Part shown: positions 1 to 64,000 of the stretch, piece after piece
Position numbering within the stretch: the stretch's first letter is position 1
Layout: every line of letters begins with the position of its first letter
NCBI RefSeq assembly: GCF_000337035.1
Contig: NZ_AOJL01000005.1
Span: forward strand, 30,690-94,689
From: Halorubrum coriense DSM 10284
Lineage (GTDB): Archaea > Halobacteriota > Halobacteria > Halobacteriales > Haloferacaceae
Direction of reading: 5' to 3'
DNA length: 64,000 nt
Program-made: the position numbers and the translations under genes
Notes under the pieces: model-generated
Databases searched by the model: none
What the model was told of the DNA's origin: nothing
Seen by the model: only the letters and a program-made list of their open reading frames with translations

Positions 1-170
1 CTTCGTCCTCGCGACTGCCCCTTTGAGTCCCCCCCCAAACGCACAGCACCTCACACCTCCCCAGCCTCGTCGGCCTCCCTCCGCTTCGCTCTGGTCGGCC
101 GATTCCCTCGCGCGTGCGCCTCACGCCCTGCGGGCGCTCGTCGGCACGCGCCACCGCAGTTCTATTTATA
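1..170. repeat. Dispersed intergenic repeat, left copy (cut by window edge)
   Basis: This non-coding stretch shares several blocks with 28250-28425: a CTCGCGACTGCCCCTT block, a CACCTCACACCTCCCCAGCC block, a CACGCCCTGCGGGCG block and a GCGCGCCACCGCA-like end, followed by a TTTATAA or TTATAAA motif. The blocks are in the same order but the spacing between them differs. Both copies lie at the 3' end of genes. This copy begins at or before base 1. I infer a family of dispersed elements; the copy number elsewhere is unknown. Confidence 0.7.
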
Positions 171-183
171 AGCAGTGTGCTCC

Positions 184-1503
184 CTACGCCGACTCGACGC
201 GGTCGACGAGGTCGCTCGCGGCGGCCGCGGCGCGCTCTCGGACCGCCTCCGCGTCCAGCGTCAGCACCTCGCGATCGCGCATGAGGATTTCGCCGTCGCA
301 GACGGTGTGGCGCACGTCGCTCCCGCGGGCCGCGTACGCGAGGTGCGAGACGGGGTCGTGGACCGGCGTCAGGTGCGGCGCGTCGAGGTCGACCACCGCG
401 AGGTCGGCGGCCGCGCCCGCCTCGATCCGGCCGCCGGGGAGCCCGAGGGCGTCCGCGCCGCCGGCCGTCGCCATCTCCACGACGGCGTCGGCGGGGACCG
501 CGCTCGCGTCGTCCGCGGCGAGCTTCCCGAGCATCGCGGCGTCGCGCATCTCGTCGAACACGTCGAGGTCGTTGTTCGAGGCCGCCCCGTCGGTGCCGAG
601 CGCGACCGTCACGCCGGCCTCGCGGAGGCGCTGAACCGGGGCCATCCCGCTGGCGAGCTTCATGTTCGAGGCCGGGCAGTGGACGACCGCGGTCCCCGCC
701 GCCGCGAGGCGGTCGATCTCGTCGCCGTCGACGTGGACGCCGTGCGCGAAGAAGTCGTCCGGACCGAGCGCGCCGAGGTCCTCGGCGTACGCGATCGGTC
801 GCTCCCCGCGCTCGTCGACGATCGGGTCGACCTCGTCGGTCGTCTCGTTCGCGTGGAGGTGGACCGGGACGTCCGCCTCGCGCGCCGCGGCGACCCCCTC
901 GCGGAGGTGCTCCTCGCCGACCGTCGTCAGCGAGTGCGGCATGAACGCGGTCCGGACCCGGCCGTCCGCGGCGCCGTCGAGCTCGCGGGCGACCGCGAGG
1001 CTCTCTTCCACGTCGCTCCGCGCGTCCGCGTCGTCTTTCCCGACCGTCACCACCCCGTGGCCGAGCCGGGCGCGGAGGCCCGCGCGGTCGACGACCTCGG
1101 CCACGCGGTCCATCGCGAAGTACATGTCCGCGAACGCGGTCGTCCCCGACCGGATCATCTCCAGCGCGCCGAGTTCCGCGCCCGCCTCGATGTCGTCCGG
1201 CGTCAGCTCCGCCTCCGCCGGCCAGATGTCCTCGCGGAGCCACGGGTCGAGCGGCTTGTCGTCGGCGTACCCGCGGAGCAGCGTCATCGCGGCGTGCGTG
1301 TGCGCGTTGACGAGCCCGGGGATCACGAGCGACCCCGCGGCGTCGAGCGTCTCGGCGGCCCCACCGTCGACCGCCTCGTCGATCTCGCCCGGCTCCCCGA
1401 CGGCCCGGATCGTTCCCTCGTCGCGGTCGACCGCCACGTCCGCCCGCTCGACCCGGCCGTCGGGTCGGAGCACTCGCCCGCCGCTGACGCGGAGCTGGTT
1501 CAT
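184..1503 (-). CDS. dadD: Amidohydrolase: 5'-deoxyadenosine / S-adenosylhomocysteine deaminase type
   Basis: A 439-residue metal-dependent hydrolase of the MtaD/DadD/SsnA branch. These enzymes deaminate adenosine-type nucleosides such as 5'-deoxyadenosine, methylthioadenosine or S-adenosylhomocysteine, by-products of SAM chemistry. The metal-binding motif NAHTHAAM is at residues 66-73. Further on are HLHANET, HGVHVD, HCPASNMKL and LGTDGAASNN, which carry the other His ligands and the catalytic Asp. The start MNQLRVSGG was preferred to an upstream one 32 codons earlier, because that extra segment is basic, unlike the family, and runs into the divergent mptD gene. The two genes are divergent about 90 bases apart. 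The exact nucleoside substrate cannot be read from sequence. Confidence 0.85.
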   Translation of the reverse strand: MNQLRVSGGRVLRPDGRVERADVAVDRDEGTIRAVGEPGEIDEAVDGGAAETLDAAGSLVIPGLVNAHTHAAMTLLRGYADDKPLDPWLREDIWPAEAELTPDDIEAGAELGALEMIRSGTTAFADMYFAMDRVAEVVDRAGLRARLGHGVVTVGKDDADARSDVEESLAVARELDGAADGRVRTAFMPHSLTTVGEEHLREGVAAAREADVPVHLHANETTDEVDPIVDERGERPIAYAEDLGALGPDDFFAHGVHVDGDEIDRLAAAGTAVVHCPASNMKLASGMAPVQRLREAGVTVALGTDGAASNNDLDVFDEMRDAAMLGKLAADDASAVPADAVVEMATAGGADALGLPGGRIEAGAAADLAVVDLDAPHLTPVHDPVSHLAYAARGSDVRHTVCDGEILMRDREVLTLDAEAVRERAAAAASDLVDRVESA

Positions 1504-1592
1504 ACCGACCCGTTCCGCCCGCCGCACCAAACGCCTTCGGTTCCGCCCGGTCGCGTCAGAACCTTCTTGCCTCGCCGCGGCCGCGTTCCGGC

Positions 1593-1934
1593 ATGGCAAC
1601 CGACGCCCAGCAGGCGTGTTTCGAGGCGGGGATCAAGTTCGGCTCGCTGTACCACCAGTTCGCCGGCACGCCGGTCAGCCCGTCCAGCACCCGGAGCCTC
1701 GAAGGCGCGATGGCGGAGGCGATAGAGAACCAGCCGCACTGCGAGGCCGTCGACGTGACGATCCACGACGACCGCGTGGCAGACGCCATCGACCACGAGA
1801 ACGGCTACACCGAGCTCACCGGCTCGCTGATGGACGTCGAGATGCGGATCGCGTACGAGGGCGTCACGGTCCGCACGCGGATGGCGATGAAGGACGGCTA
1901 CCCCCTGATGGAGCTGGCCTCCGTGGCGGAGTGA
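1593..1934 (+). CDS. mptD: Archaeal dihydroneopterin aldolase, MptD family
   Basis: A 113-residue protein of the archaeal DUF372/MptD family, which cleaves 7,8-dihydroneopterin to 6-hydroxymethyl-dihydropterin and glycolaldehyde on the way to folates or methanopterin. It is unrelated to bacterial FolB. Recognisable family stretches are FEAGIKFGSLYHQFAGTPV near residues 9-27 and YPLMELASV at the end; the length is normal for the family. It is divergent from the deaminase, with which it may share a promoter region. Haloarchaea use folates, so a folate role is the reasonable inference. Confidence 0.85.
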   Translation: MATDAQQACFEAGIKFGSLYHQFAGTPVSPSSTRSLEGAMAEAIENQPHCEAVDVTIHDDRVADAIDHENGYTELTGSLMDVEMRIAYEGVTVRTRMAMKDGYPLMELASVAE

Positions 1935-2025
1935 GCCGACGCCGGCCGTCGGCGACGAGGGCCCCGCGAACGTCGCATTCGCGCGTGTCCGGCGTCGCCG
2001 CGGCCGAACTGCTGATGAGGCGACT

Positions 2026-2038
2026 ATATTGTCAATAT
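2026..2038. promoter_or_regulatory. AT-rich palindrome upstream of the aminotransferase
   Basis: ATATTGTCAATAT is an inverted repeat (arms ATATTG and CAATAT) in an AT-rich island in otherwise very GC-rich DNA, about 70 bases before the aminotransferase start. GACTAT occurs on both sides. It could be an operator. No regulator is identified. Confidence 0.35.
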
Positions 2039-2109
2039 GTGATTGATCATTCGACTATTGCGGGCAGTACGCTTATGTTCTTGAGTCGAAAGGTGGTACT
2101 TGATACCGA

Positions 2110-3342
2110 ATGGACGGATCAGACTCGGACGATCTCGATCATCTGTTCAGCGAGACGGTTCGGGAGACGAAGGGCGGCTCCGTGTACGGGGCGTGGCGGT
2201 CGATCCGGGACGCGGACGCCGTCCCGTTGAGTTTCGGCTTCCCCTATCCCGAGTCGTTCCCGAACGACGAGCTGGTCTCGGCGGCCGAGTCCCTCTTCGA
2301 GTACGAGGGCGACTGCGCGCTCCAGTACGGCGGCGGCGAGTACGCCGACGCGCTCCCCGAGGTGATCGCCGATCGAGCCCGCGACCGCGGCATCGACTGT
2401 ACGACGTCGCAGCTCCACCTGACGAACGGCGCGACGAACGCGATAGACACGGTGTGTCAGACCTTCCTCGACCCCGGCGACACGGTGTTCGTCGAGTCGC
2501 CGACGTTCATGGGCGCGCTGCGGCTGTTCCGCAACTACGGCGTCGACATCGAGGGGTGCGAGATGGACGCCGACGGGCTCGACGTCGGGGCGCTCGCCGA
2601 CGAGCTGGCCGCCCGCGAGGCGGCGGGAGAGCCGCTCCCGAAGCTGCTGTACACCATCCCGAACTTCCACAACCCGACCGGCGTGACGCTCTCCGAGGGG
2701 CGCCGCAGGCGACTCCTCGAACTGGCGGAGACGTACGACTTCGTCGTCCTCGAAGACGACCCGTACGGCCAGCTCCGGTACGACGGGTCGGAGCCGCCGC
2801 CGATCAGGGCGCTCGATCGGACCGGCCGCGCGATCCGGGCCAACACGTTCTCGAAGACCGTCGCTCCGGGGGTCCGGACCGGGTGGATCATCGCCGAGGA
2901 GTCGTTCGTCGAGCAGTTCGAGCGGATCAACGCGGGCGGAGAGCCGAGCTACACCCGCGGGCTCATCGCCCGCTACGCCGAGGACGGTCGGCTCGAACGG
3001 GCCATCGAGGAACTCTGCGCGGGATACCGCGAGCGGCGAGACCGGATGATGGAGAGCTTGACGGAGCGGATGCCCGCGGGGACGACGTGGAGCGACCCGG
3101 ACGGCGGCTTCTTCGTCTGGGTGGAGTTCCCGGAGGGCGTCGACGCGGAGGCGATGCTCCCCGACGCCATCGACGAGGGCGTGACGTACCTCCCCGGCTC
3201 GTTCTTCTACGCCGACGACGGAGGGACGCGCCACGCGCGGCTCTCGTTCAGCCACGCCTCACCCGCCGAGATCGACGAGGGGGTCGCCGCGCTGGCGGCC
3301 GCGGTGCGCGCCGAGACTCCGCCGGTGGAGGCCGACGACTGA
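2110..3342 (+). CDS. PLP-dependent aminotransferase, class I/II (2-aminoadipate/MocR-like fold)
   Basis: A 410-residue fold-type I aminotransferase. Recognisable motifs are LQYGGGEY near residues 75-82, LTNGATNAID near 105, YTIPNFHNPTGV (PLP-binding Asn), LEDDPYG, and the PLP-lysine segment NTFSKTVAPGVRTGW. This pattern fits the LysN / 2-aminoadipate aminotransferase group, which acts on amino acids with 2-oxo acids. It is followed by a convergent D-2-hydroxyacid dehydrogenase and a polyamine-type importer, so amine or amino-acid catabolism is plausible but unproven. The start sits 13 bases after a weak AGGTGG ribosome-binding site; a TATA-like CTTATG is about 33 bases upstream. Confidence 0.85.
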   Translation: MDGSDSDDLDHLFSETVRETKGGSVYGAWRSIRDADAVPLSFGFPYPESFPNDELVSAAESLFEYEGDCALQYGGGEYADALPEVIADRARDRGIDCTTSQLHLTNGATNAIDTVCQTFLDPGDTVFVESPTFMGALRLFRNYGVDIEGCEMDADGLDVGALADELAAREAAGEPLPKLLYTIPNFHNPTGVTLSEGRRRRLLELAETYDFVVLEDDPYGQLRYDGSEPPPIRALDRTGRAIRANTFSKTVAPGVRTGWIIAEESFVEQFERINAGGEPSYTRGLIARYAEDGRLERAIEELCAGYRERRDRMMESLTERMPAGTTWSDPDGGFFVWVEFPEGVDAEAMLPDAIDEGVTYLPGSFFYADDGGTRHARLSFSHASPAEIDEGVAALAAAVRAETPPVEADD

Positions 3343-3384
3343 ACCCCGGTCGGCGGGCTCGACCAAGCGCCCGCGATCGACCGC

Positions 3385-4404
3385 TCAGACGACCCGGTTG
3401 CGGAGGTCGTCGAGGTCGCCGGAGGCGTACCGCCGGTAGTTGTCCTCGAACAGCGACCCGATCCGGTCGGCGTACTTTGGCGTCGATCCCGCCATGTGTG
3501 GGGTTATCACCGCGTTCGGCAGGTCCCACAGCGGCGACTCGGCCGGGAGCGGCTCCTCCTCGAAGACGTCGAGGGCTGCCCCGCGGATCCGCTTCTGTTG
3601 GAGGGCCGTTTCGAGCGCGGACTCGTCGACCACCTCGCCGCGCGCCACGTTCACGAGGACCGCGTCCGACCGCATCGACATGAGCGCCTCCGCGTCGATC
3701 AGTCCGCGCGTCGCCTCGACGAGCGGGCACGCGAGCACGACGTAGTCCGAGCGGGAGAGCACCTCCGGAAGCCCGGCGGGCGGATGCGCCTCGTCGACGA
3801 CGGCGGGGGCGGTCTCCGGGGTGCGCTTCGTGCCGATCACCTCCATGTCGAACCCCGACGCCAGTTCCGCGACGCGCGTCCCGATCGCGCCGACGCCGAC
3901 GATGCCCAGGGTCTTCCCGCCGAGTTCGCCCGCGGAGTAGTCCCGCCAGACGCCGTCGCGCTCCTGCTGGCGGATCCCCCTGTGGATCCGGCGCTCGAAG
4001 ACGAGCAGGTAGCCGAGGACCTGCTCGGCGATCGGGTTCGCCGCGACGCCCGCGGCGTTCGTCACCGCGATCCCCCGGTCCGCGAGCGCGTCGAGGTCGT
4101 AGGCGTCGACCCCGGAGTTGAGGGTCTGAACCCAGTCCGGTCCGGCCCCGCCGGAGAGTTCGTCGCTCACCGGCCGGATGGTCAAGACGACGTCGGCGTC
4201 GCCGATCGCCGCGCTCGACTCCGCGGGCGTCGCCGCCGTCTCGATCCGCTCGGTCGACGGGAGCGCGTCGTCGAGCCGCGAACGCAACCCCCGAGCGAAG
4301 TCGCCGCCGAAGACTGCCGGGACGCTGTGGTGGAACAGCACGTCCGCCCCGGCGGCGTCGACCGCCGAGTCGACGCTCCCCCGCACGCCGGGCTCACTTC
4401 CCAT
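3385..4404 (-). CDS. D-2-hydroxyacid dehydrogenase, NAD(P)-dependent
   Basis: A 339-residue dehydrogenase of the D-isomer-specific 2-hydroxyacid family, which interconverts 2-oxo acids and D-2-hydroxy acids. The Rossmann motif GVGAIG is at residues 170-175. The catalytic Arg, Glu and His lie in VNVARGE, FEEEPLP and ITPHMAG, all intact. The N-terminal 70 residues are less conserved. The start overlaps the last 11 bases of the upstream potA-like gene on the same strand, which indicates co-transcription and translational coupling. The substrate is unknown; its pairing with a transporter suggests it processes an imported compound or a breakdown product. Confidence 0.85.
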   Translation of the reverse strand: MGSEPGVRGSVDSAVDAAGADVLFHHSVPAVFGGDFARGLRSRLDDALPSTERIETAATPAESSAAIGDADVVLTIRPVSDELSGGAGPDWVQTLNSGVDAYDLDALADRGIAVTNAAGVAANPIAEQVLGYLLVFERRIHRGIRQQERDGVWRDYSAGELGGKTLGIVGVGAIGTRVAELASGFDMEVIGTKRTPETAPAVVDEAHPPAGLPEVLSRSDYVVLACPLVEATRGLIDAEALMSMRSDAVLVNVARGEVVDESALETALQQKRIRGAALDVFEEEPLPAESPLWDLPNAVITPHMAGSTPKYADRIGSLFEDNYRRYASGDLDDLRNRVV

Positions 4405-5461
4405 ACACGCTCATCGCGTCGGGATTGAAGTCGACGGAGACCTCGCCGGAGTCGGGCACGTCCGACCGTCCCTGGACCGCGACGTCGAGCTCCGGAAGCG
4501 AGTCGTCGTGGGGTTCGACCACCAGGTTGGTCCGCTCGCCGTGGAAGAATCGATTGACGACCGTCCCCTCGATGGCGCCGGTCCCGGGCTCCACGAGTTC
4601 GACCTCCTCGGGCCGGATGGAGGCGACCACGTCGCCCTTCGCGCCGGCGTCGCCCAGGTCGACCGTCATCTCGGTCGCGGCGTCGAGTTCGAGCCGCGGC
4701 GGGTGCGTCGTGTTCTCGACGACGCCGTCGAGCAGGTTCGTGTCGCCGATGAAGTCGGCGACGAACGCGGTCGCCGGCTCGCGGTAGATCTCCTTCGGCG
4801 TGCCGATCTGCTCGATCTCCCCGTCGTTCATGACGGCGAGCCGGTCGGACATGCTCATCGCCACGTCCTGATCGTGTGTCACGTAGAAGAACGTGCTCTC
4901 GACGCGGTCGTGGATCTCTTGTAGCTCGACTTGCATCTGCTGGCGCAGCTTCCGGTCGAGACTCGAGAGCGGCTCGTCGAGCAGGAGGATGTCCGGCTCG
5001 TTCACCAGCGCGCGCGCGATGGCCACGCGCTGCTGTTGCCCGCCCGAGAGGTCCTGGGGCTTGCGCCGCTTGTACCCGGAGAGGTCGACGATGCGGAGGT
5101 ACTTCTCGATGAGCTTCTCGCGCTCGCCCGCGTTGATCCCCGACTTCTTCAGCCCGTACCCCACGTTCTCCGCGACGGTCATGTGTGGGAAAAGCGAGAG
5201 GCTCTGGAACACCAGGTTCGTGTTCCGCTTGTTCGGCGGCCGGTGGACCACGTCCTCGCCCTCGATACGGATCGAGCCCTCGGTCGGGGTCTCGAAGCCG
5301 CTTATCATCCGCAGGGTGGTCGTCTTCCCGCAGCCGGAGGGGCCGAGCAGCGAGAAGAACTCGCCGCGCTGGAGGTCGACGTCGATCCCGTCGACGGCGA
5401 CCGTGTCTCCGAACTCCTTGCGGACGCCGTCAAGCTGGACCGCCGTTGTCGGTATCGTCAT
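4394..5461 (-). CDS. potA: ABC transporter ATP-binding protein, spermidine/putrescine type (PotA-like)
   Basis: A 355-residue ATPase that would power the divergent importer at 5782-8653. Walker A GPSGCGKTT is at residues 40-48, followed by the signature LSGGQQQR, Walker B ILLLDEPLSSLD and the switch His in YVTHDQ. A C-terminal TOBE-like domain (from about residue 235) is typical of PotA/MalK ATPases. The start MTIPTTAVQ is chosen over one 14 codons upstream because a TATA-like box at 5483-5490 lies 22-29 bases before it, as expected for a leaderless haloarchaeal mRNA. Its end overlaps the start of the hydroxyacid dehydrogenase. The substrate is called by family only and could be another small cation or organic compound. 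Confidence 0.85.
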   Translation of the reverse strand: MTIPTTAVQLDGVRKEFGDTVAVDGIDVDLQRGEFFSLLGPSGCGKTTTLRMISGFETPTEGSIRIEGEDVVHRPPNKRNTNLVFQSLSLFPHMTVAENVGYGLKKSGINAGEREKLIEKYLRIVDLSGYKRRKPQDLSGGQQQRVAIARALVNEPDILLLDEPLSSLDRKLRQQMQVELQEIHDRVESTFFYVTHDQDVAMSMSDRLAVMNDGEIEQIGTPKEIYREPATAFVADFIGDTNLLDGVVENTTHPPRLELDAATEMTVDLGDAGAKGDVVASIRPEEVELVEPGTGAIEGTVVNRFFHGERTNLVVEPHDDSLPELDVAVQGRSDVPDSGEVSVDFNPDAMSVYGK

Positions 5462-5781
5462 ACCGGCACCGACCGGACGGTAGTTATTCAAGCTTTCTTC
5501 CAATTAGATCGTATATTCTCGATACTCCATACACCTTTTCGGCCCTTATACTCGTAAGTGGGTTCTGCTTGCCAGCGAAACCCAACAAATGGCATTCACA
5601 ATACTAGATACCGCGCGTCGCGGTCGGTGACGGCCTCGTGACGCCGCCATCTCGAATACGGTGATCGATCCGTGTATTCGTTGGAAAAATAACGTTTGAA
5701 AGAATATTAGGACAATCGCTCAATGATCATGTGTTACTCAGAGTAGATTTATCACACAGAAGTAATAGTCGGTTCACGACG
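5462..5781. promoter_or_regulatory. Divergent promoter region between potA-like and potD-like genes
   Basis: This 320-base AT-richer intergenic region serves both transport transcripts. On the minus strand a TGAATAAC box (5483-5490) precedes potA. On the plus strand a TTTATC box (5748-5753) lies about 30 bases before potD. No clear operator palindrome or RNA gene was found in the middle. Confidence 0.55.
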
Positions 5782-6870
5782 ATGATAGACAGACGGCAGT
5801 TCATCAAGGCGGCAGGCGCGACCGGCGTTACGGGTATGGCGGGGCTGTCCGGGTGTATGGGCGGCGGCGGTGGCACGACGGTGTCGATCCTCACGTGGTC
5901 CGGATACGACGCCGTCAACGACCAGATCGAGGAGTCGCTCGACGGCGTCGAACTGGACGTCTCGGTCGCCGACGGGTCGGCGAACATGTTCTCCACCGTG
6001 AACGCGGGCGGGGGCGAACAGTACGACGTCGTCATCCCGAACAACGAGTACGTCCCGCGGTTCATCGACGCCGACCTGGCGGCACCGGTCGACATGGACG
6101 TCGTGACCAACTTCGACGCGCTGTACCCGACGTTCCAGAGCGCGGCCGAGGGGCAGTTCGCCGACGGCGGCGACGTGTACGGCCTCCCGGTCCAGTTCGG
6201 CTGGTACGCCTACGGCTACGACAGCTCGGTGCTCCCGGAGGACCACGACCACTCCTACGACGTCCTCTTCAGCGAGGAGTACGCGGGAGCGGACCTCACC
6301 GGCGGCATCACGCTGTACGACGGCTACTACAAGACGATCATGGCGACGGCCCTCGCGCTCGGGTACACCGACGCGTTCGAGGGCGACACCGTGTCGTTCA
6401 CCGACGAACAGCTCACGACCATCGAGGAGACGCTGATCGACTTCAAACCCAACCTGCTCGGATTCGTTCACGACGAGGAGACGCTCACGCAGGACTACCA
6501 GAACGGCAACATCGTCGCGTCGTTCGCGAACCGGAGCACGCACGTGGGGATCATGAACGACGTCGAGAGCGTGGAGTTCTCCCAGCCGGCCGAAGAGGAG
6601 CTCACCTGGTTCGAGGGCGCGGTCGTCACGTCCGGCTCTTCGAACAAGGAGGCCGCCTTCCGCGTGCTGAACGAGTACATCTCGCCGGAAACCGGCGCGG
6701 CGCTGTCGGAGAACCGGAACATCATGAACGCCTCTCAGGACGCGATGGACAACATCGAGGCGGAAGCGCTCCAGATCGAGCCGGGCGTGCTCGACGGGAT
6801 GATCCCCTTCAAGCCCGCCGAACGGGACGAGGCGTGGATCGAGATGTTCGAACGGGTCAAGAACGCGTGA
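5782..6870 (+). CDS. potD: ABC transporter substrate-binding lipoprotein, spermidine/putrescine type
   Basis: A 362-residue periplasm-like (cell-surface) binding protein of the PotD/PotF family. The N-terminus has the Tat motif RRQFIK (residues 4-9), a short hydrophobic stretch and the lipobox LSGC with Cys25, so it should be exported folded and lipid-anchored. The mature part follows the family: SILTWSGYD at the start of the mature domain and AEELTWFEGAVVTSG-like segments towards the end. The start at 5782 is chosen because the Tat signal begins there; 17 upstream codons in frame have no signal character. It is first in a three-gene unit with two permeases; the ATPase is divergent. Specificity for polyamines is a family inference. 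Confidence 0.85.
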   Translation: MIDRRQFIKAAGATGVTGMAGLSGCMGGGGGTTVSILTWSGYDAVNDQIEESLDGVELDVSVADGSANMFSTVNAGGGEQYDVVIPNNEYVPRFIDADLAAPVDMDVVTNFDALYPTFQSAAEGQFADGGDVYGLPVQFGWYAYGYDSSVLPEDHDHSYDVLFSEEYAGADLTGGITLYDGYYKTIMATALALGYTDAFEGDTVSFTDEQLTTIEETLIDFKPNLLGFVHDEETLTQDYQNGNIVASFANRSTHVGIMNDVESVEFSQPAEEELTWFEGAVVTSGSSNKEAAFRVLNEYISPETGAALSENRNIMNASQDAMDNIEAEALQIEPGVLDGMIPFKPAERDEAWIEMFERVKNA

Positions 6871-6877
6871 GCCCGAG

Positions 6878-7783
6878 ATGAGCGCCATCCACAAACTCGG
6901 CGACGCGTTCGAACGACGGGGGAAGCGAGCGAAGCTCGCGCTCATGGCGGGGCCGGGGGTCGGATGGCTGCTCACGCTGATACTCGTCCCCATGGCGTTC
7001 CTCGTGACGGTGAGCTTCGCGGAGATCAACAGCTCCTACGACGTCGTGTGGTCGTTCTCGGTGTCGAACTACCGGGAGCTCTTCGTCGGCGAGAGCGGGC
7101 TGCTCCAGACGCCGTTCATCGACTCGTTCCTGCTCTCGTTGCGCATCGCGGCGGCGACCACGTTCCTGACGGTCGTCCTCGCGTACCCGGTCGCGTACCT
7201 GCTCACGCGGCTCTCGGGACGGCGGTTCAAGCTGGTGCTGTTCGCGGTGCTGGTCCCGTTCTTCACCATCTTCATCGTGCGCATCTACTCGTGGCTCTCG
7301 CTCTTCGGCAGCCAGGGACTCCTCAACTCGGCGCTGCTCGCGACCCCGCTGGTCTCCGAACCACTCGGTATCTTCGAGTACGGGATCGTGGCGGTGATCA
7401 TCTCGCTCACCCACGCCTTCTTCCCGTACATGCTGTTGACGCTGTACTCGAGCCTCGAAGGGATCGATTACGGCGTCATCGAGGCGTCGCGGGACCTCGG
7501 GGCCTCGCGGCTGGAGATCGCGAAGGACGTCGTGATCCCGCTGTCGGCACAGGGGCTCATCACCGGCTGCGTCTTCGTGTTCGTCCCGGCGCTCGGGACG
7601 TTCATCACGCCGCAGTTCCTCGCCCGCGGGAAGTTCACCATGATCGCCGAGGTGCTCACGGCGCGGATAAACGAGCTGTACGCCATCAACTACGGCGCGG
7701 CCGGGTCGCTCTTCCTCATCATCCCGACCGTGATCGCGTTCGCGATCGTGATGCGTACCACCAGCCTGGAGGCGATGGGGTGA
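6878..7783 (+). CDS. potB: ABC transporter permease, PotB-like
   Basis: A 301-residue inner membrane permease with about six hydrophobic segments, the first near residues 25-48. The cytoplasmic EAA loop that docks on the ATPase is visible as EASRDLGASRLEIAKDVVIP near residue 207. It starts 7 bases after the potD stop and ends 3 bases before the next permease, so the three are clearly one operon. It would pair with the second permease as a heterodimer and with the divergent ATPase. Confidence 0.85.
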   Translation: MSAIHKLGDAFERRGKRAKLALMAGPGVGWLLTLILVPMAFLVTVSFAEINSSYDVVWSFSVSNYRELFVGESGLLQTPFIDSFLLSLRIAAATTFLTVVLAYPVAYLLTRLSGRRFKLVLFAVLVPFFTIFIVRIYSWLSLFGSQGLLNSALLATPLVSEPLGIFEYGIVAVIISLTHAFFPYMLLTLYSSLEGIDYGVIEASRDLGASRLEIAKDVVIPLSAQGLITGCVFVFVPALGTFITPQFLARGKFTMIAEVLTARINELYAINYGAAGSLFLIIPTVIAFAIVMRTTSLEAMG

Positions 7784-7786
7784 GCC

Positions 7787-8653
7787 ATGTCCGATAGCGA
7801 GAAATACAGTCGGCTGTCGCGCCTCGTCGGCGAGCCGGGGATCACGGGAGCCGTCTCCGTCGATCGGGTCGTGAGCGCGGTCGCCTCCTACGGCATGTGG
7901 GCGCTGACGCTCGGGATCATCGCGTTCCTCTGGCTCCCGCTCTCGCAGATCGTCGTGCTCTCGTTCACGGAGAACTCGGTGTTGTTCCCCTTCGAGGGGG
8001 TCACCCTCGGGAACTACGTCAGCCTGTTCACCAACGAGGGGCTCCTGGCGGCGGCCAGACAGAGCGCGTTCGTGGCGACGGTGTCGGCCGGGGTCGCGAC
8101 GCTGATCGGCGTCCCGCTCGGGTTCGCCATCGCTCGGCATAGCTTCCGGGGCCGGTCGGTGCTCAGGGGACTCGTCATCCTCCCGCTCCTGATGCCGGGG
8201 ATCATCATGGGGATCTCGCTGCTGATCCTCTTCCGCGTCGTCGGGCTCCCGGCCGGCTTCCTCGGGACCGTGCTCGCGCACTCCGTGTACGGCCTGCCGT
8301 TCATCGTCCTGCCCGTGGTCGCCCGGCTGGCGGTGTTTGATCGCAACCTAGAGGAGGGCGCTCGCGACCTCGGCGCGAACGGCCGCGGCGTGTTGAAAGA
8401 CGTCACGCTCCCGATCATCTCGCCCGCCATCGCCGCGGGCTTCGTGTTCGCGTGGCTCCGCTCGTTCGAGGACTTCATCCGCGTCTTCTTCGTCGGCGGA
8501 ACGATGGACGCGCTCACGAAGGAGATGTACGGCATGGTGGTGTACTCGCAGGGCACGGAGGCGATGGACCCGATGGCGACGATCATCGTCTTAGTCGTCA
8601 GCGCCGCGCTGGCCGTCGCGATCAACCTCCGGGACATCCTCGAATACGTCTGA
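7787..8653 (+). CDS. potC: ABC transporter permease, PotC-like
   Basis: A 288-residue permease with about six transmembrane segments, the first near residues 33-58. The EAA loop is EEGARDLGANGRGVLKDVTL near residues 190-209. It is the last gene of the potD-potB-potC unit. A T-rich tract (CCTTTTATT, about 15 bases after the stop) is a likely terminator. Confidence 0.85.
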   Translation: MSDSEKYSRLSRLVGEPGITGAVSVDRVVSAVASYGMWALTLGIIAFLWLPLSQIVVLSFTENSVLFPFEGVTLGNYVSLFTNEGLLAAARQSAFVATVSAGVATLIGVPLGFAIARHSFRGRSVLRGLVILPLLMPGIIMGISLLILFRVVGLPAGFLGTVLAHSVYGLPFIVLPVVARLAVFDRNLEEGARDLGANGRGVLKDVTLPIISPAIAAGFVFAWLRSFEDFIRVFFVGGTMDALTKEMYGMVVYSQGTEAMDPMATIIVLVVSAALAVAINLRDILEYV

Positions 8654-8667
8654 TCGACCCGAGCGGT

Positions 8668-8676
8668 CCTTTTATT
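8668..8676 (+). terminator. T-rich terminator after the permease operon
   Basis: CCTTTTATT follows the potC stop by 15 bases, and no gene on this strand begins for more than 100 bases. Archaeal termination is commonly driven by such U-rich tracts. No strong hairpin is needed or seen. Confidence 0.4.
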
Positions 8677-8790
8677 CCGGCCCCGGCCTCGACGCCCTCC
8701 GACGCCGACCCGAACGCTTAGTACCGCGACACGCGTACCGCGACCCGAACGGCGACCGACGCCTCGTCCCTCCCGGTTTCAGAGCCCCAC

Positions 8791-9288
8791 ATGGTCGACA
8801 GACGCCACGACAGTTCGACGGACCGCACCGGCTTCGACGAGACGAAGAACTATCTCTCGAGCGCCCTCGGCCGCGTCGTGCCCCGGTCGGTGGCACGGCG
8901 CGCGGTCGACGTCGCCGTCAGCACGGACGCCGCCGAGTACGCGCCCGACGAACCGGTCACGATCACCGTCGCGATCCGCAACCGCCTGCCGGTTCCGGTC
9001 GAGGTCCCCACCTCGACCCGCCGCGCGTGGGGCTGGGCGGTCGACGGCGTGCTGGAGGCCACGGACGAGCGGCTCTACGTGTGCGCCGAGGAGTCCACGC
9101 TCGCGTTCCGGGCCGGGGAGACGAAGCGGGCGACGGCCACTTGGAACGGCCGCTTCCGCCGGACCGACGGTGACGGCCTCGACCGCTCCGTCCGCGCCGA
9201 CCGGGGGGAACACACGATTTCGGCGTTCGTTCCGGTCCCCGACGCCGACGAGCGTCACGAGGACAGCGTTCGGATACGGATCCGATAG
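8791..9288 (+). CDS. Uncharacterised haloarchaeal protein, BsuPI-like beta-sandwich
   Basis: A 165-residue soluble, acidic protein of unknown function without signal peptide or membrane segment. The region from about residue 48 (YAPDEPVTITVAIRN) to about 125 (GETKRATATWNGRFRR) has the pattern of an immunoglobulin-like or BsuPI-type domain: an N-terminal strand with paired prolines, an inner Trp-rich strand (AWGWAVDGV) and a GE-rich strand before a Trp. This similarity is my inference. It stands alone between the polyamine-type operon and the 3' end of the convergent dipeptide-type operon. Confidence 0.6.
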   Translation: MVDRRHDSSTDRTGFDETKNYLSSALGRVVPRSVARRAVDVAVSTDAAEYAPDEPVTITVAIRNRLPVPVEVPTSTRRAWGWAVDGVLEATDERLYVCAEESTLAFRAGETKRATATWNGRFRRTDGDGLDRSVRADRGEHTISAFVPVPDADERHEDSVRIRIR

Positions 9289-9343
9289 CCGGCGGCTCCC
9301 GGTCGGCTCCGCACATCTTCACGAAAACGCGCCGTCGAGCCGC

Positions 9344-10702
9344 TCAGTCGTCCGCTTCGGGCGCGCCGAGGCGCGCCGCGCCGTCCAGCGCGCTCTCGTC
9401 GACGGCGCTGGCGACCGCCTCGTCGCGGCGCAGGTGACACGCGGCGTAGTGGCGGCCGTCGCTCAGGGTCGACTCGATCTCGTAGGCGGGCTTCGCCGTC
9501 GCGCAGACGCTCTCGTCCGCGAACCGCTCCGTCAGGAGCGCCTCGGCGTCGTCCCACTCGTCGCGCTCGATATGGCCGAGCGCCTCGTCGAGCAGCGTGC
9601 CCGCGTCACCGCTCGGCACGCCGCCGTCGAAGTACCGGCTCCGGAGCGCGTCGGGGTCGGTCTCCTCGAACGCCCGGCGCTTCACCGCCCGCTGGAACCG
9701 CACGACGCTCCGCCACGTCTCGTCGGTCATCTCGTACGCCTCCGGCTGGATCAGCTTCGGACACCGCGTCCGGAAGCGACAGCCCGAGGGCGGGTCGATC
9801 GGCGACGGCACGTCGCCGGACAGCAGCTCGTCGCGGCCCCCGCTCCGCGGGTCCGGAACCGGGATCGCGTCGAGCAGCGCCCGCGTGTACGGGTGTTTCG
9901 GGTTCTCGAACAGCTCCTCTTTGTCGGCCAGTTCGACGACGTTCCCGAGGTACATCACTGCCACGCGGTCGGAGATGTGCCGGATGACGCTCAGGTCGTG
10001 CGCGATGAAGAGGTACGTCAGGTCGAACTCCTCCTGCAGCTCCTCCATCGTGTTGAGCACCTGCGCTTGGATCGAGACGTCGAGCGCCGACACCGGCTCG
10101 TCGCAGACGATGAAGTCGGGGTTCACCGACAGCGCCCGCGCGAGGTTCACGCGCTGGCGCTGCCCGCCGGAGAACGCGTGGGGGTACCGGTTGTAGTGTT
10201 GCGGGTCGAGCCCAACCTTCTCTAACAGCTCCTTGGCACGGGCCTCCCGGCCCTCCTCGTCGAGCATCCCGTGAGCCTGCATCGGCTCCTCGACGATCGG
10301 CCCGACCTTCATCCGCGGGTCGAGCGACGACTGCGGGTCCTGGAAGATCATCTGCATGTCCTTCCGCATACGCCGCAGCGGCTCGCCGGACAGCGACGCG
10401 AGGTCCTCGCCCTGGAAGTAGACGCTCCCGCTCGTCGGTTCGAGCAGCCGGAGGACGGTCCGCGCGAGCGTCGACTTCCCGCAGCCGGACTCGCCGACGA
10501 GCCCGAGCGTCTCCCCCTCCTTGATGTCGAAGCTCACGCCGTCGACCGCGCGGACGTCCGAGGACGACCGAGAGACGTACGGGAACTCGTCGCCGAGAGA
10601 CACGCCGCCGAGGAGGCCGCTGTCGTTGTCGAAGTACTTGCACAGGTCTCGGACCTGGAGCAGGGCGTCGGGGTCCGACTCTGCGGGGCCGACCCCGCTC
10701 AT
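9344..10702 (-). CDS. dppF: Dipeptide/oligopeptide ABC transporter ATPase (DppF-like)
   Basis: A 452-residue ATPase, last gene of a five-gene peptide-type import cluster. Walker [10 protein letters not shown] is at residues 70-78, with signature FSGGQRQR, Walker [13 protein letters not shown] and the switch His in IAHDLS. The oligopeptide-type C-terminal motif CRFRTRCP follows. The final 100 residues are longer than in bacterial DppF and include CATAKP and HYAACHLR, reminiscent of the Cys-containing tail seen in many archaeal members. It overlaps dppD by four bases (ATGA). Confidence 0.88.
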
Positions 10703-11820
10703 TCCGCCTCACCCCCCGTCTCGGTGAGGCCGGCGGAGAACCCGCTCCCGGTCTCCGTCTCGATCGCCGGGCTGTCGCCGTACCCCACGTCGAACGCGTC
10801 GTGTTTCACGCACGCGCCCGTGTGCGTCGCCTCGCCCTCGTCGCTCAGGTCCCGCAGGTCCGGGTGGACCTCCCGGCACACCTCCCGGGCCTCGGGGCAC
10901 CTGGAGTGGAACCGGCAGCCCGAGGGCGGGTTGATCGCCTCGGGCATCACCCCCTCGATCGGTCTGAGCTCGTCGACCGTCTTGTCCGGTCGCGGCATCG
11001 AGTCGAGCAGCGCCGACGTGTACGGGTGTTTCGTGTCGTAGAACAGGTCGTCGACCTCGGCCTGCTCGATGATCTCGCCGAGGTACATCACGTTCACGCG
11101 GTCGCAGATCTCCGCGACGACGCTCATGTCGTGGGTGACCCAGATGAACGACGTGTCGTACTTCTCTTGCAGCGCCGTCACCATCTCGAGGATCTCGCCT
11201 TCGACCGTGACGTCGAGGGCGGTCGTCGGCTCGTCGGCGATGATCAGGTCCGGCTGGCAGGCGAGCGCCATCGCGATCAGCACGCGCTGCCGCATCCCGC
11301 CGGAGAACTGGTGGGGGTACTCGTCGTACCGCGACTCCGGCGCGGGGATCCCGACTTCCCGGAGCATGTCGATCGCCTCCTCCTTCGCCTCGGCCGGGTC
11401 GAGGTCGCGGTTGATCTCGATGAACTCCCGGAGCTGTCCCCCGACCGTGAACACGGGGTTCAGCGACTCCATCGGGTCTTGGAAGATGATCGCGATCTCG
11501 CGGCCGCGGATCCGCTTCCGCATCTGGGTCTCGGTGAGCATCTCGTCGCGCGGCCGCAGTTCGCCGGCGTCGCCCTCTTCGAGCCCGAAGATCGTCTCGC
11601 CTTTGAACTCGATCTCGCCGCCGACGATCTCGCCCGGGCTGTCGACCAGCCGGAGGATGCTTGAGGTCGCGACGGACTTGCCCGCGCCCGACTCGCCGAC
11701 GAGCCCGACGATCTCTCCCTCGTACACGTCGAAGGAGATCCCGTCGACGGCGCGAACCGTTCCGTCTTCGGTGAAGAACTGTGTCTTGAGATCGCGTACG
11801 CTGAGTAGTGGTTCGGTCAT
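10699..11820 (-). CDS. dppD: Dipeptide/oligopeptide ABC transporter ATPase (DppD-like)
   Basis: A 373-residue ATPase, partner of DppF. Walker A GESGAGKS lies near residue 39, with FSGGMRQR, Walker [13 protein letters not shown] and VTHDMS. The C-terminal [10 protein letters not shown] motif is typical of the Opp/Dpp ATPases and may bind an Fe-S or metal site. It follows dppC by one base and overlaps dppF. The long spacer near residues 85-100 ([20 protein letters not shown]) before the Q-loop is usual for this family. Confidence 0.88.
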
Positions 11821-11821
11821 A

Positions 11822-12802
11822 TCAGTTGTTTATCCGCGGGTCGAGAGCGTCTTGGAGGCCGTCGCCGAGGATGTTGAAGCCGATGACGGTGATCAGGATC
11901 GCGATGCCGGGGAAGAGGCTGAACGTCGGTGCCGGAAGCATGTAGTTCCGGGACGCCGAGAGCATCTGCCCCCACGACGGCGTCGGCGGCTGCGCGCCGA
12001 AGCCGAGGAACGAGAGGCCCGCGACGATGAGGATGCTCACGCCGATCTGGAGCGTCGCCTGGACGAGCACCGGCGCGAAGCTGTTCGGGATGACGTGCCG
12101 GAGGATGATGTTCCGGTCTTTCACGCCGGCCGCGCGGGCGGCCTCGATGTAGTCCTCCTCGCGCACCGAGACGACGCGGGAGCGGATCAGCCGGTTGAAC
12201 ACCGGTATCGACGTGATCCCCACGCCGATCATCGCGAAGCTGAGGTCCCGCCCGAACGCGGTCATGAACGCGATGACCAACACGAGGAACGGGATCGCGT
12301 AGATGGTCTCCGTGACGCGCTGGAGCACGTCGTCGATCCAGCCGCCGTAGTAGCCCGACACCGCGCCGATCAGCGTGCCGCCGACCAGTCCGATCGCGGT
12401 GGCCATGAACCCGACGGTGATGGCGATCCGCGTGCCGTAGAACAGCCGGCCGAAGATGTCGCGCCCGCGGTGGTCGGTCCCCATCGGGTGTTCGAGCGTG
12501 CCCTGCCCGTACTGGTTCTCCATCCCCACGGGCGGGAGCAGTCGCCGGACCTGTTCGGGGTCTTGCACCGGGCTGTACCAGATCATCTCCGCGACGCCGT
12601 AGTCGAAGACGTAGTAGTCGATCGAGGCGAGCAGCGCGACGAGCGTGATCGCCCCGACGGTGTAGATCCCGATCCGCGCCGTCGTGTCGCGTTTCACCTG
12701 TCGCAGGGTGTATCGGAGGCCGACGCGGGCCTCGATCTCCCCGGCACCGGTTCCCTCCGTGTCCGCCGAACCGTCGGTCGCTGAGTCTGTTTCGGTAGCC
12801 AT
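11822..12802 (-). CDS. dppC: Dipeptide/oligopeptide ABC permease (DppC-like)
   Basis: A 326-residue permease. A cytoplasmic N-terminal region with a basic TLRQVKRDTTAR stretch is followed by the first membrane segment (IGIYTVGAITLVALLASI), and then about five more. The EAA loop reads EAARAAGVKDRNIILRHVIP. The HPMGTDHRGRDIFGRL segment before the transport domain is diagnostic of OppC/DppC. Its first base overlaps the last base of dppB, so the genes are translationally linked. Confidence 0.88.
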   Translation of the reverse strand: MATETDSATDGSADTEGTGAGEIEARVGLRYTLRQVKRDTTARIGIYTVGAITLVALLASIDYYVFDYGVAEMIWYSPVQDPEQVRRLLPPVGMENQYGQGTLEHPMGTDHRGRDIFGRLFYGTRIAITVGFMATAIGLVGGTLIGAVSGYYGGWIDDVLQRVTETIYAIPFLVLVIAFMTAFGRDLSFAMIGVGITSIPVFNRLIRSRVVSVREEDYIEAARAAGVKDRNIILRHVIPNSFAPVLVQATLQIGVSILIVAGLSFLGFGAQPPTPSWGQMLSASRNYMLPAPTFSLFPGIAILITVIGFNILGDGLQDALDPRINN

Positions 12803-13800
12803 TATGATTCGTCACCGTAGGCGACGCGGGGGTCGATGTAGGCGTACGCGACGTCGGTGATGATGACGCCGATGACGAACGCGACGCCGAACATGAACGT
12901 CGTCCCCATGATGAGTTCGTAGTCCTGGTTGTTGATCGCCGTGATGATCAGCCGGCCCATGCCCTGGATCTCGAAGACGGTCTCGGTCAGCACCGCACCG
13001 CCGAGCGCCGTCGAGAGGCCGAGGCCGACGATCGTGATCACGGGCAGCTGTGCGACTTGGAAGGCGTGTTTCCGGACGATCTTCGACTCGGAGACGCCGT
13101 AGGCGCGGGCGAGCTTGACGTACTCGCCCTGGAGCGACTCCACCATCGACGACCGCTCGATCCGCGTGATCTGCGCCATCTGGAGCGTCCCGAGCGCCAC
13201 CATCGGCATCGCGAGGTGATACAGCGAGGTCCGGACGACCTGGAGCTGCGTCTCTGCCCCCCTGATGTCGGCCGGCGACGCCCACGGGAGCGGGAGGCCT
13301 CGGGCCGGGAACCACCCCAAGTAGAACGCGAAGACGATGATGAGCATGAGGCCGATCCAGAACGACGGCGTCGACACGCCGATGAGCGAGACGATCCGCG
13401 AGACGTGGTCGGCGGGCTTGTTGCGCCGCTTCGCCGAGATGACGCCGAGCGGAATCGCGGTCACGATCGCGAAGATGAACGCCGACACGGTGAGGTACAG
13501 CGTCACCGGGAGCCGGAGCAGGATCATCTCGAGGACCGGTCGGTCGTAGTAGATGCTCTGCCCGAGGTCCCCGGTCGCCACCCCGGCGAGGTAGGTCAGG
13601 AATCGCTGGTACGCCGGGCGGTCCAGCCCGTACCGCGCCCGGATCGCCTCGACCTGTTCCTGTGCCGGGCTGGGCCCCAGCATGATCTCGACCGGGTCCC
13701 CCGGAATCTGGTTCGCGAGGAAGAACGTGATCGTGATGATTCCGATCAGTACCGGGATCGCCTGTGCGAGTCGCCAAAGTGTGTACCGTAAGAGCCCCAT
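12802..13800 (-). CDS. dppB: Dipeptide/oligopeptide ABC permease (DppB-like)
   Basis: A 332-residue permease with about six membrane segments and the OppB-type N-terminus (YTLWRLAQAIPVLIGIITIT). The loop LARAYGVSESKIVRKHAF is the EAA motif for docking on the ATPases. It lies 179 bases downstream of dppA on the same strand. That gap holds a TATA-like palindrome at 13833-13844 but no gene, so dppBCDF may be transcribed both from dppA and from an internal promoter. Confidence 0.88.
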   Translation of the reverse strand: MGLLRYTLWRLAQAIPVLIGIITITFFLANQIPGDPVEIMLGPSPAQEQVEAIRARYGLDRPAYQRFLTYLAGVATGDLGQSIYYDRPVLEMILLRLPVTLYLTVSAFIFAIVTAIPLGVISAKRRNKPADHVSRIVSLIGVSTPSFWIGLMLIIVFAFYLGWFPARGLPLPWASPADIRGAETQLQVVRTSLYHLAMPMVALGTLQMAQITRIERSSMVESLQGEYVKLARAYGVSESKIVRKHAFQVAQLPVITIVGLGLSTALGGAVLTETVFEIQGMGRLIITAINNQDYELIMGTTFMFGVAFVIGVIITDVAYAYIDPRVAYGDES

Positions 13801-13832
13801 CTGTGTGGTTGCTATCGTCGATGTTCTTGGAC

Positions 13833-13844
13833 GATTATTTAATC
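13833..13844 (-). promoter_or_regulatory. AT-rich palindrome / TATA-like element before dppB
   Basis: GATTATTTAATC is an imperfect palindrome about 33-44 bases upstream of dppB and reads GATTAAATAATC on the minus strand. It may be an internal promoter that separates binding-protein expression from that of the permeases. Confidence 0.4.
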
Positions 13845-13979
13845 TGCCCGATTTTTTACCGCTTTCGTCGCGCCGCTGTTCTTCGAAGCGTTCGAACCGG
13901 AGTCAGACTGACGCCGTTCCGGTTTCGAATCGGCGGGGACGAGACGGTTCGCGGACCGACCCGTCACCCGACCGAACCG

Positions 13980-15626
13980 TTACTCGACCGCGACGTTGTT
14001 GTGCCCGGTGAAGAGCTGGATCTCGCTGGAGATGGCGTGGGAGCTGAAGTCCGACACGCTGTTGTGGATGCCGTAGGAGTTCTTGAGGTTGTACGCCGGG
14101 ATGTGGACGCGCCCCTCGAGCAGCTCCGTCGTCGCGTCGATGTAGAGCTGGCGGCGCTCCTCGTAGTCCGCGCTCTCGCGGGCCTGCGTCAGCATCCCGG
14201 AGGCCTCGTCGTACTCGTGGAACGTCCCGTTGGTCGTCCCCTCCACCTCTTGGCTCAGCAGCTGGTACGCGAACGCGTCCGGGTCGGGCGAGCCGGACCA
14301 GCCGAGCGTGTACATGTTGTACCGCTCCGGGTCGCCGGTGACGTAGGCGTCGAGGAACGTCCCCCAGTCCAGCCGCTGGACTTCGACGTTGTTGAAGCCG
14401 GCGTTCTGGAGCCCGTCGCCGATCGAGATGCCGATCTGTTCGCGCTTGTCGTCCGGCGGGACGATGATGCGCCAGTTGTAGTCCATGTCCACGCCGGCCT
14501 CCTCGAACAGCGCCTGCGCCTGCTCGAGGTCCTGGTCGTGGGAGATGTCGCCCCACTCGTCGAGCGGGAAGTCCCACTCCTCGGCCATCGTCCGCGGGTA
14601 CGGACTCACCTGTCGGACGCCGGCGGGCTCGACGAAGTTCTCGACCGCCTGGTCCATCGAGACGCAGTAGTCGACCGCCTCGCGGACGAGCGGGTCGGAC
14701 GTCGGCCCCGCGCCGCAGTTGAACGCGAGGTAGAAGTACCCGATGCCGGGCGTCTCGCTGATCGAGGCGCTCTCGTTGTTCCGGACCGTCTCGTACAGCT
14801 GCGGCGGGATGGTCTCGATGATGTCGACGTTGCCGGTCTCGAGCTCCGTCACCCGCGTGGTCTGCTCTTCGATCGGCTCGAACTCGACGGTCGCGAGGTT
14901 CGGCAACCCGTCGGCGTCGCCCCAGTAGTCGTCCCAGCGTTCGAGCGTCGCGTAGCTCTCTGGCTCCCACTCGGCCAGCTGGAACGGCCCCGAGCTGACG
15001 GGGTCGGTGTTGTACGCCTCCCGGTCGCTCGTCCGGACCTCTTTGTTGACGACGCTCCGGACCAGCGCGGTCTCGAACGCCCCGTAGGGGTACGCCAGGT
15101 CGAACTGGACGGTCGTCTCGTCGATCACTTCCGCCGTGTCGACCATGTTGACCTCGGAGGCGTTCTCCGTCTCCTCCTCGGCGGGCGCGAGGACCGTGTG
15201 CATCACGTCCTCCGCCGTCACCGGGTCACCGTTCTGGAACATGGCGTCGTCGCGGACCGGAACGATGTACCGCGTCCCCTCGCGCTCGACCGTCGGCATG
15301 TCGGAGGCGATCCCCGGCACGAGCCCGACGCCCTCGTCGTACTCGTAGATCCCGTCGAAGATCCGGCCCGCGATCTGCGCGGACGGGACGTCGTTGATGA
15401 TGACGGGGTCCATGTCGAGGGGTCCCTTCACCTGCGCGAAGTACAGCTCTTGGTTCGGGAGGTCGCTCCCGTCGCCGCCGTCCGACCCGTCGGAGCCGTC
15501 GCCGCCGTCGCCGCCGTCCGACCCGTCTCCGCCGCCGGCACACCCGGCGAGGAAGAACGAGGTGCCGGCTGCCCCGCCGGCGAGGACCTTCCGTCGCGAA
15601 ATGCGTCGTGTGTTTTCTCGTCGCAT
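13980..15626 (-). CDS. dppA: Dipeptide-type ABC transporter substrate-binding lipoprotein
   Basis: A 548-residue family-5 solute-binding protein (SBP_bac_5). It starts with a Tat signal (SRRKVLAGGAAG near residues 10-21) and a lipobox ending at Cys29, then a Gly/Asp/Ser-rich linker. The fold order is canonical: N-terminal lobe with VTAEDVMHTV, DPVSSGPFQL, the second lobe, then the C-terminal segment with WSGSPDPDAF. This contrasts with the permuted protein at 23551. A TAATAAGG box (15649-15656, minus strand) lies 23-30 bases before the start, supporting a leaderless mRNA. Ligand unknown; peptides are the family default. Confidence 0.85.
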   Translation of the reverse strand: MRRENTRRISRRKVLAGGAAGTSFFLAGCAGGGDGSDGGDGGDGSDGSDGGDGSDLPNQELYFAQVKGPLDMDPVIINDVPSAQIAGRIFDGIYEYDEGVGLVPGIASDMPTVEREGTRYIVPVRDDAMFQNGDPVTAEDVMHTVLAPAEEETENASEVNMVDTAEVIDETTVQFDLAYPYGAFETALVRSVVNKEVRTSDREAYNTDPVSSGPFQLAEWEPESYATLERWDDYWGDADGLPNLATVEFEPIEEQTTRVTELETGNVDIIETIPPQLYETVRNNESASISETPGIGYFYLAFNCGAGPTSDPLVREAVDYCVSMDQAVENFVEPAGVRQVSPYPRTMAEEWDFPLDEWGDISHDQDLEQAQALFEEAGVDMDYNWRIIVPPDDKREQIGISIGDGLQNAGFNNVEVQRLDWGTFLDAYVTGDPERYNMYTLGWSGSPDPDAFAYQLLSQEVEGTTNGTFHEYDEASGMLTQARESADYEERRQLYIDATTELLEGRVHIPAYNLKNSYGIHNSVSDFSSHAISSEIQLFTGHNNVAVE

Positions 15627-15648
15627 ACAGGCAACTCTTGTTTCCGTC

Positions 15649-15656
15649 TAATAAGG
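15649..15656 (-). promoter_or_regulatory. TATA-like promoter of the dppABCDF cluster
   Basis: On the minus strand CCTTATTA lies 23-30 bases before the dppA start codon, the expected distance for a leaderless haloarchaeal transcript. Confidence 0.45.
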
Positions 15657-15789
15657 TTTTGGGTCGGCATGTTCGTACGGTCACTCTGTTCGCCCTGTTG
15701 TCCTTTTGTGAAGACAAATTCACACTCTCGCCGTTCGGATCAGCGAAAACGGCGGAATGTGTCGGCTCCCTGCGGTCGAAAAGCGCGGA

Positions 15790-17445
15790 TCAGCGGTCGG
15801 CGGTCGACGGCTCGCCGTCCGTCTCTCCGACGTCGGTCACGGTTCCGACGCCCTTGCTCGACCCCTCGCGGAAGACGAACCGCTGTCCCGCCTCGATCAG
15901 GTACGGCCGGAACTTGAAGCGGACGCGCGCGTTCCCCGTGTCTCCCGGGAGCAGCCGTCCCTCCTCCGGGAAGAACGCGGCCGCCTCGGAGAGGGTCTCG
16001 AGGTGGACCACCGGCTCGTACCCCTCCTGGATCCGGGTCGGGTGGTTGAGCACCATCACCTCCGCCTCGAACTCGCGGACCGGCTCCGGCTCGCTGTCTC
16101 TGGGAACCAGGGCCATCCCGCGTTCGATCTCCGCCTCGTCGACGCCTTTCAGCGCGATGCCGACGATCCGCCCGGCGGTCGCCTTGTCGACCCGGTGGTA
16201 GTGCATCTCGATCGACCGCACCTCCACCTCGCGGAACGAGCCGTCGGGCATGGGCCCGAGCAGGAGCTCGTCGCCCGTCTCGACGGTCCCCGAGTTCACC
16301 GTGCCGGACGCGACCGCCCCCACGCCGGTCACCTTGTAGCTGCGGTCGACGTACATCCGGAACGCCTCGCGGTCGGGCGTCGCGCGCTTCGGGAGGCGCT
16401 CGAACAGGTGATCGAGCGTCCCGATCCCGTCTTTCGTCACCGCGCTCGTCCGCAGCAGGGGAACGACCCCGTCGCCGACCTCCGCGACCGCGGTGTCGAC
16501 GCCGTGGCGGTCGACGAGCAGCGGGGTCTGCCCGGCGTCCCGGAGCATCGACTCGACCTCGCGTTCGACCGCGGCGAGCCGGTCGTCGCTCACGGCGTCC
16601 GCCTTCGTGACCGCGACGACGGTCGGCAGTTCGGTCGCCAGGAGGATGCCGAGGTGTTCGCGGGTGGTCTTCGTCGGCCCGTCGTCGGCGGCGACGACGA
16701 GGAGCCCGTAGTCCAGCTTCTGGCCGACGATCCCGCGGATCGTCGTCCGGAGCCACGGCTCGTGGCCGACGGTGTCGACGAAGGAGACGAGCCGGTCGGC
16801 CGCCTCGACGACCCCCGCGCGGTCGGCCTTGCGGTGGGGGTTGTCCATCCGAACCGGCTCGTCAGCGCCGTCGGCGAAGCCGTACACCGCGTACGAGAGG
16901 TCGGCCGAGAGGCCGCGCTCGACCTCGTGGGGCTGGACGTCGAGGAAGCCGCGCGTACCCCCCTGCCCGTCGTCGGCGCGCCCGGTGACGAGCGTGCCGA
17001 CGAGCGTCGACTTCCCGTGGTCGACGTGACCCGCGGTGCCGACGACGAGGTGGTCCTCGTCCGCCTCGAAGACGCCGCCGTCGCGGAGCGTGGCGAGGCC
17101 CACCAACCCCGCCTCGTCGCCGTCGCCGCCGGAGCCGGCGCTCCACGTCTCCACGTCGGCGATGTGGGCGTCGGCCTCGTCGGCCAGTAGCGAGAGCACG
17201 TCCATCGTCTCGGAGAAGGCGTCGGGAGAGACGCCGGCCAACCCCCCGTCGTCGGTGACGCCGAGGACGTAAGTGGCCTCGCCGTCGCCGGAGAGGACCC
17301 GGTGGCGGAGCTGGGCCACGAGCGACTCCATGCGCCCGTCGGCGAGGTGAACCTCGCGCGTCAGTCGCTCCTTGAACTCGATCGCGCCGCCGTCTCGCTC
17401 GCCGCGCTCGATGGCCCGCCTGAGGGCGGACCGGTCAGCGCTCAT
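15790..17445 (-). CDS. GTPBP1-like translational GTPase (EF-Tu superfamily)
   Basis: A 551-residue GTPase related to GTPBP1/GTPBP2 and EF-1alpha. An N-terminal region of about 130 residues specific to this group is followed by G1 GHVDHGKST (residues 139-147), G2 region GGTRGFLD, G3 DTVGHE, G4 TKAD and then the two beta-barrels (GTVNSGTVETGDELLLGP and a C-terminal RFKFRPYLIEAGQRFVFREG). The C-terminal His/Arg pattern is that of domain III. Eukaryotic members act in mRNA surveillance and ribosome rescue; the archaeal role is not established. The start MSADRS is chosen because ATTTAAC at 17469-17475 is 24-30 bases upstream. The gene is divergent from the HFX_2341-type regulator. Confidence 0.85.
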   Translation of the reverse strand: MSADRSALRRAIERGERDGGAIEFKERLTREVHLADGRMESLVAQLRHRVLSGDGEATYVLGVTDDGGLAGVSPDAFSETMDVLSLLADEADAHIADVETWSAGSGGDGDEAGLVGLATLRDGGVFEADEDHLVVGTAGHVDHGKSTLVGTLVTGRADDGQGGTRGFLDVQPHEVERGLSADLSYAVYGFADGADEPVRMDNPHRKADRAGVVEAADRLVSFVDTVGHEPWLRTTIRGIVGQKLDYGLLVVAADDGPTKTTREHLGILLATELPTVVAVTKADAVSDDRLAAVEREVESMLRDAGQTPLLVDRHGVDTAVAEVGDGVVPLLRTSAVTKDGIGTLDHLFERLPKRATPDREAFRMYVDRSYKVTGVGAVASGTVNSGTVETGDELLLGPMPDGSFREVEVRSIEMHYHRVDKATAGRIVGIALKGVDEAEIERGMALVPRDSEPEPVREFEAEVMVLNHPTRIQEGYEPVVHLETLSEAAAFFPEEGRLLPGDTGNARVRFKFRPYLIEAGQRFVFREGSSKGVGTVTDVGETDGEPSTADR

Positions 17446-17468
17446 GTGTGAACGTAGGCGACAGCCGG

Positions 17469-17475
17469 ATTTAAC
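17469..17475 (-). promoter_or_regulatory. TATA-like box of the GTPase gene
   Basis: ATTTAAC (minus strand GTTAAAT) is 24-30 bases before the start codon at 17445. Confidence 0.45.
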
Positions 17476-17532
17476 GGTTTTCGTGGTACGTGCCCCCACG
17501 GCTCGTGATCGGTACCGAGCGCTCCGGCGGGC

Positions 17533-17539
17533 TATTTAA
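17533..17539 (+). promoter_or_regulatory. TATA-like box of the HFX_2341-type regulator
   Basis: TATTTAA lies 25-31 bases before the ATG at 17564, which favours that start over the GTG two codons upstream. Confidence 0.45.
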
Positions 17540-17563
17540 CCGGCCGCCGCGGACAACGTGGAC

Positions 17564-18412
17564 ATGGACACTTCGGTCCCCAGCGTCGCCGAACGCCGCG
17601 TCCACGTGGTCCCGCTCGGTTACGAGCGCGACCGGATCGTCGAACCCCTCCGCCGCCACGGCACCGACGTCGCCTACCTCCTCGCCGACGCCCCCGACCG
17701 CGACGGGGCTCGCGGCGACGTGGACTTCGACGCGGCCACCGCCCCGGATCCGACCGACACCCGCATCGACCCCGACGGACTCACCGACTACCAGCGGGAC
17801 GCGTGGGCCGCGGTCGCCGAGTTCGCCGAGGTCCGACCGATCCCGGTCGCGCACGCGGACGTGTACGACGTACTCGGCGTGACGACGACGGTCGCCGCGC
17901 GCCACCGCGCCGCCGCGGCGGACGGTGACCGGCTCTTCGGCAACGTCTCGACCGGACCGCGGATCGCCGCGGTCGGCGTCGCGTTGGCCTGTATGATCGT
18001 CGGCGCGCGCCCCTACAGCGTCGAGCCCGAGCGCCACCGCCACGACCGGCGCACCGAGCCGCTCACCGAGGGCGTCGAGCGCACCGTCGACCTGCCCATC
18101 TACCCGATGGACGCGCCCACGACCGACCAAGTCGCCGTCCTCGGTCGGCTCCACGACCGCGCCGACGAGAACCGGACCACCGACAAGTGGAACCTGATCG
18201 AGTGGGCGCGCGAGCGCGGCCTCTCGTTCCTCCGCGAGGCCGGCGAGAGCCGGACCGCGAAGTACCGAGCGCTGGAGACGCACGTGCTGTCGCCGCTGCG
18301 CGAGCGCGGGTACGTCGAGCTGGAGGACGTCGGACGCTCCGACACCGTGCGCCTCACCGAGACCGGGCGCCGCGTCTTCTTCGCGTTCAAGCACAAGATC
18401 GACGACTCCTGA
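17564..18412 (+). CDS. HFX_2341-type transcriptional regulator (Rossmann-like sensor plus winged helix)
   Basis: A 282-residue protein matching the haloarchaeal HFX_2341 family. The N-terminal half starts RRVHVVPLGYERDRIVEPL and looks like a nucleotide- or ligand-sensing Rossmann-type domain. A hydrophobic-strand segment (RIAAVGVALACMIVGARPY) is near residue 140. The C-terminal third (from TTDQVAVLGRLHD to the end) is a winged helix with a wing ending TETGRRVFFAFKHK. Such sensor-wHTH combinations resemble CARF-type regulators, but no ligand or target is known. No CRISPR or cas genes are nearby. Confidence 0.65.
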   Translation: MDTSVPSVAERRVHVVPLGYERDRIVEPLRRHGTDVAYLLADAPDRDGARGDVDFDAATAPDPTDTRIDPDGLTDYQRDAWAAVAEFAEVRPIPVAHADVYDVLGVTTTVAARHRAAAADGDRLFGNVSTGPRIAAVGVALACMIVGARPYSVEPERHRHDRRTEPLTEGVERTVDLPIYPMDAPTTDQVAVLGRLHDRADENRTTDKWNLIEWARERGLSFLREAGESRTAKYRALETHVLSPLRERGYVELEDVGRSDTVRLTETGRRVFFAFKHKIDDS

Positions 18413-18689
18413 CCGGTCGGCACGCGCGACGCGATGCGTCCGCTCCGAGCGTGTTGTACGGTCTGTCCGTACTATCGACGGCTAACGTAGAATGCTCCCC
18501 CGCGCCTCGATACAGATGCGTGACGCCCGCCGGGCGGTCGGGGTGCCCTCCCTGCCCTCCACACCGCCTCGCCGCTATCGGTCGCCGGTCGCCGCCGCTC
18601 CCTCCCGCGGCGACCGGCTCCCGCTGACGCCGCTCCGGCCGCTCGGCGGCCCGTCACGGCCGACGGTCCCCCGTCGGCGCTTTTCCGAC

Positions 18690-19712
18690 TCACTCCTCGG
18701 TGAGGTCGACGTACGTCCGCCGGACGGTCACCGGCGTCACGCCGGCCACGTCCGCGGCCTCCCGCTGCGTACACTCCGCGTCGAGCTCGCGGGCCGCGGT
18801 GTAGAGACAGGCGGCCGCGACGCCGACCGGGTTGCGGCCGTTGGCGATCCCCTCCTCGACGGCGCGCTCGGCCAGCTCGCCCGCCCGGCGCTCGACGGCG
18901 GGGTCGCAGCCGAGGTCGCTCGCGAACCGCGGGAGGTACTCCGCGGGGCCGCTCGGCGCGATCGGCAGGCCGAGTTCGCGGTTCATCGCGTCGAAGGCGG
19001 CCCGATGCTCGTCCTCCGTCGCCTTCGCCTCGGCGCACACCTCGCCGACCGTGCGCGCCACGTCGGCGGTGCGACAGGCGACGTAGACGCAGGCGGCCGC
19101 AAAGCCCTCCAGCGAGCGCCCGCGGAGCAGGCTCTCGTCCTGTGCGGAGTCGAACAGCGCGCAGGCGGCGTCGCGGACGCTGTCGGGGAGCTCCAACGCG
19201 CCGGTGAGCCGTCGGATCTCGGTGTAGGCGTACACCTTGTTGCGGTCGCGCTTCGTCGAGATCTGCGCGCGGTTGTGCTGGGTCCGCATCCGCGCGAGCC
19301 GGCGGCGCTTGCGGCCCTTCACCTTCGTCGACCGACCGATCTCCGTCGAGAGGCCGCGGTCGTGGCGGGAGCGCGTCAGGGGCGCGCCGGTCCGCTTCGG
19401 ATTCGTGTCGTCGTCGTCGAACGACCGCCACTCGGGGCCGTGATCGATCCGGTCGGCCTCGACGACGAGCCCGCAGTCGGCGCAGACGCGCTCCGCGCCG
19501 TCGACGCGCGTGCGCCCGCCGCACTCCGGACACGTCTCGCGGTCGGCGGTCTCCTCGGTCGTCGCGGCCGCCTCGGCCGGTCCGGCCGTCTCGGTCGACG
19601 GACCTCGGTCGGCGCTCACGGGGCGATCGGTCGTCGCGGCGCGGTCGGCGGTCGCGGCGTCGTCGGTCTCGGTCCGGGGCGAACGAACGCGGGTCGAGCG
19701 TGCGTCACTCAT
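18690..19712 (-). CDS. tfb: Transcription initiation factor IIB (TFB)
   Basis: A 340-residue archaeal TFIIB homologue that bridges TBP-bound promoter DNA and RNA polymerase. An unusually long, low-complexity acidic N-terminus (about 55 residues) precedes the zinc ribbon (Cys61, Cys64, Cys77, Cys80), the B-reader/linker with GPEWRSFDDD and GAPLTRSRHDRGLSTEIG, and two cyclin folds. The second ends in the DNA-binding helix TQREAADVAGVTPVTVRRTY. Haloarchaea carry several TFBs; this one is divergent from the core type in the linker (KVKGRKRRRLARMRTQHNR). The ATG at 19712 is preferred; a TTTAAGT box lies about 30 bases upstream. Confidence 0.9.
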   Translation of the reverse strand: MSDARSTRVRSPRTETDDAATADRAATTDRPVSADRGPSTETAGPAEAAATTEETADRETCPECGGRTRVDGAERVCADCGLVVEADRIDHGPEWRSFDDDDTNPKRTGAPLTRSRHDRGLSTEIGRSTKVKGRKRRRLARMRTQHNRAQISTKRDRNKVYAYTEIRRLTGALELPDSVRDAACALFDSAQDESLLRGRSLEGFAAACVYVACRTADVARTVGEVCAEAKATEDEHRAAFDAMNRELGLPIAPSGPAEYLPRFASDLGCDPAVERRAGELAERAVEEGIANGRNPVGVAAACLYTAARELDAECTQREAADVAGVTPVTVRRTYVDLTEE

Positions 19713-19740
19713 CACACGTCGAACTCGGGCCCGATGCCTT

Positions 19741-19747
19741 ACTTAAA
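19741..19747 (-). promoter_or_regulatory. TATA-like box of tfb
   Basis: ACTTAAA (minus strand TTTAAGT) is 29-35 bases before the tfb start. Confidence 0.4.
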
Positions 19748-19844
19748 CCCGGGCGAATCGGCGGTCGATCGGTCGGATCGCCGCCGCCGAACCGACCGGT
19801 AATCGGTCGGTGGCCGGGCGACCGATCGCGCCGCAGTACGGTGG

Positions 19845-19850
19845 TTTTAA
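19845..19850 (+). promoter_or_regulatory. TATA-like box of the small HTH protein gene
   Basis: TTTTAA is 26-31 bases before the ATG at 19876, which supports that start rather than an upstream in-frame one. Confidence 0.4.
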
Positions 19851-19875
19851 CCGCTCGTGCGAGACAGCGATTCGC

Positions 19876-20397
19876 ATGACGCTGTCGGAGATCGCGGCGG
19901 GGGTCGAGGTGACCTCGCGCCAGCGCGATCGCGGAGTCGCCCTCGCCGACGACACGGAGACGCCGCTCGTCGACCGCCTGTCGGCGCACGCCGAGTCGCT
20001 CCCGTGTACGCCCGAAGCGACCGCCACGCTCGTCGACGCCTACACCGCCGGGCGGAGCGTCGGCGACGCGGCGCGCGAGGCGGGCGTCTCGCCGATGACG
20101 GCCGCGAAGACGCTCCACCGATGCGGCGTCGCGGGCGTCTGTCCGCTCTCGCCCACCGGACGCGACATCGTCCGCGACTGGCTCGATGGCCGGACCTCCC
20201 GCAGCGAGGCCGTCGCGCTCACCGGCGGCGACGAGGCGGACTTCGCGCTGGCCACCTACGTCGAGACTCACGATCCGGTCGAGGTCGTCGCGGAGGCGGT
20301 CGACGCGCAGGTCGCCGGCTCCGCGCCGCTGGGCGACGGACTCGGTGCCGACGACCCCCTCGGCGACGCGCTCGGCTCCACCGACGGACTCCGCTGA
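19876..20397 (+). CDS. Small haloarchaeal HTH-like protein, function unknown
   Basis: A 173-residue protein conserved in haloarchaea by my recollection (DUF7858-like). The middle part reads like a helix-turn-helix: AAREAGVSPMTAAKTLHRCG at about residues 73-92. A second segment, DWLDGRTSRSEAVALTGGDE, could be another helical DNA-contact unit. The end is a repetitive acidic tail with GDGLGADDPLGDALG. It is divergent from tfb with about 160 bases between the starts and convergent with the MinD-like gene. A transcription-related role is suggested only by the HTH and the neighbour. Confidence 0.65.
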   Translation: MTLSEIAAGVEVTSRQRDRGVALADDTETPLVDRLSAHAESLPCTPEATATLVDAYTAGRSVGDAAREAGVSPMTAAKTLHRCGVAGVCPLSPTGRDIVRDWLDGRTSRSEAVALTGGDEADFALATYVETHDPVEVVAEAVDAQVAGSAPLGDGLGADDPLGDALGSTDGLR

Positions 20398-20426
20398 CCG
20401 CCGCTTCAGCTTCCTTCCGGCCCGAC

Positions 20427-21245
20427 TCAGGACGTGATCCGTTCGACGAGCCCCGGCTCCGGAAACTCCACGTCGAGCGCCGCGTCGAACGCGGTCTCGT
20501 ACGCGGTCGCGATCGCCCGCGCGTACGCGTCATCTTCCCCTGCCGCGGTCGGCGCGGCCGCCACCTCGGGGTCGGTCCCCGGCACGCGGACGACGCCGTC
20601 GCCGCCGCTCTCGTCGCCCCCGCCGCCTCCCGGTCGCTCGACCGCGAGCGTCGCGTCGAGGCTCCCGCCGACGTCGGCGATCCGCCCCCGGAGCCGCTGG
20701 GCAGCGTCGCGTCCGTGGGCCGTCGCCGGCCTGACCGCAACCGCGCGGTCGACGGTCGTCGCGGCCGCGACGGCCTCGTTCGACCCGACCGGCGCGGCGT
20801 CGACGACCACCGCGTCGTACGTCGTCGCCGCCTCGTCGATCCGGCGCTCCAGCTTCCGGGCGGCCTCGGCGGTCTTCGCCCGCGCGACGCGCTCGAACGG
20901 CGCTCTCGCCGGCACCGCGTCGACGCGCCCGGGAAGGTCCGGGCCGTAAGCGTCGCCGCCCGCCGCCGCGTCGGCGCGTCCCGACCGCCCGGCGTTCCCG
21001 CCGCTCCCGACGACCGGGTACGTCGCCGCCGACAGCGCCGCGTCCGGATCGTCGGTGAGGAGCGCGGTGAGGTCGGGGTCGATGCGTCCGGCCACGTACT
21101 CGGAGAGTCCCTGCGTCGTAAACGCGGCGTCGACGACCGCCACGTCGTCGCCGTCGCGCGCGCCCATCGCCGCCAGCTCGACGGCGGTCCGCGTCGTTCC
21201 CGCGCCGCCGGTCGCCCCGATCAGCGCGAGCGTCGTCGCCTGCAT
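20427..21245 (-). CDS. MinD/ParA-like protein with degenerate P-loop
   Basis: A 272-residue protein with the MinD/ParA fold: N-terminal LALIGATGGAGTTRTAVEL, then VAVVDAAFTTQGLSEYV (deviant Walker A' / switch I region) and YDAVVVDAAPVGSNEAVAAA (Walker B-like). The usual deviant Walker A, KGGVGKT, is replaced by TGGAGTT, so both characteristic lysines are missing. Either ATP binding is altered or the protein is a non-hydrolysing relative. The sequence is otherwise intact and not a pseudogene. A TTTTTAA box (21271-21277, minus strand) lies 26-32 bases before the start. It may be a haloarchaeal paralogue of MinD-like proteins; its role is unknown. Confidence 0.7.
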   Translation of the reverse strand: MQATTLALIGATGGAGTTRTAVELAAMGARDGDDVAVVDAAFTTQGLSEYVAGRIDPDLTALLTDDPDAALSAATYPVVGSGGNAGRSGRADAAAGGDAYGPDLPGRVDAVPARAPFERVARAKTAEAARKLERRIDEAATTYDAVVVDAAPVGSNEAVAAATTVDRAVAVRPATAHGRDAAQRLRGRIADVGGSLDATLAVERPGGGGGDESGGDGVVRVPGTDPEVAAAPTAAGEDDAYARAIATAYETAFDAALDVEFPEPGLVERITS

Positions 21246-21270
21246 GTTCCGGCCTCGCCGGAGCCCGGTC

Positions 21271-21277
21271 TTAAAAA
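21271..21277 (-). promoter_or_regulatory. TATA-like box of the MinD-like gene
   Basis: TTAAAAA (minus strand TTTTTAA) is 26-32 bases before the start at 21245. Confidence 0.4.
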
Positions 21278-21315
21278 TCGCGAAACCGGGATACCGCGAG
21301 GCGGTCGACCGCTCC

Positions 21316-21747
21316 CTATTCGTCTATCGCGGCCGCGACCTCGTCGGCGACGGCGTCGAGTTCGTCGTCCGAGAGGTCGGGCCGCTTGCCCGCCACCGCG
21401 TGGATCGGCGCGCCGCCGTCGCCCTCGAACCGCGGGACGACGTGAACGTGGACGTGCGGGACCTCTTGACCGGCCGCCTCGCCGTCGTTGACGCCGACGT
21501 TGGCCCCGTCGGCGTCGACGGCGTCCTCGATCCGCGGCGTGAGGGACGCGACCGCGTCGAACAGGTCGCTCGCGAGGGCGGCGCCGAGGTCGCCGACGTG
21601 CCGCGCGTGCGACTTGGGGATCACGAGCGTGTGGCCGCGAGCGAGCGGGTTCGCGTCGAGGAACGCCAGCACGGAATCGGTCTCGTAGACGGTGCGCGCC
21701 GGGATGTCGCCGGCCACGATCGAACAGAAGATACAGTCGTCGGACAT
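21316..21747 (-). CDS. HIT family protein (nucleotide hydrolase/transferase)
   Basis: A 143-residue histidine-triad protein that hydrolyses nucleoside phosphoramidates or related nucleotides. The catalytic triad HVHVH is at residues 98-102 and the N-terminal CIFCSI (Cys5, Cys8) matches zinc-binding HIT/Hint proteins. The start MSDDCIF is chosen because it aligns with the family; ten upstream codons are not conserved-looking. It is followed on the same strand by the MinD-like gene. Confidence 0.88.
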   Translation of the reverse strand: MSDDCIFCSIVAGDIPARTVYETDSVLAFLDANPLARGHTLVIPKSHARHVGDLGAALASDLFDAVASLTPRIEDAVDADGANVGVNDGEAAGQEVPHVHVHVVPRFEGDGGAPIHAVAGKRPDLSDDELDAVADEVAAAIDE

Positions 21748-21875
21748 ACCCGAGCGATCGCTCGGCCGTCCCATCAAGGTTTCCCGGGGCGGGGGTCCCT
21801 CGCGGCCCGCGCTGTCGCGGCCGCAGCGCCCCGCCCCGCCAACGGACCTATATCCGCCGCGCCGAAATGGCGGGT

Positions 21876-22178
21876 ATGGACGACCGGCTCGAACGTGCGA
21901 TCCGCCAACAGCTCCGCAAGGCGGGCAAACAGTTCGAGGAGGCCAGACGCGCCTACGCCGAGGGGCGCGACGACCCCGAGGGCGACGCGGCGGCCGCGGC
22001 GCGGTTCGACCTCCCGGCCGACGAGTCCGGCGCGGCGCGCATCGTCTGCCGTCGCCACGCGGAGCGCCGGACCGTGCCGGTCGACGGCGAGGGGCGACCG
22101 GCCTGTTTCGCGTCCGGCCACCCCGACTGCGAGGGGTGCGCCGAGGACATCCGCGACGGCGTCGTCGAGACGTGGTGA
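21876..22178 (+). CDS. Small Cys/His-containing haloarchaeal protein (DUF7091-like)
   Basis: A 100-residue protein of unknown function. The first half is a basic/acidic amphipathic helix (LERAIRQQLRKAGKQFEEA), and the second half has Cys and His (IVCRRHAERR, ACFASGHPDCEGCAEDI) that could bind a metal. I recall it as a haloarchaeal DUF7091 protein, with moderate certainty. The start at 21876 is preferred over one three codons earlier because CTATATCC lies about 27 bases upstream. Confidence 0.65.
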   Translation: MDDRLERAIRQQLRKAGKQFEEARRAYAEGRDDPEGDAAAAARFDLPADESGAARIVCRRHAERRTVPVDGEGRPACFASGHPDCEGCAEDIRDGVVETW

Positions 22179-22281
22179 GCGCCGCGACGGCGTCGGAGCG
22201 CGGTCACGTGGCGACGCCTGATCGGGGTCGCGCGGCGGCCTAACCCGAACAGGTTTGTTTCCCGGGACACAGGTGCGGCGC

Positions 22282-23475
22282 ATGAAACGGGCGACCGTCG
22301 TGGTCGGGCTCCTCGCCGTCGTCGTCGTCGGGCTCGCGCTCTCCGGGTTCTTCGCCGGGCCGACCGCGGAACCCGCGCCCGGCGACGTCGCGGACGACAG
22401 CCTCATCTCGGTCGCGGGGGACTACCGGCTCTGGCCGCACACGAGCCGGAGCCGGAGCGTCGAGGGGCGGACGCTCGCGATCAACCTCGTGTTCCACGCC
22501 GACGCGGACGCGACGCGGGCCGCCATCGAGGGCGACGCGGCCGCGAACTGGGAGGAGACGGACCCCGACGAGGCGGCGGCGACGGTCGACGACGGCGATC
22601 AGGTCCGCGAGTTCGTCGCCCGCGACTGGCGGGACGCGCACAGCTCGCTCCGCTACTCGTACGTCGAGGGCCCGACCGGCGGCGCGTGGCTCACGGAGAC
22701 GTTCGAGCTCCACGACGGGCGGTACCTCGGCGTCCGCGACCACCTCCGCGCGTACGAGGCCCCCGACGGCTCCTACACCGCGATACAGGCCCACGCGGAG
22801 TACTACGACTGGTTCCGACTCCGTCACACCGTCCCCGACATCGACGCGCCCGCGACGCGGCTGGAGGGGGAGTTCACCGGGTCGGACCGCGCGACGGACG
22901 TGCGACGCTAGTACCGCGGCATCGACGGCGGCCGCAGCGACGGCTGGCTCTCCGTGATCGAGCTGGCGACCGCCGCGGCGCTCGTCGGGACGCTGCTCCG
23001 CCGGCGCACCCGCGAGGCGGCCGTCGACCTCGCCCGTCGGCTCCGGACCGACGCGAGACGACACGGCGCGGCCGCGACGCTGGGAATCGCGCTCGGCGTC
23101 GTCCTCGTCGGCGTCCGCGTCGCGGGCGTGACGCTGGAGACGGCGCTGCCGGGGGTGTCGCCGAAGGCGATCGCGAGCCCGCTGTACCTCGTCCTCGCGG
23201 TCGGGCTGCCCGCGCTGGTCGTCCGGCGCGCGCCGCGCTCGGACCCGGCGGCCGCGTCGGTCGCCGTCGTCCTCGGGCTCGGCGCCGGGTTCCTCGCCGA
23301 CTTCGCCGCGCTCGGGGTGGCCGTCCCCCCGGACCTCATCGCCCACCGGGCGGCGCTCCTCGCCGCGCTCGCCGTCGTCGCCGTCGGGTGCGCGGTCGCG
23401 GACCGAGCGACCACCGCCGTCGGCCTCGCGGCGTGGGCCGTCGGGCTGGCGCTCCCGCTGGCGAACGCGATCTGA
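22282..23475 (+). pseudogene. Membrane protein gene split by an in-frame TAG (amber) codon
   Basis: One continuous reading frame of 398 codons from the ATG at 22282 is interrupted only by TAG at 22909-22911. The first part (209 residues) has a membrane anchor (MKRATVVVGLLAVVVVGLAL), then an extracellular acidic domain with SRSRSVEGRTLAINLVFHAD and AHAEYYDWFRLRH. The second part, in the same frame, has about six hydrophobic segments. The bases after the stop continue with YRGIDGGRSDGWLSVIE and show no other stop. Reading TAG as mutated TGG (Trp) would give an unbroken protein. It could be a pseudogene, a sequencing error or a gene read as two parts. Function unknown. Confidence 0.7.
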
Positions 23476-23550
23476 GGGGGCTCCCGGGCCGTCCGGCGCG
23501 ACGACGGCACAGAAGAGATATACCGAGCGACGGAAAACAGGGAAAAACGA

Positions 23551-25464
23551 ATGACACGACCGATCAGTCGACGAGCGGCGCTCGCGGGCCTCGGCCTCGC
23601 GGCCGCCAGCGCCGGCTGTCTCGGTCGCACGGAGAACATCGCCGGACGGAACCCGCGCGAGCAGCTGACCCTCGAGATCAACGCCACGCCGGCGGACGCC
23701 GACCCCAACGGGATCCGCATCGCGAGGCAGCTCGAAGAGCACCTGACCGCGGTCGGCGTCGACGTCCGACTCAACACGGTCGGACAGACCGACCTCTGGC
23801 GGAAGGTGCTCATCAATCAGAACTTCGACCTCTACGTCGGGCAGTTCGTCGAGACGGAGCCGTTCGACCCCGACGCGCTGTACGGGCTGACCCACTCGCG
23901 GTTCGTCGCGGAGTCGGGGTGGCAGAACCCCTTCGGCCTCACGGAGATGGCCGTCGACGACCTGCTGGACCGACAGCGCCGGGCCACCGGTCGCGACCGC
24001 GACGACGCCGTCGCCGCGCTCCAAGAGACGGTGTGCGAGCTCCAGCCCTTCTCAGTCGTCGCGTTCCCCGACGCGCTCACCGCCGTTCAGGAGAACCGGT
24101 TCGACGGGTGGACGGCGGACCGACAGCCGCTCTCCGTCACCGGGCTCCTCGGCCTCGACCCCGTCGCTGCCGGCTCCGGGGACGGCGGCGCCGCGACGAA
24201 CGCGTCGACAGGCGGGAACGAGACGGCGGCCGACGCGGACGCCGACGGGGCGGCCGGTGACGCCGCAGACTCGACCGGGGAGGCCCTCCGGCTCGTGACC
24301 ACCGACGACCGGATCACGGAGAACTGGAACCCGATCGCCGCCGAGTACCGGAAGTACGGGACCTTCACCGGACTGTTGTACGACCCGCTCGCCCGCGCGG
24401 ACGGCGACGAGGTGTTCCCCTGGCTGGCCGCCGACTGGGAGCGGGTCGACGAGACGACGCTCGACGTCTCGCTCCGGGACGCCCGGTGGCACGACGGCGA
24501 GCCCGTGACGGCGAGCGACGTCGCGTTCACCTACGAGTTCCTCCGCGACACCTCGCTCGGGAACGTCGAGACCCCGGTGCCGGCCCCGCGGTTCCGCGGC
24601 CGCAGCTCCCTCGTCGAGGGGGCGCGCGTCCGCGACGACGCGACGGTCAGGCTCACGGTGCCCGACGTGAACGAGACGGTCGCCGCCAGGGCGCTCCGGG
24701 TGCCGATCCTCCCGGAACACGTCTGGTCGGAGCGGGCCCACGCCGCGACGATCGCCGGCTTCGAACTCGACTTCGAGACCACGGAGGCGGTCGTCTCCAA
24801 CAACCCCGACCCCGTCGGAAGCGGCCCGCTCCGGTTCGCGGAGGCGACCGCGGGGGAGTCGGTCGCGTTCGAGCGGAACCCCGACCACTTCCTCGTCCGG
24901 TCGGCGTCCGAAGACGACTCGGACGCGGTCGACGAGCCCGCGGACCCGCGAGCGGGGATTCCGCTCCGATACCACGGGAAGCCGGCGTTCGACCGGCTCC
25001 GAATCGACGTGCTGCCGTCGGACATCTCGGCCGTGGAGACGGTCGCCGAGGGGCTCGCGGACGCGACCGTCTCGAACCTCGGCCCCGAGTCCGTCCCGCG
25101 GATCGGCCGCTCGGCGGACACCCGACTCGTGAGCGGCCGGTCGGCGGCGTTCTACCACGTCGGGTACAACGTGCGGCGGAGCCCGCTGTCGAACCCCCGG
25201 TTCCGGGCGGTGATCGCGCGGCTGATCGACAAGGCCGCGGTCGTCGACGACGCCTTCGACGGCTACGCCCAGGCGGCGACCTCGCCGCTCGCGGCGTCCC
25301 CGACCGAGATCCCGGAGTCGGTGACGTGGGCCGACGGGAGCGACCCGATCCACCCGTTCTTCGACGACGACGGGTCGCTCGACGTCGAGGCCGCTCGGGC
25401 GGCGCTGCGCGACATCGGGTACCGGTTCGACGACGAGGGGCGGCTGCTCTCGCGGGGCCGATGA
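23551..25464 (+). CDS. Solute-binding lipoprotein, SBP_bac_5 family, apparently circularly permuted
   Basis: A 637-residue Tat lipoprotein: SRRAALAGLGLAAASAGC with Cys24. It matches peptide/nickel-type binding proteins but in a changed order. Residues about 35-190 (EQLTLEINATPADAD to FDGW) are what normally forms the C-terminal segment, with NFDLYVGQF and FDPDALYGL. Then comes a Gly/Asn/Asp-rich linker (about residues 205-245), then the usual N-terminal lobe (LLYDPLARADGDEVFPWLA, VTASDVAFTYEFL, DPVGSGPLRF) and the central part. The chain stops at ARAALRDIGYRFDDEGR, just where the C-terminal segment would start. No permease or ATPase gene adjoins it. It overlaps the PAP2 gene by four bases. 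TATA-like GATATACC is about 30 bases upstream. Confidence 0.8.
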   Translation: MTRPISRRAALAGLGLAAASAGCLGRTENIAGRNPREQLTLEINATPADADPNGIRIARQLEEHLTAVGVDVRLNTVGQTDLWRKVLINQNFDLYVGQFVETEPFDPDALYGLTHSRFVAESGWQNPFGLTEMAVDDLLDRQRRATGRDRDDAVAALQETVCELQPFSVVAFPDALTAVQENRFDGWTADRQPLSVTGLLGLDPVAAGSGDGGAATNASTGGNETAADADADGAAGDAADSTGEALRLVTTDDRITENWNPIAAEYRKYGTFTGLLYDPLARADGDEVFPWLAADWERVDETTLDVSLRDARWHDGEPVTASDVAFTYEFLRDTSLGNVETPVPAPRFRGRSSLVEGARVRDDATVRLTVPDVNETVAARALRVPILPEHVWSERAHAATIAGFELDFETTEAVVSNNPDPVGSGPLRFAEATAGESVAFERNPDHFLVRSASEDDSDAVDEPADPRAGIPLRYHGKPAFDRLRIDVLPSDISAVETVAEGLADATVSNLGPESVPRIGRSADTRLVSGRSAAFYHVGYNVRRSPLSNPRFRAVIARLIDKAAVVDDAFDGYAQAATSPLAASPTEIPESVTWADGSDPIHPFFDDDGSLDVEAARAALRDIGYRFDDEGRLLSRGR

Positions 25465-26327
25465 CGCCGCTCCTGTCCGTCCTCGCCTCGGTGCTCGCGT
25501 GGGTCGGGACGCTGCTGGCCGTCGCGAGCGTCGCGGTGATCGGTCCCGCGCGGCTCCGCGAGGGGTGGGGCGGGGTCCGCGGGCGGATCTGGGACGCCCG
25601 CCGCGGCGTCGCCGTCCTCTGTGCGGTGCTGGTCGTCAGCGCCGTCGGCCGAAGCTCGTTACAGGTGGTCTCGGAGCTGTTCGGGCTCCAGGCGACCGCG
25701 CTCATCTACGCGCTCGAGGGCGGGTTCGTCGCGTGGGTCCAAGCGACGTTCGCGACGCCCGCGCTGACCGCGTACCTCTCGTGGGTGTACGTGTACGGCT
25801 ACGCGTTCCTGCTCGCGTTCCCGGTCGTCGCCTACCTCGCGCTCCCCCGGACGACGACGCTCAGGCGCGTCCTCGTCGCGTACGCGCTCAACTACGGGAT
25901 CGGGCTCGCGCTGTACACGGCGGTGTTCGCCCACGGACCGCGGAACGTGATGCCCGACATGGTGACGCCGCTCCTCTTCACCAATCGGCCCGACGTGATG
26001 GCGCTCACGAGCGAGGTGAACGTGAACACGAACGTCTTCCCGTCGCTCCACACCTCGCTCGCGGTCACCGTCGGGACGTTCGCCGTGCTGACCCGCGACG
26101 AGTACCCGCGGTGGACGCCGGTCGCGGTGTGGCTCTCGCTGTCGGTCGTCGTCGCGACGATGTACCTCGGCATCCACTGGCTCACCGACGTCGTCGCCGG
26201 GTTCGCGCTCGCGTTCGGCTCCGTCGCGCTCGCGTACCGGACCGTGGACCCGCGGGCCGAGGGCGTCGAGCCGAGTGGGGAGCCGGGCGACGAGTCGCCG
26301 CCGTCGGAGCCGAACGCGAGCGACTGA
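25461..26327 (+). CDS. PAP2-superfamily membrane phosphatase
   Basis: A 288-residue integral membrane protein with about six segments. The phosphatase motifs are VFPSLHTSL (residues ~193-201, PSGH-type with His) and the third motif in MYLGIHWLTDVVAG (His and Asp), as in phosphatidic acid phosphatase / inositol phosphorylceramide synthase relatives. It probably removes phosphate from a lipid or polyprenyl-phosphate outside the membrane. The ATG overlaps the stop of the permuted binding protein gene, so the two are translationally coupled, although no functional link is known. Confidence 0.8.
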   Translation: MTPLLSVLASVLAWVGTLLAVASVAVIGPARLREGWGGVRGRIWDARRGVAVLCAVLVVSAVGRSSLQVVSELFGLQATALIYALEGGFVAWVQATFATPALTAYLSWVYVYGYAFLLAFPVVAYLALPRTTTLRRVLVAYALNYGIGLALYTAVFAHGPRNVMPDMVTPLLFTNRPDVMALTSEVNVNTNVFPSLHTSLAVTVGTFAVLTRDEYPRWTPVAVWLSLSVVVATMYLGIHWLTDVVAGFALAFGSVALAYRTVDPRAEGVEPSGEPGDESPPSEPNASD

Positions 26328-26388
26328 GCGACCCCCTTGGACCGCCGCCGAACACACCGTTTTGTGTCGCCGGGCGCTACGTGGACGT

Positions 26389-27018
26389 ATGAGCGCCGAC
26401 CGACGGACCATCACGGTGTACTCGGACTACGTCTGCCCGTTCTGTTACCTGGGTCGAGAGTCCCTCTCACAGTATCAGGCGAACCGCGACGAGGAGCTCG
26501 CGATCGACTGGCGACCGTTCGACCTGCGGAGCCAGAAGCGCCGCCCGGACGGGACGATCGACCACTCCGTCGACGACGGGAAAGACGACGAGTACTTCGA
26601 GCAGGCGAAACAGAACGTCCGCCGGCTCGCCGACGAGTACGGCGTGGAGATGGACCTCGACATCGCCGCCGACGTCGACTCGCTGTCCGCCCAGATCGTC
26701 TCCTACTACCTCCGCGAACACGCCGACTACGAGACGTGGCTCGCCTTCGACGAGGCGGTCTTCGCCGCGCTCTGGGAGGACGGCGAGGACATCGGCGACG
26801 CCGACCTGCTGGTCGAGATCGCCGTCGACGCTGGCGCCGAGGCCGACGAGGTCCGGTCGGCGCTCGACGACGAGACGCTGCGGGAAACGGTCAGGGAGCG
26901 GTTCACCGAGGCGCAGCGGGAGGGGGTAACCGGCGTGCCGACCTTCGCCTACGACGGGTACGCGGCGCGCGGCGCCGTCCCGCCCGAGCAGCTCGAACGG
27001 CTCGTCGAGGGGACCTGA
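26389..27018 (+). CDS. DsbA-family oxidoreductase (FrnE-like)
   Basis: A 209-residue thioredoxin-fold protein without a signal peptide, so cytoplasmic. The redox motif CPFC is at residues 16-19 (YSDYVCPFCYLGRES), and the cis-Pro loop is TGVPTFAYDGYAARGAVPPE near the end. FrnE/2-hydroxychromene-2-carboxylate isomerase-like members reduce or isomerise disulfides and respond to oxidative stress. The length is normal. Confidence 0.85.
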   Translation: MSADRRTITVYSDYVCPFCYLGRESLSQYQANRDEELAIDWRPFDLRSQKRRPDGTIDHSVDDGKDDEYFEQAKQNVRRLADEYGVEMDLDIAADVDSLSAQIVSYYLREHADYETWLAFDEAVFAALWEDGEDIGDADLLVEIAVDAGAEADEVRSALDDETLRETVRERFTEAQREGVTGVPTFAYDGYAARGAVPPEQLERLVEGT

Positions 27019-27102
27019 GCCCGCCGTCGTCCGCGGCGAGGGCCCCGCCCGTCGCCGTCCGGGAGGACCGGTAGCTCGGCCGAGCGGGCAGAACACCACT
27101 AA

Positions 27103-27108
27103 TTAATA
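27103..27108 (+). promoter_or_regulatory. TATA-like box of thiD
   Basis: TTAATA lies 23-28 bases before the thiD start, which fits a leaderless transcript. The surrounding AACACCACTAATTAATACC is markedly AT-rich. Confidence 0.45.
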
Positions 27109-27130
27109 CCACCAAGTTGTACTACTGCCT

Positions 27131-27988
27131 ATGTCCGAGTACGAGCCGGTCGACCCGCCGGTCGCGCTGGCGATCGCCGGCAGCGACAGCGGCGGCGGGG
27201 CCGGGATCCAGGCGGACCTGACCGCGATGACCGCGCACGGCGTCTTCGGCACCGCGGTCGTGACGGCGACGACCGCCCAGAACACCCGCGGCGTCGAGGG
27301 CGTCCACCCCCTTCCCGCCGACCACGTCGCGAGCCAGCACGCGGCGGTCGCCGGCGACTTCGACGTCGCGGCGATCAAGACGGGGATGCTGGCGACCGCA
27401 GAGATCGTCGAGAGGGTGACGGAGCTGGTCGCGGACGCGGACGCCCCGCTCGTCGTCGACCCCGTGATGGTCGCGGCGACCGGCGACCGGCTGCTCTCGC
27501 CCGCCGCCGAGGACGCCTACGAGGCGCTGATCGCGGCCGCGACGCTCGTCACGCCGAACGCCGACGAGGCCGCGGTGCTGACCGACGAGCCGGTCGAGAC
27601 CCCGGCCGACGCCGAGCGGGCGGGCCGCGAACTCGTCGCGCTCGGCGCGGACGCGGCGCTGGTGAAGGGCGGCCACATCGACGGCGAGTCGGCCGACGGG
27701 GTCGTCGTCGACACCCTCGTTCGGCGCGACATCGGCGGCGGTGACGGCGAGGGCTCCCGGTCCGGCGTCGCCGTCGACCGCTTCGAGACGCCGCGGATCG
27801 ACACCGACGCGACGCACGGCTCCGGCTGCGCGCTGTCGAGCGCCATCGCCGCGCGGCTGGCGCGAGGTGAGTCGCTGCGCGAGGCCGTCGGTGTCGCGGT
27901 CGAGGAGATGACCGAGGCGGTCCGGCGCGGCTACGACGTGGGCGAAGGCCCGGGTGCGGTCAACCCGACGGTGTTGGGTGAGGAGTGA
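27131..27988 (+). CDS. thiD: Hydroxymethylpyrimidine/phosphomethylpyrimidine kinase
   Basis: A 285-residue ribokinase-fold kinase that phosphorylates 4-amino-5-hydroxymethyl-2-methylpyrimidine twice, for thiamine synthesis. The start reads [17 protein letters not shown], the family signature; [14 protein letters not shown] and the catalytic region [20 protein letters not shown] (GSGC with the catalytic Cys/Asp-type loop) are present. The haloarchaeal variant with a fused ThiN domain is not present; the protein ends at ThiD length. The gene is convergent with the ZIP transporter gene. Confidence 0.9.
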
Positions 27989-28043
27989 AGCGATCGGTCG
28001 AGACGATAATTCGCACTCGGTCTTCATCGAGTCGAAGACCGCC

Positions 28044-28184
28044 GAAGCCCCAGTCGCTCGGCAGCACGCGTCCGTTTATAAGTGGCCGATCGGAACCGAT
28101 ACCACCGAAGCCCCAGTCGCTCGGCAGTACGCGTCCGTTTATAAGTGGCCGATCGGAACCGATACCACCGAAGCCCCAGTCGCG
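28044..28184. repeat. 63-bp tandem repeat, two full units and a partial third
   Basis: Units at 28044-28106 and 28107-28169 are nearly identical (GCAGCACGCG versus GCAGTACGCG). A third unit begins at 28170 and breaks off after CCCCAGTCGC. Each full unit has the archaeal TATA-like string CCGTTTATAAG, and the same TTTATAA motif recurs at about 28473 inside the end of the ZIP gene. The period is a multiple of three, but the reading frames through it lack protein character. Confidence 0.85.
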
Positions 28185-28249
28185 AGCCGGGCGCACGCTC
28201 GCCGCGCTCCTCGTCGCTCACTCCGTTCGCTCCTGCGGTGCTCGCGTCG

Positions 28250-28425
28250 CCTGCCCCCGGCTCGCGACTGCCCCTTCGAGCCCCACCCCGCAGCACCGCA
28301 CCTCACACCTCCCCAGCCTCGTCGCTCACGCCCTGCGGGCGTTCGCGACTCCCTCGCACGCGCTCCTCGCGCCCTTCGGGCGCTCGGAGGCGCGCGCCAC
28401 CGCACCGCACAGTTATAAACAGCCG
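28250..28425. repeat. Dispersed intergenic repeat, right copy
   Basis: Blocks shared with bases 1-170 (see that entry), including CTCGCGACTGCCCCTT, CACCTCACACCTCCCCAGCC and a GCGCGCCACCGCA end, followed by AGTTATAAACAGCC. It follows directly on the 63-bp repeat. The region from 27989 to 28474 holds no credible gene. Confidence 0.7.
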
Positions 28426-28474
28426 TCGCAACCGACGGTGTTCAATTAAATAGCTCGCCGCTGCCCTCGTCCGT

Positions 28475-29272
28475 TTATAAATACGCGAGCGGGATCATCA
28501 GCGCGACGCCGAGCGCGACGCCGCCGGCGAGGACCCGCCTGCCGCCGTGCGGGAGGTCGGAGCCCGTTTCGAGCGCCTCGGGGATGAACTCCGAGAGGAC
28601 GAGGTAGATCATCGCGCCCGCCGCGAAGCCGAAACCGTACGGGAGGAACTCGCGGGCGTACCGCACGAACGCGAACGCGATCACGGCCCCGATCGGCTGC
28701 GGGAGACTGGAGAACACCGCCCACCACACCATCTTCCACTTCGAGACGCCCATCGCCCGCAGCGGGATCGAGATGGCCGTCCCCTCGGGAACGTTGTGGA
28801 TCGAGATGGCGACGGTCATGAACACGGCCAGGAGCGGGACCGTGAAGCCGAACAGCGCGGTGCCGCCCTCCAGCCCGAGGTCGGCGAAGGAGACGCCGAC
28901 GGCGATCCCCTCCGGGAAGCTGTGGACCGTCAGCACGCCGAGGATCAAGATCAGCTTCTTGAAGTCCGCCTCCTCGTACTCCCGCGGGTCGATCTCGGCG
29001 TCCGTCAGCACCTCGTGGGCGACGACGACGAGGACGACGCCCGCGAGCATCCCGACGGCGATCTCCGCCGGCGTCCCCTCCGCGAGCCCCTCTTGCACGA
29101 GCCCGAACAGCGACGCCGACAGCATGATCCCCGAGGCGAAGCCCCACAGCACCACGTTGCCGCGGTCGCTGATCGAATCGAAGAAGAAGAACGGCAGCGC
29201 GCCGATCCCGGTCGCCAGCGCCGTGATCAGGCCGGCGACGAAGACGAACGCGTAGGCGTCGAAGGCGACCAT
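28475..29272 (-). CDS. ZIP family metal transporter
   Basis: A 265-residue divalent-metal (Zn/Fe/Mn) transporter with about eight membrane segments. The metal-site motifs are HSFPEGIAVGV (segment IV) and HNVPEGTAISIPL (segment V), the hallmark of the family. A His/Asp-containing loop (EVLTDAEIDPREYEEAD) lies between segments III and IV. It appears monocistronic. The C-terminal codons overlap a TTTATAA motif that belongs to the neighbouring repeat cluster. Confidence 0.88.
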   Translation of the reverse strand: MVAFDAYAFVFVAGLITALATGIGALPFFFFDSISDRGNVVLWGFASGIMLSASLFGLVQEGLAEGTPAEIAVGMLAGVVLVVVAHEVLTDAEIDPREYEEADFKKLILILGVLTVHSFPEGIAVGVSFADLGLEGGTALFGFTVPLLAVFMTVAISIHNVPEGTAISIPLRAMGVSKWKMVWWAVFSSLPQPIGAVIAFAFVRYAREFLPYGFGFAAGAMIYLVLSEFIPEALETGSDLPHGGRRVLAGGVALGVALMIPLAYL

Positions 29273-29363
29273 CTCTCCGCTGATCGTACGTCGATCCCAC
29301 CCATAACTCCGGCGGGCGCGTTCACCGGTTGAGAACGGCGTCCCCTCCGAGCCGTGGGGGAGT

Positions 29364-29528
29364 TCACCCGAGCGCCCGGACGAGGCTGGCGAGGGACACG
29401 AGCAGCACCAACAGGGCGAGGAGCAGCAGCGCGGTGAGCTTCGCTCCGGGCGGGGAGCAGCGCACGCGGAACTGTGCGCCGCGCCTCCGGAGACGTCCTC
29501 CCGGCCGGCTCGGTGCGGGCACGGTCAC
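29364..29528 (-). CDS. 54-residue single-pass membrane peptide in the surface-fibre operon
   Basis: A small gene read from GTG at 29526-29528 to TGA at 29364-29366. Its GTG start overlaps the TGA stop of the upstream glycoprotein gene (GTGA), which is the same coupling used by every other junction in this operon. The product is Arg-rich at the start (RPGGRLRRRG) and ends in one strong hydrophobic segment (KLTALLLLALLVLLVSLASL), so probably membrane-inserted. A later in-frame GTG is possible as start. I found no homologue by memory; the overlap and the transmembrane segment are the evidence. Confidence 0.55.
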   Translation of the reverse strand: MTVPAPSRPGGRLRRRGAQFRVRCSPPGAKLTALLLLALLVLLVSLASLVRALG

Positions 29529-30127
29529 GCCTCGCTCCCGAACCGCGACGGCTCCGGCGAGTGACGACCCGCGACCGCGCCGAAGTCGTTCGCGTCGGGC
29601 GCGGTCGGCTCCTCGGCGGTCGCGTTCCCCGCCGGGGCCGACTCGTTCGTCACCGGCCCCGGCGCGTCACTCGGCGGGCTCGACTCGTTTTGCGTCGGCG
29701 CGTCCGCCGGTGCGGAGACGTTCCCGTCGGCCGGGGCGGAGACGTTCTCGCCCGCCGGTGCGGAGACGTTCCCGTCGGCCGGTGCGGAGACGTTCCCGTC
29801 GGCCGGTGCGGAGACGTTCCCATCCGTCGGGATCGAGACGTTCTCACCGGTCTCCGTGCCGTTCGCCGCTGGCGCGGTCCCGTTCGCCTCACCGGCGGTG
29901 CGGTTCCCCCCGGCGGTGGCCGTCTCGTTCCCGACCGGAACGGTCACCACGGCGAATCCGCTCCCGCTCGACTCGTCGATCTCCGCCAGCTCGTCGGGCG
30001 TCTCGAACGTCGTCGTCACGTCGGCCGTCGACGTCAGGAGGGCGACGGTCAGCCCCCCGGAGAACGCGACGCCCCACACGAGCACGACGAGCGCGAGGAG
30101 CGCGACGAACCCGCGGTTCGCGGCCAT
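29525..30127 (-). CDS. Repeat-rich membrane-anchored protein with many N-glycosylation sequons
   Basis: A 200-residue protein. An N-terminal hydrophobic segment (FVALLALVVLVWGVAFSGGL) resembles a SipW-type signal or membrane anchor, followed by TTTFETPDELAEID and then a Ser/Pro/Ala/Asp-rich tail. The tail has 8-residue repeats GNVSAPAD (24-bp DNA repeats, about 29708-29850) and, in total, 13 Asn-X-Ser/Thr sequons (NET, NRT, NGT twice, six NVS, NES twice, NAT). Such a tail is likely heavily N-glycosylated outside the cell. It overlaps the signal peptidase gene (ATGA) and the small membrane peptide gene (GTGA). Confidence 0.75.
   Translation of the reverse strand: MAANRGFVALLALVVLVWGVAFSGGLTVALLTSTADVTTTFETPDELAEIDESSGSGFAVVTVPVGNETATAGGNRTAGEANGTAPAANGTETGENVSIPTDGNVSAPADGNVSAPADGNVSAPAGENVSAPADGNVSAPADAPTQNESSPPSDAPGPVTNESAPAGNATAEEPTAPDANDFGAVAGRHSPEPSRFGSEA
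29708..29850. repeat. 24-bp tandem coding repeat (GNVSAPAD units)
   Basis: Five to six in-frame 24-bp units with the core GGTGCGGAGACGTTCCCGTC code for the NVS sequon repeat of the glycoprotein at 29525-30127. The outer units are diverged (ENVSIPTD, ENVSAPAD). Such arrays can change in unit number by slippage. Confidence 0.75.
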
Positions 30128-31272
30128 CAGCTCTCCTCCCCGACGCCGTCGCTCTGCGCCGGCGTCGTCGCCGCGGCCGGAACCGAATCCGGCTCGTCGG
30201 CGGTCGCGCTCCCTTCGCCGGACTCCCCGTCGGACGAGTCCGACCCACCGCCGTCCTCGGTCGCCGCTCGCTCTTCGGTGCCCGTCGGCTCTTCCGTCGC
30301 CGCTTCGTCCGATTCGCGCGTCCTGCGGTCCCCCTCGCGCTCTCCACCGTCGACGACCGCGCGCGACGTCGGTTCGGCCGCGTCTGCGGTCGCGTCGGCG
30401 GCCGGCTCGGCTGTCGGTCCGTCTCGGTCGAGGACTCCGCTGGCCGGGATCCACGCCGCGAGCGCGCCGAGCAGGAGCGTCGACGCGCCGACCGCGACCG
30501 CTATCGCGGCGGCGGTCCGGAGTTCGAGCGCGACGTACACCGCGTAGGGGGCGAACGCGGCGAGCACCGCCGCCGCGCCGCCGACCGCGTCGACCGATAT
30601 CCCTCCGGAGCCGTCCGTCGCGTCCGTCGCGTCCGCCGCGTCCGCCGTCTGCGTCGCTTCGGCCGCGACCGCGGAACCGGTCTCCGCCGCCGGACTCCCG
30701 CCGTCGGTCGGCTCGTCCGCGGGGTCGACGGTCGTCGATGGCTGCGACTCCGCGTCGCCGCGCCCGCCGACGATCGACCAGATCTCCGTGACCGCGAGCA
30801 GTCCGAAGGGGAGCAGCACCAGCGCGACGAACCCGGCCGGGGTGCCAGCGAACTGGATCACGTACCCGATGTACGGGATCGTCAGCGTCACCGCGCCGAC
30901 GAGGCTCCCGGCGGGGACGAGCCCCGGATCCGGCCCCTCGTTGGCGTCGCCCATCGTCTCGAACGCGAGCGCGCCGCCCTCGTCGACCACGTCGATCACG
31001 CGATGGGTCACCGGCACGTCGCTCGCGCCGCGGGCGAAAGTGATCACGTCGCCCTCGGCGATCGCGGCCGGGTCGCGCTCGGCGACGATCACCACGTCGC
31101 CCGGCGCGATGGCCGGGGACATGCTCGCCGTGAGCACGACGAAGCTCTCGTCCGCGCCGACGACCTCCGGGACCGCGAACACCGCGAACGGCGCGACGAG
31201 CGCGATCAGCAGGACGATCCCGAGTACGTTCGCCGCGCGCTTCGTCCGTGGTGATGTGAGTATGGTTGTCAT
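30127..31272 (-). CDS. sipW: Signal peptidase I, ER/SipW type, with long C-terminal extension
   Basis: A 381-residue peptidase. After one membrane segment (residues 14-34) come TASMSPAIAPGDVVIV, with catalytic Ser50, and VTHRVIDVV, with His90 in place of the bacterial lysine, which defines the archaeal/eukaryotic (Sec11, SipW) Ser-His type. The catalytic domain ends about residue 140; further membrane segments (FVALVLLPFGLLAV and later TAAAIAVAVGASTLLLGALAAWI) and a long acidic tail follow, much longer than usual. Genes on both sides encode exported proteins with SipW-type signals, so this peptidase probably processes them. Overlaps both neighbours by four bases. Confidence 0.85.
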   Translation of the reverse strand: MTTILTSPRTKRAANVLGIVLLIALVAPFAVFAVPEVVGADESFVVLTASMSPAIAPGDVVIVAERDPAAIAEGDVITFARGASDVPVTHRVIDVVDEGGALAFETMGDANEGPDPGLVPAGSLVGAVTLTIPYIGYVIQFAGTPAGFVALVLLPFGLLAVTEIWSIVGGRGDAESQPSTTVDPADEPTDGGSPAAETGSAVAAEATQTADAADATDATDGSGGISVDAVGGAAAVLAAFAPYAVYVALELRTAAAIAVAVGASTLLLGALAAWIPASGVLDRDGPTAEPAADATADAAEPTSRAVVDGGEREGDRRTRESDEAATEEPTGTEERAATEDGGGSDSSDGESGEGSATADEPDSVPAAATTPAQSDGVGEES

Positions 31273-32387
31273 CAGTTCGCCTCCGTGCCGCAGAGCGGCT
31301 CGCCGTCCGTGGTCGCGGCCGCGACGATCTCGTACAGCCCGCCGTAGACGTCGCCGACCCTGAGCGGAACCGAACAGCTCGTGTGGACGTTGACGCCCGC
31401 GTGACCGCCGCCACTACTGCCGCTGCCGCCGCCATTTCGGCCCTTGCCGTTCCGACCGTTCCCCCCGTCCCCGTCGGTCCCGGAGTCGGCGTCCGCGCCC
31501 CCGTCGTCGAGGTAGATGTTGGGGCCGATCCACCCCGGGTTGCCGTCGGTCGGCGCGGCGGTCCCGTCGACCACGAAGGTCCCGTTCGGGTCCACCTCGC
31601 CGTCGAACACGGTCGTCCCGCCGGTGCCTCGGCCGCCCGCGCCGCCGCCGGTGGCGACGACGACCACGGTCGCCGGGTCGTCGCCGAGGTACCGGAGCGT
31701 GAGCGAGCCGACCGCGACGCCGTTCTCGTCCTCGCAGGGGACGCACGCGGACTCGCAGACGGTCCCCGCGAAGGGGTTCGACCCCGCCGCGTCCGCCTCG
31801 GCGACGTGGCGGCACTGCTCGGCGTACAGCCGGACCGTCAGGTCGGTCGCCTCGCCGCTCACGTCGGGCGAATCCGCCGGGAGGTACGGAAACACCTCGA
31901 CCATGATCGGGTCGTCGTCGGGACCCAGACACTTGGCGTCGATCCGCACCCCGGCCGCGAGGTCGCGCTCGACCTCGGCGAGGGGTCGGTAGCCGTCGGT
32001 CACGGACTCGCCGTCGACGACGACCTCGACCTCCAGGGCGTTCCCGAGGCGGTCGCCGTCCGGGCAGGGGGTCGCGAGCCACACCCGAACGGGGTTCGCC
32101 GACGCGCCGACCGCGAACCGCTCGGGGGCCGGTCCGTCGTCGGACCGAGTGCGGTCGACCGTCAGCGGGCCGAGCGAGACGGTCCCGTCCGTGGGGACGC
32201 CGTCGACCGTCAGCCCGACCTCGCCGGCTCCGAAGACGTTGTTCGAGAACGTCTCGCGGTCCGAGAGGTACGCGCCCGTCCCGAGGCCGCTGGCCATGCC
32301 GACCGCGCCGACGCCGCCGATCCCGGCGAGGAGCCGCCGCCGGCTCAGTCCGCTCGGGCGTCGTCCGCCGTCGCTTCCGGGGCTCAT
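31272..32387 (-). CDS. SipW-type exported protein with C-terminal DUF7467-like domain
   Basis: A 371-residue exported protein. A Tat-like LSRRRLLAGIGGVGAV signal is followed by the SipW-type segment YLSDRETFSNNVFGAG, then a TasA-like beta-sandwich up to about residue 215, ending in the motif AEQCRHVAEADAAGSNPF. A Cys-containing hinge (CESACVPC) and a second domain follow: LTLRYLGDDPATVVVVA, PGWIGPNIYLDDGG, a Gly/Asn/Ser-rich linker and VHTSCSVPLRVGDVYGG, typical of a haloarchaeal surface domain. Second gene of the operon; its start overlaps the previous stop, and the peptidase follows with an ATGA overlap. Confidence 0.75.
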   Translation of the reverse strand: MSPGSDGGRRPSGLSRRRLLAGIGGVGAVGMASGLGTGAYLSDRETFSNNVFGAGEVGLTVDGVPTDGTVSLGPLTVDRTRSDDGPAPERFAVGASANPVRVWLATPCPDGDRLGNALEVEVVVDGESVTDGYRPLAEVERDLAAGVRIDAKCLGPDDDPIMVEVFPYLPADSPDVSGEATDLTVRLYAEQCRHVAEADAAGSNPFAGTVCESACVPCEDENGVAVGSLTLRYLGDDPATVVVVATGGGAGGRGTGGTTVFDGEVDPNGTFVVDGTAAPTDGNPGWIGPNIYLDDGGADADSGTDGDGGNGRNGKGRNGGGSGSSGGGHAGVNVHTSCSVPLRVGDVYGGLYEIVAAATTDGEPLCGTEAN

Positions 32388-33175
32388 GCGCCCCCTCCGT
32401 CGGCGTCGCCCTCCGCCGTGGCGCTCGGCTCGAAGGGGTTCCCCTCGGCGGCGCAGTCGTCGGCGGCGAACGCCACGTCGAACTCGACGGTGCCGCCCTG
32501 TCCGGCGTTACCGCCCTCGTCACCGAACGCCCACGCGAAGGTCAGGCACCGCTGCTCGCCGGCGAGGAGACAGCCGTTGTCGAGGAGCCCGGGATTCAGC
32601 TCGATACCCGCCGCGAGCGCGGAGCCGTCGAACGACGCGAGGCTCCCGGCCGCGACCCGCTCGCCGTAGTCGGCGAAGTCGCTCTCGGCCCCGCCGCAGG
32701 CTCCGACCCCGAGCACGCCCGTGTCGTACCGCACGTCGAGCGAGACGCGCTCCGCGACCGCGGCGCTCGCGGGATCCGCGGCGTCGAAGCTCGGCGCGAT
32801 ACGCAGCCACACCCGGACGCCGTCCGGGGCCGTGCCCGCGGGGTCGTCGAGCCGGAGACCGACGCTCGCGGTGCCGGTGTCGCCCGGCAGCGCGTTCTCC
32901 AAGGCGACCAGACGGATCCCGTCCGAGACGACGTCGTTCTCCGAGTCGGTCGGGCTCGATCCGATCAGCGTCCCGTTCTCCGTGCGTCGCCAGCCGACGA
33001 GCAGGTCCCAGGGGGTGTCGGTCTGCGCGACCGTGTACTCGGAGTAGTCGCCCCAGCTGTCGCCCCCCGTCTGCCGTCTGGTGGCCGCCCCGAGGGTCGC
33101 GAAGCCGACGGCCCCAGCGCCCGCGAGCGCTTTTCGCCGCGTGAGTGTCAGTTCATCAGATATTTTGTGTGTCAT
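32384..33175 (-). CDS. Exported TasA-like protein with Tat-type signal
   Basis: A 263-residue exported protein, first gene of the operon. LTRRKALAGAGAVGFATLG is a Tat-like signal. The mature region has the TasA/camelysin-like pattern seen in its neighbours: LVALENALPGDTGTASVGL lines up with LVQLSDVKPGDEGEITFSL of the vWA protein, and EQRCLTFAWAFGDEGG with LLLEIPFQVGNVI-type strands. It ends with FDVAFAADDCAAEGNPFEP, a degenerate version of the operon's C-terminal motif. The start MTHKISDEL is preferred because the 14 residues before it are basic and unlike a signal. Confidence 0.7.
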   Translation of the reverse strand: MTHKISDELTLTRRKALAGAGAVGFATLGAATRRQTGGDSWGDYSEYTVAQTDTPWDLLVGWRRTENGTLIGSSPTDSENDVVSDGIRLVALENALPGDTGTASVGLRLDDPAGTAPDGVRVWLRIAPSFDAADPASAAVAERVSLDVRYDTGVLGVGACGGAESDFADYGERVAAGSLASFDGSALAAGIELNPGLLDNGCLLAGEQRCLTFAWAFGDEGGNAGQGGTVEFDVAFAADDCAAEGNPFEPSATAEGDADGGGA

Positions 33176-33498
33176 GGTCGCCTCCCCGGCTCCGAACGGC
33201 CGTCTCGTCGATGTCACTCCCTACGCCGTCTCAGTCCGTATGTATGGACCTCCTACCGAGCCGGTCCGACGATCCTACCTAAAGGTTCCGCGCCCCGCTC
33301 CGAACGGTTCGCAGGTGTTCCGCGGAGTCGAGGGCCGTCCCGTCGTCGTTCGTTGCGCCCCCGAAGGGAACCCCGATCGCGGTCGTGAACCGCCGCGTCG
33401 GCCGCCCGAAAGCGCCGAGTCGAGAAGCGGGCGTCTCGCCGAGGCGGCGAGCGGGTGGCCCGCTCGGAATCCGCGTCTCAGCGGGCGTCGTTCCGCGG
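33176..33498. promoter_or_regulatory. Upstream region of the fibre operon
   Basis: This 323-base non-coding gap lies between the vWA gene end and the operon start. It has CCTACC at 33252-33257 and 33274-33279 (22 bases apart; the second overlaps CCTACCTAAAGG, a possible minus-strand TTTAGG box) and the 12-mer TCCGTATGTATG at 33235-33246, which recurs before the regulator at 38416. No gene is credible here. Confidence 0.45.
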
Positions 33499-35229
33499 TC
33501 AGGCCGAGACCCCCGCGCCGTCGTTGTGGCGCTCCTGCTCGGTGTAGAAGCCCAGGTCGAAGCCGACCGTGTCGCCCTGGATCACGTTGCCCACTTCGAA
33601 GGGCAGCTCCCACTGTAGTCCGACGCAGTACATCAGGCCGTTGCCCTCGAACGCGTCGCGGTCCTCGTCGGCCGCGGGATCGTTCAGCTCCTCGTACATC
33701 GTGAGAACGTTGCCGTCGAGCGGGAGGCCGTTCCCGGAAGACAGCGCCGCGAGCACGTTGTCGAGGCTGTCTTGCATGATGACCTTCTCGGCGACGAACT
33801 GGCTGGCGAGCACGCCGAACACCGTCGGGACTGCTACCGGATCGTCGACGTCGTAGAAGAACTGGGGATCGTTCCCCGGCGACGTCGCCGCGCCGGCCAT
33901 GTCCTGAAGGACGCTGTCGTTGGCACTGCCCACTGAGACGGTGTAGAGGTCCGTCGCCGGGCCGGGCGAGGAGCTACGCGCGTCCGTCGCCGCGTCCTGC
34001 GGCGAGCTGAACTGCGTGGAGCCGGTGCCGTTGAACGACTCGCCGTCCGAGAGTACGATGTTCACCGCCTTCGTTCCCGGTCGGCCGGCAGAGGCCAGCT
34101 CGTCCTGTGCGTCGTCGACACCCTCGCCGATGTAGGTGCCGGTCGCGATGCCGCCGGCGTTGCTGTCGGGGTCCGAGTCGCCGTCGCCGTCGGCCGGGTC
34201 GCTGATAGTGAAGTCGTCTCCAATGCCGTCGACCTGCGTCCCGGTGACGACGTTCGCCAGCTTCTGCCGCAGATCGCTGAGCGAGGCGTCGACGACCGAG
34301 AGGTCGCTGGTCATGGGCTGTAAGATACCCGTGCGCGGCTCTGTGTCGTCGGTCTTTTCTCCGTCGAAGTAGGCGACCCCGACCTGTACGTCGGCGTTCT
34401 GCGCGTCGAGGTACTGGACGAACTCTTTGGCCGCGAGCTCGACGAGGTCGATCTTCGTCGTCTCGGTGAAGGTGTCGCCGTTGACCTGGATGGAGTCTTC
34501 GCTGACGACGCCGCCGTACTGGCGGTACAGCATCGAGCCCGAGAAGTCGAGCGTCAGCATGATGTCGGCGGGCTCCGCCTCGTCGCGGACGTTGTCGCAG
34601 TCCGCGTCGTACCAGAGCTTCGCGTTGATGAACTGTGCGAGGTCGCCGCCGTCGGGCGTGTCGACCGCCAGTTCCGGATCCGTGTCGACGCCCTCGCTCT
34701 CGGAGACGTTGTCGGCCTGCATCCAGACGTAGCCGGGGTTGTCACAGAGGTGTAACGAGAAGGTGATCTCGCCTTCGTCGCCGGGCTTGACGTCGGACAG
34801 CTGGACCAGCGTGTCCATCGGCTCGCCCGTGACGGGGTCGGTTCGGAAGTCCGCATCGCTGATCGGCGGAATGTTCTCACAGTTCAGGATCGGGAGGTTC
34901 TCACCGGTGCTCGTCGGGTCGTCGGGGTCGAGGAAGTCGCTGTACTTGATCTGCCCGCCGTTGCCGTCCGAGATCGACTGCTCCCCGTCGCCGTCGTGGT
35001 CGGGGTGCGCGTTGACGAAGGTGTGGCCCTCGCCGAAGTCGTACGTCTGCTGCCAGTCGACGAGCAGGTCGAGTTCACCCGCGGTGAGGGCGTTCCCCTC
35101 GAAGGTCTCCGTGTCGTTGAAGTACGCCGTGGTTCCGAGGCCCGCGCCGGCGGAGGCCACGCCGACCGCGCCGAGGCCGGCCAGGAGCTTGCGCCGCGAG
35201 AGGTCGAAGTTGGTCGAATCGTTTGTCAT
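33499..35229 (-). CDS. TasA-like exported protein with an inserted von Willebrand A domain
   Basis: A 576-residue exported protein. LSRRKLLAGLGAVGVAS is a Tat/SipW-type signal, with AYFNDTETFEGNALTAG the start of the mature part. The TasA-like sandwich begins (LDLLVDWQQTYDF, LVQLSDVKPGDEGEITFSL, DNPGYVWMQADN) and is interrupted at about residue 222 by a vWA domain with an intact MIDAS start DFSGSM (Asp228, Ser230, Ser232), VQVGVAYFDGEKT and NIVLSDGESF. After about residue 505 the sandwich resumes with MYCVGLQWELPFEVGNVIQG and ends in FYTEQERHN. The vWA could bind a ligand or mediate tip adhesion. It sits between the operon and the TasA-like gene upstream on the same strand. Confidence 0.85.
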   Translation of the reverse strand: MTNDSTNFDLSRRKLLAGLGAVGVASAGAGLGTTAYFNDTETFEGNALTAGELDLLVDWQQTYDFGEGHTFVNAHPDHDGDGEQSISDGNGGQIKYSDFLDPDDPTSTGENLPILNCENIPPISDADFRTDPVTGEPMDTLVQLSDVKPGDEGEITFSLHLCDNPGYVWMQADNVSESEGVDTDPELAVDTPDGGDLAQFINAKLWYDADCDNVRDEAEPADIMLTLDFSGSMLYRQYGGVVSEDSIQVNGDTFTETTKIDLVELAAKEFVQYLDAQNADVQVGVAYFDGEKTDDTEPRTGILQPMTSDLSVVDASLSDLRQKLANVVTGTQVDGIGDDFTISDPADGDGDSDPDSNAGGIATGTYIGEGVDDAQDELASAGRPGTKAVNIVLSDGESFNGTGSTQFSSPQDAATDARSSSPGPATDLYTVSVGSANDSVLQDMAGAATSPGNDPQFFYDVDDPVAVPTVFGVLASQFVAEKVIMQDSLDNVLAALSSGNGLPLDGNVLTMYEELNDPAADEDRDAFEGNGLMYCVGLQWELPFEVGNVIQGDTVGFDLGFYTEQERHNDGAGVSA

Positions 35230-35324
35230 TATGTGTGTTATCTGCCGTATGGTTGGTCACGACCTCCCGCGGCGACTACCGCGTCGCCGTGGGACGGTTC
35301 GGGCTGTTCACGCCGATCACGCGA

Positions 35325-36194
35325 TCAGTTCCCGGCGGAGTTGACCGACGCCGAGTTGTTGAACGGGTCGTCGTTGTGGCGGACCTGTTCGGTCTCGAAG
35401 ACGAGGTCGAACGAGAGGGTGTCACCTTGGATGACGTTGCCCACTTGGAACGGGATCTCGAGCAGGAGACAGAACGAGTAGACGCCCTCGTTCGCCGCGT
35501 CGTTGATCGCGAGCAGGTCGCCGTTGTTGTCCTTGATGAGGTAGCCCGCGTTGAGCTGGGCGTCCGCCTCGCGCGCGTTCGTGTAGTGCGCGTCTGGGCT
35601 GGCAACGCCGTCCACGTCGGGGGCGCTGTACGTGATACCGGACGCGTTCGCGGTGGCGTCCGGAGCGTTGTTGAACACGGGGTCGAGGACGGAGAGGCCG
35701 GTCTTGTCGCCGCTCTCGTCGTAGCTCTGCCACACGGACGCGAGGAGGAACTCGCCGAGGTCCGCGTCGTTGTCCGCGTCGCCCTCGACTGCCTGTTCGG
35801 GCTCCGGATTCGCGCCGCCGGTCTCGGTGAAGTTCTCCGTGCGCACCTGTACGTAGCCGGGGTTGTCGCCGACTTCGATGTCGAAACAGACGATCGCCCA
35901 GTCGCCGGGCTTCACGTCGTCGACCACGAGGCCCGCGGTCACGCCCTGGCCGTCGGCCGTCGCGGACAGGGGAATGTCGGTCTGACCGCTCCAGTACTCG
36001 TCCGCCGCCACGAGGTTCGCGGTGACGCTCATGTCGAGGGTCCCCGCCGTGAGGGTGTTGCCCTCGAAGGTCTCGGTGTCGTTGAAGTACGCCGTGGTGC
36101 CGAGTCCCGCACCCGCGGAGGCCACGCCGACCGCGCCGAGGCCGAGAAGCATCTTGCGCCGCGAGAGTCCGATGTCGTTGGTTTCGGGTTTCAT
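35325..36194 (-). CDS. TasA/camelysin-like exported fibre subunit candidate
   Basis: A 289-residue exported protein with the same signal as the vWA protein: LSRRKMLLGLGAVGVAS then AYFNDTETFEGNTLTAG. The mature part is one TasA-like sandwich: LVVDDVKPGDWAIVCFDI, DNPGYVQVRTENFTE, FCLLLEIPFQVGNVIQGDTL, ending FETEQVRHNDDPFNNSA. It lacks the vWA insert and so gives the plain version of that fold. It may be the main structural subunit. It lies 95 bases upstream of the vWA gene on the same strand and probably shares its transcript. N-glycosylation sequons are present (NFT, NAS, NNS). Confidence 0.8.
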   Translation of the reverse strand: MKPETNDIGLSRRKMLLGLGAVGVASAGAGLGTTAYFNDTETFEGNTLTAGTLDMSVTANLVAADEYWSGQTDIPLSATADGQGVTAGLVVDDVKPGDWAIVCFDIEVGDNPGYVQVRTENFTETGGANPEPEQAVEGDADNDADLGEFLLASVWQSYDESGDKTGLSVLDPVFNNAPDATANASGITYSAPDVDGVASPDAHYTNAREADAQLNAGYLIKDNNGDLLAINDAANEGVYSFCLLLEIPFQVGNVIQGDTLSFDLVFETEQVRHNDDPFNNSASVNSAGN

Positions 36195-36613
36195 GATTGG
36201 TTGGTGTCCGACGAGCTCCCGTTGGGAAGCCGCAGTCGGTTACCCCTCCCTCGGCGAGCTACCCACGTAGTTACGAGCAGCCACGCCACTGTGGAACGCG
36301 AGGTTCGATCCGGTGGAACGGGGGGTTCGACCGACGGTCCGAGGGCCCTACCCGGCGCGAAACCGACGGCACGGACACCCTACCTCCGGCGAAAAACCGG
36401 TAGGAACGTCGTGCCGCCGCCGCGCCGGAGCCGGGACCGAAACGCGGCCGTACGGACGCCGTACCGGACCGCGGGCTATCGCTTTCGTCGATACCCCGTC
36501 GCCTCGTCGCCGGGGAGGCGTCGACGGTATCTACTGTATACATATATCCCGAATCCGCGTATCGGAGCGCAACGACTGACGGCTTCGCGCGCAGCGGAGC
36601 GTCGGAGCGACAA
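36195..36613. promoter_or_regulatory. Divergent regulatory region between the TasA-like gene and the first regulator
   Basis: A 419-base region without a gene. CCTACC occurs at 36348-36353 and 36379-36384 and its inverse GGTAGG at 36399-36404; the same hexamer occurs upstream of the operon at 33252. A TATA-like TATACATATAT at 36537-36547 lies before the regulator on the plus strand. Confidence 0.4.
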
Positions 36614-37198
36614 ATGAAATACCGACCCGACATTCTTCCGGCCGAGCAGGTGTACGCGATCCTCGCCAACGAGCGCCGTCGGCGCGCCCTCGAACACATC
36701 GAGAGCGCCGGCGGCGCGGTGACCGTCCACGAGCTGTCGACGCTCGTCGCGAGCCACGAGACGGACGAGCCCTCGCCGCCGAAGCGGTGCCGCGAGAGCG
36801 TCTACACGTCGCTCGTCCAGACGCACTTGCCGAAGCTCGCGGCGCTCGGCGTGATCGAGTACGACCGGGCGACACAGACGATCGAGCTGTCGCGACACGC
36901 GCGAGACGTGTCCCTGTACACCGAAATCGTCGCCAAGGGCGGGGTCACGTGGTCGGAGCTGTACCGCGCGCTCGGCCTCGGATCCCTGGTCGTCATCCTC
37001 GCGATCCTCCTCGAGTTCCCGGGCTTCTCCGCGGTCGACCCGATCCTCTGGACGAGCCTCGCTCTCGGCGCGTTCGCCCTCACGAGCGCGTACCAACTGT
37101 GGGTGAACCGGTTCTCGGTGTTCCGTCAGTTCGGGCGGCGGGGCGGATCGGCGCGGGGGCGGACCCCGCGCCCCCGATCCCGCTCGCGCCGACAGTAG
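36614..37198 (+). CDS. Membrane-anchored winged-helix regulator (DUF7344-like), copy 1
   Basis: A 194-residue protein. The N-terminal winged helix runs from VYAILANERRRRALEHIE to THLPKLAALGVIEYDRATQTIELS. Then come two hydrophobic segments (LGSLVVILAILLEFPGF and ILWTSLALGAFALTSAYQLW) and a basic tail. This layout matches haloarchaeal DUF7344-type regulators, often next to surface-protein genes. It is divergent from the TasA-like gene. It shares the THLPKLAA-type helix with the second regulator at 38416. Confidence 0.75.
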   Translation: MKYRPDILPAEQVYAILANERRRRALEHIESAGGAVTVHELSTLVASHETDEPSPPKRCRESVYTSLVQTHLPKLAALGVIEYDRATQTIELSRHARDVSLYTEIVAKGGVTWSELYRALGLGSLVVILAILLEFPGFSAVDPILWTSLALGAFALTSAYQLWVNRFSVFRQFGRRGGSARGRTPRPRSRSRRQ

Positions 37199-37296
37199 AG
37201 CTCGCGCCGCCCGCGTCGCGGCAGCGTCGCCGACGCTCGCCGCCGCGCTGTCTGTGACGGGTGACAGCCCACCGACCGACGAAGGAGGAAGCGCGT

Positions 37297-38145
37297 TCAG
37301 GCCGCGTCGGCGTCGAACGACGACGGCAGTCGCATCTCGAACAGCCGAGCGTCGCAGGCGGTACAGCGACCGGCGATCACGTCGTAGCTCGCACAGCACG
37401 ACTCGACGACGCGTTCCTCGAGGCGCACCGACCCCTCGCACGCCGGGCACACTTCGACGAACAGTCTGAGCGCGCCGAGCACGTCGCTCCGCGCCGCGAG
37501 CGGGAGGCGGGACCAGCCGTCCAGCCCGTCTCTCAGGGCCCGATCGGCGGCGACGTCGGCGAGGAACGCTGGGCGGGACTCCCAGTGTCCGATGCGCTCG
37601 CCGCCGGCGAACGCGAACGCCGCGCCCTCGGCCCAGCTGAGCGAGAGCGACGACTCGTCGACGCCCGCCGCGCGTTCGTCGCCGGCGTCTACGCGGCGTC
37701 GCACTCGGTCGCGGGCGTCGTTCCACGCCGACGCGAACCACGGGGCGAACGCGAGGTCGGCCCCGTCGGACGTCTCGACGAGGACGCCGGCCGACAGGAG
37801 GTACGACTCCGCGTCGATCGCTGCCGACGACTCGGGGGCGCTTCCCTTCCCGAACAGTCGAAGCACGCGCTCCGGGAGGTAGCGCTTCGTGAGTTCGGGA
37901 GTGCCCGGAACGAGGTAGCCGCGCAGCCAGATCGCCGCGAGCGCCCCGGCGAACCCGGTCGCTCCGAGGAGGGGCGCGCCGACCGCGCCGACCGCCGCCG
38001 CGCCGACCGCCGCGACGGCGACGTTGCCGACCGTACAGGGGAGACACCGGTTCGCGCCGACGTACTCCGGCTGCCGGAGGCGACCGACCGCGGTTCGAGC
38101 GGGCTCTCCGAGGCGGTCCGAGGTGGTCTCTCGTGACGCGTTCAT
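37297..38145 (-). CDS. Membrane/zinc-ribbon-like protein of unknown function
   Basis: A 282-residue protein between the two regulators. Near the N-terminus is YVGANRCLPCTVGNV, followed by hydrophobic segments (VAAVGAAAVGAVGAPLLG, GFAGALAAIWLRGYLV). The rest is soluble and ends with Cys pairs (VCPACEGSVR, ESCCASYDV, GRCTACDARLFE) that suggest a zinc ribbon. I do not recognise the function; I recall similar NRCLPCT proteins in other haloarchaea. The ATG at 38145 is chosen over one seven codons upstream. Confidence 0.6.
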   Translation of the reverse strand: MNASRETTSDRLGEPARTAVGRLRQPEYVGANRCLPCTVGNVAVAAVGAAAVGAVGAPLLGATGFAGALAAIWLRGYLVPGTPELTKRYLPERVLRLFGKGSAPESSAAIDAESYLLSAGVLVETSDGADLAFAPWFASAWNDARDRVRRRVDAGDERAAGVDESSLSLSWAEGAAFAFAGGERIGHWESRPAFLADVAADRALRDGLDGWSRLPLAARSDVLGALRLFVEVCPACEGSVRLEERVVESCCASYDVIAGRCTACDARLFEMRLPSSFDADAA

Positions 38146-38378
38146 GCCGGTTCGGACGGTGCGCACCGACCTATGTATGCGCCGCCTACCGCGTCCGACG
38201 CGGCGCTTTTCGGCCGAAAAAACTTGTCACAGCGTCCGGACAGGTCGCCCGGGCGTGTCGCGCCTCTCGTCTCGAAACGCGTCGGAAACGGCTTTTCAGG
38301 CCCTCTGGGACCAGACCGTTGCTCAGTGACTCTTCCGTCGGCGACCGGGCGGACGATAATGCGAAGTGATATATCGAC

Positions 38379-38411
38379 GTATGGTAATCATACTCTTATT
38401 CCGTATGTATG
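38379..38411 (+). promoter_or_regulatory. Palindrome and 12-mer before the second regulator
   Basis: GTATG-N5-CATAC (38379-38393) is a perfect interrupted palindrome. It is followed by CTTATT and by TCCGTATGTATG (38400-38411), which also occurs at 33235-33246 before the fibre operon. A TATATC box is at 38370-38375. These could be autoregulatory sites. Confidence 0.45.
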
Positions 38412-38415
38412 AGCT

Positions 38416-38970
38416 ATGACACCACAACTCTCCACGCAAGCCGTGTCGTCGGACACCGACGGTGACGGCCCCTCGCGCGACGAGGTCTTCACCGCGCTGA
38501 GCAACCGGCGGCGTCGCAACGTGATCAAGTACCTGAAAACCAACGGGGCCGAGGCGCGCGTCAGAGACATCGCCGAGCAGCTGGCCGCGTGGGAGAACGA
38601 CGTCGACGTCCCGGCGGTGACGTACAAGCAGCGCAAGCGCGTGTACACCGCGCTCCACCAGTCGCACCTGCCGAAGCTGGCGGCGAGCGGGTTCATCGAC
38701 TACGAGTCGGACCGGGGGCTGGTGTCGCTCACCGAGGAGAGCCGGCAGCTCGAGGTGTACCTGGAGATCGTCTCGGAAAACGAGATCCTCTGGAGCGAGT
38801 ACTACGCCGGGCTCGCCGTCGTGTGCGGCCTGTTGGCGACGGCGGGCTGGATCGGGACCGCCCCGTTCGCCGCGGTCTCCGGGTACGCGTACGCGGCGCT
38901 CTTCGCGCTCGCGTTCGGGGTGTCCGGGCTCGTTCACCGGGCGTCGACGAAGCGGAACCGACTGGGATGA
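38416..38970 (+). CDS. Membrane-anchored winged-helix regulator (DUF7344-like), copy 2
   Basis: A 184-residue relative of the protein at 36614. The winged helix runs from DEVFTALSNRRRRNVIKYLK to SHLPKLAASGFIDYESDRGLVSL. Two hydrophobic segments follow (YYAGLAVVCGLLATAGWIG and YAYAALFALAFGVSGLVH). Transcription starts beyond a region with a palindrome and a sequence shared with the fibre operon (38379-38411). I infer both regulators control the cassette; no direct evidence. Confidence 0.75.
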   Translation: MTPQLSTQAVSSDTDGDGPSRDEVFTALSNRRRRNVIKYLKTNGAEARVRDIAEQLAAWENDVDVPAVTYKQRKRVYTALHQSHLPKLAASGFIDYESDRGLVSLTEESRQLEVYLEIVSENEILWSEYYAGLAVVCGLLATAGWIGTAPFAAVSGYAYAALFALAFGVSGLVHRASTKRNRLG

Positions 38971-39023
38971 CGCCGCGCCCCTTCGCGGAACCGACCGCCC
39001 CGTCCGGGCGGACACCCGCAGGG

Positions 39024-39029
39024 TTTTAG
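39024..39029 (+). promoter_or_regulatory. TATA-like box of mutS
   Basis: TTTTAG is 26-31 bases before the mutS ATG, giving a leaderless mRNA. Confidence 0.4.
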
Positions 39030-39054
39030 CCGCGCACGGCGGGAGTACGGACAT

Positions 39055-41829
39055 ATGGCAACGGGGATCGTCGGGGAGTTCCTCGATCTCAAGGCGGAGA
39101 CGGACGCGGACGTCCTCGCGATGCAGTGCGGCGACTTCTACGAGTTCTTCGCGGACGACGCCGAGCTGGTCGCCGACGAGCTCGACCTCTCCGTCTCGCA
39201 GAAGTCCTCGCACGGCTCGTCGTACCCGATGGCCGGCGTGCCCCTCTCGGAGCTGACGCCGTACGTGAACGCGCTCGTCGAGCGCGGCTACCGGGTCGCG
39301 GTCGCGGACCAGTACGAGACCGAGAGCGGCGACCACGCCCGCGAGATCGTCCGGGTCGTCACGCCGGGCACCGTCCTCGAAACGAGCGACGACGACGCGC
39401 GTTACCTCGCGGCCGTCGTGCGAGCGGACGGAGACGGTCCCGAAGGCGGCCCCTACGGAGTCGCGTTCGCCGACGTGACCACGGGGCGCTTCCTCGCCAC
39501 GACGGTCGCGGACGGGGGCGACCTGCGCGCCGAGCTCTACCGGTTCGACCCGGCCGAGGTGCTGCCCGGCCCGCGGGTCCGGAACGACGACGGCCTGCTC
39601 GGGGCGGTCCGCGAGGACCTCTCGGGGCGCGTCACCGCCTTCGACGCGGAGGCGTTCGCGGCCGGGCGCGCGCAACACGCCGTGCGCGAGCAGTTCGGCC
39701 GCGAGACGGCCGACAGTATCGGGCTCGACTCGACGCTCGCCGTCCGCGCCGCGGGCGCGGTCCTCTCGTACGTCGAGGAGACCGGGGCGGGCGTGTTGGC
39801 CTCGATGACGCGCCTGACGGCGTACGGCGCGGACGACCGCGTCGACGTCGACGCGACAACCCAGCGCAACCTCGAGATCACGGAGACGATGCGGGGCGAC
39901 GCCGACGGCTCGCTGTTCGACACGGTGGACCACACCGTCACGGCCGCCGGCGGTCGCCTGCTCCGCGAGTGGCTCACCCGCCCGCGACGCGACCGCGAGA
40001 CGCTCGCGGACCGGCTCGACGCGGTCGAGGCGCTGGCGTCCGCGGCGCTCGCGCGCGACCGGCTCCGCGAGGTCCTCGGCGACGCGTACGACCTCGAACG
40101 GCTCGCGGCGCGCACGACGAGCGGGAGCGCGGGCGCGCGAGAACTGCTCTCGATCCGCGACACGCTCGCGCTGCTGCCGGCCCTCGCGGACGCCGTCGAC
40201 GACACCGCCCTCGCCGACTCGCCCGCGGCGGCCGTCCTCGGCCGGGTCGACCGCGACGCGGCGGCCGCGCTCCGCGGGGAGCTCGCCGACGCCCTCGCCG
40301 AGGACCCGCCGAAGGCGAAGACGGGCGGCGGCCTGCTGAAGGAGGGGTACGACGACGAGCTCGACGGCCTGATCGAGCGCCACGAGGCGGTGAACTCGTG
40401 GCTCGACGGCCTCGCGGAGCGAGAGAAGCGGCAGCACGGGCTCAGCCACGTCACCGTCGACCGCAACAAGACGGACGGCTACTACATTCAGGTCGGCAAG
40501 TCGGTCGCCGACCGGGTGCCGGAACACTACCGCGAGATCAAGACGCTGAAGAACTCGAAGCGGTTCGTCACCGACGAGCTCGCGGAGAAGGAGCGCGAGG
40601 TCCTCCGCCTGGAGGAGGCCCGCGGCGAGCTGGAGTACGAGCTGTTCGAGGCGCTTCGCGAGCGCGTCGCCGAGCGCGCCGAACTGCTTCAGGACGCCGG
40701 GCGGGCGGTCGCCGAGCTCGACGCGCTCGCCTCGCTCGCGACCCACGCGGCGCGGCGGGACTGGACGCGGCCCGAGCTGACCGAGGAGCGCCGGCTGGAC
40801 GTGGAGGCGGGCCGTCACCCCGTCGTCGAGGCGACGACCGACTTCGTGCCGAACGACCTGCGGCTCGACGCCGACCGCGGCTTCCTGATCGTCACCGGCC
40901 CGAACATGAGCGGGAAGTCGACCTACATGCGGCAGGCCGCGCTGATCCAGCTGCTCGCGCAGGCGGGGTCGTTCGTCCCCGCCCGCGCGGCCGAGGTCGG
41001 GCTCGTCGACGGCATCTACACCCGCGTCGGCGCGCTCGACGAGCTGGCGCAGGGGCGCTCGACGTTCATGGTGGAGATGCAGGAGCTGTCGAACATCCTC
41101 CACTCGGCGACCGCGGACTCGCTGGTCATCCTCGACGAGGTCGGCCGCGGCACCGCCACCTACGACGGTATCTCCATCGCGTGGGCCGCGACCGAGTACC
41201 TCCACAACGAAGTTCGCGCGCGGACGCTCTTCGCCACCCACTACCACGAGCTGACGACGCTCGCCGACCACCTCCCGCGCGTCGAGAACGTCCACGTCGC
41301 GGTCGACGAGCGCGACGGCGAGGTGACGTTCCTCCGCACCGTCCGCGACGGCCCGACGAACCGGTCGTACGGGGTCCACGTCGCCGACCTCGCGGGCGTC
41401 CCCGACCCCGTCGTCTCCCGCGCGGACGGGGTCCTCGACCGGCTCCGCGAGGAGAAGGCGATCGAGGCGCGCGGCGGGTCGCGAGGGGGCGAGAGCGGGG
41501 ACGGCGAGCGTTCCGGCGGCGACGGCGACACGCAACAGGTCGTGTTCGACCTCTCGTCCGGGTCGTTCGCCGGCGGCGGGGCGTCCGGCTCCGACCGAGA
41601 GTCGGACTCCGCCTCGCGGAACGGGACCGCCGCGACCGAGTCGGAGTCGCCCGCCGCGACAGAGTCGGAAGCGCCCGCCGCGGCGACCGAGTCCGACGCT
41701 GCGGGGTCGGCGCGGCTCGACGCCGAGACCCGCGCCGTGATCGAGGAGCTGAGCGACGTCGACGTCGCGGAGACGCCCCCGGTGGAGCTGCTCTCGCGGG
41801 TCCAAGAGTGGCAGGAGCGCCTCGACTGA
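39055..41829 (+). CDS. mutS: DNA mismatch repair protein MutS
   Basis: A 924-residue mismatch-recognition ATPase. The mismatch-reading motif GDFYEFF is near residue 24, then connector, clamp and lever domains, and the ATPase with TGPNMSGKST (around residues 613-622), Walker B VILDEVGRGT and FATHYHEL. A low-complexity Ser/Thr/Glu/Ala linker (ESESPAATESEAPAAATES) separates the ATPase from the C-terminal helix-turn-helix tail. No mutL gene is next to it here. The length is slightly above bacterial MutS because of that linker. Confidence 0.92.
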   Translation: MATGIVGEFLDLKAETDADVLAMQCGDFYEFFADDAELVADELDLSVSQKSSHGSSYPMAGVPLSELTPYVNALVERGYRVAVADQYETESGDHAREIVRVVTPGTVLETSDDDARYLAAVVRADGDGPEGGPYGVAFADVTTGRFLATTVADGGDLRAELYRFDPAEVLPGPRVRNDDGLLGAVREDLSGRVTAFDAEAFAAGRAQHAVREQFGRETADSIGLDSTLAVRAAGAVLSYVEETGAGVLASMTRLTAYGADDRVDVDATTQRNLEITETMRGDADGSLFDTVDHTVTAAGGRLLREWLTRPRRDRETLADRLDAVEALASAALARDRLREVLGDAYDLERLAARTTSGSAGARELLSIRDTLALLPALADAVDDTALADSPAAAVLGRVDRDAAAALRGELADALAEDPPKAKTGGGLLKEGYDDELDGLIERHEAVNSWLDGLAEREKRQHGLSHVTVDRNKTDGYYIQVGKSVADRVPEHYREIKTLKNSKRFVTDELAEKEREVLRLEEARGELEYELFEALRERVAERAELLQDAGRAVAELDALASLATHAARRDWTRPELTEERRLDVEAGRHPVVEATTDFVPNDLRLDADRGFLIVTGPNMSGKSTYMRQAALIQLLAQAGSFVPARAAEVGLVDGIYTRVGALDELAQGRSTFMVEMQELSNILHSATADSLVILDEVGRGTATYDGISIAWAATEYLHNEVRARTLFATHYHELTTLADHLPRVENVHVAVDERDGEVTFLRTVRDGPTNRSYGVHVADLAGVPDPVVSRADGVLDRLREEKAIEARGGSRGGESGDGERSGGDGDTQQVVFDLSSGSFAGGGASGSDRESDSASRNGTAATESESPAATESEAPAAATESDAAGSARLDAETRAVIEELSDVDVAETPPVELLSRVQEWQERLD

Positions 41830-41898
41830 GCTCGCGGCCGCTCGCCGCGGAGTGCGTCTGACGTAAGAACTAATGTCCGACCTCGTCGTGTGGTGTGT

Positions 41899-42249
41899 AT
41901 GGGCATCATGAGCAAGATCCTCGGCGGGGGTGGGAGCCGCTCCGTCGACGACTACGTCGAGCTCGACACGGACGACTTCGCCGACGCGCACGCGGAGACG
42001 GGCACACAGGTACACTTCGCCGAGATCGCCGACCAGAGCGACGTCATTCCGATCAAAGACGCGGTGTACGACGGCGACTTCGTCATCGCCGACATCACCC
42101 GCCACTCCACGTCGGACCGGACGATAGAACACGTCTACGACGAACTCCGACAGGTGGTCCAGGAGGTCGACGGCGACATCGTCCAGAAGGGCGACGACCA
42201 GATCATCGTCACCCCGACCGGCGTCAAGGTCTCGCGGCAGAAGCTGTAG
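41899..42249 (+). CDS. sepF: Cell division protein SepF (archaeal)
   Basis: A 116-residue protein that anchors FtsZ to the membrane in archaea. The N-terminal MGIMSKILGGGG is the membrane-binding helix/linker. The SepF domain covers DVIPIKDAVYDGDFVIADIT to DQIIVTPTGVKVSRQKL. Three start codons are possible (41890 GTG, 41899 ATG, 41908 ATG); 41899 fits the amphipathic N-terminus. A T-rich CGTTTTCC follows about 25 bases after the stop. Confidence 0.85.
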   Translation: MGIMSKILGGGGSRSVDDYVELDTDDFADAHAETGTQVHFAEIADQSDVIPIKDAVYDGDFVIADITRHSTSDRTIEHVYDELRQVVQEVDGDIVQKGDDQIIVTPTGVKVSRQKL

Positions 42250-42369
42250 GCGCGTCTTCCCGACTTCTCGTCCCCGTTTTCCTCCCGTCACCATGGCCTC
42301 GCGGCCGGGATTCGGGCGTACCGGCCGAACCGTGTCATATATGCCGTTCTCCCGCCCACGTAGAGTCGA

Positions 42370-43299
42370 ATGGACGAGCCGGTCCTCCTGACGGGCGCCG
42401 GCGGACGGGTGGGACAGGCCATCCTCCGCGGTATCGGCGACGACTACGACTGGCGGCTCCTCGACCGCGAGCCGCTCCCGGCCGCGAAGGTGCCGAGCGG
42501 GGTCACCGACGCCGACCGGTACGTCGCCGACATCACCGACGAGCGCGCCGTCCGCGAGGCGGTCGCCGACGTCGGCGCGGTGATCCACCTCGCCGGCGAC
42601 CCGCGGAAGACGGCCCCGTGGGACTCCGTCCTCCGGAACAACATCGACGGGACGCAGGTCGTGCTGCGCGCCGCCGCCGAGGCCGGCGTCGAGAAGTTCG
42701 CGTTCGCCTCCTCGAACCACGCCGTCGGCGGCTACGAGACCGACGAGCGCACCCCGGACCTGTACCGCCCCGAGGACGAGTACCGGCTCGACGGGAGCGA
42801 ACTCCCCCGCCCCGGGAACCTCTACGGCGTCTCGAAGGCGGCGGGCGAGTCGCTGGGGCGCTTCTACCACGACGAGTTCGGAATGAGCGTCGTCTGCGTC
42901 CGCATCGGGAACCTCACCAAGGACCACCCGCCCCGCGAGTACGAGCGCGGGCAGGCGATGTGGCTCTCCCATCGCGACTGCGCGCACCTGTTCGACCGCT
43001 GCCTCCGGGCGACGTACGGCTACGAGGTCGTCTACGGCATCTCGAACAACGACCGGCGCTACTACTCGATCGAACGCGCCCGCGAGGCGCTCGGCTACGA
43101 CCCCGCGGACAACTCGGCGGACTACACCTTCGAGGGCGAGCCCAAGCCGGACCGCGACACCGAGACGAACGGCGGCCGCTACGCCGTCGGCGCGGACTCC
43201 TCCGACGCTGCCGGCGCGGACTCCACCGACGCCGGCGACGCGGCACCCGCCGAACCCAACTTCCCGACGGACCCGGACGCGCCGAGCGACGACGCCTGA
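42370..43299 (+). CDS. azf: NAD-dependent glucose-6-phosphate dehydrogenase, Azf type (extended SDR)
   Basis: A 309-residue extended short-chain dehydrogenase. The nucleotide motif LTGAGGRVGQA is at residues 7-17 and the active site has Ser and YGVSK (Tyr-X3-Lys). The sequence fits the haloarchaeal Azf enzyme, a non-homologous replacement of classical Zwf for the oxidative pentose pathway, and not the general UDP-sugar epimerases (the binding loop LRNNIDGTQ and AGDPRKTAPWDSVL are characteristic). A low-complexity Asp/Ala tail ends the protein. Assignment is by family recollection. Confidence 0.75.
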   Translation: MDEPVLLTGAGGRVGQAILRGIGDDYDWRLLDREPLPAAKVPSGVTDADRYVADITDERAVREAVADVGAVIHLAGDPRKTAPWDSVLRNNIDGTQVVLRAAAEAGVEKFAFASSNHAVGGYETDERTPDLYRPEDEYRLDGSELPRPGNLYGVSKAAGESLGRFYHDEFGMSVVCVRIGNLTKDHPPREYERGQAMWLSHRDCAHLFDRCLRATYGYEVVYGISNNDRRYYSIERAREALGYDPADNSADYTFEGEPKPDRDTETNGGRYAVGADSSDAAGADSTDAGDAAPAEPNFPTDPDAPSDDA

Positions 43300-43337
43300 G
43301 CGACCGTCAACCGCCGCCCTCTCCCCGACCAGCGCCG

Positions 43338-43997
43338 CTAGAACAGACCGTCGACGTCTCGCCGCTTCCGCTCTTCCCGTTCGACGTGATCGCCCAGTCG
43401 CGCGGCCACCTGCGGTCGCGCGTCGGGCGTCCGAAGGTACGCGAACAGCAGCTCGGCGAACTCGGTCCGCCCGGTCCCGCGCTCCGCGGCCGCGAACTCG
43501 GCCGCGGTCGCGAGCGTCGCCGCGTCACCCGGCTCGCCGGCCCCCGCGAGCGCCGGAGCCGCGAGGCCCGCCGCGCCGAGCGGGAGGTCCCCGACCGTCG
43601 GCGTCTCGCCGTCGACGCGGACCCGCGGCGGGGTCGCCGAACCCGCCTCCTCCGGAGCTACGGCGAGTCGCTCCGCCCACTCCCCGACGGGGGCCACCGC
43701 GACTCCCCCCGGGTCGGAGACGGCCGCCAGCGCCGCGACGGCGTCCTCCGCGCGCTCGGAAGCGCCCGCCGCGTCGCCGTCGGCCGCGCGGTACGTCGCC
43801 GCCGCGGTCGCGGCCAGTCCCCGGAGCAGCCGCTCGGCGTCTTCCCCGCGGGCGTCGTTCGACGTTCCCAGCGGCGCTTCCCAGACGCGACGCGCCGCGA
43901 GGAAGCGTCTCTCGTTGAACAGCGCGACACCGGCGATGACGCGGTCGGCGCGGGTGGCGTCACGGTCGCCCCGCTCTCGGGAGTCGCGGTCGCTCAC
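43338..43997 (-). CDS. DUF309 family protein
   Basis: A 219-residue helical protein. GVALFNERRFLAARRVWEAP near residues 23-42 is the DUF309 signature in a degenerate form (usually FN-x-GxFWEAHEVWE). The rest is Ala-rich with a long variable middle and a basic end. Function of the family is unknown. On the minus strand, ATTTATC at 44023-44029 lies 26-32 bases before the start. Convergent with azf. Confidence 0.65.
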   Translation of the reverse strand: MSDRDSRERGDRDATRADRVIAGVALFNERRFLAARRVWEAPLGTSNDARGEDAERLLRGLAATAAATYRAADGDAAGASERAEDAVAALAAVSDPGGVAVAPVGEWAERLAVAPEEAGSATPPRVRVDGETPTVGDLPLGAAGLAAPALAGAGEPGDAATLATAAEFAAAERGTGRTEFAELLFAYLRTPDARPQVAARLGDHVEREERKRRDVDGLF

Positions 43998-44022
43998 GCG
44001 TCGCGGTCGGTGACGGCGAGGG

Positions 44023-44029
44023 ATAAATG
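44023..44029 (-). promoter_or_regulatory. TATA-like box of the DUF309 gene
   Basis: ATAAATG (minus strand CATTTAT) is 26-32 bases before the start at 43997. Confidence 0.4.
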
Positions 44030-44056
44030 TCGAGTTCCGCGAACGGCGCGACGGAG

Positions 44057-44120
44057 GGGCCGAGCGCCAGCGGGGCGGTGGGAGGGCCGAGCGCCAGCGG
44101 GGCGGTGGGAGGGCTGAGCG
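44057..44120. repeat. 27-bp tandem repeat (minisatellite)
   Basis: Two exact 27-bp units (44057-44083 and 44084-44110, beginning GGGCCGAGCGCCAGCGGGGC) and a decayed third start GGGCTGAGCG. They fill the gap between the DUF309 gene and the small membrane protein gene. Confidence 0.8.
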
Positions 44121-44133
44121 TCGGCGGGTCCGA

Positions 44134-44412
44134 TCAGGGCTCTCGGACGCTCGCGTCGCCGTCCGGCAGTCGGAGCGTCCGGCCGACCGCGCTCGGGTAC
44201 CGGCGGTGGAGCGTCGCGCCGACGACCGCGCCGGCGAGGGCCGCCAGCGCGACCGCGGCCGCGGTCGGGAACGACAGGACCGCGACCGTCGTCACCGGCA
44301 ACGCCGCGAAGGCGATCATCGCGCCGGGCGACGGGAGGGGCTCGGACGGGTGCGGACCCGCGTTCGGGTCGGGGTAGTCGGTGCGTCTGGAGGGGGATCG
44401 GTCTGCTGTCAT
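44134..44412 (-). CDS. Small two-pass membrane protein, function unknown
   Basis: A 92-residue protein (start MTADRSPSRRTDYPDPNAG). A Pro-rich polar N-terminus precedes two adjacent hydrophobic stretches (AMIAFAALPVTTVAVLSF and AVALAALAGAVVGATL), then a basic end. Haloarchaeal small membrane proteins often look like this. A longer start at 44592 would add a basic, unlikely segment. Moderate confidence that it is a gene. Confidence 0.45.
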   Translation of the reverse strand: MTADRSPSRRTDYPDPNAGPHPSEPLPSPGAMIAFAALPVTTVAVLSFPTAAAVALAALAGAVVGATLHRRYPSAVGRTLRLPDGDASVREP

Positions 44413-44736
44413 CGTCGGACTGGAGTGGTGGTGCGAGGCGTGCGCCTCGCGGGTGGCGTCGACTCGGCCGCCGGAGACCGTACCGCACGGTCGGGGGGCG
44501 GCGAACTGGCGTCGGGAGAGTCCGTCGGAGACCGTCACTCGCATCGGTCGCGAGCGGGCCGTCTCCGCGTCGGGGTCACGCGGCGACGGCACCGAGGAGA
44601 GCGGTGACCGGCCCGCGGACCCGTTTCCGGACGCTCCGGCGGGGGGCGAACGTCGGAATGGGGCTGCGGACGGTCATGGGTTCGACCCGGCGGTGGGGAC
44701 CGACCGGGCGTGTGTTCACCCAGTGACGGAACCGAA

Positions 44737-44742
44737 TTAATA
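44737..44742 (+). promoter_or_regulatory. TATA-like box before the leader ORF
   Basis: TTAATA, inside GGAACCGAATTAATAGTTCC (GGAAC and GTTCC form arms), centres about 25 bases before the ATG at 44764. Confidence 0.45.
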
Positions 44743-44763
44743 GTTCCCTGTGTGTGTGAACCA

Positions 44764-44823
44764 ATGGCTCGACCGGTCTCCCCTTCACCGGGTGGCGTCG
44801 TCGGACGTCCACCAGTACACTAA
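44764..44823 (+). CDS. Candidate 19-codon leader ORF before the antiporter
   Basis: ATG to TAA, product MARPVSPSPGGVVGRPPVH. The ATG is at the leaderless distance from the TTAATA box; the stop is 18 bases before the antiporter GTG. No function or homologue known; it could merely be chance. Confidence 0.35.
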   Translation: MARPVSPSPGGVVGRPPVH

Positions 44824-44841
44824 CGTCGTCGTAGATCGTCT

Positions 44842-46707
44842 GTGGTAGACGTGTCAGGTAGCCTACTGCCGGTGATCGCGGTGATTCTCGTCTCGGGACT
44901 CGCGGTCCAGCTACTCGCTCACCGACTCCGGGTGCCGAGCGTCATCTTCTACCTCGCGATCGGCGTGGTGTTGGGGCCCGAAGTGCTGGGCCTCGTCACG
45001 CTGGAGACGTTCGGCGAGGGGCTGGAGATCATCGTCGGACTCAGCGTCGCGATCATCGTCTTCGAGGGGGCGTTCGCGCTTCAGTTCGACCGGATCCGCC
45101 GCGCGTCGACGGTCTCGCTCCGCCTGGTGACCGTCAGCGCGGTCGTGATGTTCCTCGGCACGGCGGCGGCGGTCCGCGCCTTCACCGACGGCGAGTGGGA
45201 GATCGCGCTGCTCGTCGGCGCGCTGCTCGTGGCGACGGGCCCGACCGTCATCACGCCGATCCTCAACGTGGTCCGGGTGCGGGACCACGTCGCCACCGCG
45301 CTGGAGACGGAGGGGATCGTCAACGACGTGACGGCCGCGATCGTCGCGGTCGTCATCTTCGAGACGCTGCTGCTCGACGACCTCGGCGTCCCCGCGACGG
45401 TGCTCTCGTTCCTCCAGCGGTTCGGCGTCGGGGTCGCCGCGGGGCTGCTCGCGACGGGCATCATCTACGTGTTACTGGACAGCGACATCGTCCCCGAACG
45501 CGACGTCCAGGCGTCGCAGTTCCTCGTGTTGGCGGCCGCGATCGGCTCCTTCGCCGCCGCGGAGGCCGTCGCCGCGGAGGCCGGCATCGCGGCGGCGGCG
45601 ACGAGCGGGATCCTCCTCGGGAACCTCGACTTAGACAACCGCGAGGAGATCGAGCGGTTCGCCCAGAACACGACGCTCATCGTTCTCTCGTTCGTGTTCA
45701 TCTCGCTCGCCGCGCTGATCGACGTGGAGGCGATCGCCGGGCTCGGCGCGGGCGTGATCGCGATCGTCGCCGTCATCATGTTCGTCTTGCGACCGCTGGG
45801 CGCGTTCCTCGCGACCGTCGGCGTCGAGCGGTTCACCCGCCCGGAGCGACTGTTCATCGCGAGCGTCGGTCCGCGGGGGATCATCCCGGCGAGCGTGGCG
45901 ACGCTGTTTGCCATCGAACTGGAACTCGCGGGTAGCATCGCCGCCGGCGAACTGCTCGTCGGCACGGTGTTCGCGGTCATCTTCGCGACGGTCCTCGTCG
46001 AGGCGGGGTTCGCGCGGCAGATCGGCGAGTTCCTCGGAGTGTCACCAATGCGCACGATAATCATCGGCGGGGGCCGGGTCGGCCAGGCGCTCGCCACACG
46101 ACTGGAGAACAGGGGCGAGTACGTCGTCATCGTCGAGACGGACCCGGACGTCGCCGAGCGGGCGCGCACGGATGGGTTCACCGTCTACGAGGGGGACGGC
46201 AGCGATACGGAGACGCTGCGCGCCGTCAACATCGACGACGCGAAGCGGTTCATCACGACGACGGCCGACGACGACATCAACCTCCTCGCGTGTCAGCTCG
46301 CAATCACTAAGTTCGACATCGCGTCCGTCTACTCGCGGGTGAACGACCCGGACAACGTCGACGCCTTCGACAGCATCGGCGTCACCGGTATCGACGCCAC
46401 GACGGCGACCGCGGTGGCCATCGACGACGAGATCGAGCGGCCCGCGCTCACCCACTGGATGAACGAACTCGGCGACAGCCACGACGTTCAGGAGGTGGAG
46501 GTGACTTCCGAGGAGCTCGCGGGTAAGACCATCCGGGATCTCAACGCACAGATCCCCGACGGCACCTTCGTCGCCGTCGTCAGCCGTGGCGGCGAGAACA
46601 ACGTCCCCTCGGCGGACACCATCCTCGAAATCGGCGACCACGTGACGTTCATCGGTAATTCCGATTCGGTCCGCCGAGCGATGGATCGGTTCCACCCGCA
46701 CGACTAG
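44842..46707 (+). CDS. nhaP: Na+/H+ antiporter (CPA/NhaP type) with C-terminal TrkA module
   Basis: A 621-residue cation/proton antiporter. Residues 5-395 have about 12 membrane segments with family features: TGPTVITPIL and EGIVNDVTAAIVAV (ND pair). A TrkA-N (RCK) domain starts near residue 402 with TIIIGGGRVGQALATRLENR, followed by a TrkA-C domain (VEVTSEELAGKTIRDL) at the end. NAD or ATP binding to the RCK part is expected to gate transport. The start is a GTG; a second GTG three codons on is also possible. Confidence 0.88.
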   Translation: MVDVSGSLLPVIAVILVSGLAVQLLAHRLRVPSVIFYLAIGVVLGPEVLGLVTLETFGEGLEIIVGLSVAIIVFEGAFALQFDRIRRASTVSLRLVTVSAVVMFLGTAAAVRAFTDGEWEIALLVGALLVATGPTVITPILNVVRVRDHVATALETEGIVNDVTAAIVAVVIFETLLLDDLGVPATVLSFLQRFGVGVAAGLLATGIIYVLLDSDIVPERDVQASQFLVLAAAIGSFAAAEAVAAEAGIAAAATSGILLGNLDLDNREEIERFAQNTTLIVLSFVFISLAALIDVEAIAGLGAGVIAIVAVIMFVLRPLGAFLATVGVERFTRPERLFIASVGPRGIIPASVATLFAIELELAGSIAAGELLVGTVFAVIFATVLVEAGFARQIGEFLGVSPMRTIIIGGGRVGQALATRLENRGEYVVIVETDPDVAERARTDGFTVYEGDGSDTETLRAVNIDDAKRFITTTADDDINLLACQLAITKFDIASVYSRVNDPDNVDAFDSIGVTGIDATTATAVAIDDEIERPALTHWMNELGDSHDVQEVEVTSEELAGKTIRDLNAQIPDGTFVAVVSRGGENNVPSADTILEIGDHVTFIGNSDSVRRAMDRFHPHD

Positions 46708-46810
46708 CGGGCCGTTCGGCTCGTCCGCGAAGTGAGGATAACCGGCCCTAAATCTCGTCCCGAAGACGATACACGGCTCGCTGCGCTCGCCGTTTGGCGT
46801 GTCCGAAAAC

Positions 46811-46822
46811 GTCCTGACGGAG
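46811..46822 (-). repeat. tRNA-Arg 3'-end echo
   Basis: GTCCTGACGGAG repeats the last bases of tRNA-Arg at 46960-46971, about 150 bases further along the minus strand. Only this 12-mer and a few flanking bases match, so the rest has decayed or was never present. Confidence 0.5.
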
Positions 46823-46959
46823 TTCTGCGCGAGCGGCGCGAGGGCGACCGGAGGGAGCCCTCGACAGTGAGCGGCGGAGCCGCGAACGGGCGAGCGCAGG
46901 GCAAGACAGGACGTGAACGCAACGGCTATCGAACGAAGTGAGACAGCCGCAAAGTGAAC

Positions 46960-47031
46960 GTCCTGACGGAGATTTGAACTCCGGTCCCTGGCTCCGCAAG
47001 CCAAGAGGATAGTCCACTACCCTACCAGGAC
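46960..47031 (-). tRNA. tRNA-Arg (GCG)
   Basis: A 72-base clover-leaf on the minus strand. Acceptor GTCCTGG pairs with TCAGGAC, D arm GGGT/ATCC, anticodon stem TTGGC/GCCAG with loop TTGCGGA (anticodon GCG, reads CGC), and T arm CGGAG/CTCCG around TTCAAAT. CCA is not encoded. Reads codon CGC, expected to be frequent in this GC-rich genome. Confidence 0.85.
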
Positions 47032-47277
47032 TCATCTCTACGTATCGCGGTTGAACTTAAGACGGTTACGGTCCGGCGGTCCCGTGACTGAGGTCCGCAT
47101 GCCTCCCGTGCCGGATGAACACCTTTTGTATCGACGGGGCCCATGAACGCCTATGAGACGCCTTCGAGCCGCGACCGCGACCCGCCCCGGTTCCCGCGCC
47201 GACCGGGAGGGGTCCGGCGCGAACCCCGGCCAACGGCAACGCTTATGCGCGAACTCGCCGACCACGGAGGTACGCGT

Positions 47278-48759
47278 ATGGGAGCCATAGAGGAGGTGTA
47301 CGAGGACCTCGACACCGACGTCGAGTTCGAGGAGTTCGAGGCCGCCGTCGAGGACAAAGTCGAGCAGATGGGCGGGCTGGCGGACGAGGAGACCGCCGCG
47401 ATGCTCATCGCGCACGAACTGCGCGACGAGGAGGCCGACACCATCGCCGACATCGAGCAGGGGATGAACGACGTGAAGTTCCTCGGCAAGGTGACAGCCA
47501 TCGGCGAGGTCCGGACCTTCGAGCGCGACGACGAGGACGCCGAGGAGGGCCGCGTCTGTAACGTCGACGTCGCCGACGCCTCCGGCTCCGTTCGAGTCGC
47601 CCTGTGGGACGACATGGCCGCGGCGGCCGAGGAGCAGCTCGAAGTCGGGCAGGTCCTCCGCGTCATGGGTCGCCCGAAGGAGGGGTACAGCGGCCTCGAA
47701 GTGAGCGCGGACAAGGTCGAACCGGACGAGGACGCCGAGGTCGACGTCCAGGTGCTCGACACCTACCGCGTCGAGGACCTCGCCCTCGGCGCGTCCGACG
47801 TGGACCTCGTCGGGCAGGTGTTAGACACCGACTCGATCCGGACGTTCGACCGCGACGACGGTAGCGAGGGGCGGGTCGCCAACCTCACCCTCGGCGACGA
47901 GACGGGCCGCGTGCGCGTCACGCTGTGGGACGGGAAGGCCGACCTCGCCGAGGAGTTCGCGGCCGGCGAAGTCGTCGAGGTCGGCGACGGCTACGTCCGC
48001 GAGCGCGACGGCGACCTCGAGCTCCACGTCGGCGACCGCGGCACGGTCGAGCGCGTCGACGAGGACGTCGAATACGTCCCGGAGACGACCGACATCGCCG
48101 ACCTCGAGATCGACCAGACCGTCGACGTCGGCGGCGGCGTCATCGAGACCGACCCGAAACGGACGTTCGACCGCGACGACGGCAGCGAGGGGCAGGTCCG
48201 CAACGTCCGGATCAAAGACGAGACCGGCGAGATCCGCGTCGCGCTGTGGGGCGACAAGGCCGACCGCGAGATCGAACTGGCCGACCGCGTCGTCTTCACC
48301 GACGTCGAGGTTCAAGACGGCTGGCAGGACGACCTCGAAGCGTCCGCGAACTGGCGCTCGACCGTCTCCGTCCTCGACGAGGGGAGCGACGCGGCGGCCG
48401 GCGTCGCGAGCGGCGCGTCCGAGTCCGGAAGCGCCGGGGGTGACGGTGGCGACCGCGGCGCGAACGAGACCGGCCTCGGCGCGTTCGCCGAGGACGGACA
48501 GAAGGCGGCCGCGGAGGCCGTCGCCGGCGAGAGCGGCGGCGACGACGGAAGCGGCGGCGCGACGGCCGCGACGGCGGAACGGTCGAGCGGAACGGTCGAG
48601 TTCACCGGGACGGTCGTCCAGACCGGGGACCCGGTCGTCCTCGACGACGGACAGCAGACGAGGACGGTCGACACCGACGCGAGCCTCCGGCTCGGCGAGG
48701 AGATAACCGTCCGCGGGCCGGAGCGCGACGGAACTATCGACGCGGACGACGTCTTCTGA
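47278..48759 (+). CDS. rpa2: Single-stranded DNA-binding protein, RPA family (RPA2-type)
   Basis: A 493-residue ssDNA-binding protein for replication and repair. Three OB-folds are visible, around residues 60-150, 165-255 and 275-365, each with a strand like VRVALWDDMA, VRVTLWDGKA, IRVALWGDKA. Two copies of the short motif TFDRDDGSEG mark duplicated folds. A Gly/Ala/Glu-rich linker and a short fourth beta segment (TGTVVQTGDPVVLDDG) end the protein. Start at 47278: GGAGG lies eight bases before. Its neighbours (histone, deacetylase-family gene) are arranged as in Haloferax as I recall. Confidence 0.85.
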   Translation: MGAIEEVYEDLDTDVEFEEFEAAVEDKVEQMGGLADEETAAMLIAHELRDEEADTIADIEQGMNDVKFLGKVTAIGEVRTFERDDEDAEEGRVCNVDVADASGSVRVALWDDMAAAAEEQLEVGQVLRVMGRPKEGYSGLEVSADKVEPDEDAEVDVQVLDTYRVEDLALGASDVDLVGQVLDTDSIRTFDRDDGSEGRVANLTLGDETGRVRVTLWDGKADLAEEFAAGEVVEVGDGYVRERDGDLELHVGDRGTVERVDEDVEYVPETTDIADLEIDQTVDVGGGVIETDPKRTFDRDDGSEGQVRNVRIKDETGEIRVALWGDKADREIELADRVVFTDVEVQDGWQDDLEASANWRSTVSVLDEGSDAAAGVASGASESGSAGGDGGDRGANETGLGAFAEDGQKAAAEAVAGESGGDDGSGGATAATAERSSGTVEFTGTVVQTGDPVVLDDGQQTRTVDTDASLRLGEEITVRGPERDGTIDADDVF

Positions 48760-48828
48760 CGCGGTCGAGGTCGTCCGACGCGGGGCGTTGCGCTCCGGAC
48801 CCGGCGGCGATGCGGGTAACGGAAAGCG

Positions 48829-48834
48829 TTATAC
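48829..48834 (+). promoter_or_regulatory. TATA-like box of the histone gene
   Basis: TTATAC is 24-29 bases before the ATG at 48858, typical of a leaderless haloarchaeal mRNA. Confidence 0.45.
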
Positions 48835-48857
48835 GATACACGGACGCGACTGTGTGT

Positions 48858-49289
48858 ATGAGTGTCGAGTTGCCGTTCGCGCCGGTGGACGGGATCATCC
48901 GGCGGAACGCCGGGGAACTCCGCGTCAGCGCGGACGCCGCCGAGGAGCTCGCCCGACGGATCCAATCGCACGGCGCGGACCTCGCCGTCGACGCGGCGGA
49001 GCGGGCGACCGCGGACGGCCGGAAGACGCTGATGGCGGCCGACTTCGGCGTCGAGCAGGTCGTCAGCCGCGAGGACCTCACCCTGCCGGTCGCGCCCATC
49101 GACCGGATCGCCCGACTCCGGATCGACGACCGGTACCGGGTCGGCGTCGACGCGCGGGTCGCGCTGGCCGATATTTTGGAAGACTACGCCGACAACGTCG
49201 CGAGCGCCGCCGCGACGCTCGCCCGCCACGCGGACCGACGAACGGTACAGGCCGAGGACATCGAGACGTACTTCGCGTTGTTCGAGTAG
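48858..49289 (+). CDS. hstA: Archaeal histone, fused doublet
   Basis: A 143-residue protein with two histone folds in one chain, the haloarchaeal form. Fold 1 (residues ~5-70): LPFAPVDGIIRRNAGELRVS, with ADLAVDAAERATADGRKTL; fold 2 (~75-143): LPVAPIDRIARLRIDDRYRV and YADNVASAAATLARHADRRT. Both have the Pro-X-Asp/Ile start of archaeal histones. It starts at 48858; the gene is preceded by an AT-rich TATA. It ends exactly where the deacetylase-family gene begins. Confidence 0.9.
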   Translation: MSVELPFAPVDGIIRRNAGELRVSADAAEELARRIQSHGADLAVDAAERATADGRKTLMAADFGVEQVVSREDLTLPVAPIDRIARLRIDDRYRVGVDARVALADILEDYADNVASAAATLARHADRRTVQAEDIETYFALFE

Positions 49290-50294
49290 ATGCGGTTCGG
49301 CTACAGCGACCGGTGTCTCGACCACGACACCGGCGAACGACACCCGGAGAACCCGGATCGGCTCCGCGCGATCCGCCGCGGACTCACCAAGCGCCACGGC
49401 GTCGAGTACGTCGAGGCCGACCCCGCGGAGAAGGCGGCGGTCACGGCGGTTCACGACTCCGGCTACGTCGACGAACTGGAGTCGTTCGTCGCGGACGGCG
49501 GGGGGAGCTGGGACCCCGACACCGTCGCGAGCGACGGGACGTGGGACGCGGCGCTCACGGCCGCCGGACTCGCCCAGTGGGCGGCCCGCGAGGCGCTCGA
49601 CGGGGCCACCGGCCGACAGACGCCGTTCGCGATCGGCCGCCCGCCGGGCCACCACGCCGTCACCGACGACGCGATGGGGTTCTGCTTCTTCAACAACGCC
49701 GCCGTCGCCGCACAGACCGCGATCGACGAGGACCTCGCGGACCGGGTCGCCATCTTCGACTGGGACGTCCACCACGGCAACGGCACGCAGGACATCTTCT
49801 ACGACAGCGGCGACGTCTTCTACGCGTCGATCCACGAAGACGGGCTCTACCCGGACACGGGCGCTCTCGACGAGACCGGCGAGGGAGACGGCGAGGGGAC
49901 GACCGCGAACCTCCCGCTGGCGGCCGGGGCCGGCGACGCCGACTACCTGTACGCCGTCGACGAGGGGATCGCGCCCGCGGTCGACCGGTTCGATCCGGAC
50001 CTGTTCATCGTCTCGGCGGGCTTCGACGCGCGCCGCCACGACCCCATCTCGCGGATGCGCGTCTCCTCCGAGGGGTACGCGCTGTTGACCGACCGGATCC
50101 GGACGCTCGCAGACGACGTCGGCGCGGCCGACGCGTACGTCCTAGAGGGCGGCTACGGCCTCGACACCCTCGCCGAGGGCGTCTCGATGGTCCACGAGAC
50201 GTACGACGGTCGGACCCCGGTCGACACCGACGAAGAGCCGGACGGGAAGACGGAGACGCTCGTCGACGACCTGCGGACCGAACTGGACCTGTAA
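49290..50294 (+). CDS. Histone deacetylase-family (class II/AcuC-like) hydrolase
   Basis: A 334-residue zinc-dependent amidohydrolase. Active-site features are GRPPGHHAVTDD (two catalytic His near residues 117-128), GFCFFNNAAVAA, the metal-binding IFDWDVHHGNGTQ (Asp and His) and VSAGFDA (metal Asp). These resemble AcuC/HDAC enzymes. It begins one base after the histone stop, so the two are co-translated. Whether its substrate is acetylated histone, another protein or a small molecule is unknown; archaeal histones lack long tails. Confidence 0.88.
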   Translation: MRFGYSDRCLDHDTGERHPENPDRLRAIRRGLTKRHGVEYVEADPAEKAAVTAVHDSGYVDELESFVADGGGSWDPDTVASDGTWDAALTAAGLAQWAAREALDGATGRQTPFAIGRPPGHHAVTDDAMGFCFFNNAAVAAQTAIDEDLADRVAIFDWDVHHGNGTQDIFYDSGDVFYASIHEDGLYPDTGALDETGEGDGEGTTANLPLAAGAGDADYLYAVDEGIAPAVDRFDPDLFIVSAGFDARRHDPISRMRVSSEGYALLTDRIRTLADDVGAADAYVLEGGYGLDTLAEGVSMVHETYDGRTPVDTDEEPDGKTETLVDDLRTELDL

Positions 50295-50673
50295 CGCGCG
50301 GCTTCACCGACCGCTCCGTTCTGGTCCTCATCTCTCCGGTCTGGATTCGTCGACGCCGGACTCGGTCGTCGCAGCCGCTCCTCGCTTGTAGTCGGCGTCG
50401 ACAGAAACGCCCGGAGCGGGATTTGAACCCGGAGGACTCCGCTTACTCCGTTCGCTCGTCCTCAGATTCAAACCCTTCTGCTCGCGTTTTCGACGAACGG
50501 CTCGCTCCGCTCGCCATGTTGTTCGTCGAAAACGCCCGGAGCGGGATTTGAACCCCAGTTGTTCCGCTCGCTTCGCTCGCTTCACTCCCTGGTTCAAATC
50601 CCTCAGTCTGGGTTCGTCGACGCCGGACTCGCTCGTCGCGGCCGCTCCTCGCTCGTAGTCGGCGTCGAAGGAG
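50295..50673. repeat. Decayed copies of tRNA-Asp 3' end with hairpins
   Basis: The region repeats the 23-base tRNA-Asp 3' end (starting CGCCCGGAGCGGGATT) at 50408-50430 and 50533-50555 without the rest of the gene, before the real genes at 50674 and 50777. An 87-base direct repeat links 50343-50430 with 50610-50696. Hairpins sit beside each copy: GTTTTCGACGAAC/GTTCGTCGAAAAC (about 50486-50533), and CGACGCCG/CGGCGTCG in the two 87-base units. The T-arm sequence also recurs inverted (GGTTCAAATCCC near 50591). No protein gene is credible; frames with RTPD-like strings are shadows of tRNA. Confidence 0.75.
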
Positions 50674-50746
50674 CGCCCGGAGCGGGATTTGAACCCGCGT
50701 CACGACCGTGACAGGGTCGTATGATGGGCCACTACACCATCCGGGC
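50674..50746 (-). tRNA. tRNA-Asp (GTC), copy 1
   Basis: A 73-base clover-leaf on the minus strand. Acceptor GCCCGGA/TCCGGGC with discriminator G, anticodon stem CGACC/GGTCG with loop CTGTCAC (anticodon GTC), T arm GCGGG/CCCGC around TTCAAAT. Identical to the second copy in the tRNA part. CCA not encoded. Confidence 0.9.
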
Positions 50747-50776
50747 AAACAGCGACAGCGCCCCGAAACGTGGGGA

Positions 50777-50849
50777 CGCCCGGAGCGGGATTTGAACCCG
50801 CGTCACGACCGTGACAGGGTCGTATGATGGGCCACTACACCATCCGGGC
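50777..50849 (-). tRNA. tRNA-Asp (GTC), copy 2
   Basis: The same 73-base tRNA as copy 1, separated by 30 bases. Duplicated tRNA-Asp genes serve the high Asp content of haloarchaeal proteins; the two are probably co-transcribed. Confidence 0.9.
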
Positions 50850-51087
50850 TTGTCGCATCAGTTCGTACCCCTGTCTGGCAAATAAGGCTTGTCATCCCTA
50901 CCGGGAGTGCGGGTCGGTGACAGGGAATCCGGGTCACCGAGCCGTGACGGCGAGGGGGCCCGTCGAGGTCGCAGTCGCGGTCGCGTCCGGTATCCTTTTC
51001 TGTCGACCTCGCGTGTGTGGGAGTGTCGAACGCCCCGGACCCGCCAGCCGTGCGCGGCGGCGCTTGGTAAGTCTTATGACGATGGGG

Positions 51088-51094
51088 TATATAT
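51088..51094 (+). promoter_or_regulatory. TATA-like promoter of the RNA polymerase operon
   Basis: TATATAT lies 46-52 bases before the rpoH start, giving a leader of about 20 bases. A second, weaker CTTATG box is at 51073-51078. Confidence 0.45.
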
Positions 51095-51139
51095 GTACCT
51101 GTAGTATCTCGTGATAGCTTCTCCCCACCACCAGCACCC

Positions 51140-51370
51140 ATGGTAGACGTAAGCCAACACGAACTCGTCCCGGACCACGTCCTCCTCGACGACCCCGAGG
51201 AGGTCGAGGCGGTCCTGGCGGAGTACGACGTGAAGAAAACGAACTTACCGAAGATCAAACGCACGGATCCCGCGCTCCCCGACGAGGCCGAGGTCGGCGA
51301 CGTGGTGAAAATCGTCCGCGACTCCCGCACGACCGACGAGGCGGTCGTGTACCGACTGGTCGTCTCATGA
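51140..51370 (+). CDS. rpoH: DNA-directed RNA polymerase subunit H (Rpo5)
   Basis: A 76-residue subunit that corresponds to the C-terminal domain of eukaryotic Rpb5 and helps hold the jaw of the polymerase. It reads [39 protein letters not shown], all family-typical. First gene of the operon; overlaps rpoB2 by four bases. Confidence 0.92.
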
Positions 51371-52932
51371 ACAGGCAAGATCGACGCGTGGTTTCACGCG
51401 AGTATTTCTCGGACGAACGGCTCGCCGAACACCACTTCCGCTCGTTCAACAACTTCCTGGACCGCGGCATGCAGGAAGTCGTCGACGAAAAGGAGACGAT
51501 CGAGACGGACATCGGCGACAAGGAGGGACAGGAGCCGGTGTACGTCGAACTCGGCGACGTGCGCATGGTCACGCCGCGCGTCCGCGAGGCCGACGGCTCC
51601 GAGGAGCTGCTCTACCCCCAGGAGGCGCGCCTCCGCAACATCACCTACTCGGCCCCCGTGTTCATGGAGATGTCCATCGTGCGCGGCGGCGAGGACGAGC
51701 CCGAGCAGGTCGTCGACACGACCGAGACGAAGGTCGGTCGGATGCCGATCATGGTCGGCTCGGACAAGTGTAACATGGCGGGCTTCTCCGACGAGGAGCT
51801 CATCGACATCGGCGAGGACCCCGTCGACCCCGGCGGCTACTTCATCGTCAACGGCTCCGAGCGCGTGCTCATGACCTCGGAGGACCTCGCGCCGAACAAG
51901 ATCCTCGCGGAGTACGACTCGAAGTACGGCGACGAGATTCAGGTCGCGAAGACGTTCTCCCAGCGCCGCGGCTACCGCGCGCTGGTGCTCTGCGAGCGTA
52001 ACCGCGAGGGGCTGCTCGAAGTGTCGTTCCCCTCCGTCTCCGGCTCTATCGACTTCGTGACGCTCGTCCGAGCGCTCGGGCTCGAATCCGACGAGGAGAT
52101 CGTCCACCGCGTCTCGGACGACCCCGAGATCGTGAAGTTCATGCTGGAGAACTTAGAGGAGGCCTCGGTCCAGACGACCGAGGAGGCCATCGAGACCCTC
52201 GGCGAGCGCGTCGCGAGCGGACAGGGGAAGAACTACCAGCTCAAGCGGGCGAACTACGTCATCGACCGCTACCTCCTCCCGCACCTCCACGAGGAGGGCG
52301 TCGACGAGGAGGACGTGCGGATCAACAAGGCGTACTACCTCTGCCGGATGGCCGAGGCGTGCTTCGAGCTCGCCTTGGACCGCCGCGAGGCCGACGACAA
52401 GGACCACTACGCGAACAAGCGGCTGAAGGTCTCCGGCGACCTGATGCGCGACCTGTTCCGCACCGCGCTCAACAAGCTGGCACGCGACGTGAAGTACCAG
52501 CTCGAACGCGCCAACATGCGGAACCGGCAGCTCACCGTCAACACGGTGGTCCGCTCCGACGTGCTGACCGAGCGGCTCGAACACCCCATCGCGACGGGCA
52601 ACTGGGTCGGCGGGCGCTCGGGCGTCTCCCAGCTCGTCGACCGGACGGACTACATGGGCGTGCTCTCGCACCTGCGCCGCCTGCGCTCGCCGCTGTCGCG
52701 GTCGCAGCCGCACTTCGAGGCGCGGGACCTCCACGCGACCCAGTGGGGTCGCATCTGTCCCTCCGAGACGCCGGAGGGGCCGAACTGCGGGCTCGTGAAG
52801 AACTTCGCGCAGGCGATGGAGCTCTCACAGACCGTCGAGGACGAACAGGGGCTGAAACGAGAACTGGCGTCGATGGGTGTCGAGGGGATCCCCGGCATCG
52901 AGGGCGTCGAACGACAGACGGCGGACGACTAA
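51367..52932 (+). CDS. rpoB2: RNA polymerase subunit B'' (N-terminal half of Rpo2)
   Basis: A 521-residue N-terminal half of the split large subunit B. Features include [20 protein letters not shown], the lobe region [19 protein letters not shown], and near the end [20 protein letters not shown], the conserved fork/ATWGR region. The split after this point is the normal haloarchaeal one. rpoB1 begins two bases later. Confidence 0.93.
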
Positions 52933-52933
52933 C

Positions 52934-54763
52934 ATGGCACAAGCAGAACGCGAAGCGAAGGTGTACGTCAACGGGAGCCTCGTCGGCACCCACGAGAACC
53001 CGGACGAGCTCGCCGAGCAGATCCGCGAGGCGCGCCGCCGCGGCGACGTCTCGGAGATGGTGAACGTCTCGGTGAAAGACCGGACCCGCGAGGTCATCGT
53101 CAACGCCGACGCGGGGCGGGCGCGACGCCCGCTCATCGTCGTCGAGAACGGCGAACCCCTCCTCGGGGACGAGGAGGTCGAGGCGCTCGAACGCGGCGAC
53201 GTCGAGTTCGAGGACCTCGTCGAGCGCGGCTACGTCGAGTTCATCGACGCCGAGGAGGAGGAGGACATCCTCGTCGCCGTCGACGAGGGGGACGTGACCG
53301 AGGACCACACGCACCTCGAGATCGACCCGCAGCTCGTCTTCGGTATCGGCGCGGGGATGATCCCCTACCCCGAGCACAACGCGAGCCCCCGGATTACCAT
53401 GGGAGCGGGGATGATGAAGCAGTCGCTCGGGCTCCCCTCGGCGAACTACCGGATCCGGCCCGACACGCGTCAGCACCTCCTCCACTACCCGCAGCTGGCG
53501 ATGGTGAAGACGCAGACGTCCGACCAGATCAGCTTCGACAAGCGGCCGGCGGCACAGAACTTCGTCGTCGCCGTGATGTCCTACGAGGGGTTCAACATCG
53601 AGGACGCGCTGGTGATGAACCAGGGCTCCGTCGACCGCGCGCTCACCCGCTCGCACTTCTTCCGGACCTACGAGGGCGAGGAGCGCCGCTACCCCGGCGG
53701 TCAGGAGGACCGTTTCGAGATTCCGGACCAGGACGTGCGCGGCGCGCGCGGTGAGGACGCGTACACGCACCTCGACGAGGACGGCCTCGTCAACCCCGAG
53801 ACGAAGGTCGACGAGTCGTCCGTCCTGCTCGGCAAGACCAGCCCGCCGCGCTTCCTCGAAGAGCCCGACGACATGGGCGGGCTCTCCCCGCAGAAGCGCC
53901 GCGAGACCTCGGTGACGATGCGCTCGGGCGAGTCTGGCGTCGTCGACACCGTCACGCTGATGGAGGGCGAGGACGGCTCCAAGCTCTCGAAGGTGAAGGT
54001 GCGCGACCAGCGGGTCCCCGAGCTGGGCGACAAGTTCGCGTCCCGCCACGGCCAGAAGGGCGTCGTGGGCCACCTCGCGCCGCAGGAGGACATGCCGTTC
54101 ACCGAGGAGGGGGTCGTCCCCGACCTGGTGATGAACCCGCACGCGCTGCCGTCGCGGATGACGGTCGGCCACGTGCTGGAGATGCTCGGCGGGAAGGTCG
54201 GCTCGCTCCGCGGCTCGCGCGTCGACGGGACGCCGTTCCAGGGCGAAGACGAGGAAGAGCTCCGCGGTCAGCTGGAGGAGTACGGTTTCGAGTCTTCCGG
54301 CAAGGAGGTCATGTACTCCGGCGTCACCGGCGAGAAGATCGACGCCGAGATCTTCGTCGGGACGATCTTCTACCACAAGCTGTACCACATGGTGTCGAAC
54401 AAGCTCCACGCCCGCTCGCGCGGGCCGGTCCAGGTGCTCACGCGCCAGCCGACCGAGGGGCGCGCCCGCGAGGGCGGGCTGCGCGTCGGGGAGATGGAGC
54501 GCGACACGATCATCGGCCACGGCGCGTCGATGGTGCTCAACGAGCGGCTGCTGGAGTCTTCGGACGCCGAGACGGTCCACGTGTCCGCGGAGACCGGGCT
54601 CGTCGCCGTCGAGGACCGCGAACAGCGCCGCGTGTACGACCCGGTCACGGGCGACGAGGACGACATCCACGAGCTCGAGGTCAGCTACGCGTTCAAGCTG
54701 CTGCTCGACGAGATGATCGCCCTCGGCATCCGACCGAAACTCGAACTGGAGGACGCGATTTAG
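52934..54763 (+). CDS. rpoB1: RNA polymerase subunit B' (C-terminal half of Rpo2)
   Basis: A 609-residue C-terminal half of subunit B. It contains [18 protein letters not shown], the hybrid-binding domain with [13 protein letters not shown], and at the end [20 protein letters not shown]. Start at MAQAERE two bases after rpoB2; rpoA1 starts directly after the stop. Confidence 0.93.
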
Positions 54764-57697
54764 ATGTCAATGCAAACACCGAAAGTGCTCGGCGGGATCG
54801 ACTTCGGCCTCATGGACCCGGAGACGTACCGGGACATGTCCGCGACGAAGGTGATCACGGCCGACACGTACGACGACGACGGCTATCCGATCGACATGGG
54901 GCTGATGGACCCGCGACTGGGCGTCATCGACCCCGGCTTGGAGTGTCGGACCTGCGGCTCCCACTCCGGCTCCTGTAACGGCCACTTCGGCCACATCGAA
55001 CTGGCCGCGCCGGTCATCCACGTGGGCTTCACGAAGCTCATCCGGCGGCTGCTGCGCTCGACGTGCCGGGAGTGCGGCCGCCTCGCCCTGGACGACGCGC
55101 AGCGCGACGAGTTCCGCGACCGCTACGAGCGGGCGAAGGAGCTCGGCGACGACGAACACGACGTGCTGAAGGCCGCCGTCCGGCAGGCCCGCAAGGCGTC
55201 GACGTGCCCGTTCTGCGGCGAGCCGCAGGCGGACATCAAACACGAGAAGCCGACCACCTACTACGAGGTCCAGGACGTGCTCTCGGGCGACTACTCCGAG
55301 CGCATCGCGGCCGCGATGCAGCCCGACGAGGAGGAGGACGACCCGGGCACCTCCCCGCAGGAGCTCGCCGAGAAGACGGACATCGCCGTCGACCGGATCA
55401 ACGAGATCATGGCCGGCGAGTTCCGCCCGCGCAAGGAGGACCGCCGCGCCATCGAGAAGGCGCTCGACGTGGACCTCACCGAGGAGGACATGAACAAGCT
55501 GATGCCCTCGGACATCCGCGACTGGTTCGAGGACATCCCGGACGAGGACCTCGAGGTCCTCGGCATCGACTCCGAGCACTCCCGCCCGGAGTGGATGATC
55601 CTGACGGTGCTCCCGGTCCCGCCGGTGACCACCCGCCCCTCGATCACGCTCGACAACGGCCAGCGCTCCGAGGACGACCTCACGCACAAGCTGGTCGACA
55701 TCATCCGGATCAACCAGCGGTTCATGGAGAACCGCGAGGCCGGCGCGCCGCAGCTGATCATCGAGGACCTCTGGGAGCTGCTCCAGTACCACGTCACCAC
55801 GTTCGTCGACAACGAGATCAGCGGGACGCCGCCGGCGCGACACCGCTCCGGCCGTCCCCTCAAGACCCTCAGCCAGCGGCTGAAGGGGAAGGAGGGCCGC
55901 TTCCGCGGCTCGCTCTCCGGGAAGCGCGTCAACTTCTCCGCCCGGACTGTCATCTCGCCCGACCCGACGCTCTCGCTGAACGAGGTCGGCGTCCCGGACC
56001 GCGTGGCAAAGGAGATGACCCAGACGCTCAACGTCACCGAGCGGAACGTCGAGGAGGCGCGGCAGTACGTCCGGAACGGCCCCGAGGCTCACCCCGGTGC
56101 CAACTACGTGCGCCGCCCCGACGGTCGCCGGCTGAAGGTGACCGAGAAGAACTGCGAGGAGCTCGCCGAGAAGGTCGAGGCCGACTGGGAGGTGAACCGC
56201 CACCTCGTGGACGGCGACATCGTGATCTTCAACCGGCAGCCCTCGCTCCACCGGATGTCCATCATGGCCCACGAAGTCGTGGTGATGCCGTACAAGACGT
56301 TCCGGCTCAACACCGTCGTCTGTCCGCCGTACAACGCCGACTTCGACGGCGACGAGATGAACATGCACGCGCTCCAGAACGAGGAGGCCCGCGCGGAGGC
56401 GCGCGTCCTCATGCGCGTCCAAGAGCAGATCCTGAGCCCCCGCTTCGGCGGGAACATCATCGGGGCCATCCAGGACCACATCTCCGGGACCTACCTGCTC
56501 ACGCACTCGAACCCCGAGTTCTCTGAGACGCAGGCGCTCGACCTGCTCCGCGCGACACGCGTGGACGAACTGCCCGAGGCGGACGGCGTCGACGACGGCG
56601 GACAGGAGTTCTGGACCGGCCGGACGCTGTTCTCCGAGCTGCTCCCGGACGACCTCGACCTCTCGTTCACCTCCTCGGCCGGCGACGACGTCGTCATCGA
56701 GGACGGACAGCTGATCGAGGGGACCATCGACGAGGACGCGGTCGGCGCGTTCGGCGGCGAGGTCGTCGACACCCTCACGAAGGAGTACGGCGAGACCCGC
56801 GCCCGGGTGTTCATCAACGAGATCGCGTCGCTGGCGATGCGCGCGATCATGAACTTCGGGTTCTCGATCGGGATCGACGACGAGTCGATCCCGCCGGCGG
56901 CCGAAGAGCAGGTCGACGAGGCGATCGAGAGCGCCTACGACCGCGTTCAGGAGCTGATCGAGACGTACGAGGCCGGCGAGCTGGAGTCGCTGCCCGGCCG
57001 CGGCGTCGACGAGACGCTGGAGATGAAGATCATGCAGACGCTCGGCAAGGCCCGCGACTCGGCCGGCGAGATCGCCGACCAGCACTTCGGCGACGACAAC
57101 CCGGCGGTCGTGATGGCGCGCTCCGGCGCGCGTGGCTCCATGCTGAACCTGACGCAGATGGCCGGCTCCGTCGGCCAGCAGGCGGTCCGCGGCGAGCGGA
57201 TCAACCGCGGCTACGAGGACCGGACGCTCTCGCACTACCGGCCGGACGACCTCTCCTCGGAGGCGCACGGCTTCGTGGAGAACTCCTACCGCGGCGGGCT
57301 CACCCCGCAGGAGTTCTTCTTCCACGCGATGGGCGGCCGCGAGGGGCTCGTCGACACGGCGGTCCGGACCTCCAAGTCCGGTTACCTCCAGCGGCGGCTC
57401 ATCAACGCGCTCTCCGAGCTGGAGGCGCAGTACGACGGCACGGTCCGGGACACCTCGGGCCGGATCGTCCAGTTCGAGTTCGGCGAGGACGGCACCTCGC
57501 CCGTGAAGGTCTCGTCCGGCGAGGAGGACGGGATCGACGTCGACGGGATCGTCGACCGCGTCGTCGACGCCGAGTTCGCCTCCGACGACGAGAAAGAGCG
57601 GTTCCTCGGCGAGCGCGAGCCGCCGACGAACCTCTCGGAGCACGCCGGTCCGGGGCTGAACAAGGCCTCCGAGCTGGAGGTGGAGTCGGATGACTGA
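54764..57697 (+). CDS. rpoA1: RNA polymerase subunit A' (Rpo1N) with an inserted HTH-like segment
   Basis: A 977-residue large subunit with the catalytic loop [12 protein letters not shown] (Asp triad, near residue 525) and zinc sites [11 protein letters not shown] near residues 63-73 and CRECGRL...CPFCGEPQ. Between about residues 190 and 250 an acidic linker and a helix-turn-helix-like stretch ([20 protein letters not shown]) are inserted, not present in short archaeal A' proteins; see finding. The last codons overlap rpoA2 by eight bases. Confidence 0.93.
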
Positions 57698-58904
57698 CTA
57701 CGACAACGTCACCGACGACATGGAGGCGGTCGTGGAGGCGACCGCGCTCCCCCGCCGGCTCAAGACGAAGGTGTACGACGCCATCGACCGGAAGGCCGAG
57801 GATGCCGGCGGCGTCACCATCGAACAGGCGACCGACATCGTCGAGGGCGTCCAGAACCGCTACGAGCGGACGCGGGTCGACCCGCTCGACCCGGTCGGGA
57901 CCGTCTCCGCGCAGTCGATCGGCGAGCCCGGAACGCAGATGACGATGAACACGTTCCACTACGCGGGCGTCGCGGAGATCGACGTCACGCAGGGGCTCCC
58001 CCGGCTCATCGAGCTGGTGGACGCCCGGAAGACGCCGGACACGCCGATGATGACGGTCCACCTCGACGGCGAGTACGCGACCGACCGGGAGAAGGCCCAC
58101 GAGGTCGTCTGGTCGATCGAGGCGACGCGCATCCTCGCGCTCGGCGACGTGTCGACGAACGTCGCGGACATGCTGGTCCGGATCGACCTGAACGACGACA
58201 CGCTCTTAGAGCGGTGGCCGACCCACTCCGACCCGACGGAGATCGCGCAGATCATCGCCGAGACGATCGAGGACGCGCTGGGCGTCGATGCCAGACAGGC
58301 CGGCACGGTCATCGAGTTCGGCCCCAACGAGCCGAGCTACCGCGAGCTGCTCCAGCTCGTTGAGCGCCTGCGCGAGATCGTCTTCAAAGGGATCGAGGAG
58401 ATCGAGCGCGTCGTCATCCGCAAGGAGGAGATCGACGGCGACGAGGAGTTCGTCCTCTACACCGAGGGGTCGGCGTTCGGCGACACCCTCGACATCGAGG
58501 GCGTCGACGCCTCGCGGACGACGTGTAACAACATCCACGAGATCTACCGCAACCTCGGGGTCGAGGCGGCCCGCGAGACGATCATCGACGAGACGAAGAA
58601 CACGCTCGAAGAGCAGGGGCTCGACGACGTGAACGTCCGCCACCTCATGCTCGTCGCCGACATCATGACGAACAACGGCGAGATCGAGTCCATCGGCCGG
58701 CACGGCATCTCCGGCAACAAGGACTCGGTGCTCGCGCGAGCGGCGTTCGAGGTGACGGTCAACCACCTGCTCGACGCGGCGATCCACGGCGAGTACGACG
58801 ACCTCGACGGCGTCATCGAGAACGTCATCGCCGGCAAACCCATCTCGATGGGGACCGGCGACGTCGACCTCCGGATGGGGTCGCGCGTCGTGAGCGACGA
58901 CTGA
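57690..58904 (+). CDS. rpoA2: RNA polymerase subunit A'' (Rpo1C)
   Basis: A 404-residue C-terminal part of the largest subunit, with the trigger-loop region [20 protein letters not shown] and the clamp-closing [20 protein letters not shown]. It ends in [11 protein letters not shown]. Overlaps rpoA1 and shares one base with nusA. Confidence 0.93.
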
Positions 58905-59323
58905 TGCGCGTCGAGCTCTCCGACGAGGCGCGGCGCTACATCGGCCGGTTCGACGAGCTGACCGGCGTCGCGCCGACCGACTGCCTCGTGGAGAGCGACC
59001 GACTCGTGTTCGTGGTGCCCGCCGGCGAGATGGCGAGCGCGATCGGGCAGGGCGGCGAGACCGTGGCGGAGGCCGAGCGACGGCTCGGGAAGTCGATCGA
59101 GCTGGTCGAAGACGCCGACACCGCCGAGGCGTTCGTCGCGAGCACGCTCGCGCCGGCGGCCGTCAACGCCGTCACCATCTCGGAGCAGAACGACCGCGTG
59201 GCGTACGTCGAGGTGCCGGAGGCGGACCGCGGCGTCGCCATCGGCGCGGACGGCGCGAACATCGAGACCGCCCGCCGGCTCGCGGAGCGACACTACGACG
59301 TCGACGACGTACAGCTGACCTGA
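58904..59323 (+). CDS. nusA: NusA-family RNA-binding protein (archaeal)
   Basis: A 139-residue protein with two KH domains and no N-terminal or S1 domain. KH signature loops are AIGQGGETV near residue 46 and AIGADGANI near residue 111. Archaeal NusA probably binds RNA or RNA polymerase in termination or translation coupling. Its start overlaps the rpoA2 stop (TGATG). Confidence 0.88.
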   Translation: MRVELSDEARRYIGRFDELTGVAPTDCLVESDRLVFVVPAGEMASAIGQGGETVAEAERRLGKSIELVEDADTAEAFVASTLAPAAVNAVTISEQNDRVAYVEVPEADRGVAIGADGANIETARRLAERHYDVDDVQLT

Positions 59324-59368
59324 TCCGGAACCCGCGCCTCTTTTGCCGACGCGACCGTTCCCCGTCAC

Positions 59369-60193
59369 ATGAACCGGAGACGCTTTCTCAGCGGAGTCGG
59401 AGCCGCGGCCGCGGTCGGCGTCGCCGGCTGTCTCGGTAACGGCGACGGCGACGGCGGTCCGGCCCGGCCGTTCCCCGACGCCGAGTGGCGGGCGGAGAGC
59501 GGGCTCGACGTGGCCGTCCTCGCGGAGCGACACGCCGAGGCGCTCGTCGACGCCGGGGGTGCCACGCTGTTCTCGACGGCGGCGACGAGTCACGACGGCG
59601 ACGCGGAGCCGACTCCGTGGCTCCCCTCCCAGGAGTACGAGGCCGCTTACGACCTCGAAAACGGACGCCAACACGTGCGACAGGAGCTGACGAAGACGGA
59701 GGGGGCCGACGTCTCGGAGCTGTACGTCACCGCCGACCTGGCGCTCATCCGCCGGCAGAGCGGCGACGAGACGCGGTACGCTCGCCGCGCGGTCGACCGG
59801 TCGGACGGCGACTTCGCGTCGGCAATGCGGGCCGAGGTCGTCACCGGGATCCGCGTCGAGGGGCAGACCGCGGACGGCGAGACGGCGTACGAGGGGCTGA
59901 ACCTCTGGAACCCCACGAGCGACGGCGCGGGCGAGGTGCGCGGCGAGCCGACGGCGCGGTTCACCGCCGACGCCTTCGAGGGGGAGCGGAACGTGCCGGA
60001 AACGGTCGACACGGCGTCGGCGACGGTCCACGTGTACGAGTCCGGCGTCGTCCCGCGGCTCGAACAGTCGTGGGCGGGCGCACACGACGGCCAGTCAGCG
60101 AGCGTCGACGTCGACATCGACTACCGCGACCTCGGCGCGACGGTCCCGGAGCCGGACTGGGCCGAGACGGCGCGCGAGGAGACGGGCGACTGA
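59369..60193 (+). CDS. Tat lipoprotein of unknown function inside the rpo-rps block
   Basis: A 274-residue exported lipoprotein: RRRFLSGVGAAAAVGVAGC with lipobox Cys at residue 21, then an acidic Gly/Asp linker. The mature part has LAERHAEALVDAGGATLFST, RQHVRQELTKTEGADVSEL and RFTADAFEGERNVPETVD, resembling haloarchaeal DUF7537-type lipoproteins with a LolA-like fold, at moderate confidence. It sits between nusA and rpsL on the same strand, where most archaea have no gene. Two hairpins follow before rpsL, so it may be transcribed separately from rpsL. Confidence 0.65.
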   Translation: MNRRRFLSGVGAAAAVGVAGCLGNGDGDGGPARPFPDAEWRAESGLDVAVLAERHAEALVDAGGATLFSTAATSHDGDAEPTPWLPSQEYEAAYDLENGRQHVRQELTKTEGADVSELYVTADLALIRRQSGDETRYARRAVDRSDGDFASAMRAEVVTGIRVEGQTADGETAYEGLNLWNPTSDGAGEVRGEPTARFTADAFEGERNVPETVDTASATVHVYESGVVPRLEQSWAGAHDGQSASVDVDIDYRDLGATVPEPDWAETAREETGD

Positions 60194-60207
60194 CCGTCAC
60201 CGGCCGG

Positions 60208-60270
60208 CCGAAACGACGGGCGCTCGCGCCGGCTCACCGGCTCAACGGGAGCGAACGGCCGTCGTTTCGG
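60208..60270 (+). terminator. Inverted repeat after the lipoprotein gene (outer)
   Basis: CCGAAACGACGG (60208-60219) and CCGTCGTTTCGG (60259-60270) are perfect 12-bp arms with a 39-base loop, just downstream of the lipoprotein stop. It could end transcription or mark an insertion border. Confidence 0.35.
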
Positions 60271-60293
60271 TCCGCGACTGGCTCGCGAAACCC

Positions 60294-60333
60294 CCTCAGA
60301 TCCGTCGAGAGGTAGCGCTCGGCGGATCTGAGG
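60294..60333 (+). terminator. Hairpin before rpsL
   Basis: CCTCAGATCCG (60294-60304) pairs perfectly with CGGATCTGAGG (60323-60333) across an 18-base loop. No T-run follows, so termination is uncertain. It lies just before the rpsL promoter. Confidence 0.4.
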
Positions 60334-60359
60334 CCGTTTCGCCGCGGAGAAAGACGACG

Positions 60360-60365
60360 CTTAAG
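60360..60365 (+). promoter_or_regulatory. TATA-like box of rpsL
   Basis: CTTAAG is 27-32 bases before the rpsL start, so rpsL-rpsG can be transcribed independently of the rpo genes. Confidence 0.45.
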
Positions 60366-60391
60366 TAGCTCCGTTCGGAAGTAGACGTACG

Positions 60392-60820
60392 ATGGCGAAC
60401 GGCAAGTACGCGGCCCGTAAGCTCAAAAAGGACCGGCAGAAGCGCCGCTGGTCCGACTCCGAGTACGCTCGGCGCGAGCGCGGGCTCAAGACGAAGTCCG
60501 ACCCCCTGGAGGGTGCCCCGCAGGCGCGCGGCATCGTCCTCGAAAAGGTCGGTATCGAGGCAAAGCAGCCGAACTCCGCGATCCGAAAGTGCGTTCGGGT
60601 TCAGCTCATCAAGAACGGCAAGCAGGTCACCGCGTTCTGTCCCGGTGACGGCGCGATCTCCTTCATCGACGAGCACGACGAGGTCACCATCGCCGGGATC
60701 GGCGGTGCGAAGGGCCGCGCGATGGGCGACCTCTCCGGCGTCAACTACAAGGTCGAGAAGGTCAACGGCGTGTCGATGATCGAACTGGTTCGCGGCAACG
60801 CGGAGAAGCCGGTCAGATGA
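60392..60820 (+). CDS. rpsL: Small ribosomal subunit protein uS12
   Basis: A 142-residue archaeal S12, at the decoding centre. Contains [20 protein letters not shown], and the conserved loop around the streptomycin site ([18 protein letters not shown]). Overlaps rpsG by four bases. Confidence 0.95.
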
Positions 60821-61470
60821 GCGGCGAGGAGACCGAGGCGACGCCCGAGGAGGACGTCGCCGCCGACGAGCCGGACCCGGACGCGCCCGCGTCGAGCGAG
60901 GCCGCCAACGAGAACGCCAAGCTGTTCGGCGTCTGGGATGTCACCGAGATCGCCTACGAGGACCCCTCGACGAAGCGCTACATGACCGTGACGCCCATCG
61001 CGCACACCATGGGCCGTCACGCGTCAAAACAGTTTAAGAAAAGCGAGATCTCCTTGGTCGAGCGGCTGATCAACCGCCTGATGCAGACCGATGAGAACAC
61101 GGGCAAGAAACAGCAGGCGACGCGGATCGTCCGCGACGCCTTCGACATCGTCCACGAGCGGACCGAGGAGAACCCGGTCCAGATCCTCGTGAGCGCCGTC
61201 GAGAACGCCGCGCCCCGCGAGGAGACCGTCCGCCTGAAGTACGGCGGCATCTCCGTCCCGAAGGCTGTCGACGTCGCGCCCCAGCGCCGCGTCGACCAGG
61301 CGCTGCTGTTCATCTCCGACGCCGTCGCGAGCGCGACGTACAAGTCGTCGACCCCCGCCGCCGAGGCGCTCGCGAGCGAACTCACCTTCGCCGCCGACTA
61401 CGACGTCGAGCGCTCCTACTCCATCTCGCAGAAGGAAGAGCGCGAACGCGTCGCCGCCGCGGCCCGCTGA
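60817..61470 (+). CDS. rpsG: Small ribosomal subunit protein uS7
   Basis: A 217-residue archaeal S7 that nucleates assembly of the 30S head. After an acidic N-terminal tail (about 30 residues, Glu/Asp-rich) comes [20 protein letters not shown], then [20 protein letters not shown] and [13 protein letters not shown] at the end. The long acidic tail is halophile-typical. No elongation-factor gene follows it here; the aconitase gene is convergent. Confidence 0.93.
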
Positions 61471-61504
61471 TCCGGGCTCGCAGGCGGCCGACGCGCTCTC
61501 CGTT

Positions 61505-61517
61505 GCGGCATTTTTCT
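61505..61517 (+). terminator. T-rich tract after rpsG
   Basis: CGGCATTTTTCTC about 40 bases after the rpsG stop is a candidate end of the transcript; the next plus-strand gene is beyond the aconitase gene. Confidence 0.4.
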
Positions 61518-61657
61518 CTCCGACCACCGACGGGTCCGTTCCGACCGCCTGTCGCGTCGGGCGCCGCTCGCCGGTGTCACCGGTCGCGGCGCGCGCGGTG
61601 CCGCCGCTCGCGAGAGTGAAATAGTGAAAACCGGGATCTCGGCCGCGGGGTCGCGGC

Positions 61658-63643
61658 TCAGTCGTCGGCCGGGGCCGCGCCGGAGCCGCCGTCCGCGTGC
61701 TGCTGTTTGACCCACGAGAGCTTGCCGCCGGCCGCGAGGATGTCGCGCTCGCGCTCGGAGGCGTCCAGGTCGGCGGTGAACTCCCACTCGCCGTTGACGC
61801 TGACCGTGAACTCCTCCTGTCCGGAGGAGACGCCCGCGGGCACGTCGTCGACGATCTCGAGGTCGTCGCCCTGGTCGATCTCCTCGTACGTCTCCTCGTC
61901 GATCGCCAGCGGGACGATCCCGAAGTTGAACAGGTTCGCCTTGTGGATGCGGGCGAAGCTCTGCGCGAAGACCGCCTCGATGCCGAGGTACATCGGACAG
62001 AGCGCGGCGTGCTCGCGCGAGGAGCCCTGACCGTAGTTCTCGCCGGCCACGAGGACGCCGCCGTCGGCGTCGAGCGCGCGCTCGGCGAACGTGTCGTCGA
62101 CGCGCGAGAGCGTGAACTCGGAGAGCTTCTCGATGTTCGAGCGGAACTTCAGGATGTCCGCCGTCGCCGGGATGATGTGGTCGGTGGTGATGTTGTCCTC
62201 CATCTTGAGGAGGGCCTCGCCGCCGTCCACGTCGATCCCGTCTTTCAGCGGCACGTCGCCGATGTTCGGGCCCTTGACGAGCCCGTCGTCGATGGACTCG
62301 TCGGGCGAGATGATGTCGGAGTCGTCCTGTCCCATCCCGGGGCCGTACTTCGTCCCCATCTCCAGACCGGGGGCTTCGAGGTCGCCGAGGTCGTCCGCGA
62401 GGTCACGCGGGTCGACGATCTCGCCGGTGATGGCCGCCGCGGTGGCGACCTCGGGCGAGCAGAGGAAGACGGAGTCGTCCTCGATGCCGGAGCGACCCTC
62501 GAAGTTGCGGTTGAAGGTACGCAGCGAGACGGAGTCGGAGGCGGGCACGTGGCCGATACCGATACACGCGCCGCAGGTCGCCTCGGAGAAGTTGACGCCG
62601 GCCGCCATCATCTCCGCGGTCCAGCCCTCGCGGGCCAGCATCTCGGAGGCCTGCTTCGAGCCGGGCGCGACGATCATCTCGGTCTGCTTGGCGACCTCGC
62701 GGTCCTCCAGCATCTTCGCGCTGGGGAGGATGTCCTCGTACGCGCCGTTGGTACAGGAGCCGACGATGACCTGCTCGACGTCGGTGCCCTCGTACTCGCT
62801 GACGGGGGCGACGTTGTCGGGCATCGAGGGCGCGGCCACGAGCGGCTCGAGCTCGGTCAGGTCGACCTCGATCGTCTCCGCGTACTCCGCGTCCGCGTCG
62901 GGCTGGAGGTCGACGTACTCGTCCTCGCGGTCCTGACGCGCGAGCCAGTCCTTCGTCTTCTCGTCGGTCGCGAAGATCGAGGAGGTGGCTCCGAGCTCGG
63001 TGCCGAGGTTCGTGATCGTGGTGCGCTCGGGGATCGTGAGCTTCTCGGCTCCGGGGCCGGTGTACTCGAAGATTTTGCCGACGCCGCCCTTGACCGTCAG
63101 CTCGCCGAGCAGGTGGAGCGCGACGTCCTTCGCGGTCGCCCACTCGGGGAGCTCCCCTTCGAGGTGAACGTTGACGACTTCCGGCATCTCGACGTAGTAG
63201 GGGCCGCCGCCCATCGCGACGGCGATGTCGAGCCCGCCGGCACCGATCGCGAGCTGGCCGAGCCCGCCGGGTGTCGGCGTGTGCGAGTCGGACCCGAGCA
63301 GCGTCTTGCCGGGTGCCGCGAAGTTCTCCTTGTGGACCTGGTGGCAGATCCCGTTGCCGGGCCGCGAGAAGTACGCGCCGTACGTGCCGGCCGCAGAGCG
63401 GAGGAAACGGTGGTCGTCGGTGTTCTTGAAGTCAAACTGGTACGTCTGGTGGTCGCAGTACTGCGCGGCGAGCTCCGTCTGGACCTCGTCGAGGTCCAGC
63501 GCCTCGAACTGGAGCCACACCATCGTTCCCGTGGTGTCCTGCGTCAGCACTTGGTCGATCTCGATGCCGATCTCCTCGCCGGGCGTCAGCTCGCCCTCGA
63601 CGAGATGCTCATCGAGGATCTTCTCTGTAATCGTTTGTCCCAT
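61658..63643 (-). CDS. acn: Aconitate hydratase
   Basis: A 661-residue aconitase that isomerises citrate to isocitrate in the TCA cycle. The [4Fe-4S] ligands are in IVGSCTNGAYEDIL (near residue 293) and ATCGACIGIGH (near 353). HKENFAAPGKTLLGSDSHT is in domain 1 and YGQGSSREHAALCP in the swivel domain (catalytic Ser/Arg). Length fits the shorter, mitochondrial-like archaeal enzyme. A TTTTATA box lies 28-34 bases upstream on the minus strand. Confidence 0.92.
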   Translation of the reverse strand: MGQTITEKILDEHLVEGELTPGEEIGIEIDQVLTQDTTGTMVWLQFEALDLDEVQTELAAQYCDHQTYQFDFKNTDDHRFLRSAAGTYGAYFSRPGNGICHQVHKENFAAPGKTLLGSDSHTPTPGGLGQLAIGAGGLDIAVAMGGGPYYVEMPEVVNVHLEGELPEWATAKDVALHLLGELTVKGGVGKIFEYTGPGAEKLTIPERTTITNLGTELGATSSIFATDEKTKDWLARQDREDEYVDLQPDADAEYAETIEVDLTELEPLVAAPSMPDNVAPVSEYEGTDVEQVIVGSCTNGAYEDILPSAKMLEDREVAKQTEMIVAPGSKQASEMLAREGWTAEMMAAGVNFSEATCGACIGIGHVPASDSVSLRTFNRNFEGRSGIEDDSVFLCSPEVATAAAITGEIVDPRDLADDLGDLEAPGLEMGTKYGPGMGQDDSDIISPDESIDDGLVKGPNIGDVPLKDGIDVDGGEALLKMEDNITTDHIIPATADILKFRSNIEKLSEFTLSRVDDTFAERALDADGGVLVAGENYGQGSSREHAALCPMYLGIEAVFAQSFARIHKANLFNFGIVPLAIDEETYEEIDQGDDLEIVDDVPAGVSSGQEEFTVSVNGEWEFTADLDASERERDILAAGGKLSWVKQQHADGGSGAAPADD

Positions 63644-63670
63644 ATCATCCGCAGTTGGCTCTCCCGTGGA

Positions 63671-63677
63671 TATAAAA
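63671..63677 (-). promoter_or_regulatory. TATA-like box of the aconitase gene
   Basis: TATAAAA (minus strand TTTTATA) is 28-34 bases before the start codon at 63643. Confidence 0.5.
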
Positions 63678-63918
63678 CCCGCGAGTTTCCCGAAGATCGA
63701 CCGTGTTAGATCGTTCGATACGGCAACGTTCGCGCCTATCTCGACGTGATACCACTCACCGTGAAATACGTAGCCGTGCCGAGTGTTTTAGGTCATTAAA
63801 CGCCTGAAACGGCCGAAAAACACCGTCTCGGCGGTCGCGGCGAGATCGGCCGCTTTCCGTGGGATCGGCGCGCGGCGCGGCCGACACCGTTTAGTCTCGG
63901 CCGCGGCTCCGGACGGGC

Positions 63919-64000
63919 ATGTTCGACTCGGGAGCCGCGGTCGCGGCGGCGCTCTCCGCGGCCGGGGCCGACCTCGACGACGCGCAGCGACAGCCGAACG
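63919..64000 (+). CDS. Start of a gene of unknown function, cut by the window end
   Basis: ATG at 63919 opens a frame that runs to the edge without a stop: MFDSGAAVAAALSAAGADLD and so on. It has haloarchaeal codon use and Ala/Asp richness, and a TTTAG box about 28 bases upstream. Too short to recognise. The 275-base gap before it has no other gene. Confidence 0.45.
   Translation, partial: MFDSGAAVAAALSAAGADLDDAQRQPN

Follow-up and report, generated by a model that had tools for sequence, protein, structure and literature searches.

TpMglB-2 (Tp0684) of Treponema pallidum is a naturally permuted ABC-type solute-binding lipoprotein (PMC4990184). It is a cluster B glucose-binding protein for which a crystal structure and glucose binding have been shown; the proposed names for its type, families of which occur in treponemes and Gram-positive bacteria, are 'Type Ic' and 'Cluster Bc', and its authors suggested that the new topology might suit tethering (PMC4990184). 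TpMglB-2 is the sole natural precedent that we found in the open-access literature, in which we found no report of permuted archaeal, Opp-type or SBP_bac_5 proteins. Our search for a solved structure in the permuted order described here found none.

The protein studied here, cpSBP, is encoded in a 64,000-nucleotide stretch of the genome of Halorubrum coriense DSM 10284 (the window). Like TpMglB-2, it is, by its sequence, a natural circular permutation of a solute-binding lipoprotein that is predicted to be membrane-tethered. Unlike TpMglB-2, which is bacterial and belongs to cluster B, it represents an archaeal kind of cluster C (Opp/Dpp) with two break sites, known from sequence and a predicted model. 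Compared with DppA, OppA, AppA and NikA of cluster C, cpSBP is homologous over the whole chain and holds the same segments, but their order is rotated: the chain opens with what is normally its C-terminal third and closes with the normal middle part, and its gene has no permease gene beside it.

Segment order and predicted fold of cpSBP

The cpSBP gene (23551..25464, + strand) encodes an SBP_bac_5 lipoprotein of 637 aa. If the normal C-terminal third is named S1, the normal N-terminal part S2 and the normal middle S3, the usual order is S2-S3-S1, whereas cpSBP reads S1-S2-S3. The protein begins with a twin-arginine (Tat) signal peptide and a lipobox ending at Cys23 (23551..23619, +; RRAALAGLGLAAASAGC; MTRPISRRAALAGLGLAAASAGC). 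Across an alignment of 45 sequences, R7 and R8 were invariant and C23 was nearly so (at least 90%). The conserved Tat motif and lipobox thus predict that cpSBP is exported and membrane-tethered. All further features of the gene also lie on the + strand. S1 comes first (residues 40-196, 23668..24138; DppA ~350-487) and is followed by a linker that bridges the two ancestral termini, C to N (residues 204-244, 24160..24282); it varies among relatives, and of it residues 209-242 are predicted to be disordered. Then comes S2 (residues 246-449, 24286..24897; DppA ~32-205), separated by a variable acidic insert (residues 450-471, 24898..24963) from S3 (residues 472-632, 24964..25446; DppA ~207-339), with which the chain ends. 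The acidic insert lies near the cut site of a second permutation, found in Thermoproteota and described below. Segment profiles matched cpSBP once each, with 192 bits for S1, 240 for S2 and 163 for S3; as cpSBP and its relatives are among the sequences used to build these profiles, the scores place the segments but carry no independent evidential weight.

Against Pfam, cpSBP matched a single family, SBP_bac_5 (PF00496), with 155.8 bits at a cut-off of 32.4, and NCBIfam gave only partial, sub-threshold matches to equivalogs. The Pfam match is split: residues 41-116 correspond to profile positions 288-363 (20.9 bits, E 2e-4) and residues 287-628 to positions 1-282 (138.5 bits), so that S1, the weakest-matching segment, has modest Pfam support when taken alone. 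This bears out the reading of the first-pass annotation, made from the sequence, that the first mature part corresponds to the normal C-terminal part and that the chain then takes up the N-terminal lobe and stops where the C-terminal segment is due. Indeed, cpSBP ends with ...LRDIGYRFDDEGRLLSRGR, and the normal continuation, EQLTLEI..., is found here among the first mature residues. An unpermuted SBP_bac_5 protein encoded in the same window (13980..15626, - strand), which adjoins its own Dpp permease and ATPase genes (10699-13800), matched the profile in one piece (positions 2-363).

For an alignment in swapped order, the mature chain was cut and rejoined at successive positions and scored against a profile of 27 unpermuted solute-binding proteins (575 positions). 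The best single match of native cpSBP reached 182.7 bits and covered profile positions 40-371, whereas cuts at residues 196-232 gave up to 226.2 bits in one continuous match from 40 to 530; cuts elsewhere scored lower. The segment profiles also tiled solved structures in the normal order, without overlap in DppA (1dpp; S2 32-205, S3 207-339, S1 350-487) and similarly in AppA (1xoc; S2 45-208, S3 208-346, S1 363-498). Among ~165 ORFs with all three segments, a count that includes some genes twice, 86 had the order S1S2S3, 62 the normal order S2S3S1 and 17 the order S3S1S2, and none had an anti-cyclic order (S1S3S2, S2S1S3 or S3S2S1). Homologues ranging from Halorubrum to Natrialba, and one from a Marsarchaeota genome, conserve both this order and the two ends of cpSBP.

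AlphaFold2, run on an alignment of permuted relatives, returned a single confident fold (pLDDT 82.9, pTM 0.81); pLDDT fell below 50 in residues 1-33 (signal) and 209-242 (linker) and in two short loops, and nowhere else. The best Foldseek matches were SBP_bac_5-type structures, covered in part by sequential superposition (TMt ~0.3-0.5), as expected for a chain whose order is rotated. A Marsarchaeota relative gave a weaker model (pLDDT 73.4, pTM 0.67) with a similar Foldseek pattern. The Pfam and PDB matches of cpSBP were cluster C proteins and not of the cluster B sugar-binding fold. Because each segment occurs once, in a rotated and conserved order with conserved ends, because known structures are tiled by the same segments and because one confident model results, we conclude from sequence and prediction that cpSBP is a true circular permutation. 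Its ancestral N- and C-termini are fused, and its new termini lie in the loop that corresponds to DppA ~340-350. As it holds the whole SBP_bac_5 chain complement but not the canonical N-to-C order of cluster C, we class it as a permuted homologue of SBP_bac_5 rather than as a canonical member.

Other origins of this arrangement can be weighed against the same data. A partial duplicate was rejected, each segment being present in a single copy without a flanking remnant: tblastn of cpSBP against 3 kb on each side found no remnant (best E 0.088), and tblastx matches in the flanks were set aside as they ran through all frames of the high-GC DNA. Domain shuffling, by which the N-terminal part would come from another solute-binding protein gene without permutation of a single one, was considered possible for TpMglB-2 by its authors (PMC4990184), and the weak match of S1 would fit it; yet single copies with complementary borders, and cyclic orders only among the sampled proteins, make it improbable for cpSBP. 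It is still less probable that a C-lobe fragment and a nearly complete solute-binding protein fold as two independent domains. The long disordered linker between the two parts in Halorubrum would suit such an arrangement, but neither part is complete, the whole chain is predicted as one fold with high pTM, and in distant relatives (for example, L064 and L086) the linker is down to a few residues. The joining of the old termini by a Gly/Asn/Asp-rich linker, as first annotated, therefore holds for Halorubrum but not for the distant members, and the near absence of the linker there marks its long form as a late Halorubrum elaboration. Although the draft source genome comprises 69 contigs and a TAG unseen in sampled relatives interrupts the gene immediately upstream, an assembly or gene-calling artefact is hardly conceivable and is refuted by conservation across genomes, as the identical ORF and ends recur in hundreds of independent genomes, complete chromosomes included.

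A conserved SBP-PAP2 gene pair in haloarchaea

Directly downstream of cpSBP lies a gene for a PAP2 family membrane enzyme (25461..26327, +; best Pfam match PAP2_3), which overlaps the cpSBP stop by 4 bp, and no permease or ATPase gene was found among the adjacent genes; the first-pass annotation had seen both the coupling to PAP2 and the lack of an adjacent transporter. The pairing is conserved: PAP2 followed directly on the same strand at 57 of 60 haloarchaeal cpSBP loci, often with a 4-bp overlap and across deep divergence. Two of the three exceptions are contig ends, and at the third (L087) PAP2 follows a tandem copy of the SBP gene. All 58 homologous PAP2 matches carry the motifs PS[LMI]H and G.H[WY]..D. 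As in the window, no permease gene was detected next to the permuted SBP gene in the haloarchaeal loci L031-L090. Tandem copies were seen at L075, L077, L078, L081 and L087, mostly as SBP-PAP2 pairs; the pair is tandemly duplicated in Natronococcus and Natrialba, and in Natrinema two permuted SBP copies stand in tandem.

The arrangement is widespread among haloarchaea. In a set of 391 Halobacteria genomes, each at least 90% complete, ~260 by hand count had the same full-length arrangement, with a match at E <1e-100. Full-length matches in this order were seen in most Halorubrum genomes and also in Halobellus, Natronocalculus, Halosimplex, Halorussus, Natronomonas, Haladaptatus, Halorientalis, Natrialba, Natrinema and others. 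Of 60 PAP2-linked proteins, 56 carry a QNP motif, part of WQNPFG in S1, which was absent from all 26 other haloarchaeal SBPs of a census sample, 25 of which are permuted. Its distribution points to a ligand or partner that may be specific to this family.

The neighbourhood holds two further genes. Upstream of cpSBP is a conserved membrane-protein gene without a Pfam family (22282..23475, +), which encodes ~418 aa in relatives (418 aa in Halobellus). In the window it is split by an in-frame TAG (22909-22911) that was absent from all 37 relatives checked, and which reflects either a recent pseudogene or a sequencing error. An LssY_C-like lipid-enzyme domain, suggested by the look of the product, was rejected, as Pfam gave it no support. 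A DsbA-like gene downstream (26392-27018) has + orientation here and in the two closest relatives of the window, but most other Halorubrum loci carry its homologue, at ~65% identity, in - orientation; the difference in strand reflects either a local rearrangement or a different paralogue.

Permuted orders across archaeal SBP_bac_5 proteins

The genome of the window encodes eight SBP_bac_5 proteins, of which three are permuted. The other two permuted genes are divergent, near 7322 (-) and 10774 (+) on contig 29 (L200, 1-19000), and each has its own Dpp permease and ATPase genes. In a census of 29 haloarchaeal genomes, ~52 of ~140 SBP_bac_5 proteins, counted by hand, showed the shortened Pfam match that is typical of permutation, and 25 of 26 loci sampled from this class had the order S1S2S3. 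We estimate from these counts that roughly one-third of haloarchaeal SBP_bac_5 proteins are S1S2S3-permuted. At 22 of the 25 sampled S1S2S3 loci, DppB/C genes were neighbours.

A sample of Thermoproteota contained S1S2S3 proteins and also S3S1S2 proteins; the latter represent a second permutation, whose cut lies at DppA ~206 rather than at ~345 as in cpSBP. Nearly all permuted Thermoproteota loci examined (n = 20) lie beside DppB/C/D genes. A Marsarchaeota genome (G404) has each of the three cyclic orders among its SBP_bac_5 proteins (L139, L140, L141 and L142), and its S1S2S3 protein adjoins DppB, DppC and DppD-type genes. The position of such permuted proteins beside DppB/C/D genes indicates that permutation is compatible with ordinary ABC import. 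The S1S2S3 proteins of Thermoproteota and the ABC-linked ones of haloarchaea share the first break site with cpSBP, but differ from it in their DppB/C/D neighbours. Several of the permuted Thermoproteota forms also have a C-terminal stalk and membrane anchor. Both the wide occurrence of permutation and its second site lie beyond what the first-pass annotation saw.

Of the Thermoproteota S3S1S2 loci (L144, L150, L161, L165, L168, L190-L193 and L195), several encode a C-terminal stalk and a transmembrane anchor after S2. Many Thermoproteota ORFs of 820-910 aa (L256-L282) begin with S3-S1, followed by an S2 that is hard to detect; they probably belong, as diverged members, to the second permutation. 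At L179, L245 and L246, the haloarchaeal break seems to lie ~35 residues further upstream, so that the chain starts ahead of the helix found just before the usual cut; this is possibly a third break position.

All sampled bacterial proteins had the normal order S2S3S1. In searches with an archaeal query, which limits their sensitivity, the matches at E 1e-25 included no permuted order, either in the 121 genomes from the phylum of a Sphaerobacter MAG or in the 150 from that of a Granulosicoccaceae MAG (271 genomes). We take these phyla to be Chloroflexota and Pseudomonadota, respectively. As bacterial relatives are unpermuted, the normal order is taken as ancestral.

Trees were built from segments that were aligned separately and then concatenated. 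The haloarchaeal PAP2-linked proteins formed one clade (support 100), which adjoined the ABC-linked haloarchaeal permuted proteins, and Thermoproteota S1S2S3 proteins were placed elsewhere. All S3S1S2 proteins fell into one clade, with an S1S2S3 protein as sister. A single S1S2S3 clade, as expected from a single origin, was rejected on two data sets (p-AU 0.020 and 0.012), values to be read with the facts that deep branches are weak, some rows are long and the group was chosen after seeing a tree. More than one origin of the S1S2S3 order is thus probable. A broader account would be that archaeal Opp/Dpp-type SBPs have undergone recurrent functional permutation at two or more cut sites, the first probably opened repeatedly, with some one-third of haloarchaeal SBP_bac_5 proteins affected, and that one branch left ABC transport as a sensing or delivery subunit for PAP2; taken in all its parts, we regard this account as evenly balanced.

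Proposed role and significance

We consider it likely that cpSBP is a naturally permuted cluster C (Opp/Dpp-type) solute-binding protein whose fold, tether, PAP2 role and origin are as follows. The N-terminus, with its predicted Tat export and lipid anchor, leads into the normal C-terminal third. From what is known of the family, the two-lobed clam-shell fold and its cleft would be kept and solute would still be captured. The main physical change would then be the position of the lipid tether, which moves from the equivalent of DppA residue 1 to the vicinity of residue 350, a site that, by the domain borders of DppA, presumably lies on the opposite lobe. The most likely origin would be an in-frame tandem gene duplication, followed by trimming at both ends. 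In the haloarchaeal PAP2-linked branch, the protein would no longer serve an adjacent permease, and the synteny suggests that it may act as an extracellular recognition subunit of the PAP2 enzyme, presenting a ligand or gating the enzyme. We propose this partnership with PAP2, and recognition as its most likely form, tentatively and on gene adjacency.

A somewhat doubtful but possible alternative is that cpSBP, although permuted, is an ordinary importer subunit that serves a distant Dpp permease, with PAP2 as a mere neighbour. Dpp operons are present in the genome of the window, most other permuted haloarchaeal SBPs adjoin DppB/C, and those haloarchaeal proteins that stand closest to it in the tree are ABC-linked, all of which fit an orphan of this kind. 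Against such a role, the PAP2 pairing, often with its 4-bp overlap, persists over deep divergence, PAP2 was duplicated along with the SBP gene in Natrialba and Natronococcus, and no permease was found near any PAP2-linked haloarchaeal locus. We lean slightly towards a subunit that works with PAP2.

That a single archaeal family has two permutation sites is more surprising than the window protein alone. All three rotations occur in one family, once within a single genome; unpermuted homologues are found in the same cells, and permuted members stand next to complete Dpp transporters. This allows testing of whether docking on the permease is altered when the lipid tether sits elsewhere on the fold, and it bears on how permutations arise, through duplication and trimming, and on why archaea, in contrast to the sampled bacteria, keep them. 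As Pfam-like domain tools see only part of permuted SBPs, their ligand and transporter assignments are unreliable. Haloarchaea also turn out to conserve a puzzling SBP-PAP2 gene pair. Overall, the family provides a natural test of how far the ends of a protein can move without loss.
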